Positions 1 to 64,000 of a stretch of DNA of 64,000 nucleotides are shown piece after piece. The notes beneath the pieces were generated by a model that saw only the letters and a program-made list of their open reading frames with translations, did not search any database and had not been told where the DNA came from. How positions within the stretch are numbered: position 1 is the first letter of the stretch; each line of letters starts with the position of its first letter. The stretch covers positions 568,036 to 632,035 of the forward strand of contig NZ_LMDF01000006.1 in NCBI RefSeq assembly GCF_001425745.1. The letters are read 5' to 3'. The translations under genes were made by a program, and so were the position numbers. Origin of the DNA: Caulobacter sp. Root343. Lineage in GTDB: Bacteria; Pseudomonadota; Alphaproteobacteria; Caulobacterales; Caulobacteraceae.

Positions 1-980
1 TTGACCATGACGTCATCCGACGGGTCAAGGATCAGCAGGGCGAAGGTCAGGAACAGCGAACGGTCGAAGTCGGCCGCCTTGCAGATCACCGCCAGGGCGT
101 CCATTTCGCGACGCTCCAGGATCTTGCGGGCGGTGTGGAAGTCGACCTCGGCCATGTCGGCCAGGGCCACCAGGAACAGCGTCGTCTTCTTGCCGCGCAG
201 CATGTTGGCCAGCATCTGCGGCGAGATCGGGCCCTTGGCGCGCAGGGCCTGGAGCTCGGCTTCCGCCTCGGCGTGATCGGGCGGCAGGGCGCCGTCCTGG
301 GTGGCGACGCGCTTGCGGCCGGCGGCGAGGGCGGCTTCCAGCGTCGCGGGATCGACGCCGGCGTTGCGCTCCATGATCCGGTCGCGCAGGCGGGCCTCAA
401 CCACGAAATACATTTCGTTCAGCAGGTCGACCGGCAGGCTCTGACGGTCGATGACCGCCTCGTGCAGAGCGGGGTTGGCGGCGGCGCGGTCGACGACGGT
501 CTCGTGCGCCTGGCGCGACAGCACCGCGCCCTCGTTGCGGAGCAGGACGCCCAGGGTGTCGTCGTCGCCGCGCGCCACGATGGCGTCCGACACCACGCTG
601 GAGACGCTGGGACGCTGCGAGATGGCCCGCAGGTGGTCCTGGCCCTTGGTGCGGGCGACGTGCAGCAGGTCCTCGTCGGTGAGGGCGTTCGAGCCGCGCA
701 GGATCGGCTCGGCCACCACGATCGAGCTCGACGCCAGGGTGCTGGACAGGCCGCGTGGCGCGACCGGGGTTTCACCCAGGCGGGTAGCCAGTTCGATCTG
801 GACGGCTTCTTCCATGTCGCCGGCCAGCTGGCTCAGCACCTGGTCGAACAGCGCCATCTCGACCGCGTTGCCGCCGTCGGCCGCGAACAGCAGGTCGGTG
901 ACGCCGCGCAGCAGTTCCCGGCGCTTGGCGCTGGAGGGCTCGTTGGCCAGGGCGATCAGGTCGTTGAGGCGCGACTGCAT
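1..980 (-). CDS. DUF2336 domain protein (3' end outside window)
   Basis: The reading frame is open from an ATG at 980 down to the window edge, giving at least 326 residues; the C-terminus is missing. It begins MQSRLNDLIALANEPSSAKR and is largely helical and soluble. The N-terminal half (about residues 80-190) matches the DUF2336 pattern, a HEAT-like helical repeat region with a conserved LTDEDLL stretch and repeated short helices. DUF2336 proteins are common in Caulobacterales and Rhizobiales. Their biochemical role is unknown; some have been linked to signalling. The ATG directly abuts the stop of the secreted-protein gene upstream, so the two are probably co-transcribed and translationally coupled. 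Family call is good; function is unknown. Confidence 0.75.
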   Translation of the reverse strand, partial: MQSRLNDLIALANEPSSAKRRELLRGVTDLLFAADGGNAVEMALFDQVLSQLAGDMEEAVQIELATRLGETPVAPRGLSSTLASSSIVVAEPILRGSNALTDEDLLHVARTKGQDHLRAISQRPSVSSVVSDAIVARGDDDTLGVLLRNEGAVLSRQAHETVVDRAAANPALHEAVIDRQSLPVDLLNEMYFVVEARLRDRIMERNAGVDPATLEAALAAGRKRVATQDGALPPDHAEAEAELQALRAKGPISPQMLANMLRGKKTTLFLVALADMAEVDFHTARKILERREMDALAVICKAADFDRSLFLTFALLILDPSDDVMV

Positions 981-1628
981 CTACCGGTCGCTGTCCTTCT
1001 TGGTCTTGCCCGACGAGCCTTGGGCAGGCCATTCGCCGTCATCGCGCGGCTTGTCCTCGTCCTCGGGCGCGGAGGCCGGCGGGGCGATCAGGACCATGCG
1101 CGGCGGACCGGCGGCGGGAATGGCGTCGGGGATCATGCCGAACTGACGGCCGACGGAATAGGTGCGAGCTCCGACCTGACCGGCCGGCAGCGCGAACGGC
1201 TGCTGCGGGGCCTGGACGGGCGCGGCATAGGCCACCGGGACCGGCATGGTGTTTGAAGGCGCGGCGGCCGGGGCGTCGTAGATGCTTCGCGGCAGGTCGC
1301 GGGCTGGCGGCGCGTAGGCGGGGACCTGAGGCTGGTAGGTCGCGCGGACCGGCTGTTGCGGCTGGGGTTGCGGCCCGGCCTGCGATGCGCCGCGAGCCCA
1401 CCAGGGTTGAGCCTGCGACGCGGCCTCGGCGGTGGGGGCGACGATCTCGCGCTTGCCGCTCCAGCCCAGGGCGCGGCCGGAATAGGCTTGGCCGGTATAG
1501 CCGGGAGCTCGGCCGTTCACGGCGACAGGCGCGCGATCCGGCGCCGGGCCGTAACGGCTCTCGCGCGAGCCGTCCGCGTACGCGGAGGTCGCGCAGGCCA
1601 GGGCGGCGATGAGGGCGATGCAGCGCAT
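981..1628 (-). CDS. small secreted proline/alanine-rich protein, unknown function
   Basis: A 215-residue protein with a short Sec signal (MRCIALIAALACATSAYADG, cleavage probably after SAYA). The rest is low-complexity and rich in Pro, Ala and Gln, with a PQPQPQQP stretch near residue 90 and an acidic then basic tail (EDEDKPRDD, GKTKKDSDR). No catalytic motif is visible. Its stop codon directly precedes the ATG of the DUF2336 gene, which suggests one transcript. It is most likely periplasmic or envelope-associated. I do not recognise a family. Confidence 0.6.
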   Translation of the reverse strand: MRCIALIAALACATSAYADGSRESRYGPAPDRAPVAVNGRAPGYTGQAYSGRALGWSGKREIVAPTAEAASQAQPWWARGASQAGPQPQPQQPVRATYQPQVPAYAPPARDLPRSIYDAPAAAPSNTMPVPVAYAAPVQAPQQPFALPAGQVGARTYSVGRQFGMIPDAIPAAGPPRMVLIAPPASAPEDEDKPRDDGEWPAQGSSGKTKKDSDR

Positions 1629-1688
1629 GGGGCCGATCCGGACGGAGTCTTAGGTCTCCTGTCGTAGCCTCAGCGGCTTAATCTTGGC

Positions 1689-2447
1689 CTAACGTCCGCG
1701 CCAAGAGTCCAGAAGTCGACGTTCCAGCTGCTCCATCGCGGTGTGCAGCACCACGCCCAGCACCGCCAAGGTCAGCAAGGCGGCGAACACCTTGGCCGTC
1801 TGCAGGCGGTTGTAGGCTTCGAGGATCCGCCAGGCCAGGCCTTGGGCGCCGCCCGAGCCGGCCACGAACTCGGCCACCACGGCGCCGATCACGGCCAGGC
1901 CAGCGGCGACCTTGTGCCCTTCCAGCAGGGCGGGAACGGCCGACGGCAGACGCAGGCGGACGAGGCGATGCACCGGGCTGGCGCCATAGAGGTCGAACAG
2001 GCGCGCCAAGTCGGGGTCCACCGCCTTCAGGCCGGTCAGCGCGCCCGAGAAGATCGGGAAGAAGGCGACGACCGCGGCCAGGCCGACCACCGCGCGCTCG
2101 GGATGATCGATACCGGCCCAGATGGTGACCAGCGGGGCGATGGCGACCAGGGGCGTGACCTGCAGGGTCACCGCGATCGGTCGGACCGCGTCCTCCAGCA
2201 CGCCGCTCAGACTGACCGCCAGGGCGAGAGCGCAAGCTGCAAGGCTGGCGATGATCAGGGCCAGCAGAGCCGTCGACAGGGTGGCCCAGGCCGAGGCCAG
2301 CAGCAGCGGCCAGGACTGCAGGAATGCCGACCAGATCGCGCTGGGCGTGGGCAGCAGATAGGACGGGACCGCCAGGATCCGGCAGGTGACTTCCCAACCG
2401 CCCAGCAGGACGGCGATCAGGATCAGGGGCGCCAGGACGCGTTTCAC
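1689..2447 (-). CDS. ABC transporter permease, NMT1/THI5-taurine-nitrate type
   Basis: A 252-residue inner-membrane permease of the BPD_transp_1 family, with an N-terminal membrane helix (VLAPLILIAVLLGGWEVTC) and about six segments in all. The EAA-loop region is recognisable around KAVDPDLARLFDLYGASPVHRL. The start is a GTG at 2447 that overlaps the TGA of the ATPase gene by four bases (GTGA), a typical translational-coupling arrangement. It forms the membrane channel of the importer encoded by this and the next two genes. Close relatives carry taurine, nitrate, alkanesulfonate or pyrimidine precursors; the substrate cannot be read from the permease. Confidence 0.85.
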   Translation of the reverse strand: MKRVLAPLILIAVLLGGWEVTCRILAVPSYLLPTPSAIWSAFLQSWPLLLASAWATLSTALLALIIASLAACALALAVSLSGVLEDAVRPIAVTLQVTPLVAIAPLVTIWAGIDHPERAVVGLAAVVAFFPIFSGALTGLKAVDPDLARLFDLYGASPVHRLVRLRLPSAVPALLEGHKVAAGLAVIGAVVAEFVAGSGGAQGLAWRILEAYNRLQTAKVFAALLTLAVLGVVLHTAMEQLERRLLDSWRGR

Positions 2448-3193
2448 GCGGCGCGCTCCGTCGCCCGCGCCAGCAGGGCCGAGACCGCCTCGGCGGAGGC
2501 GCGGAAGGCCTCGGTGGTGCGAAAGCCCGGCGGACGGACGACGGGACCGTCGATCGCGACCTCGCCGGCGATCCGGCCAGGGCCCGGAGTCATGACCACG
2601 ACGCGGCGAGCCATGTAGACGGCCTCCTCGACATTGTGGGTCACGAACACGACGGCCGGCGCCAGTTCGGCGGCCAGAGCCAGGACGTCGTCGGCCAGGG
2701 CGCGGCGGGTGATCTCGTCCAGGGCGGCGAACGGTTCGTCCAGCAGCAACAGGCGCGGCCGGGTGACCAGGGCGCGAGCCAGCGATGCGCGCATGGCCAT
2801 GCCGCCGGACAGCTGGGCCGGGCGGGCGGCCAAAGCTCCGCCGAGGCCGACCTTGCCGAGGGCTTCGTCGGCGGCCGCACGGGCTTCGGCTTTCGCGGCG
2901 CCGGCCAGCTCCAGCGGCAAGGCGACGTTGTCGCGCGCCGACAACCAAGGGGCCAGTGTCGGGGACTGGAAGACCACCGAGGTCTCGCCCCGGCCGGCCG
3001 CGCGGGTCACCTGTCCACGCGTCGGGACCTCGAGACCGGCCAACAGGCGCAAGGCCGTGGACTTGCCGCAGCCCGACGGCCCGACCAGGGCGACGATCTC
3101 GCCGGGCGCCAGGCTCAAGTCGACCGGGCCTAGCGCGCGACCGCGGGCATAGTCGACCTCGACCCCGGCGAGGCTGGCGATCGTGGCTGTCAT
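2444..3193 (-). CDS. ABC transporter ATP-binding protein
   Basis: A 249-residue ATPase of the SsuB/TauB/ThiZ class. Visible motifs are the Walker A GPSGCGKST, a Q-loop in VVFQSPTLAPWL, the signature LSGGM, the Walker B LLLLDEPFAALD and the H-loop in VFVTHNVEEAV. The ATG at 3193 overlaps the stop of the binding-protein gene by four bases (ATGA), and its own stop overlaps the permease start by four. The signature is LSGGMAMR where LSGGQ/M-RQR is usual, a mild departure that leaves the core intact. It powers import through the adjacent permease. Confidence 0.88.
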   Translation of the reverse strand: MTATIASLAGVEVDYARGRALGPVDLSLAPGEIVALVGPSGCGKSTALRLLAGLEVPTRGQVTRAAGRGETSVVFQSPTLAPWLSARDNVALPLELAGAAKAEARAAADEALGKVGLGGALAARPAQLSGGMAMRASLARALVTRPRLLLLDEPFAALDEITRRALADDVLALAAELAPAVVFVTHNVEEAVYMARRVVVMTPGPGRIAGEVAIDGPVVRPPGFRTTEAFRASAEAVSALLARATERAA

Positions 3194-4200
3194 TGGCCCT
3201 TGGGCAGGAACTGCAGCGTGTAGGCCTTCTTGTAATCCATGTCCTTGGGGTAGACGCCCTGCTCGGACGCCACCTTGAAGAACTCGGCCCAGCGGGCGTC
3301 GGTCATCAGGCCAATGTCGGTCTTGTCGGACTCGGCGCTGACGATGCCGTAGGACCGCATCTTCTCGCGGGCCTGGTCCAGGACGTCCTGGGTCATTTCC
3401 GGATTGTCCTTCAGGATCGCCGCATCGCCCGGCTTGGGATCGCCGTAGAGGTAGGACTTCCAGCCCGCCGCCGTGGCCTCGACGAAGGCCTGCACGGCCG
3501 CCGGGTTCTTGGCGATCAGGCTGTCGGGGACCAGGGCCATCGAGGCGTAGGCCGGATAGCCGCTGTCGGCCAGCAGGAACACGGCCGGCTTGATCTTGCC
3601 TTCCTTCTCGATGAGGTACGGCTCGCTGGTGGCGTAGCCCTGCTGGATCACGCGCTTGTCGGCCAGGAACGGGGCGCTGGAATAGTTGTACTTGCGCACC
3701 TGGTCGTCGCTGAACTGGTACTTGGCCTTTAGCCAGACCCAGAAGGCCGTGATCGACGCGTCCGACAGCAGGATCGGCCGGCCCTTCATGTCGGCGATGC
3801 CGTTGATGCCCTGGCCGGGGTGGGCGATCAGGACCTGCGGGTCCTTCTGCATGAACGCCGCGACGGCCTTTACCGGGGCGTTCTCCTTGGCCAGGTTCAT
3901 GACGATGAAGCTGTTGGAGCCGACGCCGACGTCGACCGCGCCGGTGGCCAAGAGCTGAGGCACGTTCACGGCCGGGCCGCCCTGGATCAGGGTCACGTCC
4001 AGGCCGCGCTTCTTGTACTCGCCGGTCGCCAGGGCCTGGTAATAGCCGCCCAGCTCCGCCTCGGCCCGCCAGTCGGTAGCCAGTTTCAGCTTGGTCTCGC
4101 CGGCGGGGGCCGCGTCCTTGGTCGGTGCGGGCGAACAGGCGGCGATCAGGGCCGTCAGGCCCAGGGCGGCCCCCATGGTGACAAAGACGCGGCGACGCAT
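3190..4200 (-). CDS. ABC transporter substrate-binding lipoprotein, NMT1/THI5-like
   Basis: A 336-residue periplasmic binding protein with a lipoprotein signal (LTALIAAC lipobox, Cys at about residue 22) followed by a low-complexity linker. The fold fits NMT1/THI5-like or SsuA-like proteins: an early ATDWRAEAELGGYYQALATG stretch, then QGGPAVNVPQLLATGAVDVG in the part of the fold that selects substrate. Proteins of this type bind hydroxymethylpyrimidine precursors, nitrate, taurine or sulfonates. The early WRAEAELGGYYQA resembles ThiY-type thiamine-precursor binders, but no thiamine gene or TPP riboswitch lies nearby, so the substrate remains open. It is the first gene of the three-gene importer operon. 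Confidence 0.82.
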   Translation of the reverse strand: MRRRVFVTMGAALGLTALIAACSPAPTKDAAPAGETKLKLATDWRAEAELGGYYQALATGEYKKRGLDVTLIQGGPAVNVPQLLATGAVDVGVGSNSFIVMNLAKENAPVKAVAAFMQKDPQVLIAHPGQGINGIADMKGRPILLSDASITAFWVWLKAKYQFSDDQVRKYNYSSAPFLADKRVIQQGYATSEPYLIEKEGKIKPAVFLLADSGYPAYASMALVPDSLIAKNPAAVQAFVEATAAGWKSYLYGDPKPGDAAILKDNPEMTQDVLDQAREKMRSYGIVSAESDKTDIGLMTDARWAEFFKVASEQGVYPKDMDYKKAYTLQFLPKGQ

Positions 4201-4280
4201 GGATTTGGGCTCCCTCGATTTGAGGCCAAGTTAGGGGGCGGAGAGCTGAGTTCCAAGCGGGAAGCGGGCGGAATCCATGA

Positions 4281-4411
4281 CTCCGATCTCCCCGGCGAAA
4301 GCCGGGGCCCAGATGGAGGAATGCCGGGGTAGGTTCCAAAGGCGCGGCGTTGATCCCGTCAGCCAAAAGCGCCATGGGATCTGGGTCCGGGCCTTCGCCG
4401 GGAAGGTCGGG
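4281..4411. repeat. REP-like intergenic palindromic element, family 2
   Basis: Two related arms face each other in the gap between the importer operon and the hybrid kinase gene. The left arm has a perfect hairpin, CCCCGGC-GAAA-GCCGGGG (4290-4307), followed by CCCAGAT. The right arm (about 4382-4408), read on the minus strand, is TTCCCGGCGAAGGCCCGGAC followed by CCAGAT. A single arm-like remnant appears again near 13141-13162. This is the shape of a bacterial palindromic interspersed repeat of the REP/BIME kind. It may act as an mRNA 3'-end stabiliser. Confidence 0.55.
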
Positions 4412-4423
4412 CTCTCTGAACCC

Positions 4424-6499
4424 CTAAACCTCGGGCGTCACCTTGTGTTGCAGCCAGCGCTCGACCTTGGCGTAGAGCACCTCGCGCTGGATGGGCTTGG
4501 CGATGTGGTCGACCATGCCGGCGGCGTAGCAGCGCTCGACCTGGCGGGGCAGGGCGTCGGCGCTCATGGCGATGATCGGAACATCGCCGGCTGGCGCGCG
4601 CAGGGCCTTGATCGCGCGGGTCGCCTGCAGCCCGTCCATCTGCGGCATGTGGATGTCCATCAGGATGATGTCGTAGTGGCCGTTCGTGGCGCGCTCGACG
4701 GCCTCCTTGCCGTTTTCGGCCAGGTCGACCTCGCAGCCGACCAGGGTCAGCAGGGCCGCGCCGATCTCCAGATTGATCGGGTGGTCGTCGACGATCAGGA
4801 TCTTGGCCGCGCCGGGCCTGGGGATCTTCGGGCGCTCGGGCGCGGCGATCGGTTCGACGGTCGGGGCCGACAATTCGATCCAGAAGCAGGAGCCCCGCCC
4901 GGCGACGCTGTCGACGCCGATCTTGCCGTCCATCACCTCGACCAGGGCCCGGCAGATCGCCAAGCCCAGGCCCGCGCCGCCGTGCAGGCGGCTCATCGAA
5001 CTGTCGGCCTGGGAAAAGCGCTGGAACAGCAGGGCCTGCTTGTCCAGGTCGATGCCGACGCCGGTGTCGATCACTTCGAAGCGCAGGCGGTCTTCCAGGT
5101 CGCCGGGCTCGACGATCAGGCGCGCGTCGATACGGCCCTCGTCGGTGAACTTCACGGCGTTGTTCAGCAGGTTGATCAGCACCTGGCGCAGGCGGTCGGC
5201 GTCGAGGTCGTGCAGGGCCTCGACCGGGTCGATGATCGTCAGGTCCAGGGCGAGACCCTTGGCGCGGGCCTCGGGCGCCATGATCGCCACGGTGTCGCGC
5301 AGCAGGGCGGCGGCCGAGGTCGGCTGGGGCAGCAGCTCGATCTGGCCGGCCTCGACCCGCGAGAAGTCCAGAATGTCGTTGACCACGGTGAGCAGGGCCG
5401 CCCCGGCGCTGTCGATCAGATTGATCTGTCGGCGGACGTCGGGCGGCAGATCCTGGCGCGTCGCCAGCAGCTGGGCGAAGCCCAGCACGCTGTTCAGCGG
5501 CGTGCGGATCTCATGGCTCATGGTGGCCAGGAACTCGGTCTTGGCCTCGGTCGCGGCGAGTGCGCGGCTGCGGGCGGCGCGGGTCAGCAGCTCACGGCGC
5601 AGCAGCAGGCGCTTGAGGCGATCCTGCTGGGCCAGGGCCAGGCCCGCGGCCAGGCTGGTATAGAACAGCACCGCCATGAACACCTGGATGGTCCGGGCCT
5701 GGGCGACCGGGCCCAGAATGGCGTTGAACCGGGGCGAGGCGCCGGACATGGCGATCGGCAGGGTGATCAAGGCCACGATCAGCGAGGCCATCGCCGCGCC
5801 GCGCGCGCCCAGGCGGTAGGCGGTGGCCAGGGCGATCGGGAAGATCAGGAACGGCGGGGCGCCCGAGGCCGGGTGGGCGCACAGCAGGGTGACGGCGGCG
5901 ACGGCGAACAACAGCAGCAACTGCTCGGGCCACGGCCGATAGAACGAGCGGCGGTGTTCGGCGTCGATCAACACCAGGGTCGCGGGCAAGGCCACGGCGA
6001 GCCCGAGGGCGCAGCGCAGGAACCAGTCGGTCAGCGCCTGCAGGAACGGCCCGGAGAACCCTCCCGCCAGGATCGCCGCGCAGAGCAGCGCGCTGGCCGC
6101 CGCGACCGGTGTGGTGACGGCGGGCAGCAGGGCCAGCGATCGCAGAGTGCGGATACGCGGCGCGCCGCGCCAGAAGCGAAGGCAGATCCCCCAGACGGCC
6201 ATGGCCTCCCCGGCGTCGATCGCCGTGTACAGGAGCGCCCGCGGGGGGCTGTCGCCGACCAGCAGGTCGATGACCAGGTGGAAGACGACGAAGACGATCA
6301 TCAACGAGACGCGGCGCGAGCCGCCCAGCGTGATCAGGCCTGCCGCCAGCAGCGCGTTGGCCGGCCAGAAGGCGGCCACGCCCAAGACGCTGCGCGTCAG
6401 ATATTCGCTGAACGCCAGGCTGACGACGACGGCGGCGGACAGGCCCAGCAGCAAGGCGGTCTGCCGTCTCTGTTCCTGCTTGGCCGGCCTGTGCGGCAT
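4424..6499 (-). CDS. MASE1-domain hybrid sensor histidine kinase
   Basis: A 691-residue membrane-bound hybrid kinase. Residues ~13-290 form a MASE1-like sensor with about eight hydrophobic segments. A HisKA dimerisation domain follows (TMSHEIRTPLNS, phospho-acceptor His329), then an HATPase_c domain (N-box NLLNNAVKF, G1 DTGVGID, G2 GGAGLGLAI), then a C-terminal receiver domain with acidic pair DD at ~571, phospho-acceptor Asp615 (LMDIHMPQMDG) and a KP lysine near the end. MASE1 is an integral-membrane sensory domain of unknown ligand. No cognate regulator or HPt gene is adjacent, so the output partner is unknown. A GGGGGA ribosome site lies about 10 bases before the ATG at 6499. Confidence 0.88.
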   Translation of the reverse strand: MPHRPAKQEQRRQTALLLGLSAAVVVSLAFSEYLTRSVLGVAAFWPANALLAAGLITLGGSRRVSLMIVFVVFHLVIDLLVGDSPPRALLYTAIDAGEAMAVWGICLRFWRGAPRIRTLRSLALLPAVTTPVAAASALLCAAILAGGFSGPFLQALTDWFLRCALGLAVALPATLVLIDAEHRRSFYRPWPEQLLLLFAVAAVTLLCAHPASGAPPFLIFPIALATAYRLGARGAAMASLIVALITLPIAMSGASPRFNAILGPVAQARTIQVFMAVLFYTSLAAGLALAQQDRLKRLLLRRELLTRAARSRALAATEAKTEFLATMSHEIRTPLNSVLGFAQLLATRQDLPPDVRRQINLIDSAGAALLTVVNDILDFSRVEAGQIELLPQPTSAAALLRDTVAIMAPEARAKGLALDLTIIDPVEALHDLDADRLRQVLINLLNNAVKFTDEGRIDARLIVEPGDLEDRLRFEVIDTGVGIDLDKQALLFQRFSQADSSMSRLHGGAGLGLAICRALVEVMDGKIGVDSVAGRGSCFWIELSAPTVEPIAAPERPKIPRPGAAKILIVDDHPINLEIGAALLTLVGCEVDLAENGKEAVERATNGHYDIILMDIHMPQMDGLQATRAIKALRAPAGDVPIIAMSADALPRQVERCYAAGMVDHIAKPIQREVLYAKVERWLQHKVTPEV

Positions 6500-6849
6500 G
6501 CTCGTTCTGTCCCCCGTTCGGCCCGCTCTTTGGCGCGGCGGTCAGGCGTCGGACGGCCGAGCGCTCGGGAGCCACGCCAATTGCGGCGCCGCGCACGGCT
6601 CTCTGCCGTGGACGACGACGCCTCCATGAATACGCTCGCCCGCGCGCCAGTTGCCCGGCTATCGCCCGATGTGTCGTTTCGCCGCAGGACGCCTCCGACA
6701 CGATCCGACTCCTAAGCGATTGTATTTCCAACGTGCTTGCGTTCTGGCCCGGCTGACAATGCATGGCCCCGTGCACAATTCAAGAGGGCGCTAGCGCTTC
6801 GGGCCGTAGCGATCCAGGGTTGCGGCCGCGCCAGGTTGGCCACTCCGGA
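6500..6849. other. 350-bp intergenic stretch without a recognised gene
   Basis: This gap lies upstream of the minus-strand kinase and downstream of the minus-strand YbjQ gene, so it must hold the kinase promoter. No reading frame in it has plausible coding character or a supported start. I see no clear hairpin terminator or operator. Confidence 0.4.
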
Positions 6850-7167
6850 TTAGAGGACGACGGCCGTCCCCGAAACCGACACCATCATCATCTGGGCGTT
6901 GGGGCCGACGGTGTTGTAGTCGAGGTCGACCGCCAGGATGGCGTTGGCGCCGACCTTCTCGGCTTCCTTGACGAGCGCTTTCAGGGCGTCCTCGCGGGCG
7001 CGGGCCAGGACGCGCTCGTACGACTTGGAATGGCCGCCGACGAAGTCACGGATCGCCGCCAGCAGGTCCAGCACGACGTTCGCGCCCAGGATCGACTGGG
7101 CATAGATCGCGCCCTTGTACTCCTGGACCGGGTGGCCTTCGATGAACGGCGTAGTCGTGATCAGCAT
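6850..7167 (-). CDS. YbjQ/UPF0145 family protein
   Basis: A complete 105-residue protein of the UPF0145 (YbjQ) family, once annotated as a heavy-metal-binding domain. It starts MLITTTPFIEGHPVQEYKGA and ends with the family-typical strand and loop (GANAILAVDLDYNTVGPNAQMMMVSVSGTAVVL). Family members assemble into small oligomeric rings or pentamers; the function is unproven. The start is supported by an AGGA site about seven bases upstream. It is transcribed divergently from the DUF4112 pair. Confidence 0.85.
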   Translation of the reverse strand: MLITTTPFIEGHPVQEYKGAIYAQSILGANVVLDLLAAIRDFVGGHSKSYERVLARAREDALKALVKEAEKVGANAILAVDLDYNTVGPNAQMMMVSVSGTAVVL

Positions 7168-7350
7168 CCGGGAATCCTGGGCCGCAGTGCGGTTAACCTA
7201 GGCGCAAACGTCGCCATTCGCGAGGGGCTCCCCCGAAAAGCGACGCTTTCGGCCCCGGGGTTCGCGCGACGGGGGAATCTGGGGCTATGGCCCTTCCTGC
7301 ACGGCCACGCTTGGGGCAGATTGCCCGCGTTTACCGTCCGGAGCCGCCTG

Positions 7351-7812
7351 GTGATCTTCGCGAAGTCGCACATCGAGCTGCACAACATCCGCAACAATGT
7401 CGAGCGGGTGAAGAAGCTCTCCGACAACGTGGTCGGCGTTGGTCCGCTGGGCATCGGCCTGGACGGCCTGCTGACCTGGATCCCCGGCGCGGGCGAGCTC
7501 TACAGCTTGGGCGCCGGCGGCCTGATCGTGCTGGACGCCGTACGAGCTCGCGCCGCGCCGATGATCGTCATCCAGATCTGCGCCATCATCCTGATCGACA
7601 CCGTGGCCGGCTCGATCCCGGTGGCGGGCAAGGCGATCGACGTGCTGTTCACCGGCCACAAGTGGTCGGCCGACATGCTGACCAAGCACATGGACGACAC
7701 CATCTATTTCGAGGGCTCGCGCAAGGACGTGCAGGCCACTCAGGAATATCGCGAGCTGCTGGCCCGGATCCAGTCGGGCAAGGAAAAGCGCCGGGTCGTG
7801 TTCCTGGGCTAG
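7351..7812 (+). CDS. DUF4112 family protein, copy 1
   Basis: A 153-residue protein starting at a GTG at 7351 with a GGAG site seven bases upstream; the frame is open further 5' but has no better supported start. The core contains the DUF4112 signature GVGPLGIGLDGLLTWIPGAGELYSLGAG in two pieces (NVVGVGPLGIGLDGLL, TWIPGAGELYSLGAGG), then a hydrophobic segment (MIVIQICAIILIDTVAG) and a second GxIPVxGxxIDxLF motif. DUF4112 proteins are small predicted membrane proteins of unknown role. A homologous gene of the same predicted length follows after 37 bases, a tandem duplication. Confidence 0.75.
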   Translation: MIFAKSHIELHNIRNNVERVKKLSDNVVGVGPLGIGLDGLLTWIPGAGELYSLGAGGLIVLDAVRARAAPMIVIQICAIILIDTVAGSIPVAGKAIDVLFTGHKWSADMLTKHMDDTIYFEGSRKDVQATQEYRELLARIQSGKEKRRVVFLG

Positions 7813-7849
7813 GTCGGATCGACACAAGAGGCGGAGCGTTCAGATCAGC

Positions 7850-8311
7850 ATGACCGACGACATCTCCGCCACCTCGGCCTATTCCGACCATCACGAGGGT
7901 CGCCGCGCCAAGGCCCATCGCGCCTGGCGGTCGGCCGAGACGGTCAAGCGCCTGTCGGACCGACTGATCGGCGTCGGCCCCTTCGGCATCGGCCTGGACG
8001 GCGTGCTGGCCTGGGTGCCGGGCGTGGGCCTGGCCTACGGCCTGGGCGCGGGCGCGCTCCTGATGGTCCACGCCTTCCAGGGCGGCGCCTCGGTGGCCAC
8101 CCTGGCGCGGATGGCGGCCTATCTGGCGGCCGACAACCTCTCCGACACCGTGCCGGTCCTGGGCTGGGCCGTCGACACCCTGTTCCCCGGCCACCTGATG
8201 GCGGCCAAGGCGCTGCAGAAGGACATCGAGTCCCGCCACGGCTTGCCCGAGGAGGTGGCCTTGGAACGGTCGCGGAAGAAGCGCGGGCTGTTCCGGAAGA
8301 AGAGCGGCTAG
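7850..8311 (+). CDS. DUF4112 family protein, copy 2
   Basis: A 153-residue paralogue of the preceding gene. It shares the framework VGPFGIGLDGVLAWVPGVGL and the second motif DTVPVLGWAVDTLFPGH, but differs in the N-terminal 30 residues (charged, His- and Arg-rich) and has a strongly basic tail (SRKKRGLFRKKSG). The ATG at 7850 has a GGAG about 13 bases upstream, a rather long spacing. The two copies are probably co-transcribed. They run convergently into mutB, with only nine bases between stops. Confidence 0.75.
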   Translation: MTDDISATSAYSDHHEGRRAKAHRAWRSAETVKRLSDRLIGVGPFGIGLDGVLAWVPGVGLAYGLGAGALLMVHAFQGGASVATLARMAAYLAADNLSDTVPVLGWAVDTLFPGHLMAAKALQKDIESRHGLPEEVALERSRKKRGLFRKKSG

Positions 8312-8320
8312 CGACAGGCT

Positions 8321-10474
<2,154 letters not shown>

Positions 10475-10477
10475 GGC

Positions 10478-11941
10478 TCAGGCTCCCTCGAACGCGGCGG
10501 CGAAGCGCACCGGCGTCAAGGCCGGGCAGCGGCTGTCGGGGCCGGGCAGGCGGACGTCGGGGCTGTCGACGGCGAAGGCTGAGGCGTCGGGCGTCTCGAC
10601 CTCCGGCGGCTTGTCGTCGGCATTGGGGAAGGCCGTAACGCCCAGGATCTTGCGGCGCTTGTCGGCGAAGGCGGCCTCCTGGGCGGAGCGGGTTGCGGCG
10701 ACGGCGTCGGCGACCAGGCCGCTCTCCAGCGTCTTGATCATCCCGCCAGCGCCTTCGATGGCCTGAAAACCGCCCCAGGCGGCGCGGGCCAGCTGGTCGG
10801 TCAGGTTGTCCAGGTACCAGGCCCCGCCAGCCGGATCGGCGACGCGGCCCAGATGGCTCTCCTCCATCAGGACCAGCTGGGTGTTGCGGGCCTGACGCCG
10901 GGCGAAGGTGGTGGGCAGGCCGATGGCGTCGGTGAAGGCGTCCAGCAGGATCGCGTCGGCCCCGCCGATCGCCCCGGCGAAGCCCGCCGAGGTCAGGCGC
11001 AGCAGGTTGGTCCAGGCGTCGGCCTTGGCCAGCATCCGGCGCGAGGAGCGGGCTTCGATCCTCGGCGCGACCGAGACCCCGCAGGCCTCCGTCAGCCGCG
11101 CCCACATCGCCTTGGCGGCGCGGAGCTTGGCGACGCCGGTGAAGTATTCGCCGTCCAGGCTGACGCCCAGGACGATGCGGCCGAAGGCCTCGTCCATCGA
11201 GAGGCCCGAGCGGACCAGCGCCTTGGCGTAGGCTAGGGCGCTGGCGGTCATCACCGCCAGCTCCTCGGTGTTCGAGCCGCCGGCCTCGTGGGCCGCGCGG
11301 CCGGTGGCCAGGAACAGGCTGGCCTTGACGTAGGTCTGCGCCAAGCGCGAGCCGACCGTGGCGGCGTTGAACACGTGGCTCTCGATCGGGCCAGGGCTGA
11401 CGCCGGCCTGGGCGAAGGCGGTCAGCGGGTCCATGTGGAAGGCCAGCGGCGCATTGGGCGCGGCCTTGGCCAGGGCGCCGAGCCAATCGGCGGCCTTCGG
11501 GCCCAGGAAACCGGCGTCCAGCGCGACGGGAGCCAGGTCGAGCATGACGCCCGACAGCGCCGTGGAAAGATTTTCCGCCGAACCGACCGCGACGCCGTTC
11601 GCGCCGGTCGGGTCCAGCTGCAGCAGCACCGAGGCCGCGCCGCCTTCCAGGTCGGTCACGACATCCTTGGCTACGCGAACAGGATCGGGGTGAGCGGCGC
11701 GAACCCGCAGGTCCCACGGACGCTCGGGATCGCGGGCGCGCAGGTCGCGAGCGACGGCGACGCCATCCTCGGCGGTGTACAGCGGCTGGATCGTCAGGCC
11801 GTCGGGCGTGGTGACGGTCAGGGCCTCATCAAAGCTCTGGCCCTTCAGGGTCTTCTCGACCAGGGCCATCCAGCGGGCGCGGGTCGCCGCGTCGCCTTGG
11901 GCGCCAAATTCCTCGGCCAGGGGCGTGGTCGCCACGGTCAA
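10478..11941 (-). CDS. mutA: methylmalonyl-CoA mutase small subunit, lacking B12-like domain
   Basis: A 487-residue protein homologous to the barrel domain of the mutase small subunit, which pairs with MutB to stabilise the heterodimer and does not itself catalyse. Related stretches include SLDGEYFTGVAKLRAAKAMWARLTEACGV, ARRQARNTQLVLMEESHLGRVADPAGGAWY and AWGGFQAIEGAGGMI (each shown as a family landmark). Small subunits in actinobacteria are usually above 600 residues because they keep a degenerate cobalamin-binding domain; here the protein ends shortly after the barrel, so that domain is absent. The start is TTG at 11941 with an AGGAG nine bases upstream; a GTG at 11935 is an alternative. 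Confidence 0.9.
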   Translation of the reverse strand: MTVATTPLAEEFGAQGDAATRARWMALVEKTLKGQSFDEALTVTTPDGLTIQPLYTAEDGVAVARDLRARDPERPWDLRVRAAHPDPVRVAKDVVTDLEGGAASVLLQLDPTGANGVAVGSAENLSTALSGVMLDLAPVALDAGFLGPKAADWLGALAKAAPNAPLAFHMDPLTAFAQAGVSPGPIESHVFNAATVGSRLAQTYVKASLFLATGRAAHEAGGSNTEELAVMTASALAYAKALVRSGLSMDEAFGRIVLGVSLDGEYFTGVAKLRAAKAMWARLTEACGVSVAPRIEARSSRRMLAKADAWTNLLRLTSAGFAGAIGGADAILLDAFTDAIGLPTTFARRQARNTQLVLMEESHLGRVADPAGGAWYLDNLTDQLARAAWGGFQAIEGAGGMIKTLESGLVADAVAATRSAQEAAFADKRRKILGVTAFPNADDKPPEVETPDASAFAVDSPDVRLPGPDSRCPALTPVRFAAAFEGA

Positions 11942-12029
11942 AGCGTCTCTCTCCTGCGGTGCAGCATTTTTTGTCTTTTGAACCGTGATGCGCTCCTGCC
12001 CTTGGGGCCGTCAAGCCTTGCGCCCGAGC

Positions 12030-12043
12030 TAAACGATCGTTTA
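12030..12043. promoter_or_regulatory. perfect 14-bp palindrome between mutA and the nitronate monooxygenase gene
   Basis: TAAACGATCGTTTA is its own reverse complement and sits in the 160-bp gap between divergent mutA and the monooxygenase gene, about 60 bases before the latter's ATG. Size and symmetry fit a TetR-family (for instance fatty- or branched-chain-acid regulator) operator. No regulator gene is adjacent. Confidence 0.5.
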
Positions 12044-12103
12044 ATCTGAACGGCGATCATATATGTCGGCGCCGCAAGCCGATCTCCAAAGGGGAGCTCT
12101 TCC

Positions 12104-13111
12104 ATGGCCTTGCCGCCAATCCTGCGTGACCGCCTGCGCCTGCCGGTCATCGCCTCGCCGCTGTTCATCATCAGCAATCCCGACCTGGTGATCGCCCAGT
12201 GCAAGGCGGGGATCGTCGGCGCGTTCCCGTCGCTGAACGCCCGGCCGCTGTCGCAGCTGGACGAGTGGCTGGCCCGGATCACCGAGGAGCTGGCCGCCCA
12301 TGACCGCGCCCATCCGGAAGCGCCCTCGGCCCCGTTCGCGGTCAATCAGATCGTCCACAAGACCAACAACCGCCTCGAAGACGACATCGCGATGTGCGTC
12401 AAATACAAGGTCCCGGTGGTCATCACCTCGCTGGGCGCCCGCGAGGACCTGAACCAGGCGATCCACTCGTACGGTGGGATCACTCTGCATGACGTGATCA
12501 CCGACCGCTTCGCCCGCAAAGCCATCGAGAAGGGCGCCGACGGCCTGATCCCGGTCGCGGCCGGCGCCGGCGGCCATGCCGGCACCCTGTCGCCGTTCGC
12601 CCTGATCCAGGAGATCCGCCAGTGGTTCGACGGGCCGGTGGCGCTGTCGGGCTCGATCGCCTCGGGCCGCTCGATCCTGGCCGCCCAGGCCATGGGCGCG
12701 GACCTGGCCTATGTCGGCTCGGCCTTCATCGCGACCCAGGAGGCCAACGCCGTCGAGGGCTACAAGCAGATGATCGTCGACAGCAAGGCCGACGACATCC
12801 TCTACTCGAACCTGTTCACCGGGGTGCACGGCAACTATCTGCGCCCCTCGGTGGTCAAGGCGGGCCTGGATCCGGCGAACCTGCCGGTCAGCGATCCGTC
12901 GGCCATGAACTTCGGTTCGGGCGGCAACCAGGAGGCCAAGGCCTGGCGCGACATCTGGGGCTGCGGCCAGGGCATCGGCGCCATCGAAAACGTGCTGACC
13001 GCCGGCGAACTCATCGCCAAGTTCTCGGCGGAGTACGAGCAAGCCAAGGCCGAACTGGCGGCCAAGACGGCGCTTACGTCCGGAAATCATTTGGCTTTCG
13101 CCGCCGAATAG
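12104..13111 (+). CDS. nitronate monooxygenase family flavoprotein
   Basis: A 335-residue FMN-dependent enzyme of the NMO / 2-nitropropane dioxygenase family. Typical elements are the N-terminal PVIASPLFIISNPDLVIAQ, the FAVNQIVH strand, the catalytic-region GAGGHAGTLSPF with the conserved His, and the phosphate-binding GSIASGRSILAAQAMGADL. Family members oxidise alkyl nitronates such as propionate-3-nitronate; others are enoyl reductases or have unknown substrates. Being divergent from methylmalonyl-CoA mutase fits protection of propionyl-type metabolism from nitronates, but that is inference. It starts at 12104, after a GGGGAG site. Confidence 0.85.
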   Translation: MALPPILRDRLRLPVIASPLFIISNPDLVIAQCKAGIVGAFPSLNARPLSQLDEWLARITEELAAHDRAHPEAPSAPFAVNQIVHKTNNRLEDDIAMCVKYKVPVVITSLGAREDLNQAIHSYGGITLHDVITDRFARKAIEKGADGLIPVAAGAGGHAGTLSPFALIQEIRQWFDGPVALSGSIASGRSILAAQAMGADLAYVGSAFIATQEANAVEGYKQMIVDSKADDILYSNLFTGVHGNYLRPSVVKAGLDPANLPVSDPSAMNFGSGGNQEAKAWRDIWGCGQGIGAIENVLTAGELIAKFSAEYEQAKAELAAKTALTSGNHLAFAAE

Positions 13112-13124
13112 GCGGGTAAGGCAC

Positions 13125-13148
13125 GGGGATGGAGCGACCTCCGTCCCC
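13125..13148 (+). terminator. candidate terminator hairpin after the monooxygenase gene
   Basis: GGGGATGGA (13125-13133) can pair with TCCGTCCCC (13140-13148), nine base pairs including one G-U, loop GCGACC. Only a short T run (CTTTC) follows, so it is a weak intrinsic terminator candidate; the downstream CCCCGGCTTTCGC also resembles a half copy of the family 2 repeat. Confidence 0.35.
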
Positions 13149-13205
13149 GGCTTTCGCGGCGAGGTGATGCTTGGAGCGATCTCAATCCGCTCCAGGAGCC
13201 CCTCA

Positions 13206-13946
13206 ATGTTCGACGACGTCACGCCCCGCCTCGGCCTGCCCTATGTGGTCGCCGCCCAGGCCCAGAAGCACATTCCCATCAACGAGAGCCTCGCCCGGCT
13301 GGACGGCTTGGTACAGTTGGCGGTCGAGAGCCGTTCGGTCTCGGCCCAGCCCGCCAGTCCCGTCGCCGGGGGGGTCTGGATCCTGCCGGCCGGCTCGACG
13401 GGCGCGGCGTGGACCGGTCAGGCCGCCGGAACCCTGATGCGCTTCGAGGCCGGCGCTTGGGAAGCCTTGCTCCCCGCCGAGGGCGTGCTGGCCTGGGTCA
13501 AGGACGAGAACCAGGTGGTCGCTTTCGACGGCGCGGCCTGGACGCCGCTGTCGGCGACGTTCCGCGCGACAACCGCCGCCGCGTCGCCGGGCCTGGCCAA
13601 CACCCGGCTGGAGATCGTGGAGCAGGAGGTGACCGTGACGGGCGCCGCGACGGCGACGACGATCCTCATCCCGAACCGCGCCATCGTGCTGGCGGTCTCG
13701 ACCCGCACGACGCTCGCGGTGACCGGCGCGACCTCGTACAATTGCGGCGTCTCGGGTGACGCCAGCAAGTTCGGCGGTTCGCTGGGCGTGGCCAAGAATT
13801 CCAGCAATGTCGGGGTGGTCGGGCCGACGGCCTACTACGCCGACACGCCGGTGCTGCTGACGGCCGTCGGCGGGAATTTCGTGGCCGGCAAGGTGCGGGT
13901 GGCGATCCACCTGCTGCGTTTCGACGCGCCGGCGGCCGTGGCCTGA
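13206..13946 (+). CDS. DUF2793 domain protein (phage/GTA-type structural protein)
   Basis: A 246-residue protein starting at 13206 with AGGAG seven bases upstream. Residues ~1-95 match DUF2793 (RLGLPYVVAAQAQKHIPINE, then GVWILPAGSTGAAWTGQA and ALMRFEAGAWEAL-like strands), a module found in tail-fibre-like proteins of phages and in gene-transfer-agent or prophage regions of alphaproteobacteria. The C-terminal part is beta-rich (EVTVTGAATATTILIPNRAIVLAV) and resembles a small tail-spike tip. No other phage gene is nearby, so this is an isolated gene: either a domesticated fragment or a surface protein. Confidence 0.75.
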   Translation: MFDDVTPRLGLPYVVAAQAQKHIPINESLARLDGLVQLAVESRSVSAQPASPVAGGVWILPAGSTGAAWTGQAAGTLMRFEAGAWEALLPAEGVLAWVKDENQVVAFDGAAWTPLSATFRATTAAASPGLANTRLEIVEQEVTVTGAATATTILIPNRAIVLAVSTRTTLAVTGATSYNCGVSGDASKFGGSLGVAKNSSNVGVVGPTAYYADTPVLLTAVGGNFVAGKVRVAIHLLRFDAPAAVA

Positions 13947-13988
13947 CGCGTTGACGGCGCGGGCTCGAGCCGCTACACGCCGCCCCAC

Positions 13989-14104
13989 CTTTGGGGAGTA
14001 GCCGCCCGCGCCTATCAGCGGGCCCCGCCGTCAACATACTTGATCCTTCGGGATCATGGCGCGGGGAAGGGAAGCGGACTTGCAGCTTCCTTGGCGAGAC
14101 CAAT
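13989..14104 (+). ncRNA. yybP-ykoY manganese riboswitch aptamer
   Basis: The stretch upstream of the UPF0016 gene has the conserved yybP-ykoY parts in order. TTGGGGAGTAGCC (13991-14003) is the signature 5' loop, with P1 TTGG pairing to CCAA at 14100-14103. A hairpin CCCGC...GCGGG (14005-14022) follows. Then CCCCGC...GCGGGG encloses GTCAACATAC and a GATCC-TTCG-GGATC stem. A GGAAGC...GCTTCC hairpin comes next, and finally GGCGAGACC, the second conserved loop. These two loops form the Mn2+ site in known structures of the class. The class controls Mn exporters, and a UPF0016 exporter gene follows. It probably raises expression at high Mn2+. Confidence 0.88.
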
Positions 14105-14118
14105 GGCGCCGATCTCCA

Positions 14119-14172
14119 TCCGGGCCGGGTGGGGTGTCGACGCTATTGGCATGCCCGGCCCGGAAGGTTTTT
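14119..14172 (+). terminator. intrinsic terminator / expression platform of the Mn riboswitch
   Basis: A perfect ten-base stem, CCGGGCCGGG (14120-14129) with CCCGGCCCGG (14154-14163), is followed within four bases by TTTTT (14168-14172). It ends eight bases before the ATG of the exporter gene, and the only purine-rich stretch that could bind ribosomes (GGAAGG) lies in its 3' flank. The hairpin could therefore stop transcription, hide the ribosome site, or both. ATTGG at 14145-14149 in its loop can pair with the CCAAT of P1, a possible alternative fold. Confidence 0.75.
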
Positions 14173-14180
14173 AGAGCTCC

Positions 14181-14756
14181 ATGGAATCCCTGCTCGTCTC
14201 GACCCTGGTCGTGGCCATCGCCGAGATCGGCGACAAGACCCAGCTGCTGGCCATCATCCTGGCCACCCGGTTCAAGAAGCCGATCCCGATCATCCTGGGC
14301 ATCCTGGTCGCCACCTTGGCCAACCACGCCCTGGCGGCCACGGCCGGCTATTGGGTCGCCGACCTGCTGAGCGGCGTCGCATTCAAGTGGGCGATCGCCG
14401 TCTCGTTCGTGGCCATGGCGGCCTGGGCCCTGATCCCCGACAAGGCCGACGACGAGGACGCCGGCGGCGCGGGCCGCTACGGCGTGTTCCTGACCACCGC
14501 CATCGCCTTCTTCCTGGTCGAGATGGGCGACAAGACCCAGATCGCCACCGTCGCCCTGGGGGCCAAGTTCCACTCGATCGCCTGGGTCGCCGCCGGCACC
14601 ACCCTGGGCATGATGCTGGCCAACGTCCCGGCGGTGTATCTGGGCGAGGCGGCGACCAAGGTCGTGCCGCTGAAGTACGTGCGTATTGGGGCGGCGGTGA
14701 TCTTCCTGGCTTTGGGGCTGTGGCAGGTGGCGGAGCTAGTGGGGGTGTTCGGCTAG
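14181..14756 (+). CDS. UPF0016/TMEM165-GDT1 family Mn2+ exporter
   Basis: A 191-residue inner-membrane protein with six predicted helices arranged as two homologous halves, each with the family motif E-x-G-D-K-(T/S): AEIGDKTQLLA near residue 14 and VEMGDKTQIATVALG near residue 115. An acidic cytoplasmic loop (PDKADDEDAGGAG) separates the halves. Bacterial members such as MneA export manganese, and eukaryotic TMEM165/Gdt1 move Mn2+/Ca2+. The upstream Mn riboswitch and terminator give independent support for a role in Mn2+ detoxification. The ribosome site is poor, as expected if it is embedded in the switch. Confidence 0.92.
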   Translation: MESLLVSTLVVAIAEIGDKTQLLAIILATRFKKPIPIILGILVATLANHALAATAGYWVADLLSGVAFKWAIAVSFVAMAAWALIPDKADDEDAGGAGRYGVFLTTAIAFFLVEMGDKTQIATVALGAKFHSIAWVAAGTTLGMMLANVPAVYLGEAATKVVPLKYVRIGAAVIFLALGLWQVAELVGVFG

Positions 14757-14768
14757 AGCTCCAACGGC

Positions 14769-14869
14769 TGTCATCCCGGACAAGCGCGCTAGCGCGCCGA
14801 TCCGGGACCGCCGGAAGCGCTGAGCCTGTTGCGGTCCCGGGTCTGCGCTGCGCTACGCCCGGGATGACA
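14769..14869. repeat. REP-like palindromic element, family 1, copy A
   Basis: The element starts TGTCATCCCGG and ends CCCGGGATGACA. Inside are GATCCGGGACCG and TGCGGTCCCGGG, forming a second, nested inverted pair. The same layout of about 100 bp occurs at 19015-19114 and 26739-26835. It lies between the exporter gene and the oxoprolinase gene. Confidence 0.65.
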
Positions 14870-14918
14870 ATGGTTGTGGACGCGCTATGAGGTGGCGAGC
14901 CAAGGAGTCCCGCCCCCC

Positions 14919-17900
14919 ATGACCCATGATCCGACCGCGCGCGGCTGGGAGTTCTGGATCGACCGGGGCGGCACCTTCACCGATATCGTCGCGCGGCGTC
15001 CGGACGGATCGCTGGTCACCCACAAGCTGCTGTCGGAGAACCCCGAGCGCTACGCCGACGCCGCCGTCGCGGGCGTCCGGGCCCTGCTGCCCGAGGGCGC
15101 GAGCATCGACGCGGTGAAGATGGGTACCACGGTGGCCACCAACGCCCTGCTCGAACGCAAGGGCGAGCCGATGGTGCTGGCGATCACGGCGGGCCACGCC
15201 GACGCCCTGCGCATCGGCTATCAGGCGCGGCCCAAGTTGTTCGAGCGCCACATCGTCAAGCCCGAGGCCCTCTACGACCGGGTTGTCGAGATCGACGAGC
15301 GGATCAGCGTCGAGGGCCAGGTGCTGCGGCCGCTGGACGAGGATGTGGCGCGGGCGGGGCTGCGGGCTGCGTTCGACGAAGGCTTCCGGGCCGTCGCCAT
15401 CGTACTGTTGCATGGCTTTCGCTTCACCGACCACGAGGCGCGGGTGGCTCGCATCGCGCGCGAGATCGGCTTCACCCAGGTCTCGGTCAGCCACGAGGTC
15501 AGCCCGCTGATGAAGCTGGTCGGGCGGGGCGACACCACGGTGGTCGACGCCTACCTGTCGCCGATCCTGCGGCGCTATGTGGATCAGGTCAGCGACGCGC
15601 TTCAAGCGAAGGATGGGGGCGAGGACACGCGGCTCCTCTTCATGCAGTCGAACGGCGGTCTGACCGACGCGCGGGCCTTCCGGGGCAAGGACGCCATTCT
15701 GTCCGGCCCGGCCGGCGGCGTGGTCGGCATGGCGCGGACGGCGGAGGAGGCCGGCTTCACGCGGGTGATCGGCTTCGACATGGGCGGCACCTCGACCGAC
15801 GTCTGCCACTTCGCGGGCCAGTACGAACGCGCCTTCGAGACGGTGGTGGCCGGGGTGCGGATGCGCGCGCCGATGATGAACATCCACACCGTGGCGGCCG
15901 GCGGGGGCTCGATCTGTTCGTTCGACGGGGCGCGGCTGCGCGTGGGCCCGGCCTCGGCCGGCGCGGTCCCCGGCCCGGCGGCCTATCGCCGGGGCGGACC
16001 GCTGACGGTGACGGACTGCAACGTCATGCTGGGCAAGCTGCGGCCGGAGTTCTTCCCCAAGGTGTTCGGGCCGAATGGCGACCGGCCGCTGGACGCCGAG
16101 GCCGTGGCGCGCGGCTTCGACGCCGTGGCGGCCGAAATCGCCAAAGCGACCGGCAAGGCCATGACCTCGCAGGAGGTCGCCGAAGGCTTCGTCACCATCG
16201 CCGTCGAGAACATGGCCAAGGCCGTGCGGCAGATCTCGATCCAGCGCGGCTATGACGTCACCCGCTATGTGCTGGCCTGTTTCGGCGGGGCGGGCGGCCA
16301 GCACGCTTGTCTGGTCGCCGACGCCCTAGGCATGACGCAGGTGATGATCCACCCGTTCGCCGGGGTGCTCAGCGCCTACGGCATGGGCTTGGCCGACCTG
16401 CGCTTGATCCGCGAGCAGACGGTCGAGCGGCCGCTGGATGAGGCATCCGATCTTGCCGAACGGGCCGCCGTACTGGCGATCGAAGCCGAAGCCGCCCTGC
16501 GCACCCAGGCCGTGCCCGTCGCGTCGGTCGAGACCGTGGCGACCTTGCGCGTGAAGTACGCCGGGACCGACACGCCGCTGGTCGTCCCGCTGGCGGATGC
16601 GGCCGGCGTCCGCGCGGCGTTCGAGAATCTGCACCAGCGGCGTTTCGGTTTCGCCTCGCCGACCACGCCGCTGGTCGTCGAGACCTTGTCGGTGGAAGCG
16701 ATCGGCCACTCGGACGCGGGAAGCGCGCCGGACCTAAAATCCGTTGGAGCAGATCAAACCGCCGAGCCGCTCGCCACGGTCGACGTCCGCATGGCCGGCG
16801 AGGTCCACGCCACACCGGTGTTCGACCGCGAGGCCCTGGCCTTCGGCGCCGCGATCCCGGGCCCCGCCATCATCCGCGAGGCGACCGGCACGACCATCGT
16901 CGAGCCTGGCTGGCGCGCCACGGTCGATCCTCGCCTGAACCTGATCCTCGACCGGATCGTCGCCCTGCCGGCCCGCAAGGCGATCGGAACCGAGGCCGAT
17001 CCGGTCATGCTGGAGGTGTTCAACAACCTGTTCATGGCGGTCGCCGAGGAGATGGGCTTCGCGCTGCAGAACACCGCCTATTCGGTCAATATCAAGGAGC
17101 GGCTGGACTTCTCCTGCGCCCTGTTCGATCGCGACGGAAACCTGATCGCCAATGCTCCGCACATGCCGGTGCACCTGGGCTCGATGGGCGACAGCGTGCG
17201 GGCCATCCGCGACGCCCGCGAGGGCGACGGCCGGGGCATGAGGTCGGGTGACGTCTACATGCTGAACGCCCCCTACAACGGCGGCACCCACCTGCCGGAC
17301 GTGACGGTGGTCATGCCGGTGTTCGACGCGGCGGGGGCGCTGCTGTTCTACGTCGCCGCGCGGGGCCATCAGGGCGACATCGGCGGGATCACCCCCGGCT
17401 CGATGCCGCCGACCAGCCGGACGGTCGAGGAAGAGGGCGTCCTGATCGAGAACTTCCTGCTGGTCGAGGGCGGCCGGTTCAGGGAGGCCGAGACCCGCGC
17501 GCTGCTGGCCTCGGGCCGGTGGCCGGCGCGCAATCCCGACCAGAACATCGGTGACCTGAAGGCCCAGATCGCCGCCTGCGCGCGCGGCGCCGAGGCTCTG
17601 ACCGGCCTGGTCGCCGAGTTCGGCCAGGAGGTCGTCGAGGCCTATATGGCCCACGTGCAGGACAATGCCGAGGAGGCCGTGCGCCGCGTGCTGGCCACCT
17701 TGGAGAGCGGCGCGTTCGCCTACGAGCTGGACGACGGTTCGGTGGTGAAGGTCGCCATCACGGTCGATCAGCAGGCTCGCACGGCGCGCGTCGATTTCAC
17801 CGGAACAAGCGACCAGGTCCCGACCAACTTCAACGCCCCGGCCTCGATCTGCCGGGCGGCGGCGCTCTACGTGTTCCGCACTCTGGTCGACGACGAGATC

Positions 17901-18530
17901 CCGATGAACGACGGCTGCCTGCGGCCGGTAGAGCTGGTCATTCCGGAGGGTTCGATGCTGCGGCCGCGCTATCCGGCGGCGGTGGTGGCGGGCAATGTCG
18001 AGACCAGCCAGGTGGTGGTCGACGCCCTCTATGGCGCGTTGGGCGTGATGGCGGCGGCGCAAGGGACGATGAACAACTTCACGTTCGGCGATGACCGTCG
18101 GCAATACTACGAGACCATCTGCGGCGGCTCCGGCGCGGGGCCGGGCTTCGCCGGGACCGACGCGGTCCAGACCCACATGACCAACAGCCGCCTGACCGAC
18201 CCCGAGGTGCTGGAAACCCGTTATCCGGTGCTGGTCGAGGCGTTCTCGATCCGGCGCGGCTCGGGCGGGGCGGGCGGTTATCGCGGCGGCGACGGTGTCG
18301 TGCGCAAGATCGGCTTCCGCGAGCCGATGACCGCCACCTTGCTCTCCAACCGCCGCCGCGTGCCGCCGTTCGGGTTGGAGGGCGGCGAGCCCGGCGCGGT
18401 CGGCAAGGCGTGGATCGAGCGAGCGGATGGCGGCGTGCGGACGATGGCGGCCACCGACCTCGTCGAGGTCGACGCGGGCGACACGATCGTCATCGAGACG
18501 CCCGGCGGCGGCGGCTGGGGAAGGGCGTGA
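14919..18530 (+). CDS. 5-oxoprolinase (ATP-hydrolysing), fused HyuA-HyuB form
   Basis: A 1203-residue protein in which hydantoinase A-type (residues ~10-690) and hydantoinase B-type (~700-1200) modules are fused, the layout of 5-oxoprolinase, which converts 5-oxo-L-proline to glutamate with ATP. The N-terminal phosphate loop [11 protein letters not shown] and [14 protein letters not shown] belong to the HyuA ATPase-like fold, as does [11 protein letters not shown]. The B half holds [29 protein letters not shown] and [11 protein letters not shown]. Relatives include acetone and acetophenone carboxylases and hydantoinases, which are usually split, so oxoprolinase is favoured. The ATG at 14919 follows AAGGAG by 11 bases. 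The TGA overlaps the next ATG by one base. Confidence 0.88.
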
Positions 18531-19006
18531 TGGCCAGGGCCAGTGTGCTGTTCGTCTGTCTGGGCAACATCTGTCGCTCGCCCCTGGCCGAGGGTGCGTT
18601 CCGGGCGGAAGCCGAGCGCCTGGGGCTGGACGTCGTCGTCGACTCCGCCGGCACGGGCGGCTGGCACGCGGGCGATCCGCCGGACCCGCGCTCGGTCGGT
18701 GTGGCCCGCCGCAACGGCGTCGACATCGGCGGCCAGCGGGCTCGCAAGGTGACGAAGGACGACTTCCGGACCTTCACCCACATCTACGCCCTGGATCACG
18801 ACAACCTGGAAGGCCTGCGGGCCATCGCCCCGCGCGACGCGACGGCCGAGGTCGGGCTGCTGCTGGACCTGGTTCCCGGCCACGAGGGCAGGGCGGTGGC
18901 CGATCCCTACTACGGCGACGACACCGGCTTCGACGTGACCTGGCGTGATGTGGTGATGGCGGCCCAGGTGCTGGCGCGGCGGTTGGCGGATGAGGGGTGG
19001 CGATAA
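18530..19006 (+). CDS. low-molecular-weight protein tyrosine phosphatase
   Basis: A 158-residue LMW-PTP. The N-terminal active-site loop CLGNICRSP (CX5R, nucleophilic Cys10) and the C-terminal general-acid motif ADPYYGDD are both present, as is the D-S-A-G-T-G stretch typical of the fold. It should remove phosphate from tyrosine (or arginine) in the cytoplasm; the substrate is unknown. Its ATG shares one base with the oxoprolinase stop (TGATG), so the two are translationally coupled. No tyrosine kinase or capsule cluster lies nearby. Confidence 0.92.
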   Translation: MARASVLFVCLGNICRSPLAEGAFRAEAERLGLDVVVDSAGTGGWHAGDPPDPRSVGVARRNGVDIGGQRARKVTKDDFRTFTHIYALDHDNLEGLRAIAPRDATAEVGLLLDLVPGHEGRAVADPYYGDDTGFDVTWRDVVMAAQVLARRLADEGWR

Positions 19007-19014
19007 AAGAGTTA

Positions 19015-19114
19015 TGTCATCCCGGCCGCAGCGCAGCGGAGAGCCGGGACCGCCACAAGCGCCGAGCTTCTTGCGGTCCCGGATCGGCGCGCTCCGCGTT
19101 TGTCCGGGATGACA
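19015..19114. repeat. REP-like palindromic element, family 1, copy B
   Basis: It starts TGTCATCCCGG and ends CCGGGATGACA, with an inner GAGCCGGGACCGCC and TTGCGGTCCCGGAT pair. It sits between two convergent genes, where it could also act as a two-way transcript end. Confidence 0.65.
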
Positions 19115-19122
19115 GGGATTTC

Positions 19123-19695
19123 TCAGTGCAACGTCGGCCTCCGCACCGGCGCCGCCACGACCTCCGGCGCATCGAAGCGCATCGGCAGGGCCTTGCCGTC
19201 GTTGGCCAGCGCCGTGTTCAGAAAGCGCGCCATCACCGTCACCGCCTCGGGCGTGACGACCATGCCTTCGAGCAGGCGGCCGGCGATCTCGGGCGAGGCG
19301 GGGCAGACGCCGCAGGCGGTGATCAGGCGCTGCTCGTCGTCGGCATAGCCGCCGCAGCAGGGCGCGGAGACGCAGAGCGGCCGCCGCACCTGACCCTCGA
19401 TCGCGGTCATCATCAGGATGAAGGCGGTGGCCACCCGGGATGAAACCAGGGCGCCGGCCTTCTTCGACAGGCGCGCGCCGGGCTCCTCGCCCAGCACCCG
19501 GGCGGTGACCCACTGGCGCAGCATCCAGAGCAGGAGGCGCTCGCCGTCAGCCAGGCCCACGGGGCCGCAATGGTTCAGGTGAGTTTCGGAGAAAGGGTCG
19601 GACCGCACGCCGTAAATCTCCTCGCCAGACAGGGGGCCGACACCCGCCATGGCGAACCGATCTCGGTGAGCGGCCCGACGCGTTCTTGCGAACAC
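19123..19695 (-). CDS. hypothetical protein with CC motif (possibly DUF6628-like)
   Basis: A 190-residue protein of unknown function. It holds a long helical segment (ALVSSRVATAFILMMTAIEGQ) followed by a cysteine cluster, RPLCVSAPCCGGYADDE and ITACGVCPASP, and a helical C-terminus. The arrangement of helix then PCC recalls DUF6628 proteins, but I cannot confirm it. The start is uncertain. A GTG at 19695 coincides with the transcript start predicted from the promoter just upstream, which would make it leaderless; an ATG at 19650 is the alternative. The cysteines could bind metal or an Fe-S cluster, though this is only suggestive. Confidence 0.55.
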   Translation of the reverse strand: MFARTRRAAHRDRFAMAGVGPLSGEEIYGVRSDPFSETHLNHCGPVGLADGERLLLWMLRQWVTARVLGEEPGARLSKKAGALVSSRVATAFILMMTAIEGQVRRPLCVSAPCCGGYADDEQRLITACGVCPASPEIAGRLLEGMVVTPEAVTVMARFLNTALANDGKALPMRFDAPEVVAAPVRRPTLH

Positions 19696-19696
19696 T

Positions 19697-19730
19697 TCTC
19701 AACTAGATGGGATGTCTAGTTGAGAGTCAA
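19697..19730 (-). promoter_or_regulatory. promoter covered by an 11-bp inverted repeat
   Basis: TCTCAACTAGA (19697-19707) and TCTAGTTGAGA (19715-19725) are perfect inverted arms around a seven-base spacer. Read on the minus strand, TTGACT (19730-19725) and TCTAGT (19707-19702) are spaced by 17 bases and would act as -35 and -10, placing the transcript start near 19695. The dyad covers the spacer and the -10, the usual position for a repressor site. Confidence 0.5.
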
Positions 19731-19752
19731 TCGCAAAAGTGTCGGGCCGGTC

Positions 19753-20466
19753 CTAGCCGCCGAAGCCGCCGCGATAGCCGCCGCTGCTGGCGTAGCTGCG
19801 ACCACTGGAGGAACTGCGGCCCGTGGCGTAGCTGGAGCTGTTGCCGTAGCTGCTTCGGGCATAGCTTCGATCACCGCCGAACCCGCCACGCGAAACAACC
19901 GAAGTGCGGGTCTGGACCTTGGGCGGCGTTTGGCGGATCGCGGCGGGCGGATCAATGCTCTCGCGCGTGATCACCGTCCGGCCGGTGCTGTAGTCCCGGT
20001 CGAGGCGACCGCCCCAGGCGGAGTAGTACCCGCCGCCGTAGTCGTCGCTGCGGCGGTAGAGACTGGTGCCGCGATAGCCGCCGCCATCGAGCATCCGGCC
20101 AATCACGAAGCCGGCGAGCAGCGGCGTGAAGAAGCTCCCGCTCGAGCCGTTGTTATAGCTGCGCGGTACGCAGTTGCCGGGTCCGTAGACGTCCTCGCAG
20201 GTGGAGCGTTCGTCGTAGCGCGGCGCGGATTCCGCATCGTCCTTTTGGGCCGCGGCATACGACGTACGGCACTGGTCGTCCGGGACCTCGTCGGCTTTCA
20301 GGCACTCGGCGAGCGTTTTATAGTTGTAGGCCTGAATCTGTTCGCCGCGATTGGGGTCGAAGCTGGCTTGCGAGTTGTGATCCTCGCAGCCGGTCAGGCC
20401 CAGCGTGGCCGCGCCGGCCAACATGGTGGTCAGTTGCAGCGAGGCGGAGCGTTTGCGCGTGGTCAT
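19753..20466 (-). CDS. DUF1190 lipoprotein, YjfM/YgiB-like
   Basis: A 237-residue outer-envelope lipoprotein with a lipobox (LGLTGC, Cys at about residue 27) after a basic N-terminus. It has the DUF1190 layout: an N-terminal Cys-containing region (YNYKTLAECLKADEVPDDQC, then RSTCEDVYGPGNC), a short hydrophobic TPLLAGFVIGRMLDGGG, and a Gly/Ser/Arg-rich tail. E. coli YjfM and YgiB belong to this family; their function is unknown. It is the last gene of a tight minus-strand run with yjfL-, yjfK- and channel-type genes, 11 bases after the DUF350 stop. Confidence 0.85.
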   Translation of the reverse strand: MTTRKRSASLQLTTMLAGAATLGLTGCEDHNSQASFDPNRGEQIQAYNYKTLAECLKADEVPDDQCRTSYAAAQKDDAESAPRYDERSTCEDVYGPGNCVPRSYNNGSSGSFFTPLLAGFVIGRMLDGGGYRGTSLYRRSDDYGGGYYSAWGGRLDRDYSTGRTVITRESIDPPAAIRQTPPKVQTRTSVVSRGGFGGDRSYARSSYGNSSSYATGRSSSSGRSYASSGGYRGGFGG

Positions 20467-20477
20467 CCTGGACGTCC

Positions 20478-20891
20478 TTAGGCGGTCATGCAGGCGGCGT
20501 TCAGCAGGCCGACCGCGATCGAGACGCCCGCCAGATAGATGCCGATCGAGGTCTCGCCATTCTCGATGCGCGTCTTGACGTCGGGCAGGGCGATCATGCG
20601 CACGATGGAGAAGGTGACGATCTGGATGACGCCGGCCAGGGTCGCCCAGGCGGCGAATTCCGGCAGGCTGACGGTATGGCTCAGCGCGGAAGCCAGCGGC
20701 AGGACGTAGCCGATCAGGGCGCCGGCCAAGGCGATGGCGGCGGCGACGTTGCCGCCGCGGATCAAGGCCTTCTCGTTATAGGGCGTGATCCACTGGTAGA
20801 TATATTTGAAGGCGATCGTGAAGAGGCCCGCCGCCACGAAGGCCAGCAGGAAGGCGAGCGCGCCATCCTTGAAAGCGATAAGGTCGAACAT
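20478..20891 (-). CDS. DUF350 inner-membrane protein, YjfL-like
   Basis: A 137-residue integral membrane protein with four predicted helices (ALAFLLAFVAAGLFTIAFKYIY, NVAAAIALAGALIGYVLP, FAAWATLAGVIQIVTF, IGIYLAGVSIAVGLLNA), matching the two-repeat DUF350 family to which E. coli YjfL belongs. The role is unproven; the genomic link to PspA and an ATP-grasp ligase is conserved in other proteobacteria. It sits 15 bases after the DUF2491 gene and 11 bases before the DUF1190 gene, so co-transcription is near certain. Confidence 0.88.
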   Translation of the reverse strand: MFDLIAFKDGALAFLLAFVAAGLFTIAFKYIYQWITPYNEKALIRGGNVAAAIALAGALIGYVLPLASALSHTVSLPEFAAWATLAGVIQIVTFSIVRMIALPDVKTRIENGETSIGIYLAGVSIAVGLLNAACMTA

Positions 20892-20906
20892 CTTGGTGTG
20901 GCCCCC

Positions 20907-21551
20907 TTAAGCCTTGAACTCGCCCGCCGACAGCGGCAGGCCGATCATCATCTCGTGCGTCACCTCGCCGCCTTCCGGCTCGAGCGTCAACGCCAACATG
21001 AGTTCGCGGCCGTCGCCTGGCAGGTCGCGGCTGAACAGCATGGTGGTTTGGAAGAGCCGCTTGTCGGGCGTCGTGGCCGCGCGGTCGTAATAGACGTCTT
21101 CCCAGAACGTCACCGGATCCGCCTCGGCCGCGTCGTCGCCGAACCAGAAGCGGCGATACTCCGGCAATTCGGGCGGCTGGAAGGTGCGCTGACGGAGGCG
21201 TTGCGCCCAGTCGAAACGGCTGCCATCGCCGCTGTTCGGATATTCGCTGGCCCACGGCAGGAAGATTGTGAAGTCGTTGGCCATTTCGCCGGCGGCGTCG
21301 TCCGAGACCGCTTGGAACATGATCTCGTCGTCGGTGTAGAACCGATGGACGAAAGCCCCTTCGTTCAACCCGATCACGCCCTGGGCGGTGATCTCCAGGG
21401 TGTCGCGGTCGAGGGCGAAGCGGGTCTCGGCCCCGAAGCGTCGCCACGTCAGCGGATCAAGGATGACCGTACGACCCACCGTGACGTTGCGGACCACGGG
21501 CAGCGCGGCTTGAGGCTCTCTGTCCTTGCCGCCGAAAAGCTTGCCGAACAT
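20907..21551 (-). CDS. DUF2491 protein, YjfK-like
   Basis: A 214-residue soluble protein of the DUF2491 family (E. coli YjfK). It begins MFGKLFGG, then a beta-rich body (GRTVILDPLTWRRFG, LEITAQGVIGLNEGAFVHRFY, FTIFLPWASEYPN) and a conserved FWEDVYYDR motif near residue 150. The short amphipathic N-terminus FGKLFG could touch the membrane, as the PspA N-terminal helix does. The function is unknown. It begins five bases after the stop of the channel gene. Confidence 0.85.
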   Translation of the reverse strand: MFGKLFGGKDREPQAALPVVRNVTVGRTVILDPLTWRRFGAETRFALDRDTLEITAQGVIGLNEGAFVHRFYTDDEIMFQAVSDDAAGEMANDFTIFLPWASEYPNSGDGSRFDWAQRLRQRTFQPPELPEYRRFWFGDDAAEADPVTFWEDVYYDRAATTPDKRLFQTTMLFSRDLPGDGRELMLALTLEPEGGEVTHEMMIGLPLSAGEFKA

Positions 21552-21556
21552 CGCGC

Positions 21557-22588
21557 TCAGGCTCCCATCGGATCGGCTAGCCGCTGCTGGGCCACGTAGA
21601 ACAGCCGGGCGCCGGTCGGCAGGTCAGCCTGACTGCGGACGTCGAACGACGGCTGGTCCGCGCCGGCGGCCTGCCAGGCCAGGAGGGTGGCGTCTCGCTC
21701 GTGCAGTCGCTTGGCGGCCTCGTCGATCGTCGCCGGCCGTTCGCCCCGCCACTCGGCGCAGTACAGGGTGGCGGAGTCGTCAAGGTGGCTGATCAGGGCG
21801 CTCAGCACCCGGCTGGCGCCAGGGTCCTGGACCGCGCGCACCACGAGTTCGGGTCCCGGCGCGATGATCGCTTCGACGTGTGGACAGTGCAATTTCAACA
21901 GGCCGGCGGCGTGATGGTCCTGGAAGTAGCAGACCACGTGCGCGGTTTCATTGATGCCGCTGATGGCGAGGGCGGCGGCCAGAGTGTCAGGGTCGTTGTC
22001 CGTATAGATCGCCACCCGCCGAGCATTGTGCGCGCCGGCGCGGCGAAGTTCGTTCGGATCGGTGAGCGTGCGGGCGCGGATATAGAGGACGCGCTCGTCG
22101 GGGTCCGCCAGTTCCTTGCGCGTGATCAGCACCACGCGCTGGCCGCCGGCCTCGGCGTGCAGTTCCTCGATCATCTTCGGCGTCTGATCGGGAACGAACC
22201 CGATCACCACAGTCGTATCCGTCATGCGTCGAAAATCTCCGCGGCCTTCTCTGCGCCGCCGCCAGAAGTCGCCCATGGCCGTGAGGCTCTTGGCGACGAT
22301 CGTCGTGAAGATGGCGATCGCGCCTGGAAACACGAAGGCCGCCGTGACCAGCCTTCCGGCGGGCGTCTGGGGGCTGAGGTCGCCATAGCCCACGGTGTAG
22401 GCGGTGGTGGCGTACCAATAGAGGAAATCGACCGGCGCGACGATCTTGGATTCGCCATCCAGCATCATCAACAACCATGACAGGCTGGCGTGAGCCGCGG
22501 CGGCCGCGCCCAGCACCCACCAGTGAAGCTCAGCGACGGCGAGGTGGAGCCGGTCCGCCGTGCGTCGAAGAAGAATTACGAGCGACAA
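21557..22588 (-). CDS. two-helix potassium channel with RCK/TrkA-N regulatory domain
   Basis: A 343-residue channel subunit: a first membrane helix (WWVLGAAAAAHASLSWLLMML), the selectivity filter TVGYGD at about residue 65-70, a second helix (LVTAAFVFPGAIAIFTTIVAK), then a cytosolic Rossmann-type TrkA-N domain (TTVVIGFVPDQTPKMIEELH) as in MthK/Kch-like channels. The start is a TTG at 22588 with a weak G-rich ribosome site, so it could be mis-set by some codons. It leads the minus-strand arm of the yjf locus. In E. coli the yjf operon has no such gene, so here a K+ conductance appears wired to a PspA-type membrane-stress system. Confidence 0.88.
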   Translation of the reverse strand: MSLVILLRRTADRLHLAVAELHWWVLGAAAAAHASLSWLLMMLDGESKIVAPVDFLYWYATTAYTVGYGDLSPQTPAGRLVTAAFVFPGAIAIFTTIVAKSLTAMGDFWRRRREGRGDFRRMTDTTVVIGFVPDQTPKMIEELHAEAGGQRVVLITRKELADPDERVLYIRARTLTDPNELRRAGAHNARRVAIYTDNDPDTLAAALAISGINETAHVVCYFQDHHAAGLLKLHCPHVEAIIAPGPELVVRAVQDPGASRVLSALISHLDDSATLYCAEWRGERPATIDEAAKRLHERDATLLAWQAAGADQPSFDVRSQADLPTGARLFYVAQQRLADPMGA

Positions 22589-22635
22589 GCTTGCCCCCAG
22601 CCCAAGTCAACTGCAGGATGAACGCGAACCGCATC

Positions 22636-22668
22636 TTGTCAAGCGTACATGTTATGCGTACATGTAAC
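22636..22668 (+). promoter_or_regulatory. promoter with tandem 13-bp repeats (candidate RHH autoregulatory operator)
   Basis: GCGTACATGTTAT (22643-22655) is followed at once by GCGTACATGTAAC (22656-22668), a direct repeat with a 13-bp period, each unit containing the self-complementary GTACATG(T/A)-like core ACATGT. TTGTCA (22636-22641) and TACATG (22659-22664) are 17 bases apart and would place the transcript start at the ATG itself (22671). On the other strand TTGACA (22642-22637) is a good -35 for the divergent channel gene. Confidence 0.55.
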
Positions 22669-22670
22669 GC

Positions 22671-23342
22671 ATGCCGGTCAAACCGACGAGAGGCGCTCAA
22701 GCCGCTGAAAGGACCCGCGCGTGGCGTGAAGCGCGCAGGAACGCCGGCTTCGTGAAGATCGAGGTCTGGGCGCCGGCGGCGTGCAAGCCCGACATCCTCT
22801 CGGCCGTGCAGGCGATCGTCGTCGAGTCGGTCCGCGGACCGACCCTGGCCACCAACCCCCATCCCCCCAAGGGCGTCAGACACATGGACTCCGTTATCGA
22901 CACCGCCTGGACGATCCACAGCCTGCGCGACGCGCTGGCCGAGAGCGCCCTCGTGCGCCAGGACGAATTGACCGCCACCGTCATCGAGGGCGTCGAGCCG
23001 GTTCTGCTGGTCGTCATGCATGAGTTCGGCGACCTGCCGATCTATGTCAGCGGCGGTTCGCTGCAGATGGTCGTCTCGACCATTCTGTGGCCCTGCGACG
23101 AGCAGAACGAGCGCGCGGCCTTCAACGAGTTCCTGCTCAAGGCTCAGAAGATCGTGCCGCTGTCGAATTTCGGCATCACCACGGTGGACGGCCGCGACTA
23201 TTATGAGCTGATGGGCGAGATTTCGTCCAAGACCACCCTGCAGACGCTGATCATCGAGCTGCGCACCCTGGCCGACAACGCCATCGCCGCCGCCAGCGAG
23301 CTGCGCGACTCCTTCGAAAAGAGCCGCGTCGCGGCCGCTTAA
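22671..23342 (+). CDS. DUF2170 protein (YjfI-like) with N-terminal ribbon-helix-helix-like domain
   Basis: A 223-residue protein whose C-terminal ~150 residues (from about residue 72, starting MDSVIDTAWTIHSLRDALAE) are DUF2170, the family of E. coli YjfI. The first ~55 residues (RTRAWREARRNAGFVKIEVW, then a helix CKPDILSAVQAIVVE) look like a MazE/CopG-type ribbon-helix-helix: basic helix, turn, strand, helix. E. coli YjfI is much shorter and lacks it. No ribosome site precedes the ATG at 22671, but a promoter is placed so that the mRNA would be leaderless; an ATG at 22884 would give only the DUF2170 part. RHH proteins bind tandem operator repeats, and such repeats lie directly upstream. Confidence 0.75.
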   Translation: MPVKPTRGAQAAERTRAWREARRNAGFVKIEVWAPAACKPDILSAVQAIVVESVRGPTLATNPHPPKGVRHMDSVIDTAWTIHSLRDALAESALVRQDELTATVIEGVEPVLLVVMHEFGDLPIYVSGGSLQMVVSTILWPCDEQNERAAFNEFLLKAQKIVPLSNFGITTVDGRDYYELMGEISSKTTLQTLIIELRTLADNAIAAASELRDSFEKSRVAAA

Positions 23343-23369
23343 GACAAAGAGATCTGGAGACTTAAATCG

Positions 23370-24128
23370 ATGTCGATCTGGAGCAAGCTCTCGGCGCTCT
23401 TCCGCGGCACGGCCCATGACGGGGCCCAGACGATCGTGGACGCCAACGCCCTGAGGATCCTGGACCAGGAAATCCGCGACGCCGACAGCGCCCAGGGCAA
23501 GGCCCGGGACGAGCTGGCCAAGCTGGTGGCGCGCCGCCGCTCGCTGGAGACCGAGGTCGCCCAGCTGACCGACCAGTCGCGCAAGTACGAGTCCTCGGCC
23601 CGCGCAGCCATGAACAAGGGCGACCAGGCTCTGGCCCTGGAAGTGGCCCAGCGGATCGCCGACCTCGAGAAGGACGCGACGCAGAAGGCCGGTCAGATGA
23701 CCGAGCTGCGCACGGCCGAGGAAAAGATGCGCACGATCATCGCCCAGACCGACACCAAGGTCGAAGCGCTGCGTCGCGAAATCGAGATGGTGAAGGTCAA
23801 CGAGAGCGTCCAGAAGGCCCAGGCGGCGGTGATCTCGCGCTCGGGCTCGGCCAGCGGCGTCGTCGGCTCGGCCGCCGATAGCTTGAAGCGCATCAAGGAA
23901 CGCCAGTCGGTCCGCGAGGAGCAGTTCCGCCTGCACAGCGAGTCCGAGGACCGCAAGACCGGCGCCGACCTCGACGCCAAGCTGGCCGCGGCCGGCATCC
24001 TGCCGGGCGGCGGCGGCGCCGAGGATGTGCTGGCCCGCCTGATGGCCCCCAAGGACGAAGCTCTGCCCGCGCCCATGCTGGCGATCGAGGACAAGGCCAA
24101 GGTCGCCCGGGACGGCTCGGACGCCTGA
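23370..24128 (+). CDS. PspA/IM30 family protein, YjfJ-like
   Basis: A 252-residue PspA/IM30 (ESCRT-III-like) protein. Residues ~1-20 form an amphipathic membrane-binding helix (MSIWSKLSALFRG), and residues ~25-190 form the long coiled coil (ILDQEIRDADSAQGKARDEL, KYESSARAAMNKGDQALALE). The C-terminus is a short Gly-rich linker and tail. PspA proteins coat and remodel stressed inner membranes and keep the proton barrier. The gene lies 27 bases after the DUF2170 gene and overlaps the ATP-grasp gene by one base. An AGATCTGGAG ribosome site precedes the ATG. Confidence 0.9.
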   Translation: MSIWSKLSALFRGTAHDGAQTIVDANALRILDQEIRDADSAQGKARDELAKLVARRRSLETEVAQLTDQSRKYESSARAAMNKGDQALALEVAQRIADLEKDATQKAGQMTELRTAEEKMRTIIAQTDTKVEALRREIEMVKVNESVQKAQAAVISRSGSASGVVGSAADSLKRIKERQSVREEQFRLHSESEDRKTGADLDAKLAAAGILPGGGGAEDVLARLMAPKDEALPAPMLAIEDKAKVARDGSDA

Positions 24129-25291
24129 TGCGCCGTCTCACCCTGACGCCTCGGCCGGACTGGAAGTCCAAGGCCGAGGCGGTCGGCTTCACCTGGCACC
24201 ATGCCGACGGCCGTCGCTATTGGGACGAGCGGGCGGCCTACGCCTTCACGCTGGAAGAGGTCGAGGGCCACCTGGAGCCCGCGACCGAGGCGCTGCACAA
24301 GCTGTGCCTCGACCTGGTGGCCGACGCCGTCCAGAGCGACGCCCTGATGGCCCGGCTGCAGATCCCGGAAGCCTCGCGCGATGTGGTCGCCGCCTCGTGG
24401 AAGGCGCGCGATCCGTCGCTCTATGGCCGCTTCGACTTCTTCTACGACGGGGCGGGTCCGCCCAAGCTCTATGAGTACAACGCCGACACCCCGACCAGCA
24501 TCTATGAGGCGGGCGTGTTCCAGTGGCTGTGGCTGGAGGACCTGATCCAGCGGGGCGCTCTGCCCGAGAGCACAGACCAGTTCAACAGTCTGCACGACCG
24601 GCTGGCCGAGCGGTTCAAGGAGATCTTCCCGAACGGCGGCTTCGTCCATTTCGCCAGCGACGCCGATTTCGTCGAGGATCGCCAGACGGTGCGGTTCCTG
24701 GAGGACATGGGCAGGCTGGCGGGCCTGGAGCCCAAGTTCGTACCGATCACGGAGATCGGCCTCGACGCCGACGGCCGCTTCGTTGATCAGGACAACTACC
24801 TGATCGGCGCGATCTTCAAGCTGCACCCCTGGGAAGAGATGCTGCGCGAGCCCTACGCCGCCAACATCGCCGCCAGCAAGACCTTGTTCCTGGAGCCGCC
24901 GTGGAAGGCGGTGCTGTCCAACAAGGCTCTGCTGCCGCTGCTGTGGGAGCGCCACCCGGGCCATCCGAACCTGCTGGAGACCTATTTCGACGACGACCCC
25001 AAGGTCGAGCGCCTGGGCGCCAGCTATGCCCGCAAGCCGCTGTTCAGCCGCGAGGGCGCCAATGTCGAGCTCTGGAAGGACGGCCGCAAGGGTCGGGTCT
25101 TGGACCAGGGCTATGGCGCGGAAGGCTGGATCCGCCAGGAACTGAAGCCGCCGCCGAAGTTCGGCGTGAACTATCCGGTGGTCGGCTCCTGGGTCATCGG
25201 CGATCAGCCGGCCGGGATCGGCGTGCGCGAGGACCGGGGACGGGTGACGCGTGACCGCTCGCGGTTCGTGCCCCACATCATCGAGGCATAG
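24128..25291 (+). CDS. glutathionylspermidine synthase-like ATP-grasp ligase, YjfC/YgiC-like
   Basis: A 387-residue ATP-grasp protein of the glutathionylspermidine-synthase C-terminal family. Landmarks are FDFFYDGAGPPKLYEYNADTPTS (metal/ATP-binding acidic strand), the ELKPPP region near residue 338, and the C-terminal VVGSWVIGDQPAGIGVREDRG with its Gly-rich motif. True Gsp synthetases carry an extra amidase domain and are near 620 residues; this is the ligase domain alone, like E. coli YjfC and YgiC, whose substrates are unknown. It should form an amide bond, possibly to a polyamine or peptide. The ATG overlaps the PspA gene stop by one base. Confidence 0.88.
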   Translation: MRRLTLTPRPDWKSKAEAVGFTWHHADGRRYWDERAAYAFTLEEVEGHLEPATEALHKLCLDLVADAVQSDALMARLQIPEASRDVVAASWKARDPSLYGRFDFFYDGAGPPKLYEYNADTPTSIYEAGVFQWLWLEDLIQRGALPESTDQFNSLHDRLAERFKEIFPNGGFVHFASDADFVEDRQTVRFLEDMGRLAGLEPKFVPITEIGLDADGRFVDQDNYLIGAIFKLHPWEEMLREPYAANIAASKTLFLEPPWKAVLSNKALLPLLWERHPGHPNLLETYFDDDPKVERLGASYARKPLFSREGANVELWKDGRKGRVLDQGYGAEGWIRQELKPPPKFGVNYPVVGSWVIGDQPAGIGVREDRGRVTRDRSRFVPHIIEA

Positions 25292-25342
25292 GGCGTAAAT
25301 CTCCACCGAAGCGGCTGCGAGAAGCTCTGTTTCAACCCGGTA

Positions 25343-25356
25343 GGAAACCGGTATCA
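25343..25356. promoter_or_regulatory. candidate LacI-type operator upstream of the pectate lyase
   Basis: GGAAACCGGTATCA matches 12 of 14 positions of the perfect palindrome GGAAACCGGTTTCC found before the STN receptor gene at 35497-35510. It lies 57 bases before the pectate lyase ATG. A shared site upstream of a pectate lyase and of the receptor-pectinesterase pair suggests one pectin regulon; the regulator gene is not in the window. Confidence 0.5.
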
Positions 25357-25412
25357 TTCCCGTGAGAGAAAGGTGTCCAACGACAACGACGCCTTCGGGG
25401 AGAGACGTCCAG

Positions 25413-26720
25413 ATGACCCACCGCGCCGCCGCCATCGGCCTGTTCCTGTCCGCCAGCCTGCTGGTTGCGCCGGCCTTCGCGGGCGTCATCGGGACCAACG
25501 TCCCGGCCCAGCCGATCACCGCCGCCCGGATCGCGACCCTGCCGGCCGCCCAGCAGCCGGCGTGGAAGGCCTATCTCGACCGCTCGACCGCCCAGGAGAA
25601 GGCCGACCGCGCCGCCCTGGCCGCCGAGCTGAAGCCGGGCGAGGTCGCCCCAGCGCCACCGCCGTCGGGCCACGGCGACGGCGGCATGGCGCTGAACAAG
25701 GACGCGGCCTGGTACGCCTCGCCCGAGGCGCGCCACATCGCCGACGTCATCGTCAGCTTCCAGACCCCGGCCGGCGGCTGGAGCAAGAACCAGGACCGCG
25801 AGGGCGCCCTACGCCTGCCGGGCCAGCCCTGGGCCTCGGACAACAATTCCAAATATCTCAGCGAGAACGACTTCGACGCCGCCCGCGACCCCAAGTGGGG
25901 CTATGTCGGCACGCTGGACAACAACGCCACCATCACCGAGATGCGCTTTCTCGCGAAAGTCGCCGCGCGGCTGCCGGGCCAGGACGGCGAGGCCTATCGT
26001 CAGAGCTTCCTGAAGGGCGTGCGCTATCTCTTGGCCGCCCAGTTCCCGAACGGCGGCTGGCCGCAGGTCTGGCCGCTGGAAGGCGGTTATCACGACGCCG
26101 TCACCTTCAACGACAACGCCGTCTCCGAGGCCGCCGCCCTGTTGACCGAAGTGTCCGAAGCCAAGGCCGACTTCGCCTTCGTGCCCACCGACCTGCGCGC
26201 CAAGGCCGGCGTGGCGGCCAAGCACGGGCGCGAGGTCATCGTCGCCTCGCAGATCCGCATCGACGGGAAACCGACCATCTGGGGCCAGCAGGCGGACCCG
26301 TTCACCCTCGAGCCGGTCGCCGGTCGCAACTTCGAGCCGCCGGCCCTGTCGACGGGCGAGAGCGCCGACCTGCTGATGTACCTGATGAGCCTGCCCGACC
26401 CGACCCCCGCGGAGGTGGCCGCGGTCCACGGCGGCGTGGCCTGGATGAAGGGCGCGGCGATCATGGGCAAGGCCTGGATCGGCGGAAAGGGTGACCCCGA
26501 GGGCCGCCGCCTGGTCGACCAGCCCGGCGCCGGCCCGATCTGGTCGCGCTACTACAGCCGCACGACGGGCAAGCCGGTCTTCGGCGAGCGCGACAAGACC
26601 CTGCGCGACGAGGTCAACGAACTCTCGCTGGAGCGCCGCAACGGCTATTCCTGGTTCGGCGCCCAATCGGCCAAGGCGATCAAGGCGTATGAGACCTGGG
26701 CCAAGAGCCACCCGAAGTAG
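25413..26720 (+). CDS. pelA: pectate lyase, polysaccharide lyase family 10
   Basis: A 435-residue secreted lyase that cleaves polygalacturonate by beta-elimination. A Sec signal (AAAIGLFLSASLLVAPAFAG) leads into an (alpha/alpha)-barrel of PL10 type with landmarks VIVSFQTPAGGWSKNQDR, GTLDNNATITEMRFLAKVA, NGGWPQVWPLEGGYHDAVTF and the substrate-binding SRYYSRTTGKPVFGERD near the C-terminus. The ATG at 25413 has GGGGAGAG eight bases upstream. It stands alone on its transcript but shares an operator-like site with the STN receptor gene 10 kb away. A family 1 REP element marks its 3' end. Confidence 0.9.
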   Translation: MTHRAAAIGLFLSASLLVAPAFAGVIGTNVPAQPITAARIATLPAAQQPAWKAYLDRSTAQEKADRAALAAELKPGEVAPAPPPSGHGDGGMALNKDAAWYASPEARHIADVIVSFQTPAGGWSKNQDREGALRLPGQPWASDNNSKYLSENDFDAARDPKWGYVGTLDNNATITEMRFLAKVAARLPGQDGEAYRQSFLKGVRYLLAAQFPNGGWPQVWPLEGGYHDAVTFNDNAVSEAAALLTEVSEAKADFAFVPTDLRAKAGVAAKHGREVIVASQIRIDGKPTIWGQQADPFTLEPVAGRNFEPPALSTGESADLLMYLMSLPDPTPAEVAAVHGGVAWMKGAAIMGKAWIGGKGDPEGRRLVDQPGAGPIWSRYYSRTTGKPVFGERDKTLRDEVNELSLERRNGYSWFGAQSAKAIKAYETWAKSHPK

Positions 26721-26738
26721 GCGCGCGCCCACATATCC

Positions 26739-26835
26739 TGTCATCCCGGTCGTAGCGAAGCGAAGAGCCGGAACCGCCGCGAGCTCAGCGCTTCCGGCGG
26801 TCCCGGATAGCCTCCGCGAGGCTTCCGGGATGACA
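26739..26835. repeat. REP-like palindromic element, family 1, copy C
   Basis: Third copy: TGTCATCCCGG at the left end, CCGGGATGACA at the right end, with GAGCCGGAACCGCC and GGCGGTCCCGGATA inside. It sits between the convergent pectate lyase and cutC genes. Confidence 0.65.
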
Positions 26836-26839
26836 AACA

Positions 26840-27577
26840 TCAGAGCCCGCGCAAAACCCTCACGGCCTCCGCCACCGCCGCCTGATCGGTATCCCGCAGC
26901 TCCGGCGGCACGAAGCCCATCTCTCCGAGCTTGGACCCGGGCGCCGCTCCGGGGATCGGGCCGCTGAACGAGCCGTGGACTTCGCGCACCCCGGTCCGTC
27001 TCACCAGTTCGGCGAGGTTGCCCGGCTTGACGCCCGCGCCGGCCAGGATGCCGATCCGCCCGGCCGCCTGTTCGACCAGCGCTGCGATCCGTTCGGCCCC
27101 GGCTTGCGCCGTGAGCGCCCCGCCCGAGGTCAGCACCCGCTCGAAGCCGAGGTCGATGGCGATCTCCAGGGCCGCCGCCTGATCGGGGACCAGGTCGAAT
27201 GACCGGTGCAGGCTCATACCCAGGCCCTTCGCGTGCTCGACCAGCTTTTCCAGCACCGCCAGGTCGAGCTCGCCATCGGAACGATTGGCCCCGATGACCA
27301 CGCCGACCAGGCCGTTGGCGCGCACCGCGTCGATGTCGCGGCGCATGGCGTCCAGATCGCCGGCGTCGTAGCAGAAGTCGCCGTTGCGCGGCCGGATCAT
27401 CGGATAGATCGGGATCGACGCCTTGGCCGCCAAGGCCATGAGGCCAGGGGCGGGAGTCAGGCCCTGCAGCGCCAAGGCCGCGCAAAGTTCGATCCGATCC
27501 GCCCCGCCAGCGATCGCCGCCGCCAATCCGGCGGGCGTATCGATACAGACTTCCAGCAGAATGCGGTCGGCGGTCAT
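26840..27577 (-). CDS. cutC: CutC family copper homeostasis protein
   Basis: A 245-residue cytosolic TIM-barrel protein of the CutC family. Motifs are LLEVCIDTPAGLAAAIAGGA and DRIELCAAL at the N-terminus, IPIYPMIRPRNGDFCYD, FHRSFDL-type HRSFDLVPD, and VLTSGGALTAQAG followed by GILAGAGVKPGN. The family is associated with copper tolerance, although its direct role is disputed. In other bacteria cutC often lies beside glycan-degradation and glycosylasparaginase genes, as here, which hints at a sugar-related role. It is divergent from the asparaginase gene across a 55-bp gap. Confidence 0.92.
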   Translation of the reverse strand: MTADRILLEVCIDTPAGLAAAIAGGADRIELCAALALQGLTPAPGLMALAAKASIPIYPMIRPRNGDFCYDAGDLDAMRRDIDAVRANGLVGVVIGANRSDGELDLAVLEKLVEHAKGLGMSLHRSFDLVPDQAAALEIAIDLGFERVLTSGGALTAQAGAERIAALVEQAAGRIGILAGAGVKPGNLAELVRRTGVREVHGSFSGPIPGAAPGSKLGEMGFVPPELRDTDQAAVAEAVRVLRGL

Positions 27578-27632
27578 GCTCAGCTCTCGCTCATGCTACG
27601 GATTCGGGGCGGTCTTGTTGGAGCACACGCGC

Positions 27633-28673
27633 ATGATGAATCGTAGGGGCCTGATCGGCGCATCCTTGGTCGGATCGGCGATGATCGGCGCGAAGGCGCC
27701 AAGAGCCGAGGCCGCGGCGGAGGGTTCGGTGAAGCTGGAAGGCCCGTGCGTGATCTCCACTTGGGACTTCGGCGTCGCCGCCAACCAGGCGGCCTGGGCG
27801 GTGCTGTCCAAGGGCGGCCGGGCGCTGGACGCGGTCGAGGCCGGGGCGCGCGTGCCCGAGCAGGACCTGAAGAACCACAGCGTCGGCCGGGCCGGCTATC
27901 CCGACCGCGACGGCCACGTCTCGCTGGACGCCTGCATCATGGACGAGCTTGGCAACTGCGGCGCGGTGGCGGCGCTGGAGCACATCGCCCATCCGATCTC
28001 GGTGGCCCGCAAGGTGATGGAGAAGACCCCGCACGTGATGCTGGTCGGGGCCGGGGCCCTGCAGTTCGCGATCGAACAGGGCTTCCAATACGAGGAGCTG
28101 CTGACGCCGGACTCCAAGGCCGCCTGGGAAGCCTGGAAGAAGGACGCCAAGTACCAGCCCAAGGCCAACAGCGAAGTCGGCGACTACGGCAAGACCTCGG
28201 GCCAGCTCGGCACGCCGGGCGGGGCGAACAACCACGACACCCTCGGCATGCTGGCCATCGACGCCAAGGGCGACATCGCCGGGGCCTGCACGACCAGCGG
28301 CATGGCCTGGAAGCTGCGCGGCCGGGTCGGCGACAGCCCGATCATCGGCGCCGGCCTCTATGTCGACAACGACGTCGGCGGCGCCACCTCGACCGGGGTC
28401 GGCGAGGAGGTGATCCGCAATGTTGGCAGCTTCCTCGTGGTCGAGCTGATGCGCCAGGGCCGCTCGCCGCAGGACGCCTGCCGCGAGGCGGTCGAGCGGA
28501 TCCTGAAGAAGAAGCCCCAGGCCAAGGCCATCCAGGTCGGCTTCCTGGCGATCAACAAGCAGGGCGAGGTCGGGGCCTGGGCGATCCAGTCGGGCTTCAG
28601 CTACGCCCTGTGCGACGGCCGCAAGCAAGACCTGCTGCTGCCCGGCAAGGCGACCTATCAGGCCGCCTCTTAA
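27633..28673 (+). CDS. N4-(beta-N-acetylglucosaminyl)-L-asparaginase (glycosylasparaginase)
   Basis: A 346-residue Ntn hydrolase that splits the GlcNAc-Asn bond of N-glycan remnants. A Tat-like leader (MNRRGLIGASLVG...) suggests export. The autocleavage site and nucleophile Thr are in NNHDTLGMLAID, with the conserved GACTTSGMAWKLRGRVGDSP and GAGLYVDNDVGGATSTG downstream, as in Elizabethkingia and human enzymes. The precursor should cut itself before Thr into alpha and beta chains. The ATG at 27633 has a GGAG nine bases upstream. Next to CutC and dienelactone hydrolase, it suggests scavenging of plant glycoprotein glycans. Confidence 0.92.
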   Translation: MMNRRGLIGASLVGSAMIGAKAPRAEAAAEGSVKLEGPCVISTWDFGVAANQAAWAVLSKGGRALDAVEAGARVPEQDLKNHSVGRAGYPDRDGHVSLDACIMDELGNCGAVAALEHIAHPISVARKVMEKTPHVMLVGAGALQFAIEQGFQYEELLTPDSKAAWEAWKKDAKYQPKANSEVGDYGKTSGQLGTPGGANNHDTLGMLAIDAKGDIAGACTTSGMAWKLRGRVGDSPIIGAGLYVDNDVGGATSTGVGEEVIRNVGSFLVVELMRQGRSPQDACREAVERILKKKPQAKAIQVGFLAINKQGEVGAWAIQSGFSYALCDGRKQDLLLPGKATYQAAS

Positions 28674-28735
28674 AGTGGATAGGCGAACGGATAACGCAGT
28701 TATAGCGTGCCGGTCCCATTCAGGAGGAGACCGCC

Positions 28736-29599
28736 ATGTGCGATGACGAAATCCACCCCGGCCTCATACAGGATCCGACGATCTCGCGGCGCAAGTTCGG
28801 CCTGCTGACCGCGGCCCTGACCGGCGTCGCCACGGTGGCCCATGCCGACGATACGGTCGAGGAGAAGGACGTCGAGATCAAGACGCCCGACGGCGTCGCC
28901 GACGCGGCCCTGTTCTACCCGAAAGGCAAGGGCAAGTGGCCGGCGGTGCTGGTGTGGCCCGACATCTGGAGCCTGCGCCCGGTGTTCCGTCAGATGGGCC
29001 GTCGGCTGGCCGCGGCCGGCTATGTCGTGCTGGTTCCCAACCTCTTCTACCGGTCCAAGAAGGCGCCGGTGATGGAGGGGGCGATGAACTTCGCCGACCC
29101 CAAAAACCGCGAGACGATCATGGCCCTGGCCAAGACCGTCACCCCGACGACGGCGGTGGTCGACGCCAAGGCCTTCGTGGCCTTCCTCGACGCCCAGCCC
29201 CAGACCAACAAGGCTAAGCGGGTCGGGACCCAGGGCTACTGCATGGGTGGGCCGCTGGCGTTCCGGACGGCCGGGGTCGCTCCGGACCGCATCGGCGCGG
29301 TGGCCAGCTTCCACGGCGGCGGCCTGACGGCGGATGGTCCCGACAGTCCCTATCTGCTGATCCCCAAGACCAAGGCCGACTATCTGGTCGCCATCGCCGA
29401 CAACGACGACCAGCGCGATCCGGCCTCGAAGGACAAGCTGAAGGCCGCCTTCGCCGAGGCCAAGCGGTCGGCCACGGTCGAGGTCTATGCGGGCGCCAAC
29501 CACGGTTGGACGGTTCCCGGCAGCCAGGCCTACAACGAGGCCTCGGCCGAGAAGGCCTGGAGCGAACTGCTGGCGCTGTACAAGAAGGCGCTGGCCTAG
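28736..29599 (+). CDS. dienelactone hydrolase family protein (Tat-exported)
   Basis: A 287-residue alpha/beta hydrolase. The N-terminal SRRKFGLLTAALTG is a Tat signal with the twin Arg. The catalytic set is recognisable: Cys in GTQGYCMGGP (nucleophile elbow with Cys, as in dienelactone hydrolase), Asp in VAIADNDDQ and His in GANHGWTVPG. The family acts on dienelactones and related esters; export to the periplasm suggests an esterase on plant-derived molecules. AGGAGG precedes the ATG. A small dyad ATAAC-gca-GTTAT (28691-28703) lies in its leader and could be a regulatory site. Confidence 0.88.
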   Translation: MCDDEIHPGLIQDPTISRRKFGLLTAALTGVATVAHADDTVEEKDVEIKTPDGVADAALFYPKGKGKWPAVLVWPDIWSLRPVFRQMGRRLAAAGYVVLVPNLFYRSKKAPVMEGAMNFADPKNRETIMALAKTVTPTTAVVDAKAFVAFLDAQPQTNKAKRVGTQGYCMGGPLAFRTAGVAPDRIGAVASFHGGGLTADGPDSPYLLIPKTKADYLVAIADNDDQRDPASKDKLKAAFAEAKRSATVEVYAGANHGWTVPGSQAYNEASAEKAWSELLALYKKALA

Positions 29600-29680
29600 C
29601 GGATCCGAGCGGCGGCTGGGGCGATGGCCCTGGCCGCCGACCTCCGTTACACCGGGCTCCTCTCCGCCTAGAGGTCGCCC

Positions 29681-31651
29681 GTGTTGCTTGAAGCCCCGCC
29701 GTCCCCGGTGTCCGCCATCGTCGTCGAGGCGCCGCGGTTGCCATCCTTGGCGGGGCAGGAGGCCTTTTCCACCGCGACCTATGATGCTCGGGCCCTGAGC
29801 GGCCAGACGCGGCTGGACGATGTGCTGAAGACGACGCCGGGGGTCTCGCTGTTCCGCCGCACCGGCAGCGACGCGGCCAATCCGACCATCCAGGGCTTGT
29901 CTCTCCGCGCCGTGGCGCCCTCCGGCGCCGGCCGGGCGCTGGTCACTCTGGACGGCGCGCCGCAAAACGATCCGTTCGGCGGCTGGGTGATCTGGACCGC
30001 CTTGCCGGGCGAGGGCCTCTCCGGGGCGACCATCGTGCGCGGCGCGGGGGCGGGCCCCTACGGCGCCGGCGCCCTGACCGGCGTCGTGGTCCTGCGCGAG
30101 CGGGCGGTTGGCGGCGGGCTCTCCAGCTTCACCGCCCAGGCCGGTCAGCGCGACAGCTGGCGCGCGGCCGGGACCTTCGGAACCGACCACCTGCTGCTGA
30201 CCGCTAGTGGTTCGCGCACCGACGGCTATCGGCCCGTACGCGGCGCGGCGGTGGGGGCGGCCGACGCGCCCACGACCCTGGAAGACGGCTCGATCGCCGC
30301 CCGGGTCCAGGGCGAACTCGGCGACGTCCGCTGGGCCGTACGCGCCGGGGCGTTCCAGGAGAAGCGCGGGGCCGGCTTGGTCGGCGCCCGCTCTAACGCC
30401 ACTGGCGGCTCCCTGGCCGTGACCCTGGCCGGCGAGGCCTGGCGGTTGCAGGCCTGGGCGCGGTCCAGCGACCTGGAGAACACCTCGGCCGCCGTCGCCG
30501 CCGGGCGCGTCGGGACGACGCCGGCCAACGACCAATACTCGACCCCGGCCAGCGGGTATGGCCTCAACGCCGCTTGGCAGCACAAGGCCGGCGACTGGTC
30601 CTGGGAGCTGGGCGGCGACGTCCGTGCTACCGAGGGGCGGACCAACGAGCTGTTCCGCTACATGGCCGGCGCGTTCACCCGCCAGCGCACGGCGGGCGGC
30701 CGCACCCTGGTCGGCGGCCTCTATGCCGAGACCGCCTACGCCCGCGAGGACTTCTCGCTGACGGCCGGCGCGCGGCTGGACGGCTGGCGCTCGTACGCCG
30801 GCGTCCGGCGCGAGCGCGACGCGGCGACCGGGGCCCTGACCCTGGACGCGCCGCCGGCCGACGCCTCCGGGACGACGCCGACGGCGCGGATCGGCGTGCG
30901 TCAGCGTGTATCCGGCGAGACCTGGTGGCGGGCAGCGGCCTATGCCGGTTTCCGGCCGCCGACGCTGAACGAATTGCATCGCCCGTTCCGGGTCGGCAAC
31001 GACGTCACCGAGGCCAACGCCGCCTTGAAGCCCGAGACCCTGTACGGCCTCGAGACCGGTCTCGCGGGCGAAGGCGCTGTGCGGTGGACCCTCGGCGCCT
31101 TCTACAACCAGGTCCAGGACCCGATCACCAACGTCACGATCGGCGTCGGCCCCGGGACCTTCCCGATCGCCGGCTTCATCCCGGCCGGCGGCGTGCTGCG
31201 CCAGCGGCGCAACGCCGGTGAGATCAGCGCCTACGGCCTCGAGGGAGACATGGCCGCCGACCTGTCGCCGGCCTGGACCGTGCGCGCCGCCTTCTCGGCC
31301 ACCCATGCCCGCGTCGACGGCGCGGCCCAGCTGACCGGCAAGCGCCCGGCCCAGGCGCCCGCCCTGACCGTCACCGCCGGCGCGCGCTGGCGGCCGATCG
31401 AGCGGCTGAGCCTCGACGCCGACCTGCGCTACGAGAGCAAGCGCTTCGAGGACGACCTGAACACGCGGACCCTGAAGGCGGGGGCGGGCCTGGACCTGCG
31501 GGTGGGCTGGAAAGTTTCGCCGACTAGCGAGATCTATCTGGCCGCCGACAACGCCTTGGACGCCGACCTCGCCGTCGGCCAGACGGCGGATGGCGTCACC
31601 AGCTATTCGGCGCCGCGGACGATCTATGTCGGCTTCGCTCTGCGTCGCTGA
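29681..31651 (+). CDS. TonB-dependent receptor without recognisable signal peptide
   Basis: A 656-residue outer-membrane receptor with a plug domain (about residues 30-140: LDDVLKTTPGVSLFRRTGSD, IQGLSLRAVAPSGAGRALVT, GGWVIWTALP) and a beta-barrel ending in the terminal signature (PRTIYVGFALRR, aromatic near the end). The frame begins at a GTG (29681) with GAGG six bases upstream, and reads MLLEAPPSPVSAIVVEAPRL, where a signal peptide should be. In the same frame an ATG at 29624 is separated by a TAG at 29669. Either the signal is truncated or lost, or translation starts differently. Substrate unknown; the neighbours suggest a plant-derived compound. Confidence 0.8.
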   Translation: MLLEAPPSPVSAIVVEAPRLPSLAGQEAFSTATYDARALSGQTRLDDVLKTTPGVSLFRRTGSDAANPTIQGLSLRAVAPSGAGRALVTLDGAPQNDPFGGWVIWTALPGEGLSGATIVRGAGAGPYGAGALTGVVVLRERAVGGGLSSFTAQAGQRDSWRAAGTFGTDHLLLTASGSRTDGYRPVRGAAVGAADAPTTLEDGSIAARVQGELGDVRWAVRAGAFQEKRGAGLVGARSNATGGSLAVTLAGEAWRLQAWARSSDLENTSAAVAAGRVGTTPANDQYSTPASGYGLNAAWQHKAGDWSWELGGDVRATEGRTNELFRYMAGAFTRQRTAGGRTLVGGLYAETAYAREDFSLTAGARLDGWRSYAGVRRERDAATGALTLDAPPADASGTTPTARIGVRQRVSGETWWRAAAYAGFRPPTLNELHRPFRVGNDVTEANAALKPETLYGLETGLAGEGAVRWTLGAFYNQVQDPITNVTIGVGPGTFPIAGFIPAGGVLRQRRNAGEISAYGLEGDMAADLSPAWTVRAAFSATHARVDGAAQLTGKRPAQAPALTVTAGARWRPIERLSLDADLRYESKRFEDDLNTRTLKAGAGLDLRVGWKVSPTSEIYLAADNALDADLAVGQTADGVTSYSAPRTIYVGFALRR

Positions 31652-31676
31652 GTGGAAATTGTCCTACAATAACGAT

Positions 31677-31690
31677 TGATAGCGCTATCA
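31677..31690. promoter_or_regulatory. LacI-type palindromic operator upstream of the GH39 gene
   Basis: TGATAGCGCTATCA is a perfect 14-bp palindrome with the central GCGC typical of LacI/GalR-family operators, including the xylose operators of Caulobacter that contain TAGCGCTA. It is 41 bases before the GH39 ATG. Confidence 0.65.
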
Positions 31691-31730
31691 TCGCCGTGTA
31701 GCCCTTTCGCCAACAAGAGGGAGGAACACC

Positions 31731-33305
31731 ATGGCGATGTCGCGCCGAACCGTGCTGGCCACGTTCTCAAGCCTGGCGCCGTTGGCGAATCTGGCCGCGA
31801 TCACCCGGGCCTGGGCCGCGCCGGCGCCGCGCGTGGTGGCCCTGGACCTGGCCAAGATCGGCGGTCCGGTCGACCGGTTCTTCGACCTCTCGGTCGGCTC
31901 GGACTATCCCGGCACCCTGATCCGCCCCGACAGCCAGGCCCAGCTGAAGACCGCCGTCGACGAGCTGGGCTTCCGCTACATCCGCTTCCACGCGATCTTC
32001 CACGACGTGCTGGGCACGGTGAAGGTCCAGGACGGCAAGATCGTCTACGACTGGACCAAGCTGGACCAGCTGTATGACGCCCTGCTGGCCAAGGGGATCC
32101 GGCCGTTCGTCGAGCTGGGCTTCACCCCTGACGCGATGAAGACCTCCGAGCTGACCATCTTCTACTGGAAGGGTAACACCTCCCACCCGAAGCTGGACCC
32201 CTGGCGCGACCTGATCGACGCCTTCGTTCGGCATGTCCGCCAACGCTACGGCGCTGACGAGGTCCGCAAGTGGTTCTTCGAGGTCTGGAACGAGCCCAAC
32301 CTCGACGGTTTCTGGGAGAAGGCCGACCAGGCGGCCTATTTCGAGCTCTATGACGTCACGGCGCGGACCATCAAGGCGATCGATCCGGCCCTGCGGGTCG
32401 GCGGCCCCTCGACGGCGGGCGCGGCCTGGGTCCCGGAGTTCCTGGCCCATGTGAAGACGACCGGTTCGGCCGTCGATTTCGTCACCACCCACACCTACGG
32501 CGTCGACGGCGGCTTCCTGGACGAGAAGGGCCAGCAGGACACCAAGCTGTCGGCCTCGCCCGACGCCATCGTCGGCGACGTGCGGCGGGTGCGCGAGCAG
32601 ATCCAGGCCTCGGCCTTCCCGAACCTGCCGCTGTACTTCACCGAATGGAGCACCAGCTACACGCCGCGCGACAGCGTCCACGACAGCTATGTCAGCGCCG
32701 CCTACATTCTGGAGAAGCTGCGGCGCACGCGGGGCCTGGTCCAGGGCATGAGCTACTGGACCTATACCGACCTGTTCGAGGAGCCGGGCCCACCGACCAA
32801 GCCGTTCGAAGGCGGCTTCGGCCTGATGAACCCGCAGGGGATCCGCAAGCCCGCCTGGTTCGCCTACAAGTACCTGAACGCGGTGAAGGGGCGCGAGATC
32901 GCCTGCGATGACGGCCAGGTCTTCGCCGCCCGCGACGGCGACCGGGTAAGCGCCCTGGCCTATGCCTGGCGCCAGCCGGACCAGAAGGTCAGCAACCGGC
33001 CCTTCTACACGCGCCCGCATCCGACATTCGACGTCGAGCCGCTGAAGCTGCGCCTGACGGGCCTGAAGCCCGGGTCCTATCGCCTGCGCGTCCGCCGCAC
33101 CGGCTATCGCGCCAACGACGCCTACAGCGCCTATATCGACATGGGCCTGCCCAAGACCCTGACCGCCGAGCAGCTGCGCCAGCTGGAGGCGCTGACCCGG
33201 GACCGTCCCGAGATCGAGAAGGTGATCAAGGTGCGGGGCGAAGCGGTGGTCGACCTGCCGATGCGCGCCAACGACATCGTGCTGATCGAGTTGGAGCCAG
33301 TCTAG
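31731..33305 (+). CDS. glycoside hydrolase family 39, beta-xylosidase type
   Basis: A 524-residue exported enzyme with a Tat leader (MSRRTVLATFSSLAPLANL). The TIM barrel shows the GH39/clan-A landmarks: FVELGFTPDAM, the acid/base Glu in FEVWNEPNLDGFW and the nucleophile Glu in YFTEWSTSYTPRD, plus GMSYWTYTDLFEE. The C-terminal ~120 residues form a beta-sandwich. Family members remove xylose from xylo-oligosaccharides or act on related glycans. A LacI-type operator lies upstream, and an AGAGGGAGGAA site precedes the ATG at 31731. The stop overlaps the convergent cinA stop by three bases. Confidence 0.9.
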   Translation: MAMSRRTVLATFSSLAPLANLAAITRAWAAPAPRVVALDLAKIGGPVDRFFDLSVGSDYPGTLIRPDSQAQLKTAVDELGFRYIRFHAIFHDVLGTVKVQDGKIVYDWTKLDQLYDALLAKGIRPFVELGFTPDAMKTSELTIFYWKGNTSHPKLDPWRDLIDAFVRHVRQRYGADEVRKWFFEVWNEPNLDGFWEKADQAAYFELYDVTARTIKAIDPALRVGGPSTAGAAWVPEFLAHVKTTGSAVDFVTTHTYGVDGGFLDEKGQQDTKLSASPDAIVGDVRRVREQIQASAFPNLPLYFTEWSTSYTPRDSVHDSYVSAAYILEKLRRTRGLVQGMSYWTYTDLFEEPGPPTKPFEGGFGLMNPQGIRKPAWFAYKYLNAVKGREIACDDGQVFAARDGDRVSALAYAWRQPDQKVSNRPFYTRPHPTFDVEPLKLRLTGLKPGSYRLRVRRTGYRANDAYSAYIDMGLPKTLTAEQLRQLEALTRDRPEIEKVIKVRGEAVVDLPMRANDIVLIELEPV

Positions 33306-33829
33306 GCGGCGTCGCGCGCCGGATCTTCGATCGCGGCGCGCAGCATGTCGAGCCCGGCGTCCAGGCAGGCGATCCGCACCGCGCCGCGACCCACGTCGCC
33401 GAAATGGTGCTCGGTCACCTGAACGCTCCCGCCGCGTCGGGCGACACCCAGGAAGACCAGGCCGGGCTCGTCGTCCGGCCCGCCGCGTCCGGCGAAGCCG
33501 GTGACCGAGAGGGCGACGTCCGCCTCCGAATCCTCCAGCGCGCCCAGGGCCATCGCGCGGGCGACGGGCGCGGACACTACGCCATGCTCGACGATCAGCT
33601 CCGCCGGTACGCCCAGCAGCTGGGTCTTGGCCTGGTCGGTATAGGTGACGAAGCCGCGGTCAAAGGCATGGGCGCAGCCGTCCACGTCGGTCAACAGCGA
33701 AGCGAACAGGCCGCCGGTGCAGCTCTCCGCCGTGGCCAGGGTGAGCTCGCGGTCGCAGGCGCTCTTCAGGACGTGTGTGACCTTGCGCTCGACCTCGGGC
33801 GGCAGGGTGGGGGACAGCGTCTCTGTCAT
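33302..33829 (-). CDS. CinA-type nicotinamide-nucleotide amidohydrolase
   Basis: A 175-residue stand-alone CinA C-terminal (PncC) domain. Conserved motifs are TLATAESCTGGLFASLLTDV with the Ser/Thr-rich active-site loop, GFVTYTDQAKTQLLGVP, VSAPVARAMALGAL and ALSVTGFAGRGGPDDEPGLVFLG. It should deamidate nicotinamide mononucleotide to nicotinate mononucleotide for pyridine-nucleotide recycling. The start at 33829 (MTETLSPTLPPEVERKV) matches the domain's usual N-terminus; further upstream frame is not supported. It is unrelated in function to the carbohydrate genes around it. Confidence 0.9.
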   Translation of the reverse strand: MTETLSPTLPPEVERKVTHVLKSACDRELTLATAESCTGGLFASLLTDVDGCAHAFDRGFVTYTDQAKTQLLGVPAELIVEHGVVSAPVARAMALGALEDSEADVALSVTGFAGRGGPDDEPGLVFLGVARRGGSVQVTEHHFGDVGRGAVRIACLDAGLDMLRAAIEDPARDAA

Positions 33830-33962
33830 GGCGGCGAAGCTCCGTGGTCGTATCTTCTGGCAACGCCCAAGGTCGCTCCCGTGCTCCGCGTGCTTTCCTT
33901 TGACGGAAATTCCGAGCCCGTGCATCGCTGAGGGTGAAGACCAAGAACAAGGGCGAGGAAAC

Positions 33963-34544
33963 GTGTCGGAGGGACGCGCGCGCATCGTGGCGTGGCTGGG
34001 GCGGGAGATCCTGCCCCATGAGGCCGCCGTGCGCGTCTGGCTGCGGCGTTCGTTCGCCGCCGCCGGAGACGTCGACGACATCATCCAGGAGACCTATTGC
34101 CGCTTGGCCGCCCTCAGCACCATCGATCACATCAGCGAGCCGCGCGGCTATTTCTTCCAGGCCGCGCGCAGCGTCGCGCTGGAGCAGATCCGCCGCGCCC
34201 GGGTGGTGCGCATCGAGACCGTCAGCGAGATCGAGGCGCTGGACCTGGCGCTGGAGGATCCGTCGGCCGAGCGCATCGTCTCGGGCCGGCGCGAGCTGGA
34301 GCGGGTGCGGAAACTGATCGCGGCCCTGCCGGAGCGCTGCCGGCGGATCTTCGAGATGCGCAAGATCGAGGGCGTGCCTCAGCGCGAGATAGCCCGGCGG
34401 CTGGGCGTAACCGAGCACGTCGTCGAGAACGAGGCGGTGAGGGGGCTTCGCGCCATCCTCGCCGCTATGACCGAACAGGACGCTCCAGCTGGAGCCAAGG
34501 GACGAAAAGAGACGACCGATGGCCGAACGCGAAAGCGCCGCTGA
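33963..34544 (+). CDS. FecI-type ECF sigma factor
   Basis: A 193-residue ECF sigma factor starting at a GTG (33963) with a close AGGAA site. Region 2 includes VDDIIQETYCRLAAL and EPRGYFFQAARSVALEQIRR; region 4 includes LPERCRRIFEMRKIEGVPQR followed by a helix-turn-helix (EIARRLGVTEHVVENEAVRG). This is the FecI-like class that works with a FecR anti-sigma factor and an STN-bearing receptor. Its end overlaps the FecR gene by 26 bases, and the receptor follows at 35577, giving the complete three-part signalling set. It would direct polymerase to the receptor and probably to the pectin genes. Confidence 0.92.
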   Translation: MSEGRARIVAWLGREILPHEAAVRVWLRRSFAAAGDVDDIIQETYCRLAALSTIDHISEPRGYFFQAARSVALEQIRRARVVRIETVSEIEALDLALEDPSAERIVSGRRELERVRKLIAALPERCRRIFEMRKIEGVPQREIARRLGVTEHVVENEAVRGLRAILAAMTEQDAPAGAKGRKETTDGRTRKRR

Positions 34545-35463
34545 CATCGAGGCGGACGCCGCCCGATGGATGGTCCGCGTCGACCGTGACGGCGATGATC
34601 CCGGCGTCCGCGCCGAACTCGAGGCGTGGCTGGCCGGCGACCGCCGACGCATCGGCGCCTATGCGCGGGCCGAGGCTGGCTGGACACACCTGGACCGCGC
34701 CCAGCTCCTGGCAAACGACGTAGCGGCCACGCCGCCGCTACTCCGTCGCCGGAGCCTGGTCGGCGGCCTGGGCGCCTTGGCCGCCGGTATCGTGGGCGTC
34801 GTCGTGGCGCCGCGCCTGTTGTCCCGACGCTACGGCACCGCCCTGGGCGAGATCCGACGGGTGCCGATGACCGACGGCTCGGTGGCGGCGATCAATACCA
34901 GTTCCGAGCTGGAGGTCGCCATGCGCGGCAACCTGCGCGCGGTGAAGCTGGACCGGGGCGAGGCCTGGTTCGAGGTCGCCAAGGATCCGTCGCGCCCGTT
35001 CGTGGTCGAGAGCGGCCCGGTGCGGGTGCGGGCGGTCGGCACGGCCTTTTCGGTCCGCAAGCGCGAGGGCGGCAGCGACGTCCTGGTCACCGAGGGTGTC
35101 GTCGAGGTTTGGACCCGCGACGGCAAGACGCCGCCCCGCCGGGTGAGCGCTGGCCAGCGGGTGTTCGCCGACAACAGCCTGGGCGTCCTGACGCCGCCCA
35201 AGGCGGAGGTTGACCTCAACCGCCAGCTGGCCTGGCGCGACGGCCAGATCGTGCTGGACGGCCAGACCCTGGCCGAGGCGGCCGCCGAGTTCAATCGCTA
35301 CAACGACCGCAAGATCGAGGTGGCCGACCCGCGTCTGGCCGACGAGCGCTTCGTCGGATGGTTCCGCACCAACGACCCCGAGGGCTTCGCCGAGGCCGCC
35401 GCGACCACTTTCAACGGCAAGGTCAGCCTGCGTGACGACGCCATCGTCCTGCGGGGCGGCTGA
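34519..35463 (+). CDS. FecR-type anti-sigma regulator
   Basis: A 314-residue single-pass inner-membrane protein. The cytoplasmic N-terminal domain (about residues 1-80, ADAARWMVRVDRDGDD, LEAWLAGDRRR, RAEAGW) binds the sigma factor. A membrane helix follows (LVGGLGALAAGIVGVVVAP), then the periplasmic FecR domain (GTALGEIRRVPMTDGSVAAI, LDRGEAWFEVAKDPSRPFVV, VRAVGTAFSVR). The C-terminal ~70 residues carry the STN-contacting region (LDGQTLAEAAAEFNRYN). It should relay the ligand-bound state of the receptor at 35577 to the overlapping FecI-type sigma factor. Confidence 0.92.
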   Translation: MAERESAADIEADAARWMVRVDRDGDDPGVRAELEAWLAGDRRRIGAYARAEAGWTHLDRAQLLANDVAATPPLLRRRSLVGGLGALAAGIVGVVVAPRLLSRRYGTALGEIRRVPMTDGSVAAINTSSELEVAMRGNLRAVKLDRGEAWFEVAKDPSRPFVVESGPVRVRAVGTAFSVRKREGGSDVLVTEGVVEVWTRDGKTPPRRVSAGQRVFADNSLGVLTPPKAEVDLNRQLAWRDGQIVLDGQTLAEAAAEFNRYNDRKIEVADPRLADERFVGWFRTNDPEGFAEAAATTFNGKVSLRDDAIVLRGG

Positions 35464-35495
35464 GGGTCATTTCGAAAAAATTCGGCGATCGCTGA

Positions 35496-35511
35496 CGGAA
35501 ACCGGTTTCCG
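35496..35511. promoter_or_regulatory. 16-bp perfect palindrome, LacI-type operator, before the STN receptor gene
   Basis: CGGAAACCGGTTTCCG is its own reverse complement and lies in the 113-bp gap between fecR and the receptor gene. A 12-of-14 match to its core is found upstream of the pectate lyase. Thus the receptor may be under both the sigma factor and a LacI-family repressor. Confidence 0.68.
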
Positions 35512-35576
35512 CCGCATCGCTCCAGACAGGCGTTCCCAGAAGCGCCGTTTGAACGAAACATAGAGGGAGGGGCCGC

Positions 35577-38500
35577 ATGCGAACGGCGCTGCGTCACCAC
35601 AACACCAAGTCCTGTTTGATGCTGGCGGCCGGCGCGACGACCCTGCTGGTCGCCGCTGGGGCCCACGCCCAGGTCCGCAAGTTCGACGTGCCGGCCCAGG
35701 CCGCCGCCACCGGCATCCCGCAGTTCGGCAAACAGGCCGAGCTGCAAATCCTGGCCCCGCAAGGCGCGGTCCAGGGCAAGCGCGTCAACGCCGTGCGCGG
35801 CGCCTACACCGTCGAGGAAGGCCTGGCCCGCCTGCTGCGCGGGGCCGACCTGACGGTCGTCTCCAACAACGGCCGCACCGCCGTGCTGGGCCAGACCGCC
35901 TCGCTGCAGCTGGCCTCCACCGTCCCCGTGCCGCTGCTGGCCGCCCAGGCCGTGTCGCCCGTCGCCGCGCCGCAAGAGGAGGCCGCCTCCGAGGTCGAGG
36001 CAGTGGTGGTCACCGGCTTCCGGGCCAGCCTGCAGAGCGCCATGAACCTCAAGCGTCGCGCCAATGGCGTGGTCGACGTGATCAAGGCCGAGGACATCGC
36101 CGACTTCCCCGACGCCAACCTCGCTGAGTCCATCCAGCGCGTGCCCGGCGTCTCGATCGCCCGCGACGCCGGCGAGGGCCGCCAGATCACCGTCCGCGGC
36201 CTGGGTCCGCAGTTCACCCGCGTGCGCATCAACGGAGTCGAGGGCCAGAGCACGACCAGCGGCACCGACAGCTCGGGCGGCGCCAACCGCAACCGCGCCT
36301 TCGACTTCAATGTCTTCGCCTCGGAGCTGTTCAACAGCATCACCGTGCGCAAGACCGCCTCCGCCCAGACCGAGGAGGGCTCGCTGGGCGCCACGGTCGA
36401 TCTGCAGACCGGCCGGCCGTTCGACTACAAGGGCGCGACCTTCGTCGTGTCGGCGCAAGAAGGCTACAACGACCTCTCCAAGTCGTGGGACCCGCGCCTG
36501 GCGGTGCTGGCCTCCAACACCTGGTTCGACGGCAAGCTCGGGGCGCTGGTCTCGGTGGCCTACACCAAGCGCGAGCTGCTGGAAGAGGGCCACGGCTCGG
36601 GCGGCTGGCTGAACGGAACCGAGGTCGGCGGCTACAGCCCCGCCTCGACCTTCGCCCAGGCCAGCTCGGCCACGACCTTCTCGCCGCGCTTCCCGCGCTA
36701 TGGCCGCTTGACCCACAACCAGGAGCGCCTGGGGCTCACCGGCTCGTTCCAGATGCGGCCGGACGACCGCACCCTGATCGGCCTCGACGTCCTCTATTCG
36801 GATTTCAAGGCCACGCGCGAGGAGAACTGGCTGGAGGCCCTGTCGTTCGCCCGCAACGCCTCACAGGGCGGCCGGCCCGAGATCGTCGTCCGCGACGGCG
36901 TGATCAACGCCAAGGGCGACATGGTCTACGGCCTGTTCGACGACGTCGACGTCGAGAGCGAGACCCGCTTCGACAAGCTGGACACGCAGTACACCCAGGC
37001 GACCTTCACGGCCGAGCACGAATTCGGCGACCGCTTCAAGCTGAGCGGCCTGCTGGGCTTTTCGAAGTCGGACTTCGACAACCCGGTCCAGACCACGGTG
37101 ATCCTGAACCGCGAGAACGCCGACGGTTTCTCGTACGACTACCGGGTCAATCCGAACCTGCCGCTGATGAATTTCGGCTTCAACGTCGCCGATCCGCTGG
37201 CCTACAACTTCGGCGCGGCGCGCTCGGAGATCCGCCTGCGGCCGCAGGGCGTGACCAACAAGATCGCCACCTTCCAGCTCGACGGCGACTATCGGATCAA
37301 CGACGGCCTGCGTCTGAAGCTGGGCGTCAACGCCAAGACCTACAACTTCGACTCCTGGGCCCAGGCGCGGGTCAACGAGTCTGTCGTGCCGACCCTGCCG
37401 GCCGGCGTCACCCTGGCCAGCCTGACCAAGCTGGTTTCGGGCTTCGGCCACAATCTCGGCGCGCCGTCAGGCGTGCCGACCAGCTGGGCGGCGCCGGACC
37501 TCGACGCCTTCGCCAGGCTCTACAACATCTATAGCGGCGCGGGCCTATTCGAGCTCAGCGGGGCCAGCAACGCCAATGCCCGCGGCAACATCCGCAGCGT
37601 CGAAGAGAAGGACAGCGCCGCCTACGCCCAGCTGGACTTCCAGACTGATCGCCTGGCCTGGCCGATCCGCGGCGACCTCGGCGTTCGCTACGTCAAGACC
37701 AAGCAGAGCTCGACCGGCTACCAACTGGTGGCGGGCGCGGCCCAGCAGACCACGGTCAAGCGCGACTATGACGACGTCCTGCCGGCCCTGAACATCACGG
37801 CCGAGGTGACGCCCGACTTCCTGCTGCGCTTCGGCGCGGCCAAGGTGATGACCCGTCCGAACCTGGGCAGCCTGACCCCCGGCGGCAGCCTGTCGACCGT
37901 CGGCGTGTTCAGCGTCAGCTCGGGCAATCCGTATCTGGAGCCGATCCGCGCCACGACCTACGACCTGTCGGCCGAATGGTACTTCGCCAAGGACGCCCTG
38001 CTGTCGGTCGGCCTGTTCTACAAGGACATCGAAAGCTACATCCAGACCTCGCGGATCTCGCAGCCGTTCAACGCCTCGGGCCTGCCGCTCAGCCTGCTGG
38101 ACGGCCTGGGCGTCTCGGCCGGCGACACCTTCCTGTTCAGCCAGCCGGTCAACACCAAGGGCGGTCCGCTGAAGGGGATCGAGGTCAGCTACCAGCAGCC
38201 GTTCAGCTTCCTGCCGGGCGTGCTGCGCCACACGGGGGCGATCTTCAACGTGACTCTGGTCGACTCCAAGATCGACTACATCTCGGCCCGCTCGCCGACC
38301 GGCTTCGTGCAGAACGACCTCGTCGGCCTGTCGAAGAACGCCTTCAACGCCACGCTGTACTACGAGGACAGCAAGTTCAGCGCCCGCGTCTCGGGGGCCT
38401 ATCGCGACAAGTACCTGACCGCCGTCCCCAGCGGGACCAGCACCAACGACATCGACGGCGTGCGCTCGACCTTCACCGTCGACGCCTCGGCCTCGTACGC

Positions 38501-38648
38501 GATCAACAAGCGCTTGAAGGTGACGTTCGAAGGGCTGAACCTGACCGACGAATTCAACGACCAGTACACCGATAGTCGCCGCGACAGCGTCTATGTCTAT
38601 TCGCACACCGGCCGGCAGTTCAATTTCGGGCTGCGGTATTCGTTCTAG
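35577..38648 (+). CDS. TonB-dependent transducer with STN signalling domain
   Basis: A 1023-residue outer-membrane receptor. After a signal peptide (CLMLAAGATTLLVAAGAHAQ) comes an STN domain (about residues 33-100: FDVPAQAAATGIPQFGKQAE, TVEEGLARLLRGADLTVV) that contacts FecR in the periplasm. The TonB box region and plug (EVEAVVVTGFRASLQSAMNL, ADFPDANLAESIQRVPGVSI, QITVRGLGPQFTRVRINGVE) precede a large barrel ending in HTGRQFNFGLRYSF, with the C-terminal Phe needed for assembly. The large size is typical of oligosaccharide receptors. Between fecIR and a pectinesterase, and with an operator shared with pectate lyase, it probably imports and senses pectin oligomers. Confidence 0.9.
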   Translation: MRTALRHHNTKSCLMLAAGATTLLVAAGAHAQVRKFDVPAQAAATGIPQFGKQAELQILAPQGAVQGKRVNAVRGAYTVEEGLARLLRGADLTVVSNNGRTAVLGQTASLQLASTVPVPLLAAQAVSPVAAPQEEAASEVEAVVVTGFRASLQSAMNLKRRANGVVDVIKAEDIADFPDANLAESIQRVPGVSIARDAGEGRQITVRGLGPQFTRVRINGVEGQSTTSGTDSSGGANRNRAFDFNVFASELFNSITVRKTASAQTEEGSLGATVDLQTGRPFDYKGATFVVSAQEGYNDLSKSWDPRLAVLASNTWFDGKLGALVSVAYTKRELLEEGHGSGGWLNGTEVGGYSPASTFAQASSATTFSPRFPRYGRLTHNQERLGLTGSFQMRPDDRTLIGLDVLYSDFKATREENWLEALSFARNASQGGRPEIVVRDGVINAKGDMVYGLFDDVDVESETRFDKLDTQYTQATFTAEHEFGDRFKLSGLLGFSKSDFDNPVQTTVILNRENADGFSYDYRVNPNLPLMNFGFNVADPLAYNFGAARSEIRLRPQGVTNKIATFQLDGDYRINDGLRLKLGVNAKTYNFDSWAQARVNESVVPTLPAGVTLASLTKLVSGFGHNLGAPSGVPTSWAAPDLDAFARLYNIYSGAGLFELSGASNANARGNIRSVEEKDSAAYAQLDFQTDRLAWPIRGDLGVRYVKTKQSSTGYQLVAGAAQQTTVKRDYDDVLPALNITAEVTPDFLLRFGAAKVMTRPNLGSLTPGGSLSTVGVFSVSSGNPYLEPIRATTYDLSAEWYFAKDALLSVGLFYKDIESYIQTSRISQPFNASGLPLSLLDGLGVSAGDTFLFSQPVNTKGGPLKGIEVSYQQPFSFLPGVLRHTGAIFNVTLVDSKIDYISARSPTGFVQNDLVGLSKNAFNATLYYEDSKFSARVSGAYRDKYLTAVPSGTSTNDIDGVRSTFTVDASASYAINKRLKVTFEGLNLTDEFNDQYTDSRRDSVYVYSHTGRQFNFGLRYSF

Positions 38649-38733
38649 GTCTCGGGATCGTCTCCTCCCCCCGAGAAATCAGGGCGTCGGCTGTCCTCCC
38701 GGCCGGCGCCCGCCCCCTTTTGGAAGATGCGTG

Positions 38734-39846
38734 ATGTCGCTGATGTCTCCTTCGCGCCGGGACGCTCTGGCCGGCGCTGTCGCCCTGGCTTCCGCCGGCT
38801 CCGCCGTGGCGGCGCCGCGCTATGACGCCGTGCTTTGGCGCGGGCAGGGGAAGGCGCCCGTCGCCGCGCCGAACTATCCCAGCCTGTCGGCGGCGGTCGC
38901 GGCCGCGCCGGCGAACGGAACCAAGCCGTTCCGGATCCTGGTGACGCGCGGCGTCTGGGACGAGCAGGTCTTTATCGACAAGCCGTTCGTCCATCTGGTC
39001 GGCGAGGACCGCAAGGCCTCGGTGATCAGCCATCTGGCCGCCTCGGGGCTGACCGCGCCCGACGGCAAGCGCTGGGGCACGTTCCGCACCCCGACCCTGT
39101 TCGTCCGCGCGCCGGACTTCACCGCCAGCAACCTCACCATCCAGAACGCCTTCGACGGCCTGGCCGAGATGATCAAGCCCGGCGGCCTGCACTCGCACGA
39201 CGGGGCCGGCCCGCAGGCCGTGGCGCTGATGCTGGACAAGGGCTCGGACCGGGCGCGGCTCACCGAGGTGGACGTCCTCAGCTACCAGGACACGCTGTTT
39301 CCGGACGCTGGCCGCGGCCTGTTCGAGCGCTGCCTGATCACCGGCAGCTACGATTTCATCTTTGGCGCGGGGATCGCTTTCTTCCGTGATTGCGAGATCC
39401 GTTCGCGGCCCCGGCCCGTGGATCCGATCGATGGCTACATCGTCGCGCCCAGCACCCGCATCGACCAGCCGTTCGGTTTCGTGTTCCAGCACTGCCGCCT
39501 GACCAAGGAGCCGGGGACGAAGAAGGGCTCTGTGTATCTGGGGCGGCCGTGGCGGCCGTCGTCGCAGTTCCCGGACGGCCGCTATGGCGACCCGAAATAT
39601 GTGGGGGCCAGCGCCTTCCTCGACTGCTGGATGGACGACCATATCGCTCCGGCCGGCTGGACCGAGATGTGGTACACCGGCAAGGACGGCAATCCGCGCA
39701 CCATGCTGCAGCCGGAGGCCGTCCGGTTTTCCCAATATCGGCCCCGTGGCCCCGGCGCGGCGGCCTTCCCGCGTGGCCGCACCCTGACCCAAACAGAGGC
39801 CAAGGCAATGAGCATCGACGCGGTGCTGGCGGGCTGGAAGGTCTAG
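38734..39846 (+). CDS. pectinesterase, carbohydrate esterase family 8
   Basis: A 370-residue exported beta-helix enzyme that removes methyl groups from pectin, preparing it for pectate lyase. The Tat-like leader is SRRDALAGAVALASAGSAVAA. Active-site motifs are SYQDTLF (Gln/Asp), GSYDFIFGAG (catalytic Asp) and YLGRPWRPSSQF (Arg). The ATG at 38734 follows a GGAAG site. It follows the STN receptor by 85 bases in the same direction, likely on one transcript, and runs up to the convergent TetR gene with a one-base gap. A bulky loop (LTKEPGTKKG) is typical of bacterial CE8 enzymes. Confidence 0.92.
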   Translation: MSLMSPSRRDALAGAVALASAGSAVAAPRYDAVLWRGQGKAPVAAPNYPSLSAAVAAAPANGTKPFRILVTRGVWDEQVFIDKPFVHLVGEDRKASVISHLAASGLTAPDGKRWGTFRTPTLFVRAPDFTASNLTIQNAFDGLAEMIKPGGLHSHDGAGPQAVALMLDKGSDRARLTEVDVLSYQDTLFPDAGRGLFERCLITGSYDFIFGAGIAFFRDCEIRSRPRPVDPIDGYIVAPSTRIDQPFGFVFQHCRLTKEPGTKKGSVYLGRPWRPSSQFPDGRYGDPKYVGASAFLDCWMDDHIAPAGWTEMWYTGKDGNPRTMLQPEAVRFSQYRPRGPGAAAFPRGRTLTQTEAKAMSIDAVLAGWKV

Positions 39847-39847
39847 T

Positions 39848-40477
39848 TCAGGCGGCGCGGCGACCGAAGGCGGCGAGGAAGGTGTCGACCGCCGCCGCGA
39901 CTTCGGTGTCGACCTCGGCCGGGGTGGGTTCGCCGACATAGTTGGTCAGGCGGGCCTTCAGCAGACGGTTCTGGCAGAGGCCGATGAACTGATGGGCGGC
40001 GACGACCGGATCGGCCGCCTGGATATGTCCTTCGGTCCGCATCCGCGCCAGGAAATCGCCCAGGATCGCCGCGCCTCGCCGAGGCCCGGCCTCGTAGAAG
40101 GCCTTGCCCAGATCCGGCGAACGCTCGGCGGCCGCCACAATCAGGCGGAAGTGGCGCATGTTGCGGTCCGACAGCACGTTGGACAGGTAGCGGCGGCCGA
40201 CATTGGTCAGGACCGTCTTCAGATCCGCGCTGTCGTCCAGCAGGCCGAACATCACGTCGCGCTGCCAGTCGCAATAGCGTTCGATATGGGCCTGGAAGAT
40301 TTCTTCCTTACTTTTGAAGTAGTTGTAGAGCGTGCTCTTCGAGCCGCCGACCCGCGCGGCGATGGTCGACATCGAGGCTGCGTCATACCCTTCTTCGAGG
40401 AAAACCTCGGCGGCGACGTCGAGGATGGCCTCACGGCGGGCGTCGCGATCCAGGCGGGGTTTGGCGTCGATCATCAT
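39848..40477 (-). CDS. TetR-family repressor of the efflux operon
   Basis: A 209-residue TetR/AcrR regulator. The N-terminal helix-turn-helix is clear (AILDVAAEVFLEEGYDAASM, STIAARVGGSKSTLYNYFKS, KEEIFQAHI), and the ligand-binding C-terminal domain resembles the AefR-like/C-terminal class (RNMRHFRLIVAAAERSPDLG, AAHQFIGLC). It is divergent from the efflux genes, with two copies of ACCGTACGGT in the shared region, so it almost certainly represses both its own gene and the pump until a toxic ligand binds. Confidence 0.93.
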   Translation of the reverse strand: MMIDAKPRLDRDARREAILDVAAEVFLEEGYDAASMSTIAARVGGSKSTLYNYFKSKEEIFQAHIERYCDWQRDVMFGLLDDSADLKTVLTNVGRRYLSNVLSDRNMRHFRLIVAAAERSPDLGKAFYEAGPRRGAAILGDFLARMRTEGHIQAADPVVAAHQFIGLCQNRLLKARLTNYVGEPTPAEVDTEVAAAVDTFLAAFGRRAA

Positions 40478-40487
40478 AATTCTTCCA

Positions 40488-40504
40488 ACCGTACGGTACG
40501 GTCA
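40488..40504. promoter_or_regulatory. TetR operator 1 (near the tetR start)
   Basis: ACCGTACGGTACGGTCA contains the palindrome ACCGTACGGT (40488-40497) and a third overlapping ACGGT half-site. It lies ten bases upstream of the tetR ATG, where bound repressor would block that gene. Confidence 0.72.
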
Positions 40505-40554
40505 CCTTGACGGTGCGGCAAGTGCGGCATATTTGCGGCTACGCATATGACTAT

Positions 40555-40566
40555 ACCGTACGGTCA
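40555..40566. promoter_or_regulatory. TetR operator 2 (near the efflux gene start)
   Basis: The same palindrome ACCGTACGGT followed by CA, as at operator 1, 67 bases away. It lies 17 bases upstream of the efflux outer-membrane gene ATG at 40583, which argues against the alternative ATG at 40547 that would translate through the operator. Confidence 0.75.
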
Positions 40567-40582
40567 CATCAAGGCGCCGCCC

Positions 40583-42022
40583 ATGCCGTCTCTTTCCGCC
40601 GCCGCTCTCCGTCGTCACGGTCCGTATCTCGCGGCCGCCAGCGCTCTGGTGCTGGCCGCATGCGCCAGCCTGCCGCCCGCCCAGCCGGCGCGGATCGCCA
40701 AGGCGCCGCAAGCCTACGAGGCCGCCCACACCCTGGCCGCGCCCGCCGCCGAATGGCCGGCCGACGCCTGGTGGCGCGGCTATGGCGACACTCAGCTGAA
40801 CGCCTTGGAGGATGAGGCCCTGAAGGGCTCGCCCAGCCTGGCCGCCGCCGAGGCCCGCCTGCGCCGCGCCCAGGCCCAGATCGCCCAGGCGCGCTCGGCT
40901 GACCTGCCGCGGGTTTCGCTGGGCGCCAGCGCCGCCGAGGCCAAGCAGAGTTACAACGCCGGCATCCCGCCGGCCTTCGTGCCGCACGGTTATAACGACA
41001 TCGGTCGCCTGGCCCTCGACTTCAGCTGGGAGCTGGACTTCTGGGGCCGGAACCGGGCGGCCGTCGCCGCCGCGACCTCGGAAGCCAAGGCCGCCCAGGC
41101 CGACGCCGCCCAGGCGCGCCTGACCCTGTCGACCGCCGTCGCCTCGACCTATGCCGAGCTGGCCCGCCTCTACGCCCAACGCGACGTCGCCGAGCAGGCC
41201 GTGCGCCTGCGGCAAGAGACCAGCGACCTGGTCGCCCGCCGGGTCGCCAACGGCCTCGACACCCGCGCCGAGAGCGAGCAGGCCAGGGCGGGGCCACCGA
41301 CCTCCAAGGCCGAGCTGTCGGCGCTGGACGAGCAGATCGCCCTGACCCGCAACGCCCTTGCCGCCCTGGTCGGCGCCGGCCCCGACCGAGGCCTCGCCAT
41401 CGCCCGGCCCGGCGCGACGACGCTGAAGCCATTCGGCCTGCCGGCCAACCTGCCCGCCGACCTGATCGGCCGCCGTCCCGACGTGGTCGCCGCCAAGTGG
41501 CGGGCCGAAGCCGCCACGGCGCGCACCCGCCAGGCCAAGGCCGCCTTCTATCCGGACATCAACCTGGCCGGCTTCGTCGGCGTCCAGTCCCTCTATCTCG
41601 ACAAGCTGTTCTCCAGCGGTTCGGACATCGGACAGGTCGGCCCGGCCCTGCGCCTGCCGATCTTCGAGGGCGGGGCCTTGCGCGCCGGCCTGCGCGGGGC
41701 CGAGGCCGACCGCGACGCGGCGGTGGCCGCCTATGACGGCGCCCTGACCCAGGCCCTGCGCGAGGTCGCGGACGCCGCCGCCAGCGAGAAGGCCTTGGCT
41801 TCGCGCCTGACCGACGCGCGTTCGGCCCTTGCGGCCAACGAGAACGCCTATCGCATCGCCCGCCTGCGCTACGAAGGCCAGCTGTCGACCTATCAGTCGG
41901 TGCTGCTGGCCGAGCAGTCCGTGTTGGCCCAGCGCCGGGTCGTCGCCGACCTGGAAAGCCGCGCCTTCGCCCTCGACATCGCCCTGGTCCGCGCCCTCGG
42001 CGGCGGCTTCACCGGCGCCTGA
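40583..42022 (+). CDS. NodT-family outer-membrane efflux lipoprotein
   Basis: A 479-residue TolC-like outer-membrane channel of the NodT class. A lipoprotein signal ends in LVLAACAS (Cys at about residue 25). Two homologous OEP repeats with long coiled coils follow (residues ~75-270, ~290-470), with landmarks GYGDTQLNALEDEALKGSPS, FSWELDFWGRNRAAVAAATS and LPADLIGRRPDVVAA. The start at 40583 places it downstream of the TetR operator. First gene of a three-gene pump operon. It forms the exit duct for the EmrAB-type pump encoded next. Confidence 0.92.
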   Translation: MPSLSAAALRRHGPYLAAASALVLAACASLPPAQPARIAKAPQAYEAAHTLAAPAAEWPADAWWRGYGDTQLNALEDEALKGSPSLAAAEARLRRAQAQIAQARSADLPRVSLGASAAEAKQSYNAGIPPAFVPHGYNDIGRLALDFSWELDFWGRNRAAVAAATSEAKAAQADAAQARLTLSTAVASTYAELARLYAQRDVAEQAVRLRQETSDLVARRVANGLDTRAESEQARAGPPTSKAELSALDEQIALTRNALAALVGAGPDRGLAIARPGATTLKPFGLPANLPADLIGRRPDVVAAKWRAEAATARTRQAKAAFYPDINLAGFVGVQSLYLDKLFSSGSDIGQVGPALRLPIFEGGALRAGLRGAEADRDAAVAAYDGALTQALREVADAAASEKALASRLTDARSALAANENAYRIARLRYEGQLSTYQSVLLAEQSVLAQRRVVADLESRAFALDIALVRALGGGFTGA

Positions 42023-42078
42023 ACCCCGATCATCACAGCATCCGCTCGCCCAACATTCGCTTGCTAGGACTTCCTCAC

Positions 42079-43206
42079 ATGTCCGACACCGCTCAACCCG
42101 CCGCCGCTCAGAACGCCGCGAATGGCAAGCGCCGTCGCCAACTGACCCTGCTGGGCGGCGCCGTCGCCATCGGCCTGGTCGGCTACGGCGCCTGGTGGCT
42201 GGCCTTCGACTCCCACTTCGTCGAGACCGACGACGCCTATGTCGGGGCCGAGACCGCGCAGGTCACCGCCCTGTCGCCCGGCCCCGTCGCCAAGATCTTC
42301 GTTTCGGAGACGCAGAGCGTGAAGGCCGGCGATCCGCTGATCGTCATCGATGACGCCGACGCCCGTATCGCGGTCGCCCAGGCCGAAGCGGCCCTTGGCC
42401 AGGCCGAGCGCAAGGTGAAGACCTATTTCGCCAGCGACACCGCTCTGCTGGGCCAGTTCGACGCTCGCCAGGCCGACGTCCAGCGGGCCGACGCCCAGAT
42501 CCTGGCCGCCAAGGCCGACGTCGAGCGGGCTCGTATCGACCTTTCGCGCCGTCAGGCCCTGGTGGGCGAGGGCGCCGTCTCGGGCGACGAGCTGACCACC
42601 GCCCAGAACCGCCTCGCCAACGCCCAGGCCGCCCTGACCGTCGCCCAGGCCGTCCGCGCCCAGGCCCTGGCCAGCCGCGAAGCCGCGGTCGGCACGCGCG
42701 AGGCCAACACCGTGCTGATCTCCGGCGCCTCGGTCACCGAGAACCCGGAGGTGAAGGCCGCCCAGGCCCGGCTGGACGCCGCCCGCCTGAGCCTGGCCCG
42801 CACCGTGGTCCGCGCCCCGACCGACGGCGTGGTCGCCCGCAAGTCGGTGCAAGTCGGCCAGCAGGTCGCCGTCGGCGCGCCGCTGATGTCGGTCGTCCCG
42901 ACCACCCAGGCCTATGTCGACGCCAACTTCAAGGAAGTGCAGCTGGACAAGGTGGTCCCCGGCCAGCCGGTGATCCTGGTCTCGGACCTCTACGGCGGTC
43001 GCGTGAAGTTCCACGGCAAGGTCAAGGGCCTGGCCGGCGGCACCGGGTCGGCCTTCTCGCTGATCCCGGCCCAGAACGCCTCGGGCAACTGGATCAAGGT
43101 GGTGCAGCGCGTGCCGGTGCGGATCACCCTGGACCCCGCCGAACTGGCCAAGCACCCGCTGCGCGTGGGCCTGTCGATGAAGGCCAAGATCGACGTCGCC
43201 AAGTAG
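42079..43206 (+). CDS. EmrA/HlyD-type membrane fusion protein
   Basis: A 375-residue periplasmic adaptor with one N-terminal membrane helix (LTLLGGAVAIGLVGYGAWWL), a lipoyl/biotinyl-like half (ETDDAYVGAETAQVTALSPG), a long coiled-coil hairpin (about residues 105-230, KADVERARIDLSRRQALVGE) and a beta-barrel domain (VVRAPTDGVVARKSVQVGQQ, QPVILVSDLYGG). It bridges the DHA2 transporter and the NodT channel. The ATG at 42079 follows AGGA. It is between the two other pump genes with short gaps, so one operon. Confidence 0.92.
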   Translation: MSDTAQPAAAQNAANGKRRRQLTLLGGAVAIGLVGYGAWWLAFDSHFVETDDAYVGAETAQVTALSPGPVAKIFVSETQSVKAGDPLIVIDDADARIAVAQAEAALGQAERKVKTYFASDTALLGQFDARQADVQRADAQILAAKADVERARIDLSRRQALVGEGAVSGDELTTAQNRLANAQAALTVAQAVRAQALASREAAVGTREANTVLISGASVTENPEVKAAQARLDAARLSLARTVVRAPTDGVVARKSVQVGQQVAVGAPLMSVVPTTQAYVDANFKEVQLDKVVPGQPVILVSDLYGGRVKFHGKVKGLAGGTGSAFSLIPAQNASGNWIKVVQRVPVRITLDPAELAKHPLRVGLSMKAKIDVAK

Positions 43207-43231
43207 GTCAGAGTTCCCGAGGAGCCGCCCC

Positions 43232-44788
43232 ATGGCGTCCGAACAAACCCAGGCGGCCGGTCCGCCGCCGATGACCGGGATCCTCCTGGCCGTCACCTCG
43301 ATCGCCCTGGCGCTCGGCACCTTCATGCAGGTGCTGGACAGCACCATCGCCAACGTCTCGATCCCGACCATCGCCGGCAATCTGGGCGTCAGCTCCAGCC
43401 AGGGGACGTGGGTGATCACCGCCTTCGCCGTGGCCAACGGCGTCTCGGTGCCGCTGACCGGCTGGCTGATGGGCCGCTACGGGGTGGTCAAGACCTTCGT
43501 GGCCTCGGTGATCCTGTTCACGGTCGCCTCGTTCCTGTGCGGGGTCTCCTGGAACCTGTCGTCGCTGATCTTCTTCCGGATCCTGCAAGGCGCGGTGTCG
43601 GGACCGATGATCCCCGGCTCCCAGGCCCTGCTGATCATGATCTTCCCGCCGAACAAGCGCGGGACGGCCCTGGCCATCTGGTCGATGACCACCCTGGTGG
43701 CCCCGATCTGCGGGCCGATCCTGGGCGGCTACATCTCGGACAACATCTCCTGGCCGTGGATCTTCCTGATCAACGTGCCCGTCGGCATCCTCTGCGCCGT
43801 CGTCTGCTGGCGCAACATGGCCAGTCGCGAGACCCCGACCCGCAAGCTGCCGATCGACCGCACCGGCTTCATGCTGCTGCTGGTCTGGGTCGGCGCTCTG
43901 CAGGTCATGCTGGACACCGGCAAGGAGGCCGACTGGTTCTCCTCGCCCGCCATCGTCGTCGAACTGTGGATCGCGATCATCGGCTTCGTGGCCTGGGTCA
44001 TCTGGGAGCTGAACGAGAAGCACCCGATCGTCGACCTGTCGCTGTTCCGCTCCAGCAATTTCGCGATCGGCACGCTGGCCTTCTGTCTGGGCTACGCGGT
44101 GTTCTTCGGCAACAACCTGCTGCTGCCGCTGTGGCTGCAGACCCGGATGGGCTACATCGCCACCTGGGCCGGGCTGGTGGCCGCGCCGAGCGGCGTGGTC
44201 GCGGTGTTCCTGACGCCGTTCACCGCGCGGCTGATGGCCAAGGTCGACGCGCGCTGGCTGGCGACCCTGTCGCTGGCCGCCTTCGGCCTGTCGTTCTACA
44301 TGCGCTCCGGCTATACGCCCGACGCCAGTTTCACCGTGCTGGTCATGCCGATGCTGGTGCAGGGCGTGGCGATGAGCACCTTCTTCATCTCGATGGTGAC
44401 CATCTCGCTGAACGGCATCCCGCCGCAGCAGACGCCGCAAGCCTCGGGCCTGTCGAACTTCTCGCGGATCACCGCCGGCAGTTTCGCCGCCTCGCTGGCC
44501 ACGACGATCTGGGACCGCGGCGAGGCCGTCCACCAGACGCGGCTGGCCGAGACCATGGGCGCCACCAACCCGGCCTGGGTCGACGCCGTGGGCAAGTTGC
44601 AGGCGGCGGGCATGACCCACCTCCAAGCCGTGGGAGCGGTCACCCAGCAGGTGATCAACCAGGCCTATCTGCTGGCGGCGCTGGACTTCTTCCGGGTCTC
44701 GGCATGGCTGTGCGTGATCCTGATCCCGATCATCTGGCTGACCCGCAAGGCGATCAGCGGCGGCGGGGCGCACGCGGCGGCGGACTAG
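43232..44788 (+). CDS. EmrB-type MFS drug:H+ antiporter (DHA2, 14 helices)
   Basis: A 518-residue inner-membrane transporter with about 14 helices and DHA2 motifs: LDSTIANVSIPTIAGNLGVS in helix 1, the antiporter motif C region (GPILGGYISDNISWPWIFLI), and GWLMGRYGVVK matching motif A. It is the pump of the operon and takes toxic, usually amphipathic or acidic, compounds from the cell and passes them to EmrA and the NodT channel. The GAGGAG ribosome site sits before the ATG at 43232. Its stop overlaps the convergent kinase gene end by four bases. Confidence 0.93.
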   Translation: MASEQTQAAGPPPMTGILLAVTSIALALGTFMQVLDSTIANVSIPTIAGNLGVSSSQGTWVITAFAVANGVSVPLTGWLMGRYGVVKTFVASVILFTVASFLCGVSWNLSSLIFFRILQGAVSGPMIPGSQALLIMIFPPNKRGTALAIWSMTTLVAPICGPILGGYISDNISWPWIFLINVPVGILCAVVCWRNMASRETPTRKLPIDRTGFMLLLVWVGALQVMLDTGKEADWFSSPAIVVELWIAIIGFVAWVIWELNEKHPIVDLSLFRSSNFAIGTLAFCLGYAVFFGNNLLLPLWLQTRMGYIATWAGLVAAPSGVVAVFLTPFTARLMAKVDARWLATLSLAAFGLSFYMRSGYTPDASFTVLVMPMLVQGVAMSTFFISMVTISLNGIPPQQTPQASGLSNFSRITAGSFAASLATTIWDRGEAVHQTRLAETMGATNPAWVDAVGKLQAAGMTHLQAVGAVTQQVINQAYLLAALDFFRVSAWLCVILIPIIWLTRKAISGGGAHAAAD

Positions 44789-47700
44789 GTCTCCGCCAGT
44801 CCGACCTTTGCCGACAGCGGCAGGCGGATCGCGCAACGCAGTCCCTCGGGCAGGAAGCGAAGGTCGACGCCGCCGCCCAGTTCGCGCGGCAGGCCTTGCT
44901 CCAGCAGGCGCGAGCCGAACCCCCGCCGCGAGGGCGGCGCGACCGCGGGACCGCCCGTCTCGCGCCAGTCGATGATGATCTCCCGCGTGTCGCCGTCCAA
45001 CGCCCAGGCCACCTCCACCCGACCGTCGGCCGTCGTCAGCGCGCCGTATTTGGTGGCGTTGGTGGCCAGCTCGTGGAACGCCATGTTGACCGTGACGGCG
45101 GCGTTGGGTCCCAACCGGACGGACGGGCCCGTCAAGACCATGCGCTCCTGCTCGCCGGCCGGAAGATGCACCTCCAGGGTGCGGCGGATCACGTCCATCA
45201 GGTCCGCGCCGCGCCAGGCGCTCGCCGTCAGCAGTTCGTGCGCGCGCGACAAGGCGTGGATCCGCGCCTGGAAAGTATCGGCGAAGGCCGTCGGATCGCG
45301 GGCGTATCTCAGCGTCTGGAGGGCGATCGACTGCACGCTGGCCAGGGTGTTCTTGGCCCGGTGGTCCACCTCGGCCAGCAGCAGGGTCTGACGCGCCTCG
45401 GCGGCCTTGCGCTCGGTGATGTCCAGGGTCACGCCGGCGATGTGGACCGCGCGGCCCTGGTCGTAGGTCGCGCGCCCTCGCGCCATCACCCAGCGGACGC
45501 CGTCGTCCGGGCTCTGGATCCGATACTCGACCTCGAGATCCTCGCCCGAGGCGATCGCATGCTGGATCTCGCGATCCCGGCGTTCACGGTCCTCCGGATG
45601 CACGCGCGCGACGACGTCGTCATAATGTTCGAACGGGTCGTCGGGGCGCAGCCCGAACAGGGCGCGGCAGTGGTCGGAGACGGTGATGCGGCGGGTGGCG
45701 ACGTCCATCTCCCAACTGCCCAGCCGCCCGGCTTCGAGCGCGAACTCCAGCTGCTGTTGGCTCTGACGCAGCGCCGCGCGGCCGCGTTCGGCGATCATCT
45801 CGGCCCGCAGGGCCTGCTCCCGGCGCGCGGCCTGGCGACGTTGGCGGGCCAGGCGCACCGCCCCGTCGACCCGGGCCCGCAGCTCGCGCGCGCTGAACGG
45901 CTTGACCAGATAATCGTCGGCCCCGGCGGCCAGGCCCTCGACCCGCGCCTCCTCGCCGGCCCGGGCCGACAGCAGGATGACCAGCAGCCCTTCCAGTCTG
46001 GTCTCGGCGCGCAGAGCCGCCAGCAGGCCGAAGCCGTCCAGCCCCGGCATCATCACGTCGCTCAGCACCAGGTCGGGCGGCGGACCGCGCAGCGCCGCCT
46101 CCAGGGCCGCGCGACCGTCGGACACGGCCTCGACCGCGTAGCCGCCGGCTTCGAGCAGCCGTTTGACGTAGGCGCGCATGTCGGCGTTGTCGTCGGCCAG
46201 CACCACGCGGGGGCGGCCTTCGACCAGGCCGCCGAAGTCTTCCGCCGCCTCCGGCACGTCTGACGGAACAGCGTCCTCGGCATCGGGCAGCCATCGCATC
46301 GCCTCGGCGACGAAGGCTTCGGCGTGGACGCTGGCGTCGCTCAGGGTCTCGCGGTTCGAGACCTGGTCGCGCGGCAGATGCGCCGCGCCCAGCGGCAGGC
46401 TGACCGTGAAGGCGCTGCCTTCGCCGAGCTGGCTGCGCACCGACACCGCGCCGCCATGCAGCTTGGCCAGCTCCTCGACCAGGGCCAGGCCGATACCGCT
46501 GCCCTCGTGGGTGCGTCCGCCCTGACCCTCGATCCGGTGGAAGCGCTCGAACACGCGCGGCAGTTCGGCGTCGGCGATGCCCACGCCAGTGTCCTCGACA
46601 ATCAGCTCGACCCGCCCGTCCACGCGATGCAGGCGAACCGCGATCCCGCCCTCCAGCGTGAACTTGAAGGCGTTGGAGAGCAGGTTGAGGACGATCTTCT
46701 CCCACATCTCGCGATCGACATTGACCGGCTCCGGCAACGGCGGGCAATCGACGACCAGGGCCAGGCCCGCGCGCTCGCAGGCCGAGCGGAAGTTGCTGGC
46801 CAACTCGGCGGTCAGGCCCGCCAGGTCCGTGGGCTGGAAGGCGGCGCGGGATCGGCCGGCCTCCACGCGCGAGAAGTCCAGCAGCGAATTGACCAGCTTG
46901 AGCAGGCGCAGGGCGTTGCGGTGGGCCACGGCCAAGCGCTCGCGCTGGGCCGGGGGCAGGTCGTCGCCCGCCTCGAGCGCATCCTGGATGGGCCCCAGCA
47001 TCAGGGTCAGCGGCGTGCGGAACTCATGGCTGACGTTCGAGAAGAACGCGGTCTTGGCCTGATCGAGGGCGGCCAGCATCTCGGCGCGCTGGCGGGCTTC
47101 CTCGTAGCCGCGGGCGCTGGCTAGTCCCGCGCCCAGGGCCGAGGCCAGCAGGCCGAGGAAGCCCCGATAGGCCTCGTCCAGCGGCAGGCGGGCGCTGGCG
47201 CCGACCATCAGCAGGGCCTGCGGCCGCGCCATGTCGGGCGCGGGGATAGGGAAGGCCAGGGCGACGCTCGGAGATTCTTCGTACGGGCCGCGCGCGGCGC
47301 CGTGTCCGGGTTGCGGCAAGGCGACTTCGATCGGCTCGCGCGCCATGGCCAGGGCCTCGACGGGCCAGGGCGCGGCGGCGTCTTCCGGCAGAACCGCCGG
47401 CGCGATGGGGTCGTCGGGCGCGACACCGGCGGACCCCGCCAGACGATAGGAGCCGTCCCGGGCGTCCAGCGCGTAGAGCAGGACGAACGGCAGGTCGAAG
47501 GCGTGCTCGGCGATGATCGCCAGGATGTTGTCGAACACCTGCCGGGTGGTGCGCGCCTCGGCCAGGCGGGCGTTCAGGTCGCGCAACAGCCGCGCGCGGC
47601 GCTCGGCCAGCATGCTGGCGGTGGTCTCGGTGACCGGGTGGAACAGCCCGCCGATCCCGCCGCTCTCGTCGCGGATCGGGCTGAGCGAGAAGGTGAAGAA

Positions 47701-48102
47701 GGTCTCCTCCAGATAGCCGTTGCGGAACAGGAACATCCGCTGGTTCTCGAGGAACGAGGTCTCGCCGGCCAGGGCGCGGTGGAACGGTTCGCCGATCGCC
47801 GGCCAGGCCGAGGCCCAGGTCACGGTATAGGGCTCGCCCAGCGCCTGCGGGTGGGCCGCGCCGCAGACCACGCGATAGCCGTCGTTGTAGATCTGGCAGT
47901 GCTCGGGACCCCAGATGATGTTGATCGGGAAGTTCGAGGCCAGGCAAAGGCTGACGGTGGTGCGCAGGCTTTGCGGCCAGGCGTCGATCGGGCCCAGCGG
48001 GGTCGTCGACCAGTCGGTCTCGCCGATCAGCCGCGCCATCTCGCCGCCCCCGGAGAGGAAGGCGGAGTCGCCCGCGACCCTGACGCCGTTACGACTGTTC
48101 AT
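44785..48102 (-). CDS. large hybrid sensor kinase with HisKA and HWE kinase modules
   Basis: A 1105-residue cytoplasmic protein with no membrane segment. Order: a PAS-like N-terminal sensor (about 20-170), a GAF-like region (~170-330), HisKA (FFSNVSHEFRTPLTLMLG, His359), HATPase (NLLSNAFKF, DTGVGIAD, EGSGIGLALV), a receiver (DDNADMRAY, Asp682 in SDVMMPGLDG), a PAS fold (LGSWEMDVATRRIT to LDITERKA, ~785-900), and a C-terminal HWE-type kinase (EVDHRAKNTLASVQSIALQT, His914; MAFHELATNATKYGAL; RRGFGSRLLEQGLPRELGGG). The HWE class includes blue-light and general stress kinases. Two kinase engines with a receiver between them are unusual. The signal is unknown. Confidence 0.9.
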   Translation of the reverse strand: MNSRNGVRVAGDSAFLSGGGEMARLIGETDWSTTPLGPIDAWPQSLRTTVSLCLASNFPINIIWGPEHCQIYNDGYRVVCGAAHPQALGEPYTVTWASAWPAIGEPFHRALAGETSFLENQRMFLFRNGYLEETFFTFSLSPIRDESGGIGGLFHPVTETTASMLAERRARLLRDLNARLAEARTTRQVFDNILAIIAEHAFDLPFVLLYALDARDGSYRLAGSAGVAPDDPIAPAVLPEDAAAPWPVEALAMAREPIEVALPQPGHGAARGPYEESPSVALAFPIPAPDMARPQALLMVGASARLPLDEAYRGFLGLLASALGAGLASARGYEEARQRAEMLAALDQAKTAFFSNVSHEFRTPLTLMLGPIQDALEAGDDLPPAQRERLAVAHRNALRLLKLVNSLLDFSRVEAGRSRAAFQPTDLAGLTAELASNFRSACERAGLALVVDCPPLPEPVNVDREMWEKIVLNLLSNAFKFTLEGGIAVRLHRVDGRVELIVEDTGVGIADAELPRVFERFHRIEGQGGRTHEGSGIGLALVEELAKLHGGAVSVRSQLGEGSAFTVSLPLGAAHLPRDQVSNRETLSDASVHAEAFVAEAMRWLPDAEDAVPSDVPEAAEDFGGLVEGRPRVVLADDNADMRAYVKRLLEAGGYAVEAVSDGRAALEAALRGPPPDLVLSDVMMPGLDGFGLLAALRAETRLEGLLVILLSARAGEEARVEGLAAGADDYLVKPFSARELRARVDGAVRLARQRRQAARREQALRAEMIAERGRAALRQSQQQLEFALEAGRLGSWEMDVATRRITVSDHCRALFGLRPDDPFEHYDDVVARVHPEDRERRDREIQHAIASGEDLEVEYRIQSPDDGVRWVMARGRATYDQGRAVHIAGVTLDITERKAAEARQTLLLAEVDHRAKNTLASVQSIALQTLRYARDPTAFADTFQARIHALSRAHELLTASAWRGADLMDVIRRTLEVHLPAGEQERMVLTGPSVRLGPNAAVTVNMAFHELATNATKYGALTTADGRVEVAWALDGDTREIIIDWRETGGPAVAPPSRRGFGSRLLEQGLPRELGGGVDLRFLPEGLRCAIRLPLSAKVGLAET

Positions 48103-48466
48103 ACCCTGGTCCGAGACCGGCCACGCCGCCGGAGGAGATGCTCGTGGCGACGGCCGATCCCGAAACCGTATCGACCGGTTTGGGGGCGGGCAACGCCGAT
48201 GGCGAGCCCGGCTTCGACTGCGCGCGGAGCGGGAGCTGTCGAAAAGCGATCGCCATCGCCGCCGGCCAAGGCTTTTCGGACGCTAGCGCCTTCGTAGCCT
48301 GCGACGACGCGCCGCAGGGGCGGAGGCCTTCGATGTCGACGCGGGCATGGGCGGGACTAGCGCTCGCAATGACCAAAGTCTTTTGTCGTACCGGTTGCGA
48401 CGCTTTCGCGCATTGGCCCATAGTGTGACTCCGGCGACTGTGCTTCCGTCGGAGGAGATCGATCGC
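48103..48466. other. 364-bp divergent intergenic region, no gene supported
   Basis: The gap separates the divergent kinase and glucokinase-like genes and holds both promoters. A frame at 48138-48428 is preceded by GGAGGAG but has no family resemblance. The far end shows moderately lower GC. I saw no clear operator or terminator. Confidence 0.4.
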
Positions 48467-49429
48467 ATGACTTTGCCGCATGATCCGGTCCCACGTGTAC
48501 TGTTGGCGGACGTGGACGGCCGCGACGCCAGGATCGTGCTCGCCGAGCGCGGATCTCCGCCGACCGAGATCACGACCGTCGCGTGCGCGAGCCAAGACCA
48601 ATTGATCGCCATCCTGGCGGCGACCCGCACCGCGTTTGGCGGCCAGGTTCTTGGCGCCGCCATCGCCGCGCCTGGCCCCAGCCTCGACGGCGTCATCCAG
48701 CTGACCCATTCGTCGATGCGCCTGGAGGCGGCGGTTCTCTCCGAGCGGCTCGGCCTGGATCGCCTGCACCTGGTCAACAATTTCACCGCCAGGGCCTTGG
48801 CGGTGCCGCTGCTGGGGCCCGACGCCATGGAGCAGATCGGGGGCGGCTTTCCGCATCGGGACGCGCCCGCCGGCGCGATCGGGCCGTCCGCGACGGGTCT
48901 GGGCATGTCGATCCTCAATCCCGACGGCTTCGTCGGCTGGATGGCCGCCGCCGCCGAAGGCGGGCACGCTGACCTGGCCGCCTCGAACGACCGCGAGGCC
49001 GACGTGATCCGTGTGCTGCGCGAACGGCATGGCCACGTCTCGGCCGAATGCGTCCTGTCGGGCGAGGGCGTGCTGGACGTGGCGCTGGCTCTATCGACCC
49101 TGGCCGGGAAGCCCGAGCGTCCTGAAAATCTGGAAGTGCTGCTGGCGGCCGCCCGGAGCGGCGACCCGCTCGCGCGCGAGGTCTTCGCCCTGGTCTCGGG
49201 ATGGCTGGGCGCGGTGTCGGGGAACCTAGTCCTGACCGCCGGCGCGCGCAGCGGCGTCTACATCATCAGCGCGACGGTGCTGTCCTGGGGCGAGATGCTG
49301 GACCGCGCCATCGTCCGCGAGCGCTTCGAGGCCAAGGGGCGGATGGCCGCCTATCTGCGCGACGTGCCGTTCTATCTGGTCAATGAGCCGAACTGCGGCC
49401 TGCTGGGCCTGTCGGCGCTGTTCAACTAG
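48467..49429 (+). CDS. glucokinase family protein with altered phosphate-binding motif
   Basis: A 320-residue protein of the glucokinase (Glk, PF02685-type) fold, with GGAGGAG nine bases before the ATG. Recognisable parts are the sugar-binding VNNFTARALAVPLLG, the GPSATGLGMSILNPDG adenosine region and the C-terminal FYLVNEPNCGLLGLSALF. The phosphate-1 motif, usually D-x-G-G-T-N-x-R, reads ADVDGRDARI, so one of the conserved glycines and the Thr are replaced. The enzyme may be weak, use another substrate, or be regulatory. No sugar-pathway gene lies adjacent. Confidence 0.75.
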   Translation: MTLPHDPVPRVLLADVDGRDARIVLAERGSPPTEITTVACASQDQLIAILAATRTAFGGQVLGAAIAAPGPSLDGVIQLTHSSMRLEAAVLSERLGLDRLHLVNNFTARALAVPLLGPDAMEQIGGGFPHRDAPAGAIGPSATGLGMSILNPDGFVGWMAAAAEGGHADLAASNDREADVIRVLRERHGHVSAECVLSGEGVLDVALALSTLAGKPERPENLEVLLAAARSGDPLAREVFALVSGWLGAVSGNLVLTAGARSGVYIISATVLSWGEMLDRAIVRERFEAKGRMAAYLRDVPFYLVNEPNCGLLGLSALFN

Positions 49430-49434
49430 AGCGT

Positions 49435-49453
49435 GGCGGCCGAACCGGCCGCC
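49435..49453. terminator. bidirectional hairpin between convergent genes
   Basis: GGCGGCCG (49435-49442), loop AAC, CGGCCGCC (49446-49453): eight perfect G-C pairs filling the 24-bp gap between convergent stops. No T run follows on either strand. Confidence 0.45.
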
Positions 49454-50683
49454 TCACACCACGTCGACCCAGTTGCGATAAGGCAGGTTGAGCGCCGGGC
49501 AGGCGACTTCGCCGGTCGGGGCGTTCGACAGGGGAGCGATCATCGGGCCGCTGAGGAACGGGGCCTTCAGGCGGCGGCAGAGGTCCAGTTCCTTGAGGCT
49601 GTTGACCATCGCCACGCCCTGCCAGACCCGCTTGGCGCGATACATGGCCGGATCCTTCAGGAAGCGGGTGATCGTCGCCAGCCGGGCGCGTTCGTCCGCG
49701 CCTTCCAGCACCAGGGTGACGCTGTGGACGGCGCCGGCCGGCAGGCTCTCGATGCGGAAGCCCGGGTCCTTCACGTGCAGGTCGATCAGCGAGAAATAGG
49801 GATTGAGGAAATTACGGATCTGGCCGATCGCGCCGTACGACGGCTCGCGCGGCACGTCATAGACGCTGGCGGCCATGCGGGGGCGCAGGCCGCGCGGAAA
49901 CTTCTCGATATACGACCGGTAGCTCTCGCGCACCGACGGCTTGATCAGCGACGAGAAGCAGAACGGCAAGAAGATGTAGCCCGGCCGTTGCTGGCTCAGC
50001 TGTTCCAGAGCCGAGTCCAGACAGGCCTGGTCGCGGGCGACCACGTCGGCGTCTTCGATCGCGCCGAAGCCGACATCGTCCCAGGCCTTGCGCCAATCGA
50101 CGCCGCTGCCGACGAAACGCTCCTTGGTCAGATAATAGATGCCCCACCAACCGGTGTTCGGCGCCGCGACGTCCAGGAGTTCGTCGATGCCGCCCAGCGG
50201 CGGCTCCGGCTCGATCGCCGCCAGTTCCTCGGCCGGCGGCGCGCCTTCCAGCGGGCCGCCCGGAGGCGCGATGCTGGTGACGGAGTCCGGCGTGATCTTG
50301 CAGACCCGCCCGGAGAACTGGCCGTCGTCCTCGCCGGCCAGCAGCGCCTTGAGCACGTCGGCATGGGTGCTGGCGAACCGCATGACGTCCGTCTGGTCGC
50401 CTTCGAACATCAGCAGGGCGATGTCGCCCTCGCCCTTTTCGCCGAACATCTTGAAGTGCAGGTCCCGCGCCAGCTTCTGCAGCTCATGGGCGTCCAGCCG
50501 CGTCGCGCGGGGATCGGCCAGCACGAAGGAGTAGGGGGCGACGAGACCATAACGTCGCGGCCAGACCCACTCGGTCTCCAGATAGGCGCTAGCGACCTTG
50601 GCCACGAGCGTGGCCATGGTTTCGGAATCGGCGAACCGCAGATCCTCGCCGACGAAAATCTTCAGGCAGGCAATCGCTGTCAT
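49454..50683 (-). CDS. hypothetical protein, 409 aa
   Basis: A 409-residue soluble protein I do not recognise. It starts MTAIACLKIFVGEDLRFADS, has an acidic Pro-rich linker near residue 150 (APPGGPLEGAPPAEELAAIE) dividing two parts, and a compact C-terminus with RRLKAPFLSGPMIAPL, which resembles the tail of degenerate EAL domains. A single Cys-rich or catalytic motif is not visible. Codon use and GC are like the neighbours. The start at 50683 has no strong ribosome site. It could be a catalytically dead c-di-GMP domain protein, which would fit the PilZ gene next to it, but that is a guess. Confidence 0.6.
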   Translation of the reverse strand: MTAIACLKIFVGEDLRFADSETMATLVAKVASAYLETEWVWPRRYGLVAPYSFVLADPRATRLDAHELQKLARDLHFKMFGEKGEGDIALLMFEGDQTDVMRFASTHADVLKALLAGEDDGQFSGRVCKITPDSVTSIAPPGGPLEGAPPAEELAAIEPEPPLGGIDELLDVAAPNTGWWGIYYLTKERFVGSGVDWRKAWDDVGFGAIEDADVVARDQACLDSALEQLSQQRPGYIFLPFCFSSLIKPSVRESYRSYIEKFPRGLRPRMAASVYDVPREPSYGAIGQIRNFLNPYFSLIDLHVKDPGFRIESLPAGAVHSVTLVLEGADERARLATITRFLKDPAMYRAKRVWQGVAMVNSLKELDLCRRLKAPFLSGPMIAPLSNAPTGEVACPALNLPYRNWVDVV

Positions 50684-50794
50684 GCACCTAGGATGGCGGG
50701 TTTATTGTCTGAAATCCATTAGGAGTTGCGGTCCCGTTGTCGCGGCTAGACGTCGCAAGCAGGGCGAGGCCCGGTAGCGGTGCGCGCTAAGGCC

Positions 50795-51148
50795 CTACGA
50801 GGCCCAGCGGCGCGAGGGGCGGTCCTCGTCGCGACACAGGTCGTTGGCGGACCTGATGACGCGATAGCGTACGCCTTCCTGAATGAAGCGGACGCCGATC
50901 TCGGTCTCGCTCCGCCAGACGACGGCGACCCGGTGGCTGAAGCCGGTGGCCGGATCGACCAGGACGACGTAGCGCGGAAGCGTCGCGCCCTTGCCGACCA
51001 CGATCCGCGCGCCGCCCTCGGACACGTCGGCGAAGGCGCACTTTCGCGCGACGGCGCCGTCGCCGACATAGACAGGACTATGGTCTTGGTAGCGGGGATG
51101 GGCCCGACGGTCCGCGCCGTCCGCACTGGAATCGATGATCGACGTCAT
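50795..51148 (-). CDS. PilZ-domain c-di-GMP receptor
   Basis: A 117-residue single-domain PilZ protein. The c-di-GMP contacts are in place: RxxxR at residues 15-19 (RAHPR) and (D/N)xSxxG at 42-47 (DVSEGG). The remainder is a six-strand barrel core (HRVAVVWRSETEIGVRFI). It should bind cyclic di-GMP in the cytosol and pass the signal to an unknown partner. It lies upstream of the unknown 409-residue gene on the same strand, 111 bases away. Confidence 0.9.
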   Translation of the reverse strand: MTSIIDSSADGADRRAHPRYQDHSPVYVGDGAVARKCAFADVSEGGARIVVGKGATLPRYVVLVDPATGFSHRVAVVWRSETEIGVRFIQEGVRYRVIRSANDLCRDEDRPSRRWAS

Positions 51149-51263
51149 GATCCAAACGCTAGGACGCGGAGGGTTAATCGACGTTATCGTCCAGGTTGCG
51201 GCGTGTTGTCCCACGCGAGCCGCGCGTGGTCCAGTTTCCGCGAGCTCGGCGCTCGAGGAAGGT

Positions 51264-51287
51264 CGCGCTCCCCCGAAGGGGAGCGCG
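51264..51287 (-). terminator. candidate terminator of the receptor gene
   Basis: CGCGCTCCCC (51264-51273) pairs with GGGGAGCGCG (51278-51287) around a four-base loop, which on the minus strand is the stable TTCG tetraloop. It begins eight bases after the receptor stop. No strong T run follows. Confidence 0.5.
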
Positions 51288-51294
51288 GTAGGCG

Positions 51295-54200
51295 TTAGAA
51301 GCTCTTGCGGATGCTGGCGTAAACGTACCGCCCATAGGGTTGGTACATCGCGCCGAGATAGCCGTTCGACGACAGGGGCGGGGCCTCGTTCGTCAGGTTG
51401 CGCACGCCCAGCTTCAGGCGGGTGTTGGCCGCCCAGCCCTCGGTGAAGGCGTACTGGCCGTAGACGTTCGTCGTGATCTGGGAGTCGATGATCCACGGGG
51501 CGCCAAGCGAATCCAGCAGGGCCGTTTCGTCGACGTCCGACAGGTACTGGGTGAACACGCCGATCGACACCTGTTCGAGGCTCCAGGTCGCCGAGGCGGT
51601 CCACTTCCAGTCCGGCTTGCCGTTTTGACGGATGTAGCTGCCGCCGCCGTTGATCGTGGTGCCGGCGTTGATCGTGCCCGCGCCACGCGCCGCCAGCAGC
51701 GCCGCGATCTGCGGCGACGGCTGCTGGTAGAACTTGATCAGGTGGGCGCCGTTGATCGTGACGTCGAAGTCGCCGAACCGCGTGCCGTGCTTGCGCCACA
51801 TCACGGCGACGTCCACGCCGCGGGCTTCCTGCGGCAGGGTGTTGACGTACTGATCCTTGACGTAGAGCACCGTGCCCACCGGGGCCAGGCCGGTGCCGGC
51901 GAAGGCGGCGATGTCGTCGGCCGTCGGATTGGCGCGGACCACGTTGGCGTTCGACCCGCCGCCGACCCGCTGCAGATAGTCCTGGATCAGGGCGTTGCCC
52001 TCGCCGAACAGGCCGACGATGCCCTTCTGCTTCACACGCCAGTAGTCGGCGGTGAAGGTGAACGAACCGAAGTCGGACGGGATGAACTTCGGCTCGAACA
52101 CGAAGCCGAAGCCCATGGTTTCGGAATCTTCCGGCTTCAGGTCGGGGTTACCCGAGCGCTGCGCCTGGACGCTGAGCGTGCGGGTGCAGTTGCTGAAGCT
52201 GGTGATCCGCCCGGCGCGCAGGTCGGCCTCGCAGCGCACATAGTCGGTGCGGGTGTTGGCGCGGGTGACGACGGTGGCGTTGATCTGCTCCAGGTTCGGG
52301 GCCTTGAAGCCCTGGGCCCAGGAGCCGCGCACGCGGAAGCCGTCGACCAGGTCCCAGGCCACGGCGACCTTGGGCTTGGCGACCGAACCGACGTCGCTGT
52401 ACTTCTCGGCGCGGCCGGCCAGCTGGACCTCGACGCTGCGGACCAGCGGGATGTCCATCTCCGGCGAGATCACCGGCACGGCGAACTCGATATAGGCCGA
52501 GCTGACCTTGCGCGAGCCCTTGGTGTCGGGCGACGGGCTGGTGCCGATCAGGTCGCTGCCATAGACGAGGCCAGTGACCGCGTTGGTGTAGGTGATCGTG
52601 CCGTCGACGTGCGCGTCGCGGTCGTCGTGCTGGGTCTCACGGCGCCATTCGACACCGGCGGCCACGCCGACGTCGCCGCCGGGCAGTTGGAACAGGTCGG
52701 CCTTCGAAACCCGGAAGTCCCACGAGGCCAGCGAGCTGGTGCTTTCGCGGATGGACTTGATGCGGATCGCGTCGATCGCCGCCTGGCTGCTGGGCGTGGC
52801 GTCGCCAACGCTGGGATTGGCGACCGTGCCGCCGTTGAACGGGTTGTAGGCGTCGGGCGTGGACAGGGCGAGCTGCTTCTGCAGCGCCGTGGCGCTGATG
52901 CCGTCCGAGACGTCCTTGACCTTGGCTTGCGAGTACAGCAGCGCCGACTCCCACTTCCAGCCCAGGGCCTGGCCGCGCAGGCCGGCCAGGAAGCGGGTCT
53001 GGTCGTTGGTGACGTCGACCCGCTGCTTGCCCACATCGGCGAAGTCGTAGCTGGTCAGGGTCACGGCGAGACCGCCAGCGGGAGCGTTGATCCCCGCCAG
53101 GCGGTTCGGATTGGCCGCGCCGTTGGCGAAGGTGACCGGACCGAAGGGGTTCCAATAGTTGGAGGTGGGCGCGGTCAGCACCTGGGCCGAGGTGGTCGTC
53201 ACCGGGGCTTGGAAGGACCGCGTCTTGGCGTGATAGACGCCGACCTCGCCAAAGGCGGTGATGGAGTCGGTGACTTCGTAGTTGCCGCTGACGAAGACGT
53301 TGAGGCGCTTCAGCGCCGGCATGACCGTCAGGTCGCTGGCGGCGGCGTCGTAGCGCAGGTTCCGATCCTCGCCCGAGGTGGCCAGCGCGCCGTCATCGAT
53401 GCTGATGCCCGCGCCGACGGTCGCCAGGCTGCCCGGGTTGCTGGTCGGCTGGACGTGGAAGGCGCCGGCCGAGCTGGTGATCAGGGTCGTGCCGACCCGC
53501 ACCGCCGAGGCGGCCGTGAAGCTGCCCCACGGGGTCGTTGTAATGCGGCCGTCCAGCGTCGCGGCGCTGTCGAACCGCGTGCCGCTGAACAGGACGCGCT
53601 TGTCGGCCGAGGCGGTGTAGGTCTGGTCCAGCGACCGCAGGGCGGTGCGCTTGTCGTAGCCGACATAGGCGGTCACGTTGCCGCGTTCGAAGTTGTGGCC
53701 GAACAGGCCGTTGAACTCGTATTCCTTGAGGTTCGTGCCCTTGGCGGCGCCGTACTGGGCCTCGACGTCCACGCCGTCGAAATTGTCCTTCATCACGGTG
53801 TTGACCACGCCGGCCACGGCGTCGGTGCCGTAGATGGCCGCCGCGCCGTCGCGCAGCACTTCCAGGCGCTTCAGGCCCGAGGTCGGGATGGCGTTGGTGT
53901 TGTAGGTGAGGGTCGGCACCAGGCTGGTGCCGTCGGCCTGGCTGGTCGGGTGGGCGACCACGCGGCGGCCGTTCAGCAGCACCAGGGTGTTGCCCGAACC
54001 GAGGTTGCGCAGGTTCACCGAGCCGATGTCGCCGCGGGCCGAGTTGCTGCTGCCCGGCAGATAGCTCGAGTTGTAGTTCACGTCGCCCATCTGCGGGATG
54101 GCGCGGAACAGGTCGTCGCCCGAGCTGGCGGCCACGGCGTCCAGCTGCTTGGCGTCGACGACGGTGACGGGCAGGGCGGCGGTGGCCTTGGCGCCTTCGA

Positions 54201-54339
54201 TCCGCGAACCGACGACGACGATTTCCTCGACGGTGCTGTCCGGGGCGCTGGCGGTCTGGGCGACGGCCTGGCCGCCCCAGGCCGCGCAAAGCGCTGAAGT
54301 CGCAAACATAGTCGCGCGAAGCGCTCTGGAATTAGTCAT
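51295..54339 (-). CDS. TonB-dependent receptor, large CirA/BtuB-type family
   Basis: A 1014-residue outer-membrane receptor with a signal peptide (LRATMFATSALCAAWGGQAVAQ), a TonB box-like EEIVVVGSRI, a plug with SRIEGAKATAALPVTVVDA, NLRNLGSGNTLVLLNGRRVV and LEVLRDGAAAIYGTDAVAGVV, and a large barrel ending GRYVYASIRKSF. It lacks an STN domain. Such receptors in Caulobacter import plant or peptide-derived nutrients. The amidohydrolase gene lies 140 bases upstream on the same strand and may share its substrate. The leader is unusually AT-rich. Confidence 0.9.
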   Translation of the reverse strand: MTNSRALRATMFATSALCAAWGGQAVAQTASAPDSTVEEIVVVGSRIEGAKATAALPVTVVDAKQLDAVAASSGDDLFRAIPQMGDVNYNSSYLPGSSNSARGDIGSVNLRNLGSGNTLVLLNGRRVVAHPTSQADGTSLVPTLTYNTNAIPTSGLKRLEVLRDGAAAIYGTDAVAGVVNTVMKDNFDGVDVEAQYGAAKGTNLKEYEFNGLFGHNFERGNVTAYVGYDKRTALRSLDQTYTASADKRVLFSGTRFDSAATLDGRITTTPWGSFTAASAVRVGTTLITSSAGAFHVQPTSNPGSLATVGAGISIDDGALATSGEDRNLRYDAAASDLTVMPALKRLNVFVSGNYEVTDSITAFGEVGVYHAKTRSFQAPVTTTSAQVLTAPTSNYWNPFGPVTFANGAANPNRLAGINAPAGGLAVTLTSYDFADVGKQRVDVTNDQTRFLAGLRGQALGWKWESALLYSQAKVKDVSDGISATALQKQLALSTPDAYNPFNGGTVANPSVGDATPSSQAAIDAIRIKSIRESTSSLASWDFRVSKADLFQLPGGDVGVAAGVEWRRETQHDDRDAHVDGTITYTNAVTGLVYGSDLIGTSPSPDTKGSRKVSSAYIEFAVPVISPEMDIPLVRSVEVQLAGRAEKYSDVGSVAKPKVAVAWDLVDGFRVRGSWAQGFKAPNLEQINATVVTRANTRTDYVRCEADLRAGRITSFSNCTRTLSVQAQRSGNPDLKPEDSETMGFGFVFEPKFIPSDFGSFTFTADYWRVKQKGIVGLFGEGNALIQDYLQRVGGGSNANVVRANPTADDIAAFAGTGLAPVGTVLYVKDQYVNTLPQEARGVDVAVMWRKHGTRFGDFDVTINGAHLIKFYQQPSPQIAALLAARGAGTINAGTTINGGGSYIRQNGKPDWKWTASATWSLEQVSIGVFTQYLSDVDETALLDSLGAPWIIDSQITTNVYGQYAFTEGWAANTRLKLGVRNLTNEAPPLSSNGYLGAMYQPYGRYVYASIRKSF

Positions 54340-54479
54340 GAAGCAGTCCCCTCACTTGAAGTTTTCGCTTTAGACAGCAAATTCGTAAATACAACGTGTC
54401 GTCGTTTTTATGTAATGCTTATGGGTTGGTTGTATCGTTGCTATCTATGCTAAGTATTTCTGAAAGTGGATAAATCTGA
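54340..54479 (-). promoter_or_regulatory. AT-rich leader of the receptor gene
   Basis: The gap between amidohydrolase and receptor genes is far poorer in GC than anything around it (long stretches such as TTTTTATGTAATGCTTATG and TATCTATGCTAAGTATTTCT). It probably holds a strong promoter with an UP element or a regulator site. I cannot name a motif with confidence. Confidence 0.45.
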
Positions 54480-56285
54480 TCAGTAGAGATCGACGTTATC
54501 TATTTCCATCCACAGTTTCTCGCCGCCTTTGCGGCCGCCCATGAACTCGACCTCGGTCAGGTCCGAGCCGGTCCATTCGCCCTTGGGGCCGCGTTCTCCG
54601 GCCGGCTTGAGGGCCGAGAACGGGATCTCCACGGTCTTCCAGGCCGAGCCCGCCGAGAACGGCGCCGACCAGCGGCCGCCGGCCGTGCTGACGCCCAGCG
54701 CGTAGTCGCCGTCGCCGCGCACCTCGAAGCGCACGCCCTTGAAGGCGCGGGCGTCGACGGGTTGGATCGAGCCGCGCGTCAGCGGGATGATCACCCCGGC
54801 GTAGGGCCTGGGCTTCATCGACATGCGAGCGTTGATCGACAGGGCGTGGCCCTGGTCGCCGCGAGCGATTACCTGGCTGACCTCGACGGTGCGGTCGAGG
54901 CCGCCGTCGGGATCGTCGGTGCGCAGGGTGTCGAGGCTGGAGCGGCCGTCGGCGCGCTCGAAATCATCGATCGCGGGCTTGGCCGGGATCGAGGGCAGGG
55001 TCGTGGCCTGGTTGGCCGTCATCGGCGGCGCGCCCGGGCCGAAGACCAGCTTGCCGTCGATCAGCACCCGGTCGGTCTTGCGCACGTCGCCGATGGTCTT
55101 CCAGGGTTCGCCCTTGATCAGGACGAGGTCGGCGCGCTTGCCCTTTTCGATCGTGCCGCGATCGCCCAGCAGGTTGATCACCTTGGCGCTGAGCGCGGTG
55201 CCGGCCATCAGGGCCTCCGTGGGCGTCAGGCCCGCGCGGACCATCAGCTCCATCTCGTGCAGGGTCGAGACGCCGTGGGGCGTGCCGGGCATGCCCGCGT
55301 CGGTGCCCAGGGCGATGATCACGCCCGCGTCGTGCAGCGCCTTGGCGTTGTGCAGGGCGTTGTCGAACTTCTTAAAGCTCTGCTTGACGCTGGGGCTCTC
55401 GTCCGGATCGCGCGGCGGCTGGCCCGGCTTGACGGGCTCGTAGACGGCCAGGGTCGGCGTGTCGGCCGTGCCGCCCGCCTTGAGGATGTCGATGGCCTCG
55501 GCGTCGAGGCGGCGGTCCTGCAGGCTGTGGGTGATGACGTCGACCTTGGCGCGGCCGGCGACCTCGCCGCGATCGACGCTGACGGTGTGGGTGAAGACCT
55601 TCAGGTCGTTCTTGTGGGCCTCGTCGACCAGGGCGGTCAGGGTCCACTCGTCCATGCTGGTGTTGTCGGGCGCGGTCCCGTAGCGCCAGCCGTCGGTGAA
55701 GGCCTTGATCAGGTCGGGCTTGTAGGGGACCAGCGCCTTGACCGCGGCGCGCGCCGCCTCGGGCGTGTTGACCCACTTGGTCGTGGCCGTGTCGGCCCAG
55801 TCGGCGCCGTGGCCGCCGGGCGTGCTCATGCGGGCCGCGAAATTGACGTGCGGGGCGACCAGGGTCGACAGCCACTGGCGGCGCGGCGCGAACGACTCGG
55901 GCGCGGCGTTGAAGTCGCTGACCGTGGTGACGCCGGCCGAGACATAGGCGGTGGCGATCTGCGGCGTGGTGGCGGGAACGCCGCCCGGCGTCCAGTGGGT
56001 GTGCAGGTCGAAGAAGCCCGGCAGCAGGGCCTCGCCCTTGGCGTCGATCACCTTGGCGTCGCGCGGCGCCTTCACGTCCGGTCCGACCTCGGCGATGCGC
56101 CCGTCGCGGATGATCACATTGGCCGGATGCGGCGCGGAGCCGGTGCCGTCGAACACCGTGGCGCCCATGATCGCGACCACGTCGGCATTGGCGGACTTGG
56201 CCGCCTGGGCGACCCCGAAGGCGGCCACGCCGAGGATCCCGGCCAGCGCCGTCGCGCCGAAAAAGCTTATCCGGACAGGCTTCAT
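54480..56285 (-). CDS. exported amidohydrolase fused to CIA30-like carbohydrate-binding domain
   Basis: A 601-residue exported protein. The signal is VRISFFGATALAGILGVAAF followed by GVAQA. Residues ~35-435 are a metal-dependent amidohydrolase (imidazolonepropionase/prolidase-like): GFFDLHTHWTPGG (metal His pair), DLIKAFTDGWRYG (probably the Lys or metal region), KVFTHTVSVDRGEV, VDVITHSLQDR and LGTDAGMPGTPHG (metal Asp). The last ~150 residues (IDDFERADGRSSLDTLRTDD to KLWMEIDNVDLY) look like a CIA30 / galactose-binding-like sandwich. Substrates of such enzymes include dipeptides and ureido compounds. The start at 56285 follows AGGGGAT; an upstream extension is not supported. Confidence 0.8.
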   Translation of the reverse strand: MKPVRISFFGATALAGILGVAAFGVAQAAKSANADVVAIMGATVFDGTGSAPHPANVIIRDGRIAEVGPDVKAPRDAKVIDAKGEALLPGFFDLHTHWTPGGVPATTPQIATAYVSAGVTTVSDFNAAPESFAPRRQWLSTLVAPHVNFAARMSTPGGHGADWADTATTKWVNTPEAARAAVKALVPYKPDLIKAFTDGWRYGTAPDNTSMDEWTLTALVDEAHKNDLKVFTHTVSVDRGEVAGRAKVDVITHSLQDRRLDAEAIDILKAGGTADTPTLAVYEPVKPGQPPRDPDESPSVKQSFKKFDNALHNAKALHDAGVIIALGTDAGMPGTPHGVSTLHEMELMVRAGLTPTEALMAGTALSAKVINLLGDRGTIEKGKRADLVLIKGEPWKTIGDVRKTDRVLIDGKLVFGPGAPPMTANQATTLPSIPAKPAIDDFERADGRSSLDTLRTDDPDGGLDRTVEVSQVIARGDQGHALSINARMSMKPRPYAGVIIPLTRGSIQPVDARAFKGVRFEVRGDGDYALGVSTAGGRWSAPFSAGSAWKTVEIPFSALKPAGERGPKGEWTGSDLTEVEFMGGRKGGEKLWMEIDNVDLY

Positions 56286-56396
56286 GATGGTGCGATCCCC
56301 TGGCGTCGCGCACTGCGATATCAGATCGACGGGTGAGACCACCGTTTCCGCCGGTCCGCCGCGAAACTTTTTGGATCTTGTACGGGTCCGCGCGCG

Positions 56397-56894
56397 CTAG
56401 GCGTCGTCCGGTTTGGGCACGACGCTGATCGTGCCGCCGGCTTCCAGCGTCGCCAGGCTGACGTCCTTGGCGTCGGCGGCCTGCTCCATGCGTAAGCCTT
56501 CGGCGAGGTCGGCGCGGCTGATCGCGTGCCGGCGCAAGGCGTCTTTATCGACGACGCCGTCGCGCACCAGAACTACCGGCGCGCCCTTGAACAGCCGTGC
56601 GACGACGTTCCATCGTAAGGTCGCCATGGCCAGCAGGCGATGCAGCACGACGACCACCAGGGTGGCGGCCAGCCCGCCGAAGAACGGCGCCTTGCCGGTC
56701 ATCGCGCGGCTGAGGTTCGAGCCGATGATGATCGCCACGATGATGTCCAGCGGGGTGATCTGCGAGAATGTCCTTCGGCCGGCGACGCGGATGCAGACGA
56801 CGCCGAACAGGAACAGCAGCACCGCGCGGACGCAAAGCTGGCCGATACTCGCCGCGCCGGTGTCGGGACCGATCAGAAGGCGGAAGGTTTCCAT
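56397..56894 (-). CDS. DUF421 family membrane protein (YetF-like)
   Basis: A 165-residue protein with three N-terminal helices (GQLCVRAVLLFLFGVVCIRVAG, LDIIVAIIIGSNLSRAM, FGGLAATLVVVVLHRLL) and a cytosolic domain (WNVVARLFKGAPVVLVRDGV, RRHAISRADLAEGLR). It matches DUF421/YetF, a widespread bacterial family of unclear role. It starts at 56894, 44 bases after the SDR gene. In that short gap, AGAAC and CGTT lie 16 bases apart, similar to general-stress (EcfG-type) promoters with GGAAC-N16-CGTT. Confidence 0.85.
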   Translation of the reverse strand: METFRLLIGPDTGAASIGQLCVRAVLLFLFGVVCIRVAGRRTFSQITPLDIIVAIIIGSNLSRAMTGKAPFFGGLAATLVVVVLHRLLAMATLRWNVVARLFKGAPVVLVRDGVVDKDALRRHAISRADLAEGLRMEQAADAKDVSLATLEAGGTISVVPKPDDA

Positions 56895-56938
56895 GCGGAT
56901 CTAACGGACGTCGGACGGCGTGGTTCTCGGCGCTGAGC

Positions 56939-57709
56939 CTAGGCGCCTTGGCCCCAGTTGGTCTCCAGCCCGCCGTCGATCGTGAAGCTCTGGCCGGTGA
57001 TGTAGTCGGCGTCCTCGGAGGCAAGATAGACCGCCAGCCTCCCGATCTCGCGCGGTTCGCCGGCCCGCTGCAGCGGGATGTTCTTCTTGATGTTCTCCCG
57101 ACCCTCGGGGCTCTCGATCCGTTCCAGCGTCGGCGGCGCGCGCGTCAGGCCGGGGGCGATGGCGTTGACGGTCGTCCTCTGCGGGGCCAGCTCCAGCGCC
57201 AGGCCGCGCGTGAAGCTCAGCAACCCGCCCTTGGCGGCGTTGTAGGCGGTGTATTTCGGGCTGGGCGTGACCTCGTGCACCGAGGTGATGTTGATGATCT
57301 TGCCGCCGCCGCCGCGCCGCCGCACGAACTCGCGGCTGCAGAAGAATGGGCCGTAGAGGTCGACCTTGAGCATCCGGTCGAAGTCGGCCGTCGGGGTCTC
57401 GGCGAACGGGGCCTTTTTAATGTCGGTGGCGCCGGCGTTGTTGACCAGGATGTCCGGTGTGCCCAAGGCCTCGCCGACCCCGTCGAACAGGGCGCTGACC
57501 GAAGTCTCGTCGGCCTGGTCCAGGCGCGTGACGAACGCGCGGCGACCGCACGCCTCGACCTTGCGACGGGTCTCGGCCGCGCCGGCCTCGTCGTGCAGAT
57601 AGGTGATGGCCACGTCCGCGCCTTCGCGGGCCAGTTCCTCGGCGATGCCCTGGCCGATCCCCGAGTCCGATCCGGTGACGATCGCGATCCTGCCGTTCAG
57701 CTGTCCCAT
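56939..57709 (-). CDS. short-chain dehydrogenase/reductase, glucose-1-dehydrogenase-like
   Basis: A 256-residue classical SDR. The cofactor loop is TGSDSGIGQG (TGxxxGIG), the NNAG strand is VNNAGATDIKK, and the catalytic Ser-Tyr-Lys is in NITSVHEVTPSPKYTAYNAAKGG (Tyr ~ residue 160, Lys + 4). Similar proteins oxidise sugars such as glucose or reduce keto acids. AGGA lies seven bases before the ATG at 57709. It is divergent from the GH65-like gene across 110 bp, and they may serve related sugars. Confidence 0.88.
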   Translation of the reverse strand: MGQLNGRIAIVTGSDSGIGQGIAEELAREGADVAITYLHDEAGAAETRRKVEACGRRAFVTRLDQADETSVSALFDGVGEALGTPDILVNNAGATDIKKAPFAETPTADFDRMLKVDLYGPFFCSREFVRRRGGGGKIINITSVHEVTPSPKYTAYNAAKGGLLSFTRGLALELAPQRTTVNAIAPGLTRAPPTLERIESPEGRENIKKNIPLQRAGEPREIGRLAVYLASEDADYITGQSFTIDGGLETNWGQGA

Positions 57710-57725
57710 GGCGTGGTCCTCCTGC

Positions 57726-57770
57726 CGTTGCGCCACCAGCAACGCCCGGCGAAGGCCCTGGGTTCGAACC
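57726..57770. promoter_or_regulatory. two dyads in the SDR / GH65 divergent region
   Basis: CGTTGC and GCAACG (57726-57731 and 57739-57744) form an inverted repeat with a seven-base spacer, and GGTTCGAACC (57761-57770) is a perfect palindrome. Both lie between divergent start codons and could be operators. Confidence 0.4.
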
Positions 57771-57819
57771 TTTGGCGCGGTCGGGGAGTTGAGTGGATCT
57801 GCGCCTTGAGAGGGAGAAG

Positions 57820-59904
57820 ATGTCGCGACCCATCAGTCCTCCGCCCGTTTCCGGTGATGGAGGCCCGGATCTGCCCGCCTATGTCAGCAACGGCCTGATC
57901 GGCCTGCGGGTGCGCTGCCAGCCGCTTCAGGCGGGGATGGCCCTGGTCAACGGCTATGCCGGCGAGGATCCCGAACGCCAGATCGAGGCCGCCGCGCCCG
58001 CGCCCTATCCATTGGCGGGCGACATCGCCATCGGCGGCGTCTGGTTGTCGGACCTTCCGCACCAGGCCAGCGATCTGGAGCAGGCCTACGACTTCTCTTG
58101 CGGAGAACTGACCAGCCGCTTCGTCTTCACCGCCCAGGGGCGCCGCCTCGACTGCTCGGTGCTGACCTTCGCCAGCCGCGAGGATCCGACCCTGGTCTGC
58201 CAGGAGATCACCGTGGAGGTCGACGGCGCCTGCGACGTTCAGCTCCGCGCCGGGATCGCCACGGCGGGGGTTCTGGGGCGCGCCCTGCGGTTCTTGCGCG
58301 ATACGCCGGGCGAGGCCGTTCAGCACAGCGACGGCGGACTGCTTTGGGAATCCGCCGGCGCGATATGTGAGGTGGGCCTGGCCTATGTCACCGAGCTGTC
58401 CGGCGGGGCGACGAGCGAGATCGAGCCGGTTCGGCCTGCTCTGGACGCCACGGGCCTGATCACCACCTACGGCTTCCGGGCCCGGGCCGGGACGACCTAT
58501 CGCCTGCGCCAGATCACCAGCCTCGTGCCCAGCGCCCTGCACACCCGCCCGGCCGAGCAGGCCACGCGCATGGCGGCCAAGGCCCGGCACGACGGCTTCG
58601 AGGCGATCCGCGCCGAGAACCGCCTGGCCTGGGACGAGATCTGGAAAGGTCGCGTCCGCCTGGTTGGCGCCGAGCCGCGCTGGCAGGCCCTGGCCGATGC
58701 GGCGTTCTTCTATCTGAACAGCTCGGTCCACGCCTCGGCCTGTTCGTCGACCTCGATCTTCGGCCTCTCGATCTGGCACGACTATCACTACTATTACGGC
58801 CACGTGATGTGGGACATCGAGGCCTTCGCCGTTCCCGTCCTGACCTTCCTCCAGCCCCAGGCCGCCGCCGCCCTGCTGGACTATCGCCACCGCAATCTCG
58901 ACCAGGCCCGCGCCAACGCCAAGCTCATGGGCCGGGCCGGCGCGCAGTTTCCCTGGGAGAGCTCGCCCTCGCGCGGCGAGGAGGCCGCGCCGCTGCCAGG
59001 CACGGCCGCCTGGCACGAGGACCACGCGTCGATGGACGTGGCGCGCGCCTTCGCCCTCTATGCCGACGCGACGGGGGATGCGGAGTTTCGGCTCGAAAAG
59101 GCTTGGCCGGTGCTGGCGGCTGTCGCCGACTGGATCGTATCGCGCGCGCACCGCGCCGCCGAGGGCTACGAGATCCGCGCCTCGATGGGCATCGCCGAGC
59201 GCGAGCAGGAGGTCGACAACGCCGCCTTCAGCAACATGGCCGCCGTGGTGGTGCTGAGGGACGCGATCCGCACGGGCGAGCGGCTGGGGCGCCAGATCAA
59301 TCCGGCGTGGCGCGCGATCGCGGGGAACATGATCCTGCCGCGGCGGGGCGACGTCGTCGTCTCGCACGACGGCTATCGCAAGAACGAGGAAAAGGGCGCG
59401 ACGCCTGATCCGCTGATGGGACTCTGGCCGTTCGGCTTCGAGCTCGCGCCCCACGAAGAGCAGGCGACCCTGCGGTTCTATCTCGACCAGGCCGACAACT
59501 ATCTAGGCAGCCCGATGCTGTCGGCGCTGTACGGAGCCTGGGCCGCGCGAACGGGCGATCGCGCCTTGGCGCTGAAGCTGCTCGAGGAGGGTTACGCCCA
59601 GTTCGAGACCGGGCGTTTCAGCCAGATCCTGGAATATCGGCCCGACCGGTTTCCCGAACAGCCCCGCGCGGGTCCGTTCTTCGCCAACATGGGCGGGTTC
59701 CTCAGCAGCCTGCTGCTGGGCTTTCCGCGCCTGGAGCCGGACGAGGGCGCGCCGGAAGGCTGGGGGCGAGCGACCGTCGTCCTGCCGCGAGGCTGGGAGG
59801 CGATCGAGATCAATCGGTTGTGGGTGCGCGGCCGACCCATGCGCCTGGTCGCGCGTGACGGCCAGGTCGCCAGCCTGACGCTGCTGGAGGAGGATTTCAC
59901 ATGA
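57820..59904 (+). CDS. GH65-type glycoside hydrolase/phosphorylase-like enzyme
   Basis: A 694-residue protein of the GH65 / maltose-phosphorylase-like superfamily, with an N-terminal beta-sandwich (about 1-260: YVSNGLIGLRVRCQPLQAGM) and a (alpha/alpha)6 barrel (FFYLNSSVHASACSSTSIFG, WHDYHYYYGHVMWDIEAFAV, FPWESSPSRGEEAAP, WHEDHASMDVARAFALYADA). The likely acid is in RGEEAAP or WHEDH. The closest animal and bacterial relatives are ATHL1-like glucosidases. No signal peptide, so it acts in the cytosol on alpha-glucosides. The ATG at 57820 with GAGAGGGAG is chosen over a GTG at 57793. The stop overlaps the next gene by four bases. Confidence 0.82.
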   Translation: MSRPISPPPVSGDGGPDLPAYVSNGLIGLRVRCQPLQAGMALVNGYAGEDPERQIEAAAPAPYPLAGDIAIGGVWLSDLPHQASDLEQAYDFSCGELTSRFVFTAQGRRLDCSVLTFASREDPTLVCQEITVEVDGACDVQLRAGIATAGVLGRALRFLRDTPGEAVQHSDGGLLWESAGAICEVGLAYVTELSGGATSEIEPVRPALDATGLITTYGFRARAGTTYRLRQITSLVPSALHTRPAEQATRMAAKARHDGFEAIRAENRLAWDEIWKGRVRLVGAEPRWQALADAAFFYLNSSVHASACSSTSIFGLSIWHDYHYYYGHVMWDIEAFAVPVLTFLQPQAAAALLDYRHRNLDQARANAKLMGRAGAQFPWESSPSRGEEAAPLPGTAAWHEDHASMDVARAFALYADATGDAEFRLEKAWPVLAAVADWIVSRAHRAAEGYEIRASMGIAEREQEVDNAAFSNMAAVVVLRDAIRTGERLGRQINPAWRAIAGNMILPRRGDVVVSHDGYRKNEEKGATPDPLMGLWPFGFELAPHEEQATLRFYLDQADNYLGSPMLSALYGAWAARTGDRALALKLLEEGYAQFETGRFSQILEYRPDRFPEQPRAGPFFANMGGFLSSLLLGFPRLEPDEGAPEGWGRATVVLPRGWEAIEINRLWVRGRPMRLVARDGQVASLTLLEEDFT

Positions 59905-60317
59905 AGCGCTACGCCTATGCCTGGCTGACCGGGCTGTTCTTCTTCGTCTCGATCATCGGCCATTGGGCCTTCGGCTGGTTCGCCTTCGTCGACGAACAGC
60001 AGAGCCTGCACCAGGCGCCGCAACTCGCGCCCTATCTGGTCGAGATGGGGCGCGACACCTTCGAGAACTGGCAGTCGGAGTTCCTGCAGCTGATCTGGCA
60101 GGTCGTGGGCCTGGCCTATTTCCTCTATGTCGGCTCGCCGTCCTCGAAGGAGAACGACGACCGCTCCGAGGCCAAGCTGGACGCCCTGATCCGGCTCCAG
60201 GCCGGCGAGCGGGCCGAGGACATCATCGCCGAGATCGACCGCCGCTTCCTGCGAACGGGCGGTCACTCCAAGCCGCATGGCCACGGCGCGCCGGACGTCG
60301 TCGTCGGCCGGGAGTAG
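59901..60317 (+). CDS. small membrane protein, DUF6766-like
   Basis: A 138-residue protein with two helices (YAWLTGLFFFVSIIGHWAFGWF and LQLIWQVVGLAYFLYVG) and a charged C-terminus (KLDALIRLQAGERAEDII). It resembles the DUF6766 family of Caulobacterales and Rhizobiales. The four-base ATGA overlap with the GH65-like gene shows translational coupling, but a functional link between a membrane protein and a cytosolic glucosidase is not evident. Confidence 0.72.
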   Translation: MKRYAYAWLTGLFFFVSIIGHWAFGWFAFVDEQQSLHQAPQLAPYLVEMGRDTFENWQSEFLQLIWQVVGLAYFLYVGSPSSKENDDRSEAKLDALIRLQAGERAEDIIAEIDRRFLRTGGHSKPHGHGAPDVVVGRE

Positions 60318-60419
60318 CGGACCGGGCGCTGCCAAACGCGCCGCCATCCAGGGGTTTGTGATCAAAAAGGCATCACCGGCCTCGTCTTCACGCTATCGCC
60401 AAAGATGGGCTTGGCTGGA

Positions 60420-60432
60420 GTTATGATATAAC
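60420..60432. promoter_or_regulatory. Zur-box-like site before the zinc receptor gene
   Basis: GTTATGATATAAC differs at one position from the GTTATAATATAAC core of the Zur operator known in gammaproteobacteria and used in a similar form in alphaproteobacteria. It lies about 40 bases before the receptor ATG, so zinc-loaded Zur would block transcription. Confidence 0.72.
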
Positions 60433-60469
60433 ATACTAAGCCGCAGTTCGCTTTTTCTGGAGAAGCCAA

Positions 60470-62467
60470 ATGCGGCTGCGTTCGATGGTGTTGACGGCGT
60501 CCAGCGCTGGGGTCCTGCTAGGGTTGGGCGCGGGTGCGCACGCCCAGGATCTGGGGCATTCTTCGGTGTCGGAGGTGGTGATCACCGCCTCGCCGCTGGC
60601 CGGCGACCCCGACCGCTTCGCCACCATCGTCGAGCAGGTGACCCGTGACCAGGTGCTGAGCAACGGCGGCGCCAGTCTGGCCGACGCCCTGCGCAACGTG
60701 CCTGGCGTCGCCGGGACGGGCTTCGCGGCCGGCGCCAGCCGTCCGGTGATCCGTGGCATGGACGCCCAGCGCGTGAAGCTGGCCGAGAACGGCCTCTCCA
60801 GCTCGGACGTCTCGGACGTCGGTCCCGACCACGGCGTGCCGATCGATCCGCTCGCGGCCCAGCAGATCGAGGTGGTTCGCGGCGCGGCCACCCTGCGCTA
60901 CGGCAGCCAGGCGATCGGCGGCGTGGTCAACGTCATCAACAACCGCATTCCCATGAAGCCGATCGACGGGATCGAGGGCGAGGCCACCACGGCCTATTCC
61001 ACGAGCTCGGCGACGGGTGAAGGCACGGTCAGCCTCGACGCGGGGCAGGGCCCGTTCGCGGTCCACCTGGACGGCTTCGGTCGCCGGGCCAGCGACTACG
61101 ACACGCCCGACGGCAAACAGCCCAACTCGTTCTTCCATGGCAACGGCTATTCCGCCGGCGCGTCCTACTTCTTCGGCGACGACAGCCGGGTCGGCGCCAG
61201 CGGCACGCACTACGCGGCCCGCTACGGCATCCCGTCCGACGACACCTTCATTCGCATGAAGCAGGACAAGGGCGCGTTCGGCGGATCGTTCAAGTTCGGC
61301 GAGGGCCTGCTGCAGCGGGTGAACGTCGACGCCGGCTATGCCGACTACTCTCACAGCGAGATCGACCCGGAAGGCAATGTCGTCCTGTCCACCTTCAACA
61401 ACAAGGAGTGGGACGGGCGGATGGAGGCGTTGTTCGGCGCCATGGGGCCGCTGTCGGCCTCGGCCGTCGGCGTCCAGTTCCAGGACCGCAAATTCGCCGC
61501 CCTCGGCGAAGGGGCCGACTATCTGCTGCCAACCCACACCCGCAGCGGCGCGGCCTTCGCCTTCGTCGAGGCGCCGGTGGGCGCCCTGCAGTTCCAGGGC
61601 GCGCTGCGTGTCGAGCGCATCCGGATCGACGGCACGCCGGCCTCTGGCGTCGAGACGCGCCGCAACTACACGCCGTTCAGCGCCTCGGCCGGCTTCACCT
61701 ACGACGCTTCCGACGCCCTGCGCCTGGGCCTGACGGCGGCCTCGGCGGCGCGCGCGCCGGCCCAGACGGAACTGTTCGCCCGCGGCCCGCACGACGGCCC
61801 CGCGACCTACGAAACCGGCAATCCCGACCTGAAGCTCGAGCGCGCCAACTCGCTGGAGGCCACCGCCCGCTACAAGCTCGGGACGGCCGGCCGCATCGAG
61901 GCCTCGGTCTGGGGCGCGCGCTTCGACAACTACATCTACGGCGCCCTGACGGGCCGTCTCTGCGACGAGGACGGCGTCTGCGCCGCTGGCGGGCCTGGCG
62001 ACCTGAAGGAACTCAACTACGGTCAACGCGACGCCAGCTTCTGGGGCGTCGAGGCCAAGGCGTTCTTCCCGCTGACCTCGGTGGCGGGCGGCAAGCTGTC
62101 GGGCCAGGTGCTGGGCGACTATGTCCGCGCCAAGTTCGCGGGCGGCGGCGGCGACGTGCCGCGGATCCAGCCCGGCCGCTTCGGCGGCGGCCTCGACTGG
62201 GCCAACGATTCGTTCGACGCCAGCTTCCTGGTGCTGGCGGTGTCCGCGCAGGACCATGTCGGCGTGGCCGATCCGGCGACCGATGGCTACACCTCGGTCG
62301 ACGCCCAACTGCGCTGGAAGCCGTTCAAGGCCAAGCCGGGGATCGAGCTTCTGCTGGTGGGCCACAACCTCGCCGACGAGACGATCCGCAACGCCACCGC
62401 GCTGAACAAGGACTCGGTGGTGATGCCCGGTCGCGACGTGCGGCTGGTGCTGAGCGCCAAGTTCTGA
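60470..62467 (+). CDS. ZnuD-type TonB-dependent zinc receptor
   Basis: A 665-residue outer-membrane receptor. The signal is LTASSAGVLLGLGAGAHAQ, and the plug holds VTRDQVLSNGGASLADALRN, PVIRGMDAQRVKLAENGL, the ZnuD-like VGPDHGVPIDPLAAQQIEVV and RYGSQAIGGVVNVINNRIPM. The barrel ends with GRDVRLVLSAKF (terminal Phe). ZnuD receptors import zinc or zinc chelates in Neisseria and other species. A Zur-box-like site directly upstream is independent support. GGAG lies seven bases before the ATG at 60470. A hairpin terminator follows. Confidence 0.9.
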   Translation: MRLRSMVLTASSAGVLLGLGAGAHAQDLGHSSVSEVVITASPLAGDPDRFATIVEQVTRDQVLSNGGASLADALRNVPGVAGTGFAAGASRPVIRGMDAQRVKLAENGLSSSDVSDVGPDHGVPIDPLAAQQIEVVRGAATLRYGSQAIGGVVNVINNRIPMKPIDGIEGEATTAYSTSSATGEGTVSLDAGQGPFAVHLDGFGRRASDYDTPDGKQPNSFFHGNGYSAGASYFFGDDSRVGASGTHYAARYGIPSDDTFIRMKQDKGAFGGSFKFGEGLLQRVNVDAGYADYSHSEIDPEGNVVLSTFNNKEWDGRMEALFGAMGPLSASAVGVQFQDRKFAALGEGADYLLPTHTRSGAAFAFVEAPVGALQFQGALRVERIRIDGTPASGVETRRNYTPFSASAGFTYDASDALRLGLTAASAARAPAQTELFARGPHDGPATYETGNPDLKLERANSLEATARYKLGTAGRIEASVWGARFDNYIYGALTGRLCDEDGVCAAGGPGDLKELNYGQRDASFWGVEAKAFFPLTSVAGGKLSGQVLGDYVRAKFAGGGGDVPRIQPGRFGGGLDWANDSFDASFLVLAVSAQDHVGVADPATDGYTSVDAQLRWKPFKAKPGIELLLVGHNLADETIRNATALNKDSVVMPGRDVRLVLSAKF

Positions 62468-62477
62468 CGCTGGGGGA

Positions 62478-62509
62478 CCTCGGCGGGCGCCGCCCCGCCG
62501 AGGGACTTT
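62478..62509 (+). terminator. terminator of the zinc receptor gene
   Basis: CCTCGGCGGG (62478-62487) and CCCGCCGAGG (62494-62503) form a perfect ten-base stem with a six-base loop, ten bases after the stop, followed by GACTTT. The T run is short. Confidence 0.6.
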
Positions 62510-62527
62510 CGAAGGCGCCTCGGACCT

Positions 62528-62556
62528 CTTGACGCGGACCGCGCGCGACCTAACTC
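62528..62556 (+). promoter_or_regulatory. promoter of the ROSE-like leader
   Basis: CTTGAC (62528-62533) and TAACTC (62551-62556) are 17 bases apart, which places the transcript start near 62563, just before the first leader hairpin. A CTTG -35 fits sigma-32 as well as sigma-70 promoters. Confidence 0.45.
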
Positions 62557-62566
62557 ATCGCTTGCC

Positions 62567-62644
62567 GCCGGGCGCCGAAAGGGCCCGGCCCTGGGGCGTG
62601 CGAACGCCGCCCCTCATGTCCAACTTGCTTTCGAGGAGATGGAA
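62567..62644 (+). ncRNA. ROSE-like RNA thermometer
   Basis: Three hairpins in a row. (1) GCCGGGC...GCCCGGC (62567-62589) with GAAA loop. (2) GGGGCG...CGCCCC (62593-62613). (3) CCAACTTGCTTTCGAGGAG then ATGG (62620-62642). In the third, TTGCT faces the ribosome site AGGAG so that U-A, C-G and U-A pairs flank a G-G mismatch: the UUGCU/AGGAG signature of ROSE elements, which open on heating and release the ribosome site. In other alphaproteobacteria these sit before small heat-shock genes. Confidence 0.72.
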
Positions 62645-62728
62645 ATGAGCACCGTGTTCGATTTTTCTCCGCTTCATGACTCGCTGATCGACCAGGCGGC
62701 CGCGCCAAAAGCGCGGCAGGCGGCCTAG
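62645..62728 (+). CDS. 27-codon ORF under the thermometer; Hsp20 N-terminus-like
   Basis: The frame reads MSTVFDFSPLHDSLIDQAAA then PKARQAA and stops. The beginning, FDFSPLxxS, is like the first residues of alphaproteobacterial IbpA/Hsp20 proteins (FDLSPLYRS), but the alpha-crystallin domain is missing. AGGAG lies six bases before the ATG in the thermometer hairpin. It may be the stump of a deleted Hsp20 gene, or a real heat-induced micropeptide. Continued translation across the stop is not possible in any frame. Confidence 0.5.
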   Translation: MSTVFDFSPLHDSLIDQAAAPKARQAA

Positions 62729-62748
62729 GCGGTCGGGAGCAGGGCGCC

Positions 62749-63012
62749 ATGCAACCGCTCTCTGTCTCGACCGGCCGGACGCCGCCGTGGCCGGTGCGGC
62801 CGGCCGTCGGTTTTCTGCATCCGCTAGAGGTCGTCAAGGACGACGATCTGGACGTCGCCGCCAAGCGCGAGATCCTCGCCGCCTGGGCGTCGGACGCCAG
62901 CGCCGTCGAGGATCGGCCAACCCAGAGATGGCTCCTGGGAACCCCCGCGCCCGTGCCGCTCAGCGAGGTGCTGGCCGCCCTGGGTCGCCTCGACCGGGCC
63001 AGATTCCCTTGA
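62749..63012 (+). CDS. conserved small hypothetical protein (Hsp20-neighbour type)
   Basis: An 87-residue protein with a conserved-looking core VGFLHPLEVVKDDDLDVAAK, REILAAWASDASAVEDRP and PVPLSEVLAALGRLD. I have seen this pattern (FxHPxEVxxDxxLxxxxKRxILAxWASDAxAVE) in short proteins near Hsp20 genes in Rhizobiales. Function unknown. It starts 20 bases after the mini-ORF, so it is likely transcribed from the same heat-shock-type leader. Confidence 0.62.
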   Translation: MQPLSVSTGRTPPWPVRPAVGFLHPLEVVKDDDLDVAAKREILAAWASDASAVEDRPTQRWLLGTPAPVPLSEVLAALGRLDRARFP

Positions 63013-63083
63013 GTTGGGGCGGACGGTCGGCTCGCGGAGGACCGGCCGTCACTTCCCCCGAATACGCTTAAGTTTGTTCGAGA

Positions 63084-63329
63084 ATGACCATGCCGAGTCT
63101 AATCGTCGTGGAGCCGGCCGGAGACGCGTGGGCCGTCCGCAGCTCCCTCAGCGACAATCCCATGCTGTATCGCACCGGCGCGCGGGCCGAGAGCACGGCC
63201 CGCGACCTGGCTCATCGCCTGGCCGACGCCGGCGAACCCGTGGTCCTGGAAATTCGGCTCCGCGACGGCGCCTCGGCGGGACGATTTCTCTTCCCGCCTC
63301 GGATCCACGGCGAGATCGTCGCCGCTTGA
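63084..63329 (+). CDS. conserved small hypothetical protein
   Basis: An 81-residue protein, SLIVVEPAGDAWAVRSSLSD then ESTARDLAHRLADAGEPVVL and EIRLRDGASAGRFLFPP. It resembles a short family found with the previous type of gene in Rhizobiales heat-shock loci. The start is an ATG at 63084 or 63090; neither has a clear ribosome site. The function is unknown. Confidence 0.58.
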   Translation: MTMPSLIVVEPAGDAWAVRSSLSDNPMLYRTGARAESTARDLAHRLADAGEPVVLEIRLRDGASAGRFLFPPRIHGEIVAA

Positions 63330-63341
63330 TCGCTCCAGGCT

Positions 63342-63704
63342 CTAGGCGGCCAGCGTCGTGGCCGCCGTCTTCATGCGCCGGAACGCCAAGGTGAGGTCGG
63401 CCAGCGCCTGGGCGAACGGCATGCCGTTGCGGAGCCCGCGCTGGGCCTCGGCGAATTGGCCGCGCCCGACCTGTTCGGCCACCGCGCCTGCCGCGGCATG
63501 AAACTCACGATGCGCCTCGAGCAGGCTGAGGAAGGCGTGGTTGCCGGCCCAGCGCTTGCCGCCCTCGCCGTGGAGCCAGCATCCCGCCGGACAAAGCCGG
63601 TCGGACTTGAAGGCGGCCGGATCGATGCGGCGCTGCTCGGTGATCGCCGCGCCGAGCGTCTCGCGGATTTGACTGTGCTGGTGTGCTTGTTCCTGGAAGT
63701 CCAT
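63342..63704 (-). CDS. stand-alone CZB (chemoreceptor zinc-binding) domain protein
   Basis: A 120-residue protein that is a CZB domain alone. The zinc ligands are recognisable: an N-terminal His (His8/His10), Cys38 in LCPAGCWLHGEG, and His65/His69 in LLEAHREFHAAAG (HxxxH). CZB domains sit at the end of chemoreceptors or in diguanylate cyclases such as DgcZ and sense zinc. A free-standing form could be a zinc-dependent regulator of a partner. The start at 63704 is set by the domain, with no clear ribosome site. It is convergent to the 81-residue gene. Confidence 0.8.
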   Translation of the reverse strand: MDFQEQAHQHSQIRETLGAAITEQRRIDPAAFKSDRLCPAGCWLHGEGGKRWAGNHAFLSLLEAHREFHAAAGAVAEQVGRGQFAEAQRGLRNGMPFAQALADLTLAFRRMKTAATTLAA

Positions 63705-63891
63705 GACCAAACCCGTTGGTTCAATCCCAATGCGCGTGTTTTCCACCAGGGTGGTTTCTGAACGGTTGCCGCGGGCGTGATCGTCCACAGGATCGGCGCA
63801 ACTATCCACGATCGCCCATTAGAGCCTTTTACGCGGCGTGCAGGCGGATCCCGCGCCTCGCCGCGCCTGGAGACGATTTAATTTCCTGAGC

Positions 63892-63917
63892 GGAACACCA
63901 AGAGAATTCAGCGGTTT
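63892..63917 (+). promoter_or_regulatory. candidate EcfG/SigT-type stress promoter
   Basis: GGAAC (63892-63896) and CGGTT (63912-63916) are 15 bases apart, close to the GGAAC-N16-17-CGTT consensus of the general stress sigma factor of Caulobacter. It lies about 70 bases before the start codon at 63988. Confidence 0.4.
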
Positions 63918-63987
63918 GTGCCGGCATCGCACGCGAAGACAGGCACAGGCCGCGCCGCCGGCCAGGCCTCAACTCAGGAGATGCTCG

Positions 63988-64000
63988 ATGGCCCAGGACC
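63988..64000 (+). CDS. start of a gene cut by the window edge
   Basis: ATGGCCCAGGACC encodes MAQD before the window ends. AGGAG lies seven bases upstream, so this start is well placed; an ATG at 63981 in another frame is right after the ribosome site and less likely. The product cannot be known from four codons. Confidence 0.5.

What the first reader, a model, noticed from the sequence alone, without database searches (positions are those of the whole stretch)
19753..25291. Two-armed yjf system with a K+ channel and a self-regulating DUF2170 protein
All six E. coli yjfI/J/K/L/M/C families are present but split into divergent arms, with a TVGYGD-RCK channel added as first gene of one arm. The mixture of PspA membrane coat, DUF350 membrane protein, DUF1190 lipoprotein, ATP-grasp ligase and ion channel suggests an envelope-stress or membrane-potential module with a peptide- or polyamine-modifying enzyme. 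Its biochemistry is largely unknown.
Basis: partly seen in the sequence, partly recalled or inferred. Interest (0 to 1): 0.78.

Follow-up and report, generated by a model that had tools for sequence, protein, structure and literature searches.

The report
Self-repressed PspA envelope-stress gene cluster
This Caulobacter gene cluster is a known kind of membrane-stress system with a potassium channel as a long-standing but often lost member, and it shows two little-noticed features: a likely DNA-binding domain on its regulator with a matching site at its own start, and a surface protein whose tail ends in two glycines, as if built to be tagged by the cluster's own polyamine-attaching enzyme.

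Summary
The inventory is published: Ravi et al. 2024 list DUF2170(CesT/Tir)-PspA with ATP-grasp ligase, K+ channel, DUF350, DUF1190 and DUF2491.

The channel is no chance addition. In an even proteobacterial sample, 19 of 24 complete six-gene loci carry it, on DUF2491's strand, and it co-diversified with its neighbours. Most Caulobacter lack it: 4 of 55 DUF2491-bearing genomes have it. The window's channel arm is unusually diverged, also at synonymous sites.

Two things I did not find in print. (1) This DUF2170 protein has an N-terminal MazE-like region, absent from E. coli YjfI and the BacA crystal chain, and a conserved, partly palindromic site abuts its start codon (15 of 15 loci with the region, 0 of 20 scored without): probably a cis autorepressor. 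(2) The DUF1190 lipoprotein ends in Gly-Gly (125 of 132 non-independent loci). Outside this cluster it does so in 29 of 35 loci beside a peptide-spermidine ligase gene and 0 of 5 without: a candidate ligase substrate. Function is inferred throughout.

The parts
19753..20466 (-). DUF1190 lipoprotein (YjfM/YgiB family), lipobox LTGC, C-terminus ...GGYRGGFGG
   Evidence: Pfam 4.5e-38; C-terminal GG in 125 of 132 loci; lipobox-like motif in 117 of 132
20478..20891 (-). DUF350 inner-membrane protein (YjfL family)
   Evidence: Pfam 1.6e-36
20907..21551 (-). DUF2491 protein (YjfK family)
   Evidence: Pfam 7.6e-51
21557..22588 (-). K+ channel with TVGYGD filter and RCK-type cytoplasmic part; first gene of left arm
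   Evidence: Pfam Ion_trans_2 1.1e-11 and TrkA_N 1.3e-5; best solved relative MthK 2.2e-10
22635..22670 (.). putative operator/promoter: CTTGTCAAG followed by a partly palindromic site, ending at the base before the ATG of the DUF2170 gene
   Evidence: phylogenetic footprint; one copy in own genome at up to 3 mismatches
22671..22880 (+). N-terminal MazE-like region of the DUF2170 protein (about 70 residues), putative DNA-binding part
   Evidence: 19 of 44 relatives' N-termini match PF11455 at E up to 1, best 1.4e-5; the window's own does not; hhalign 87% against at most 5.5% for 30 column-shuffled controls
22671..23342 (+). DUF2170 (YjfI/BacA family) protein, 223 aa; residues 78-217 have the CesT/Tir-like fold
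   Evidence: Pfam 1.5e-48; model against BacA 8q8o TM 0.88, Z 19.3
23370..24128 (+). PspA/IM30 family protein (YjfJ/BacB)
   Evidence: Pfam 8.7e-63
24128..25291 (+). ATP-grasp peptide-spermidine ligase family (YgiC/YjfC)
   Evidence: Pfam 9.1e-145; solved YgiC 7.1e-120 and YjfC 3.5e-109; only copy in own genome

Best explanation
A PspA-type envelope-stress module under cis autorepression. Shown by sequence: seven genes in two divergent arms; a DUF2170 protein made of an N-terminal MazE-like region and a CesT/Tir-fold domain; a conserved site at its own start codon that occurs only where the region is present in the loci scored; a DUF1190 lipoprotein ending in Gly-Gly. Inferred: (1) the DUF2170 dimer binds the site and shuts its own promoter, and perhaps the shared divergent one; (2) its chaperone-like domain senses free PspA, so that membrane damage, which draws PspA to the membrane, changes the repressor and derepresses the module, an inverse of the PspA-PspF logic; (3) PspA, DUF350, DUF2491 and, where kept, the channel act at the inner membrane; (4) the ATP-grasp ligase joins spermidine to the C-terminal glycine of DUF1190, giving a lipoprotein with a polycationic tip that could hold on to anionic envelope lipids.
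For: Gene content and recurrence. Published grouping. Repression: loss of BacA (DUF2170) raises the other bac products 6- to 13.5-fold in P. aeruginosa. Fold. MazE-like region. Operator: model trained on proteins under 62% identical scores 18.2-22.8 in 15 of 15 loci with the region, 3.0 or less in 20 of 20 without, best of 1750 shuffles 13.6; strong inverted repeat in 38% of 77 distinct upstream stretches against 1% further upstream and 0.5% of shuffles. Ligase: closest solved relatives are YgiC and YjfC, annotated peptide--spermidine ligases. C-terminal GG: 125 of 132 loci, none of six other operon families; E. coli YjfM and YgiB both end in GG; 29 of 35 other ligase-linked DUF1190 genes against 0 of 5 unlinked (Fisher 7e-4). 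E. coli yjfIJKL is up in heat-evolved strains (PMC12492005, passages).
Against: No DNA binding, ligation or stress phenotype was measured here. The window's own N-terminus has no significant Pfam match, and its predicted model finds no solved relative. The window's operator is an imperfect palindrome; 47 of 77 stretches have exact TGTCAA. One 'without' locus, L102, has a divergent N-terminus of similar layout and no site, and a Pseudomonas plasmid locus with such an N-terminus was not in the test. Loci are related, so counts are not independent; the Fisher value ignores that. GG is lost in 11 of 59 ligase-linked loci of the phylum sample. DUF1190 has a lipobox while the ligase looks cytosolic, so modification would have to precede export. 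15 of 31 Caulobacter loci examined have neither the region nor the site, so autorepression is not universal. PspA as the signal rests on an unpublished interaction mentioned in the BacA paper.
Confidence: 0.5

Rival explanations
1. Regulation is by protein contacts only: DUF2170 is a chaperone for PspA (as T3SS chaperones are) and the N-terminal region is a protein-binding tail; the conserved upstream site is simply a strong promoter or belongs to another regulator.
For: The BacA authors favour protein-protein regulation; E. coli YjfI lacks the region; part of the footprint, TTGTCA 35 bases before the ATG, looks like a -35 element (by eye; no promoter scan was run).
Against: The site tracks the N-terminal region, not the operon: 15 of 15 against 0 of 20; the region is related to an antitoxin family; the site is partly palindromic and unique in the genome at up to 3 mismatches.
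Confidence: 0.25
2. The ligase makes a small polyamine-peptide metabolite (glutathionylspermidine-like), and the DUF1190 C-terminal GG serves something else, for example anchoring, processing or a shared partner.
For: GspSA makes glutathionylspermidine and is a distant relative; 6 of 35 ligase-linked DUF1190 genes outside the operon lack GG; topology is awkward.
Against: GG stays at the very end while the tail before it varies in length; GG goes with the ligase, 29 of 35 against 0 of 5; in E. coli each of the two DUF1190 genes lies next to its own ligase gene.
Confidence: 0.4
3. The channel is an accidental passenger at this locus.
For: 0 of 11 nearest loci have it; 11 of 31 strong channel homologues in the phylum sample stand alone.
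Against: 19 of 24 complete loci across the phylum carry it; 37 of 37 loci with both have channel and DUF2491 on one strand; distances correlate at r 0.92-0.95 with five operon genes, 0 of 999 permutations.
Confidence: 0.07

Closest known systems
Ravi et al. 2024 (PMC11237479), third CesT/Tir-PspA operon group
   Same: DUF2170-PspA, ATP-grasp ligase, K+ channel, DUF350, DUF1190 and DUF2491 together (section 19 read)
   Different: I saw no mention there of an N-terminal DNA-binding region on DUF2170, an operator, or the DUF1190 Gly-Gly end (passages; supplements not read)
P. aeruginosa bac operon, BacA (PMC10948618; PDB 8q8o)
   Same: DUF2170 protein followed by a PspA protein; BacA loss raises the operon's products; same fold
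   Different: The deposited chain matches only residues 78-217 of ours; the words DNA-binding, antitoxin and MazE do not occur in the text; there the operon is one arm with a proposed sigma-54 site
E. coli yjfIJKLMC and ygiBC
   Same: Same six families; DUF1190 beside a peptide--spermidine ligase in both; both DUF1190 proteins end in GG
   Different: One operon, no channel, YjfI of 133 aa without the N-terminal region
MazE-like antitoxins (PF11455)
   Same: Helix, GL/F..(V/I).(I/V/L)W.P strand and start of the next helix
   Different: Fused to a CesT/Tir-fold domain; no toxin gene among the seven genes
Classical Psp (PspF-PspABC)
   Same: PspA with an adjacent dedicated regulator gene
   Different: Repressor-like instead of the PspF activator (recalled)

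Membership tests
CesT/Tir-PspA operon group 3 of Ravi et al. | DUF2170-PspA dyad with ATP-grasp ligase, DUF350, DUF1190, DUF2491 and K+ channel | tested here: met
   all seven by Pfam against the list
DUF2170/BacA (YjfI) family | DUF2170 domain with CesT/Tir-like fold | tested here: met
   Pfam 1.5e-48; 8q8o TM 0.88, Z 19.3 over 138 residues
NCBIfam BacA equivalog | score over the curated cut-off of 300 bits | tested here: not met
   138.6 bits, residues 12-209; not filed as BacA itself
MazE-like antitoxin (PF11455) | own match to the family model | tested here: not met
   window N-terminus: no PF11455 match; relatives 19 of 44 at E up to 1, best 1.4e-5
MazE-like antitoxin (PF11455) | known DNA-binding fold | tested here: inconclusive
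   model of residues 1-75, pLDDT 75.8, no PDB match at E 0.001
MazE-like antitoxin (PF11455) | cognate toxin neighbour | tested here: not met
   none of the seven cluster proteins is a toxin family by Pfam
Peptide-spermidine ligase YgiC/YjfC | full-length GSP_synth domain close to the solved enzymes | tested here: met
   (profile 1-371 of 371)
Peptide-spermidine ligase YgiC/YjfC | spermidine ligation | not testable with these tools
   needs assay
RCK-gated K+ channel (MthK-like) | TVGYGD filter plus RCK domain | tested here: met
RCK-gated K+ channel (MthK-like) | Ca2+ ligands of MthK (residue numbers recalled) | tested here: inconclusive
   acidic residues of MthK seem unmatched in the one alignment; gating ligand unknown
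Classical Psp system | PspF, PspB, PspC | not tested
   no search was made for them

The most novel reading that the evidence does not exclude
The cluster makes a spermidine-tipped lipoprotein: the YgiC/YjfC-type ligase conjugates spermidine to the C-terminal Gly-Gly of its DUF1190 partner, a bacterial protein C-terminal polyamine modification, and the supply is set by a new kind of autorepressor that fuses a MazE-like DNA-binding region to a T3SS-chaperone-like sensor of PspA.
Probability: 0.35. Interest if true: 0.88.

Novelty: new variant of a known kind. Interest (0 to 1): 0.6.

Why it matters
The substrate of the YgiC/YjfC ligases and the role of DUF1190 are open questions as far as I could see in the held literature; a conserved terminal Gly-Gly that goes with the ligase gives a concrete, cheap test in E. 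coli K-12. The domain and operator give a route by which DUF2170 could repress its operon, which the BacA study left as protein contacts. The channel history corrects the idea of a chance addition and shows a member kept in most sampled lineages but lost or broken in others.

Tried and rejected
Channel as chance neighbour: rejected, while recording that 11 of 31 strong homologues stand alone and that nearest relatives lack it.

Recombination of the left arm: left arm of the window is about 78% identical to relatives at DNA level between flanks and right arm of 87-90%, DUF2491 and DUF1190 have raised synonymous differences but DUF350 hardly. Left-arm trees reject window with L032, L033, L036 (AU p 0.0059 protein; 0.0038 DNA); adding L034 gave p 0.083 on proteins and 0.01 on DNA. 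The right arm does not resolve the window's place: p 0.53 for the nine relatives as a clade on proteins, and 0.075, 0.19 and 0.084 for three groupings on DNA. So exchange of the arm is likely, not shown; direction unknown.

Pfam on five N-terminal fragments gave no MazE-like match; structure search with the N-terminal model found nothing. A degenerate 29-base operator pattern found no match in the window because I had inserted one base too many; the exact pattern search replaced it. A first lipobox count used the wrong stretch and was redone: 117 of 132; the 12 shown of the 15 misses read MAAC. PF11455 in 51 relatives hit 2 and in 200 phylum genomes 13, one of them, G178, at the DUF2170 gene itself. 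No promoter scan was run; promoter remarks are by eye.

Prior art: searches; the ligase paper (Pederick 2023) and an ATP-grasp survey were not held, so the Gly-Gly idea may already be in print there.
Full report
WHAT IS THERE. The seven genes are real and at the stated coordinates. In E. coli K-12 the six shared families form one operon, yjfIJKLMC, at the rlmB side of aidB. The window lies in a genome whose near relatives in the named collection are Caulobacter; the genus itself is not named by the genome tool.

KNOWN ALREADY. Ravi et al. 2024 (section 19 read) describe an operon group with the DUF2170(CesT/Tir)-PspA dyad, an ATP-grasp ligase related to glutathionylspermidine synthetase, a potassium channel, DUF350, DUF1190 and DUF2491. 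The P. aeruginosa DUF2170 protein, BacA, was studied by Wallart et al. 2024 (sections on introduction, purification, proteome, operon, structure and the first part of the discussion read): its loss raises five operon products 6.1- to 13.5-fold. RefSeq names E. coli YjfC and YgiC peptide--spermidine ligases. E. coli yjfIJKL is strongly raised in heat-evolved strains (PMC12492005, passages).

THE CHANNEL. In 75 genomes of the genus, DUF2491 occurs in 55. Channel orthologues with E under 1e-100 occur in 4, each directly upstream of DUF2491 on the same strand. In an even sample of 398 proteobacterial genomes, 29 have DUF2491. Of the 28 apart from the window's own, 24 hold all six families and 19 of these the channel, one of them (L095) with an in-frame stop. 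In gamma-proteobacterium-like loci the order is one operon DUF2170-PspA-channel-DUF2491-DUF350-DUF1190-ligase; in alphaproteobacterial loci the arms diverge and the ligase ends either arm. Among 80 named loci, nearly all Caulobacteraceae, 77 hold the left arm and 14 the channel. In 37 of 37 loci with both, channel and DUF2491 share a strand. Channel distances follow those of five other operon genes, r 0.92-0.95 in 21 loci, 0 of 999 permutations as high. Against exclusivity, 11 of 31 strong channel homologues in a phylum sample of 396 genomes stand apart, most in one genus, with none of the other six families in the stretches fetched. I conclude that the channel is an old, often lost member and not an addition. 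All 22 aligned channels lack a GxGxxG motif where a typical TrkA_N domain has it; the best solved relative is MthK.

A MOSAIC LOCUS. DNA identity of the window to L032, L033, L034 and L036 is 87-89% in the flank, about 90% or 88% in the right arm, and 77-78% in the left arm next to the channel. Window proteins of the left arm are 72-75% (DUF2491) and 74-78% (DUF1190) identical to nine relatives that are 81-97% and 80-96% identical to each other. Synonymous differences are raised too for DUF2491 (0.47-0.52 against 0.21-0.36 among four near relatives) and DUF1190 (0.42-0.46 against 0.27-0.34), hardly for DUF350, not for the right arm. Left-arm trees put the window outside the nine; the right arm does not settle its place. 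An exchanged or long-separate left arm that kept the channel is likely, not shown.

THE REGULATOR. The window's DUF2170 protein is 223 aa; E. coli YjfI is 133 aa by its coordinates. The extra about 70 residues, with invariant R, W, G, K, E, W and P positions, occur with an exact motif in 95 of 135 DUF2170 genes scored and in 16 of 31 loci of the genus; some others, such as L081, L102 and L103, have a divergent form that the motif misses. Nineteen of 44 such N-termini match Pfam MazE-like at E up to 1, best 1.4e-5, but the window's own does not. A separate search for MazE-like genes in 200 genomes hit this very gene in G178. Profile comparison gives 87% against at most 5.5% for 30 column-shuffled controls. 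The predicted model has helix 7-25, an unpaired stretch, helix 36-51, then the CesT/Tir-like domain, which matches the BacA crystal at TM 0.88. That crystal chain corresponds to our residues 78-217 only. The N-terminal model alone finds no solved relative, so its fold is open.

THE OPERATOR. Directly before the ATG lies CTTGTCAAGCGTACATGTTATGCGTACATGTAACGC (22635-22670). The stretch is conserved where the sequence further upstream is not: 1.16 against 0.35 bits per position in the 47 of 77 distinct stretches with TGTCAA. A model trained on 25 distinct sites from loci with proteins under 62% identical scores 18.2-22.8 in 15 of 15 other loci with the region and at most 3.0 in 20 of 20 without; the best of 1750 shuffles is 13.6. 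The 15 are close relatives of each other, and one of the 20 (L102) has a divergent N-terminus. The window's site has one copy in its genome at up to 3 mismatches. By eye, TTGTCA sits 35 bases before the ATG and reads TTGACA on the other strand, so both arms could share it; this is inference.

THE GLY-GLY END. The window's DUF1190 protein ends GGYRGGFGG. In 132 loci, many of them near-copies or the same genome twice, 125 end in GG (101 of 108 distinct tails); none of the genes of six other operon families does. The tail before it varies in length. E. coli YjfM and YgiB end in GG as well. In the phylum sample, 19 of 24 operon copies end in GG; of 40 further DUF1190 loci, 29 of 35 with a ligase gene in the stretch and 0 of 5 without do so. 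Fisher's exact value is 7e-4, not corrected for kinship. By the family codes, GG occurs in 14 of 16 families with the ligase-linked gene. As background, 134 of 3158 open frames of 200 aa or more in the loci end in GG, DUF1190 included. The known activity of the neighbouring enzyme family, spermidine onto peptides, and a C-terminal glycine as acceptor in its relative glutathionylspermidine synthetase (recalled) make the DUF1190 end the obvious candidate substrate. Spermidine on the C-terminal Gly-Gly of ubiquitin-like proteins was studied in PMC12270671 (abstract start and passages), as a chemical precedent. The lipobox (117 of 132) means that modification would have to come before export, which is the main difficulty.

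MECHANISM. See Best explanation. The published repression by BacA and a strong but unpublished BacA-BacB(PspA) interaction fit a repressor that reads PspA occupancy; the DNA-binding part and site found here are the missing piece. All functional steps are inferred.

VERDICT. Content: known. New here, as far as the held library shows: the regulator's N-terminal region with its site, the ligase-linked Gly-Gly end, and the channel's history. New variant of a known kind.

Noticed in passing
L095 and L191 (Brevundimonas viscosa), L080 (Rhizobium bangladeshense plasmid): The channel gene is interrupted: an in-frame stop in the Brevundimonas copy and two overlapping frames in the Rhizobium copy, where the plasmid gene table lists nothing. 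Channel decay seems recurrent.
   Followed up: partly
L035, L037, L038, L040-L042, L044, L046, L047, L049, L112, L113, L115-L117: Fifteen of 31 Caulobacter loci examined carry a second lineage of the operon whose DUF2170 lacks the N-terminal region and whose intergenic stretch lacks the site.
   Followed up: partly
G000 contig 8, 308388-308768 (L300 4880-5308): A second DUF350 gene in the same genome, beside a trypsin-like protease gene by eye.
   Followed up: no
L081 9337-9891 (pQBR103): A rhomboid protease gene sits between PspA and DUF2491 in the Pseudomonas plasmid copy of the operon.
   Followed up: no
window 18410-19006: A low-molecular-weight tyrosine phosphatase gene flanks the left arm in the window and nine nearest Caulobacter loci.
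   Followed up: no
window 25362-26720: A pectate lyase gene follows the right arm on the same strand, also in L032, L033, L036 and L096.
   Followed up: no
window 19753-20466: The DUF1190 tails of E. coli YjfM and YgiB end in GG too.
   Followed up: yes
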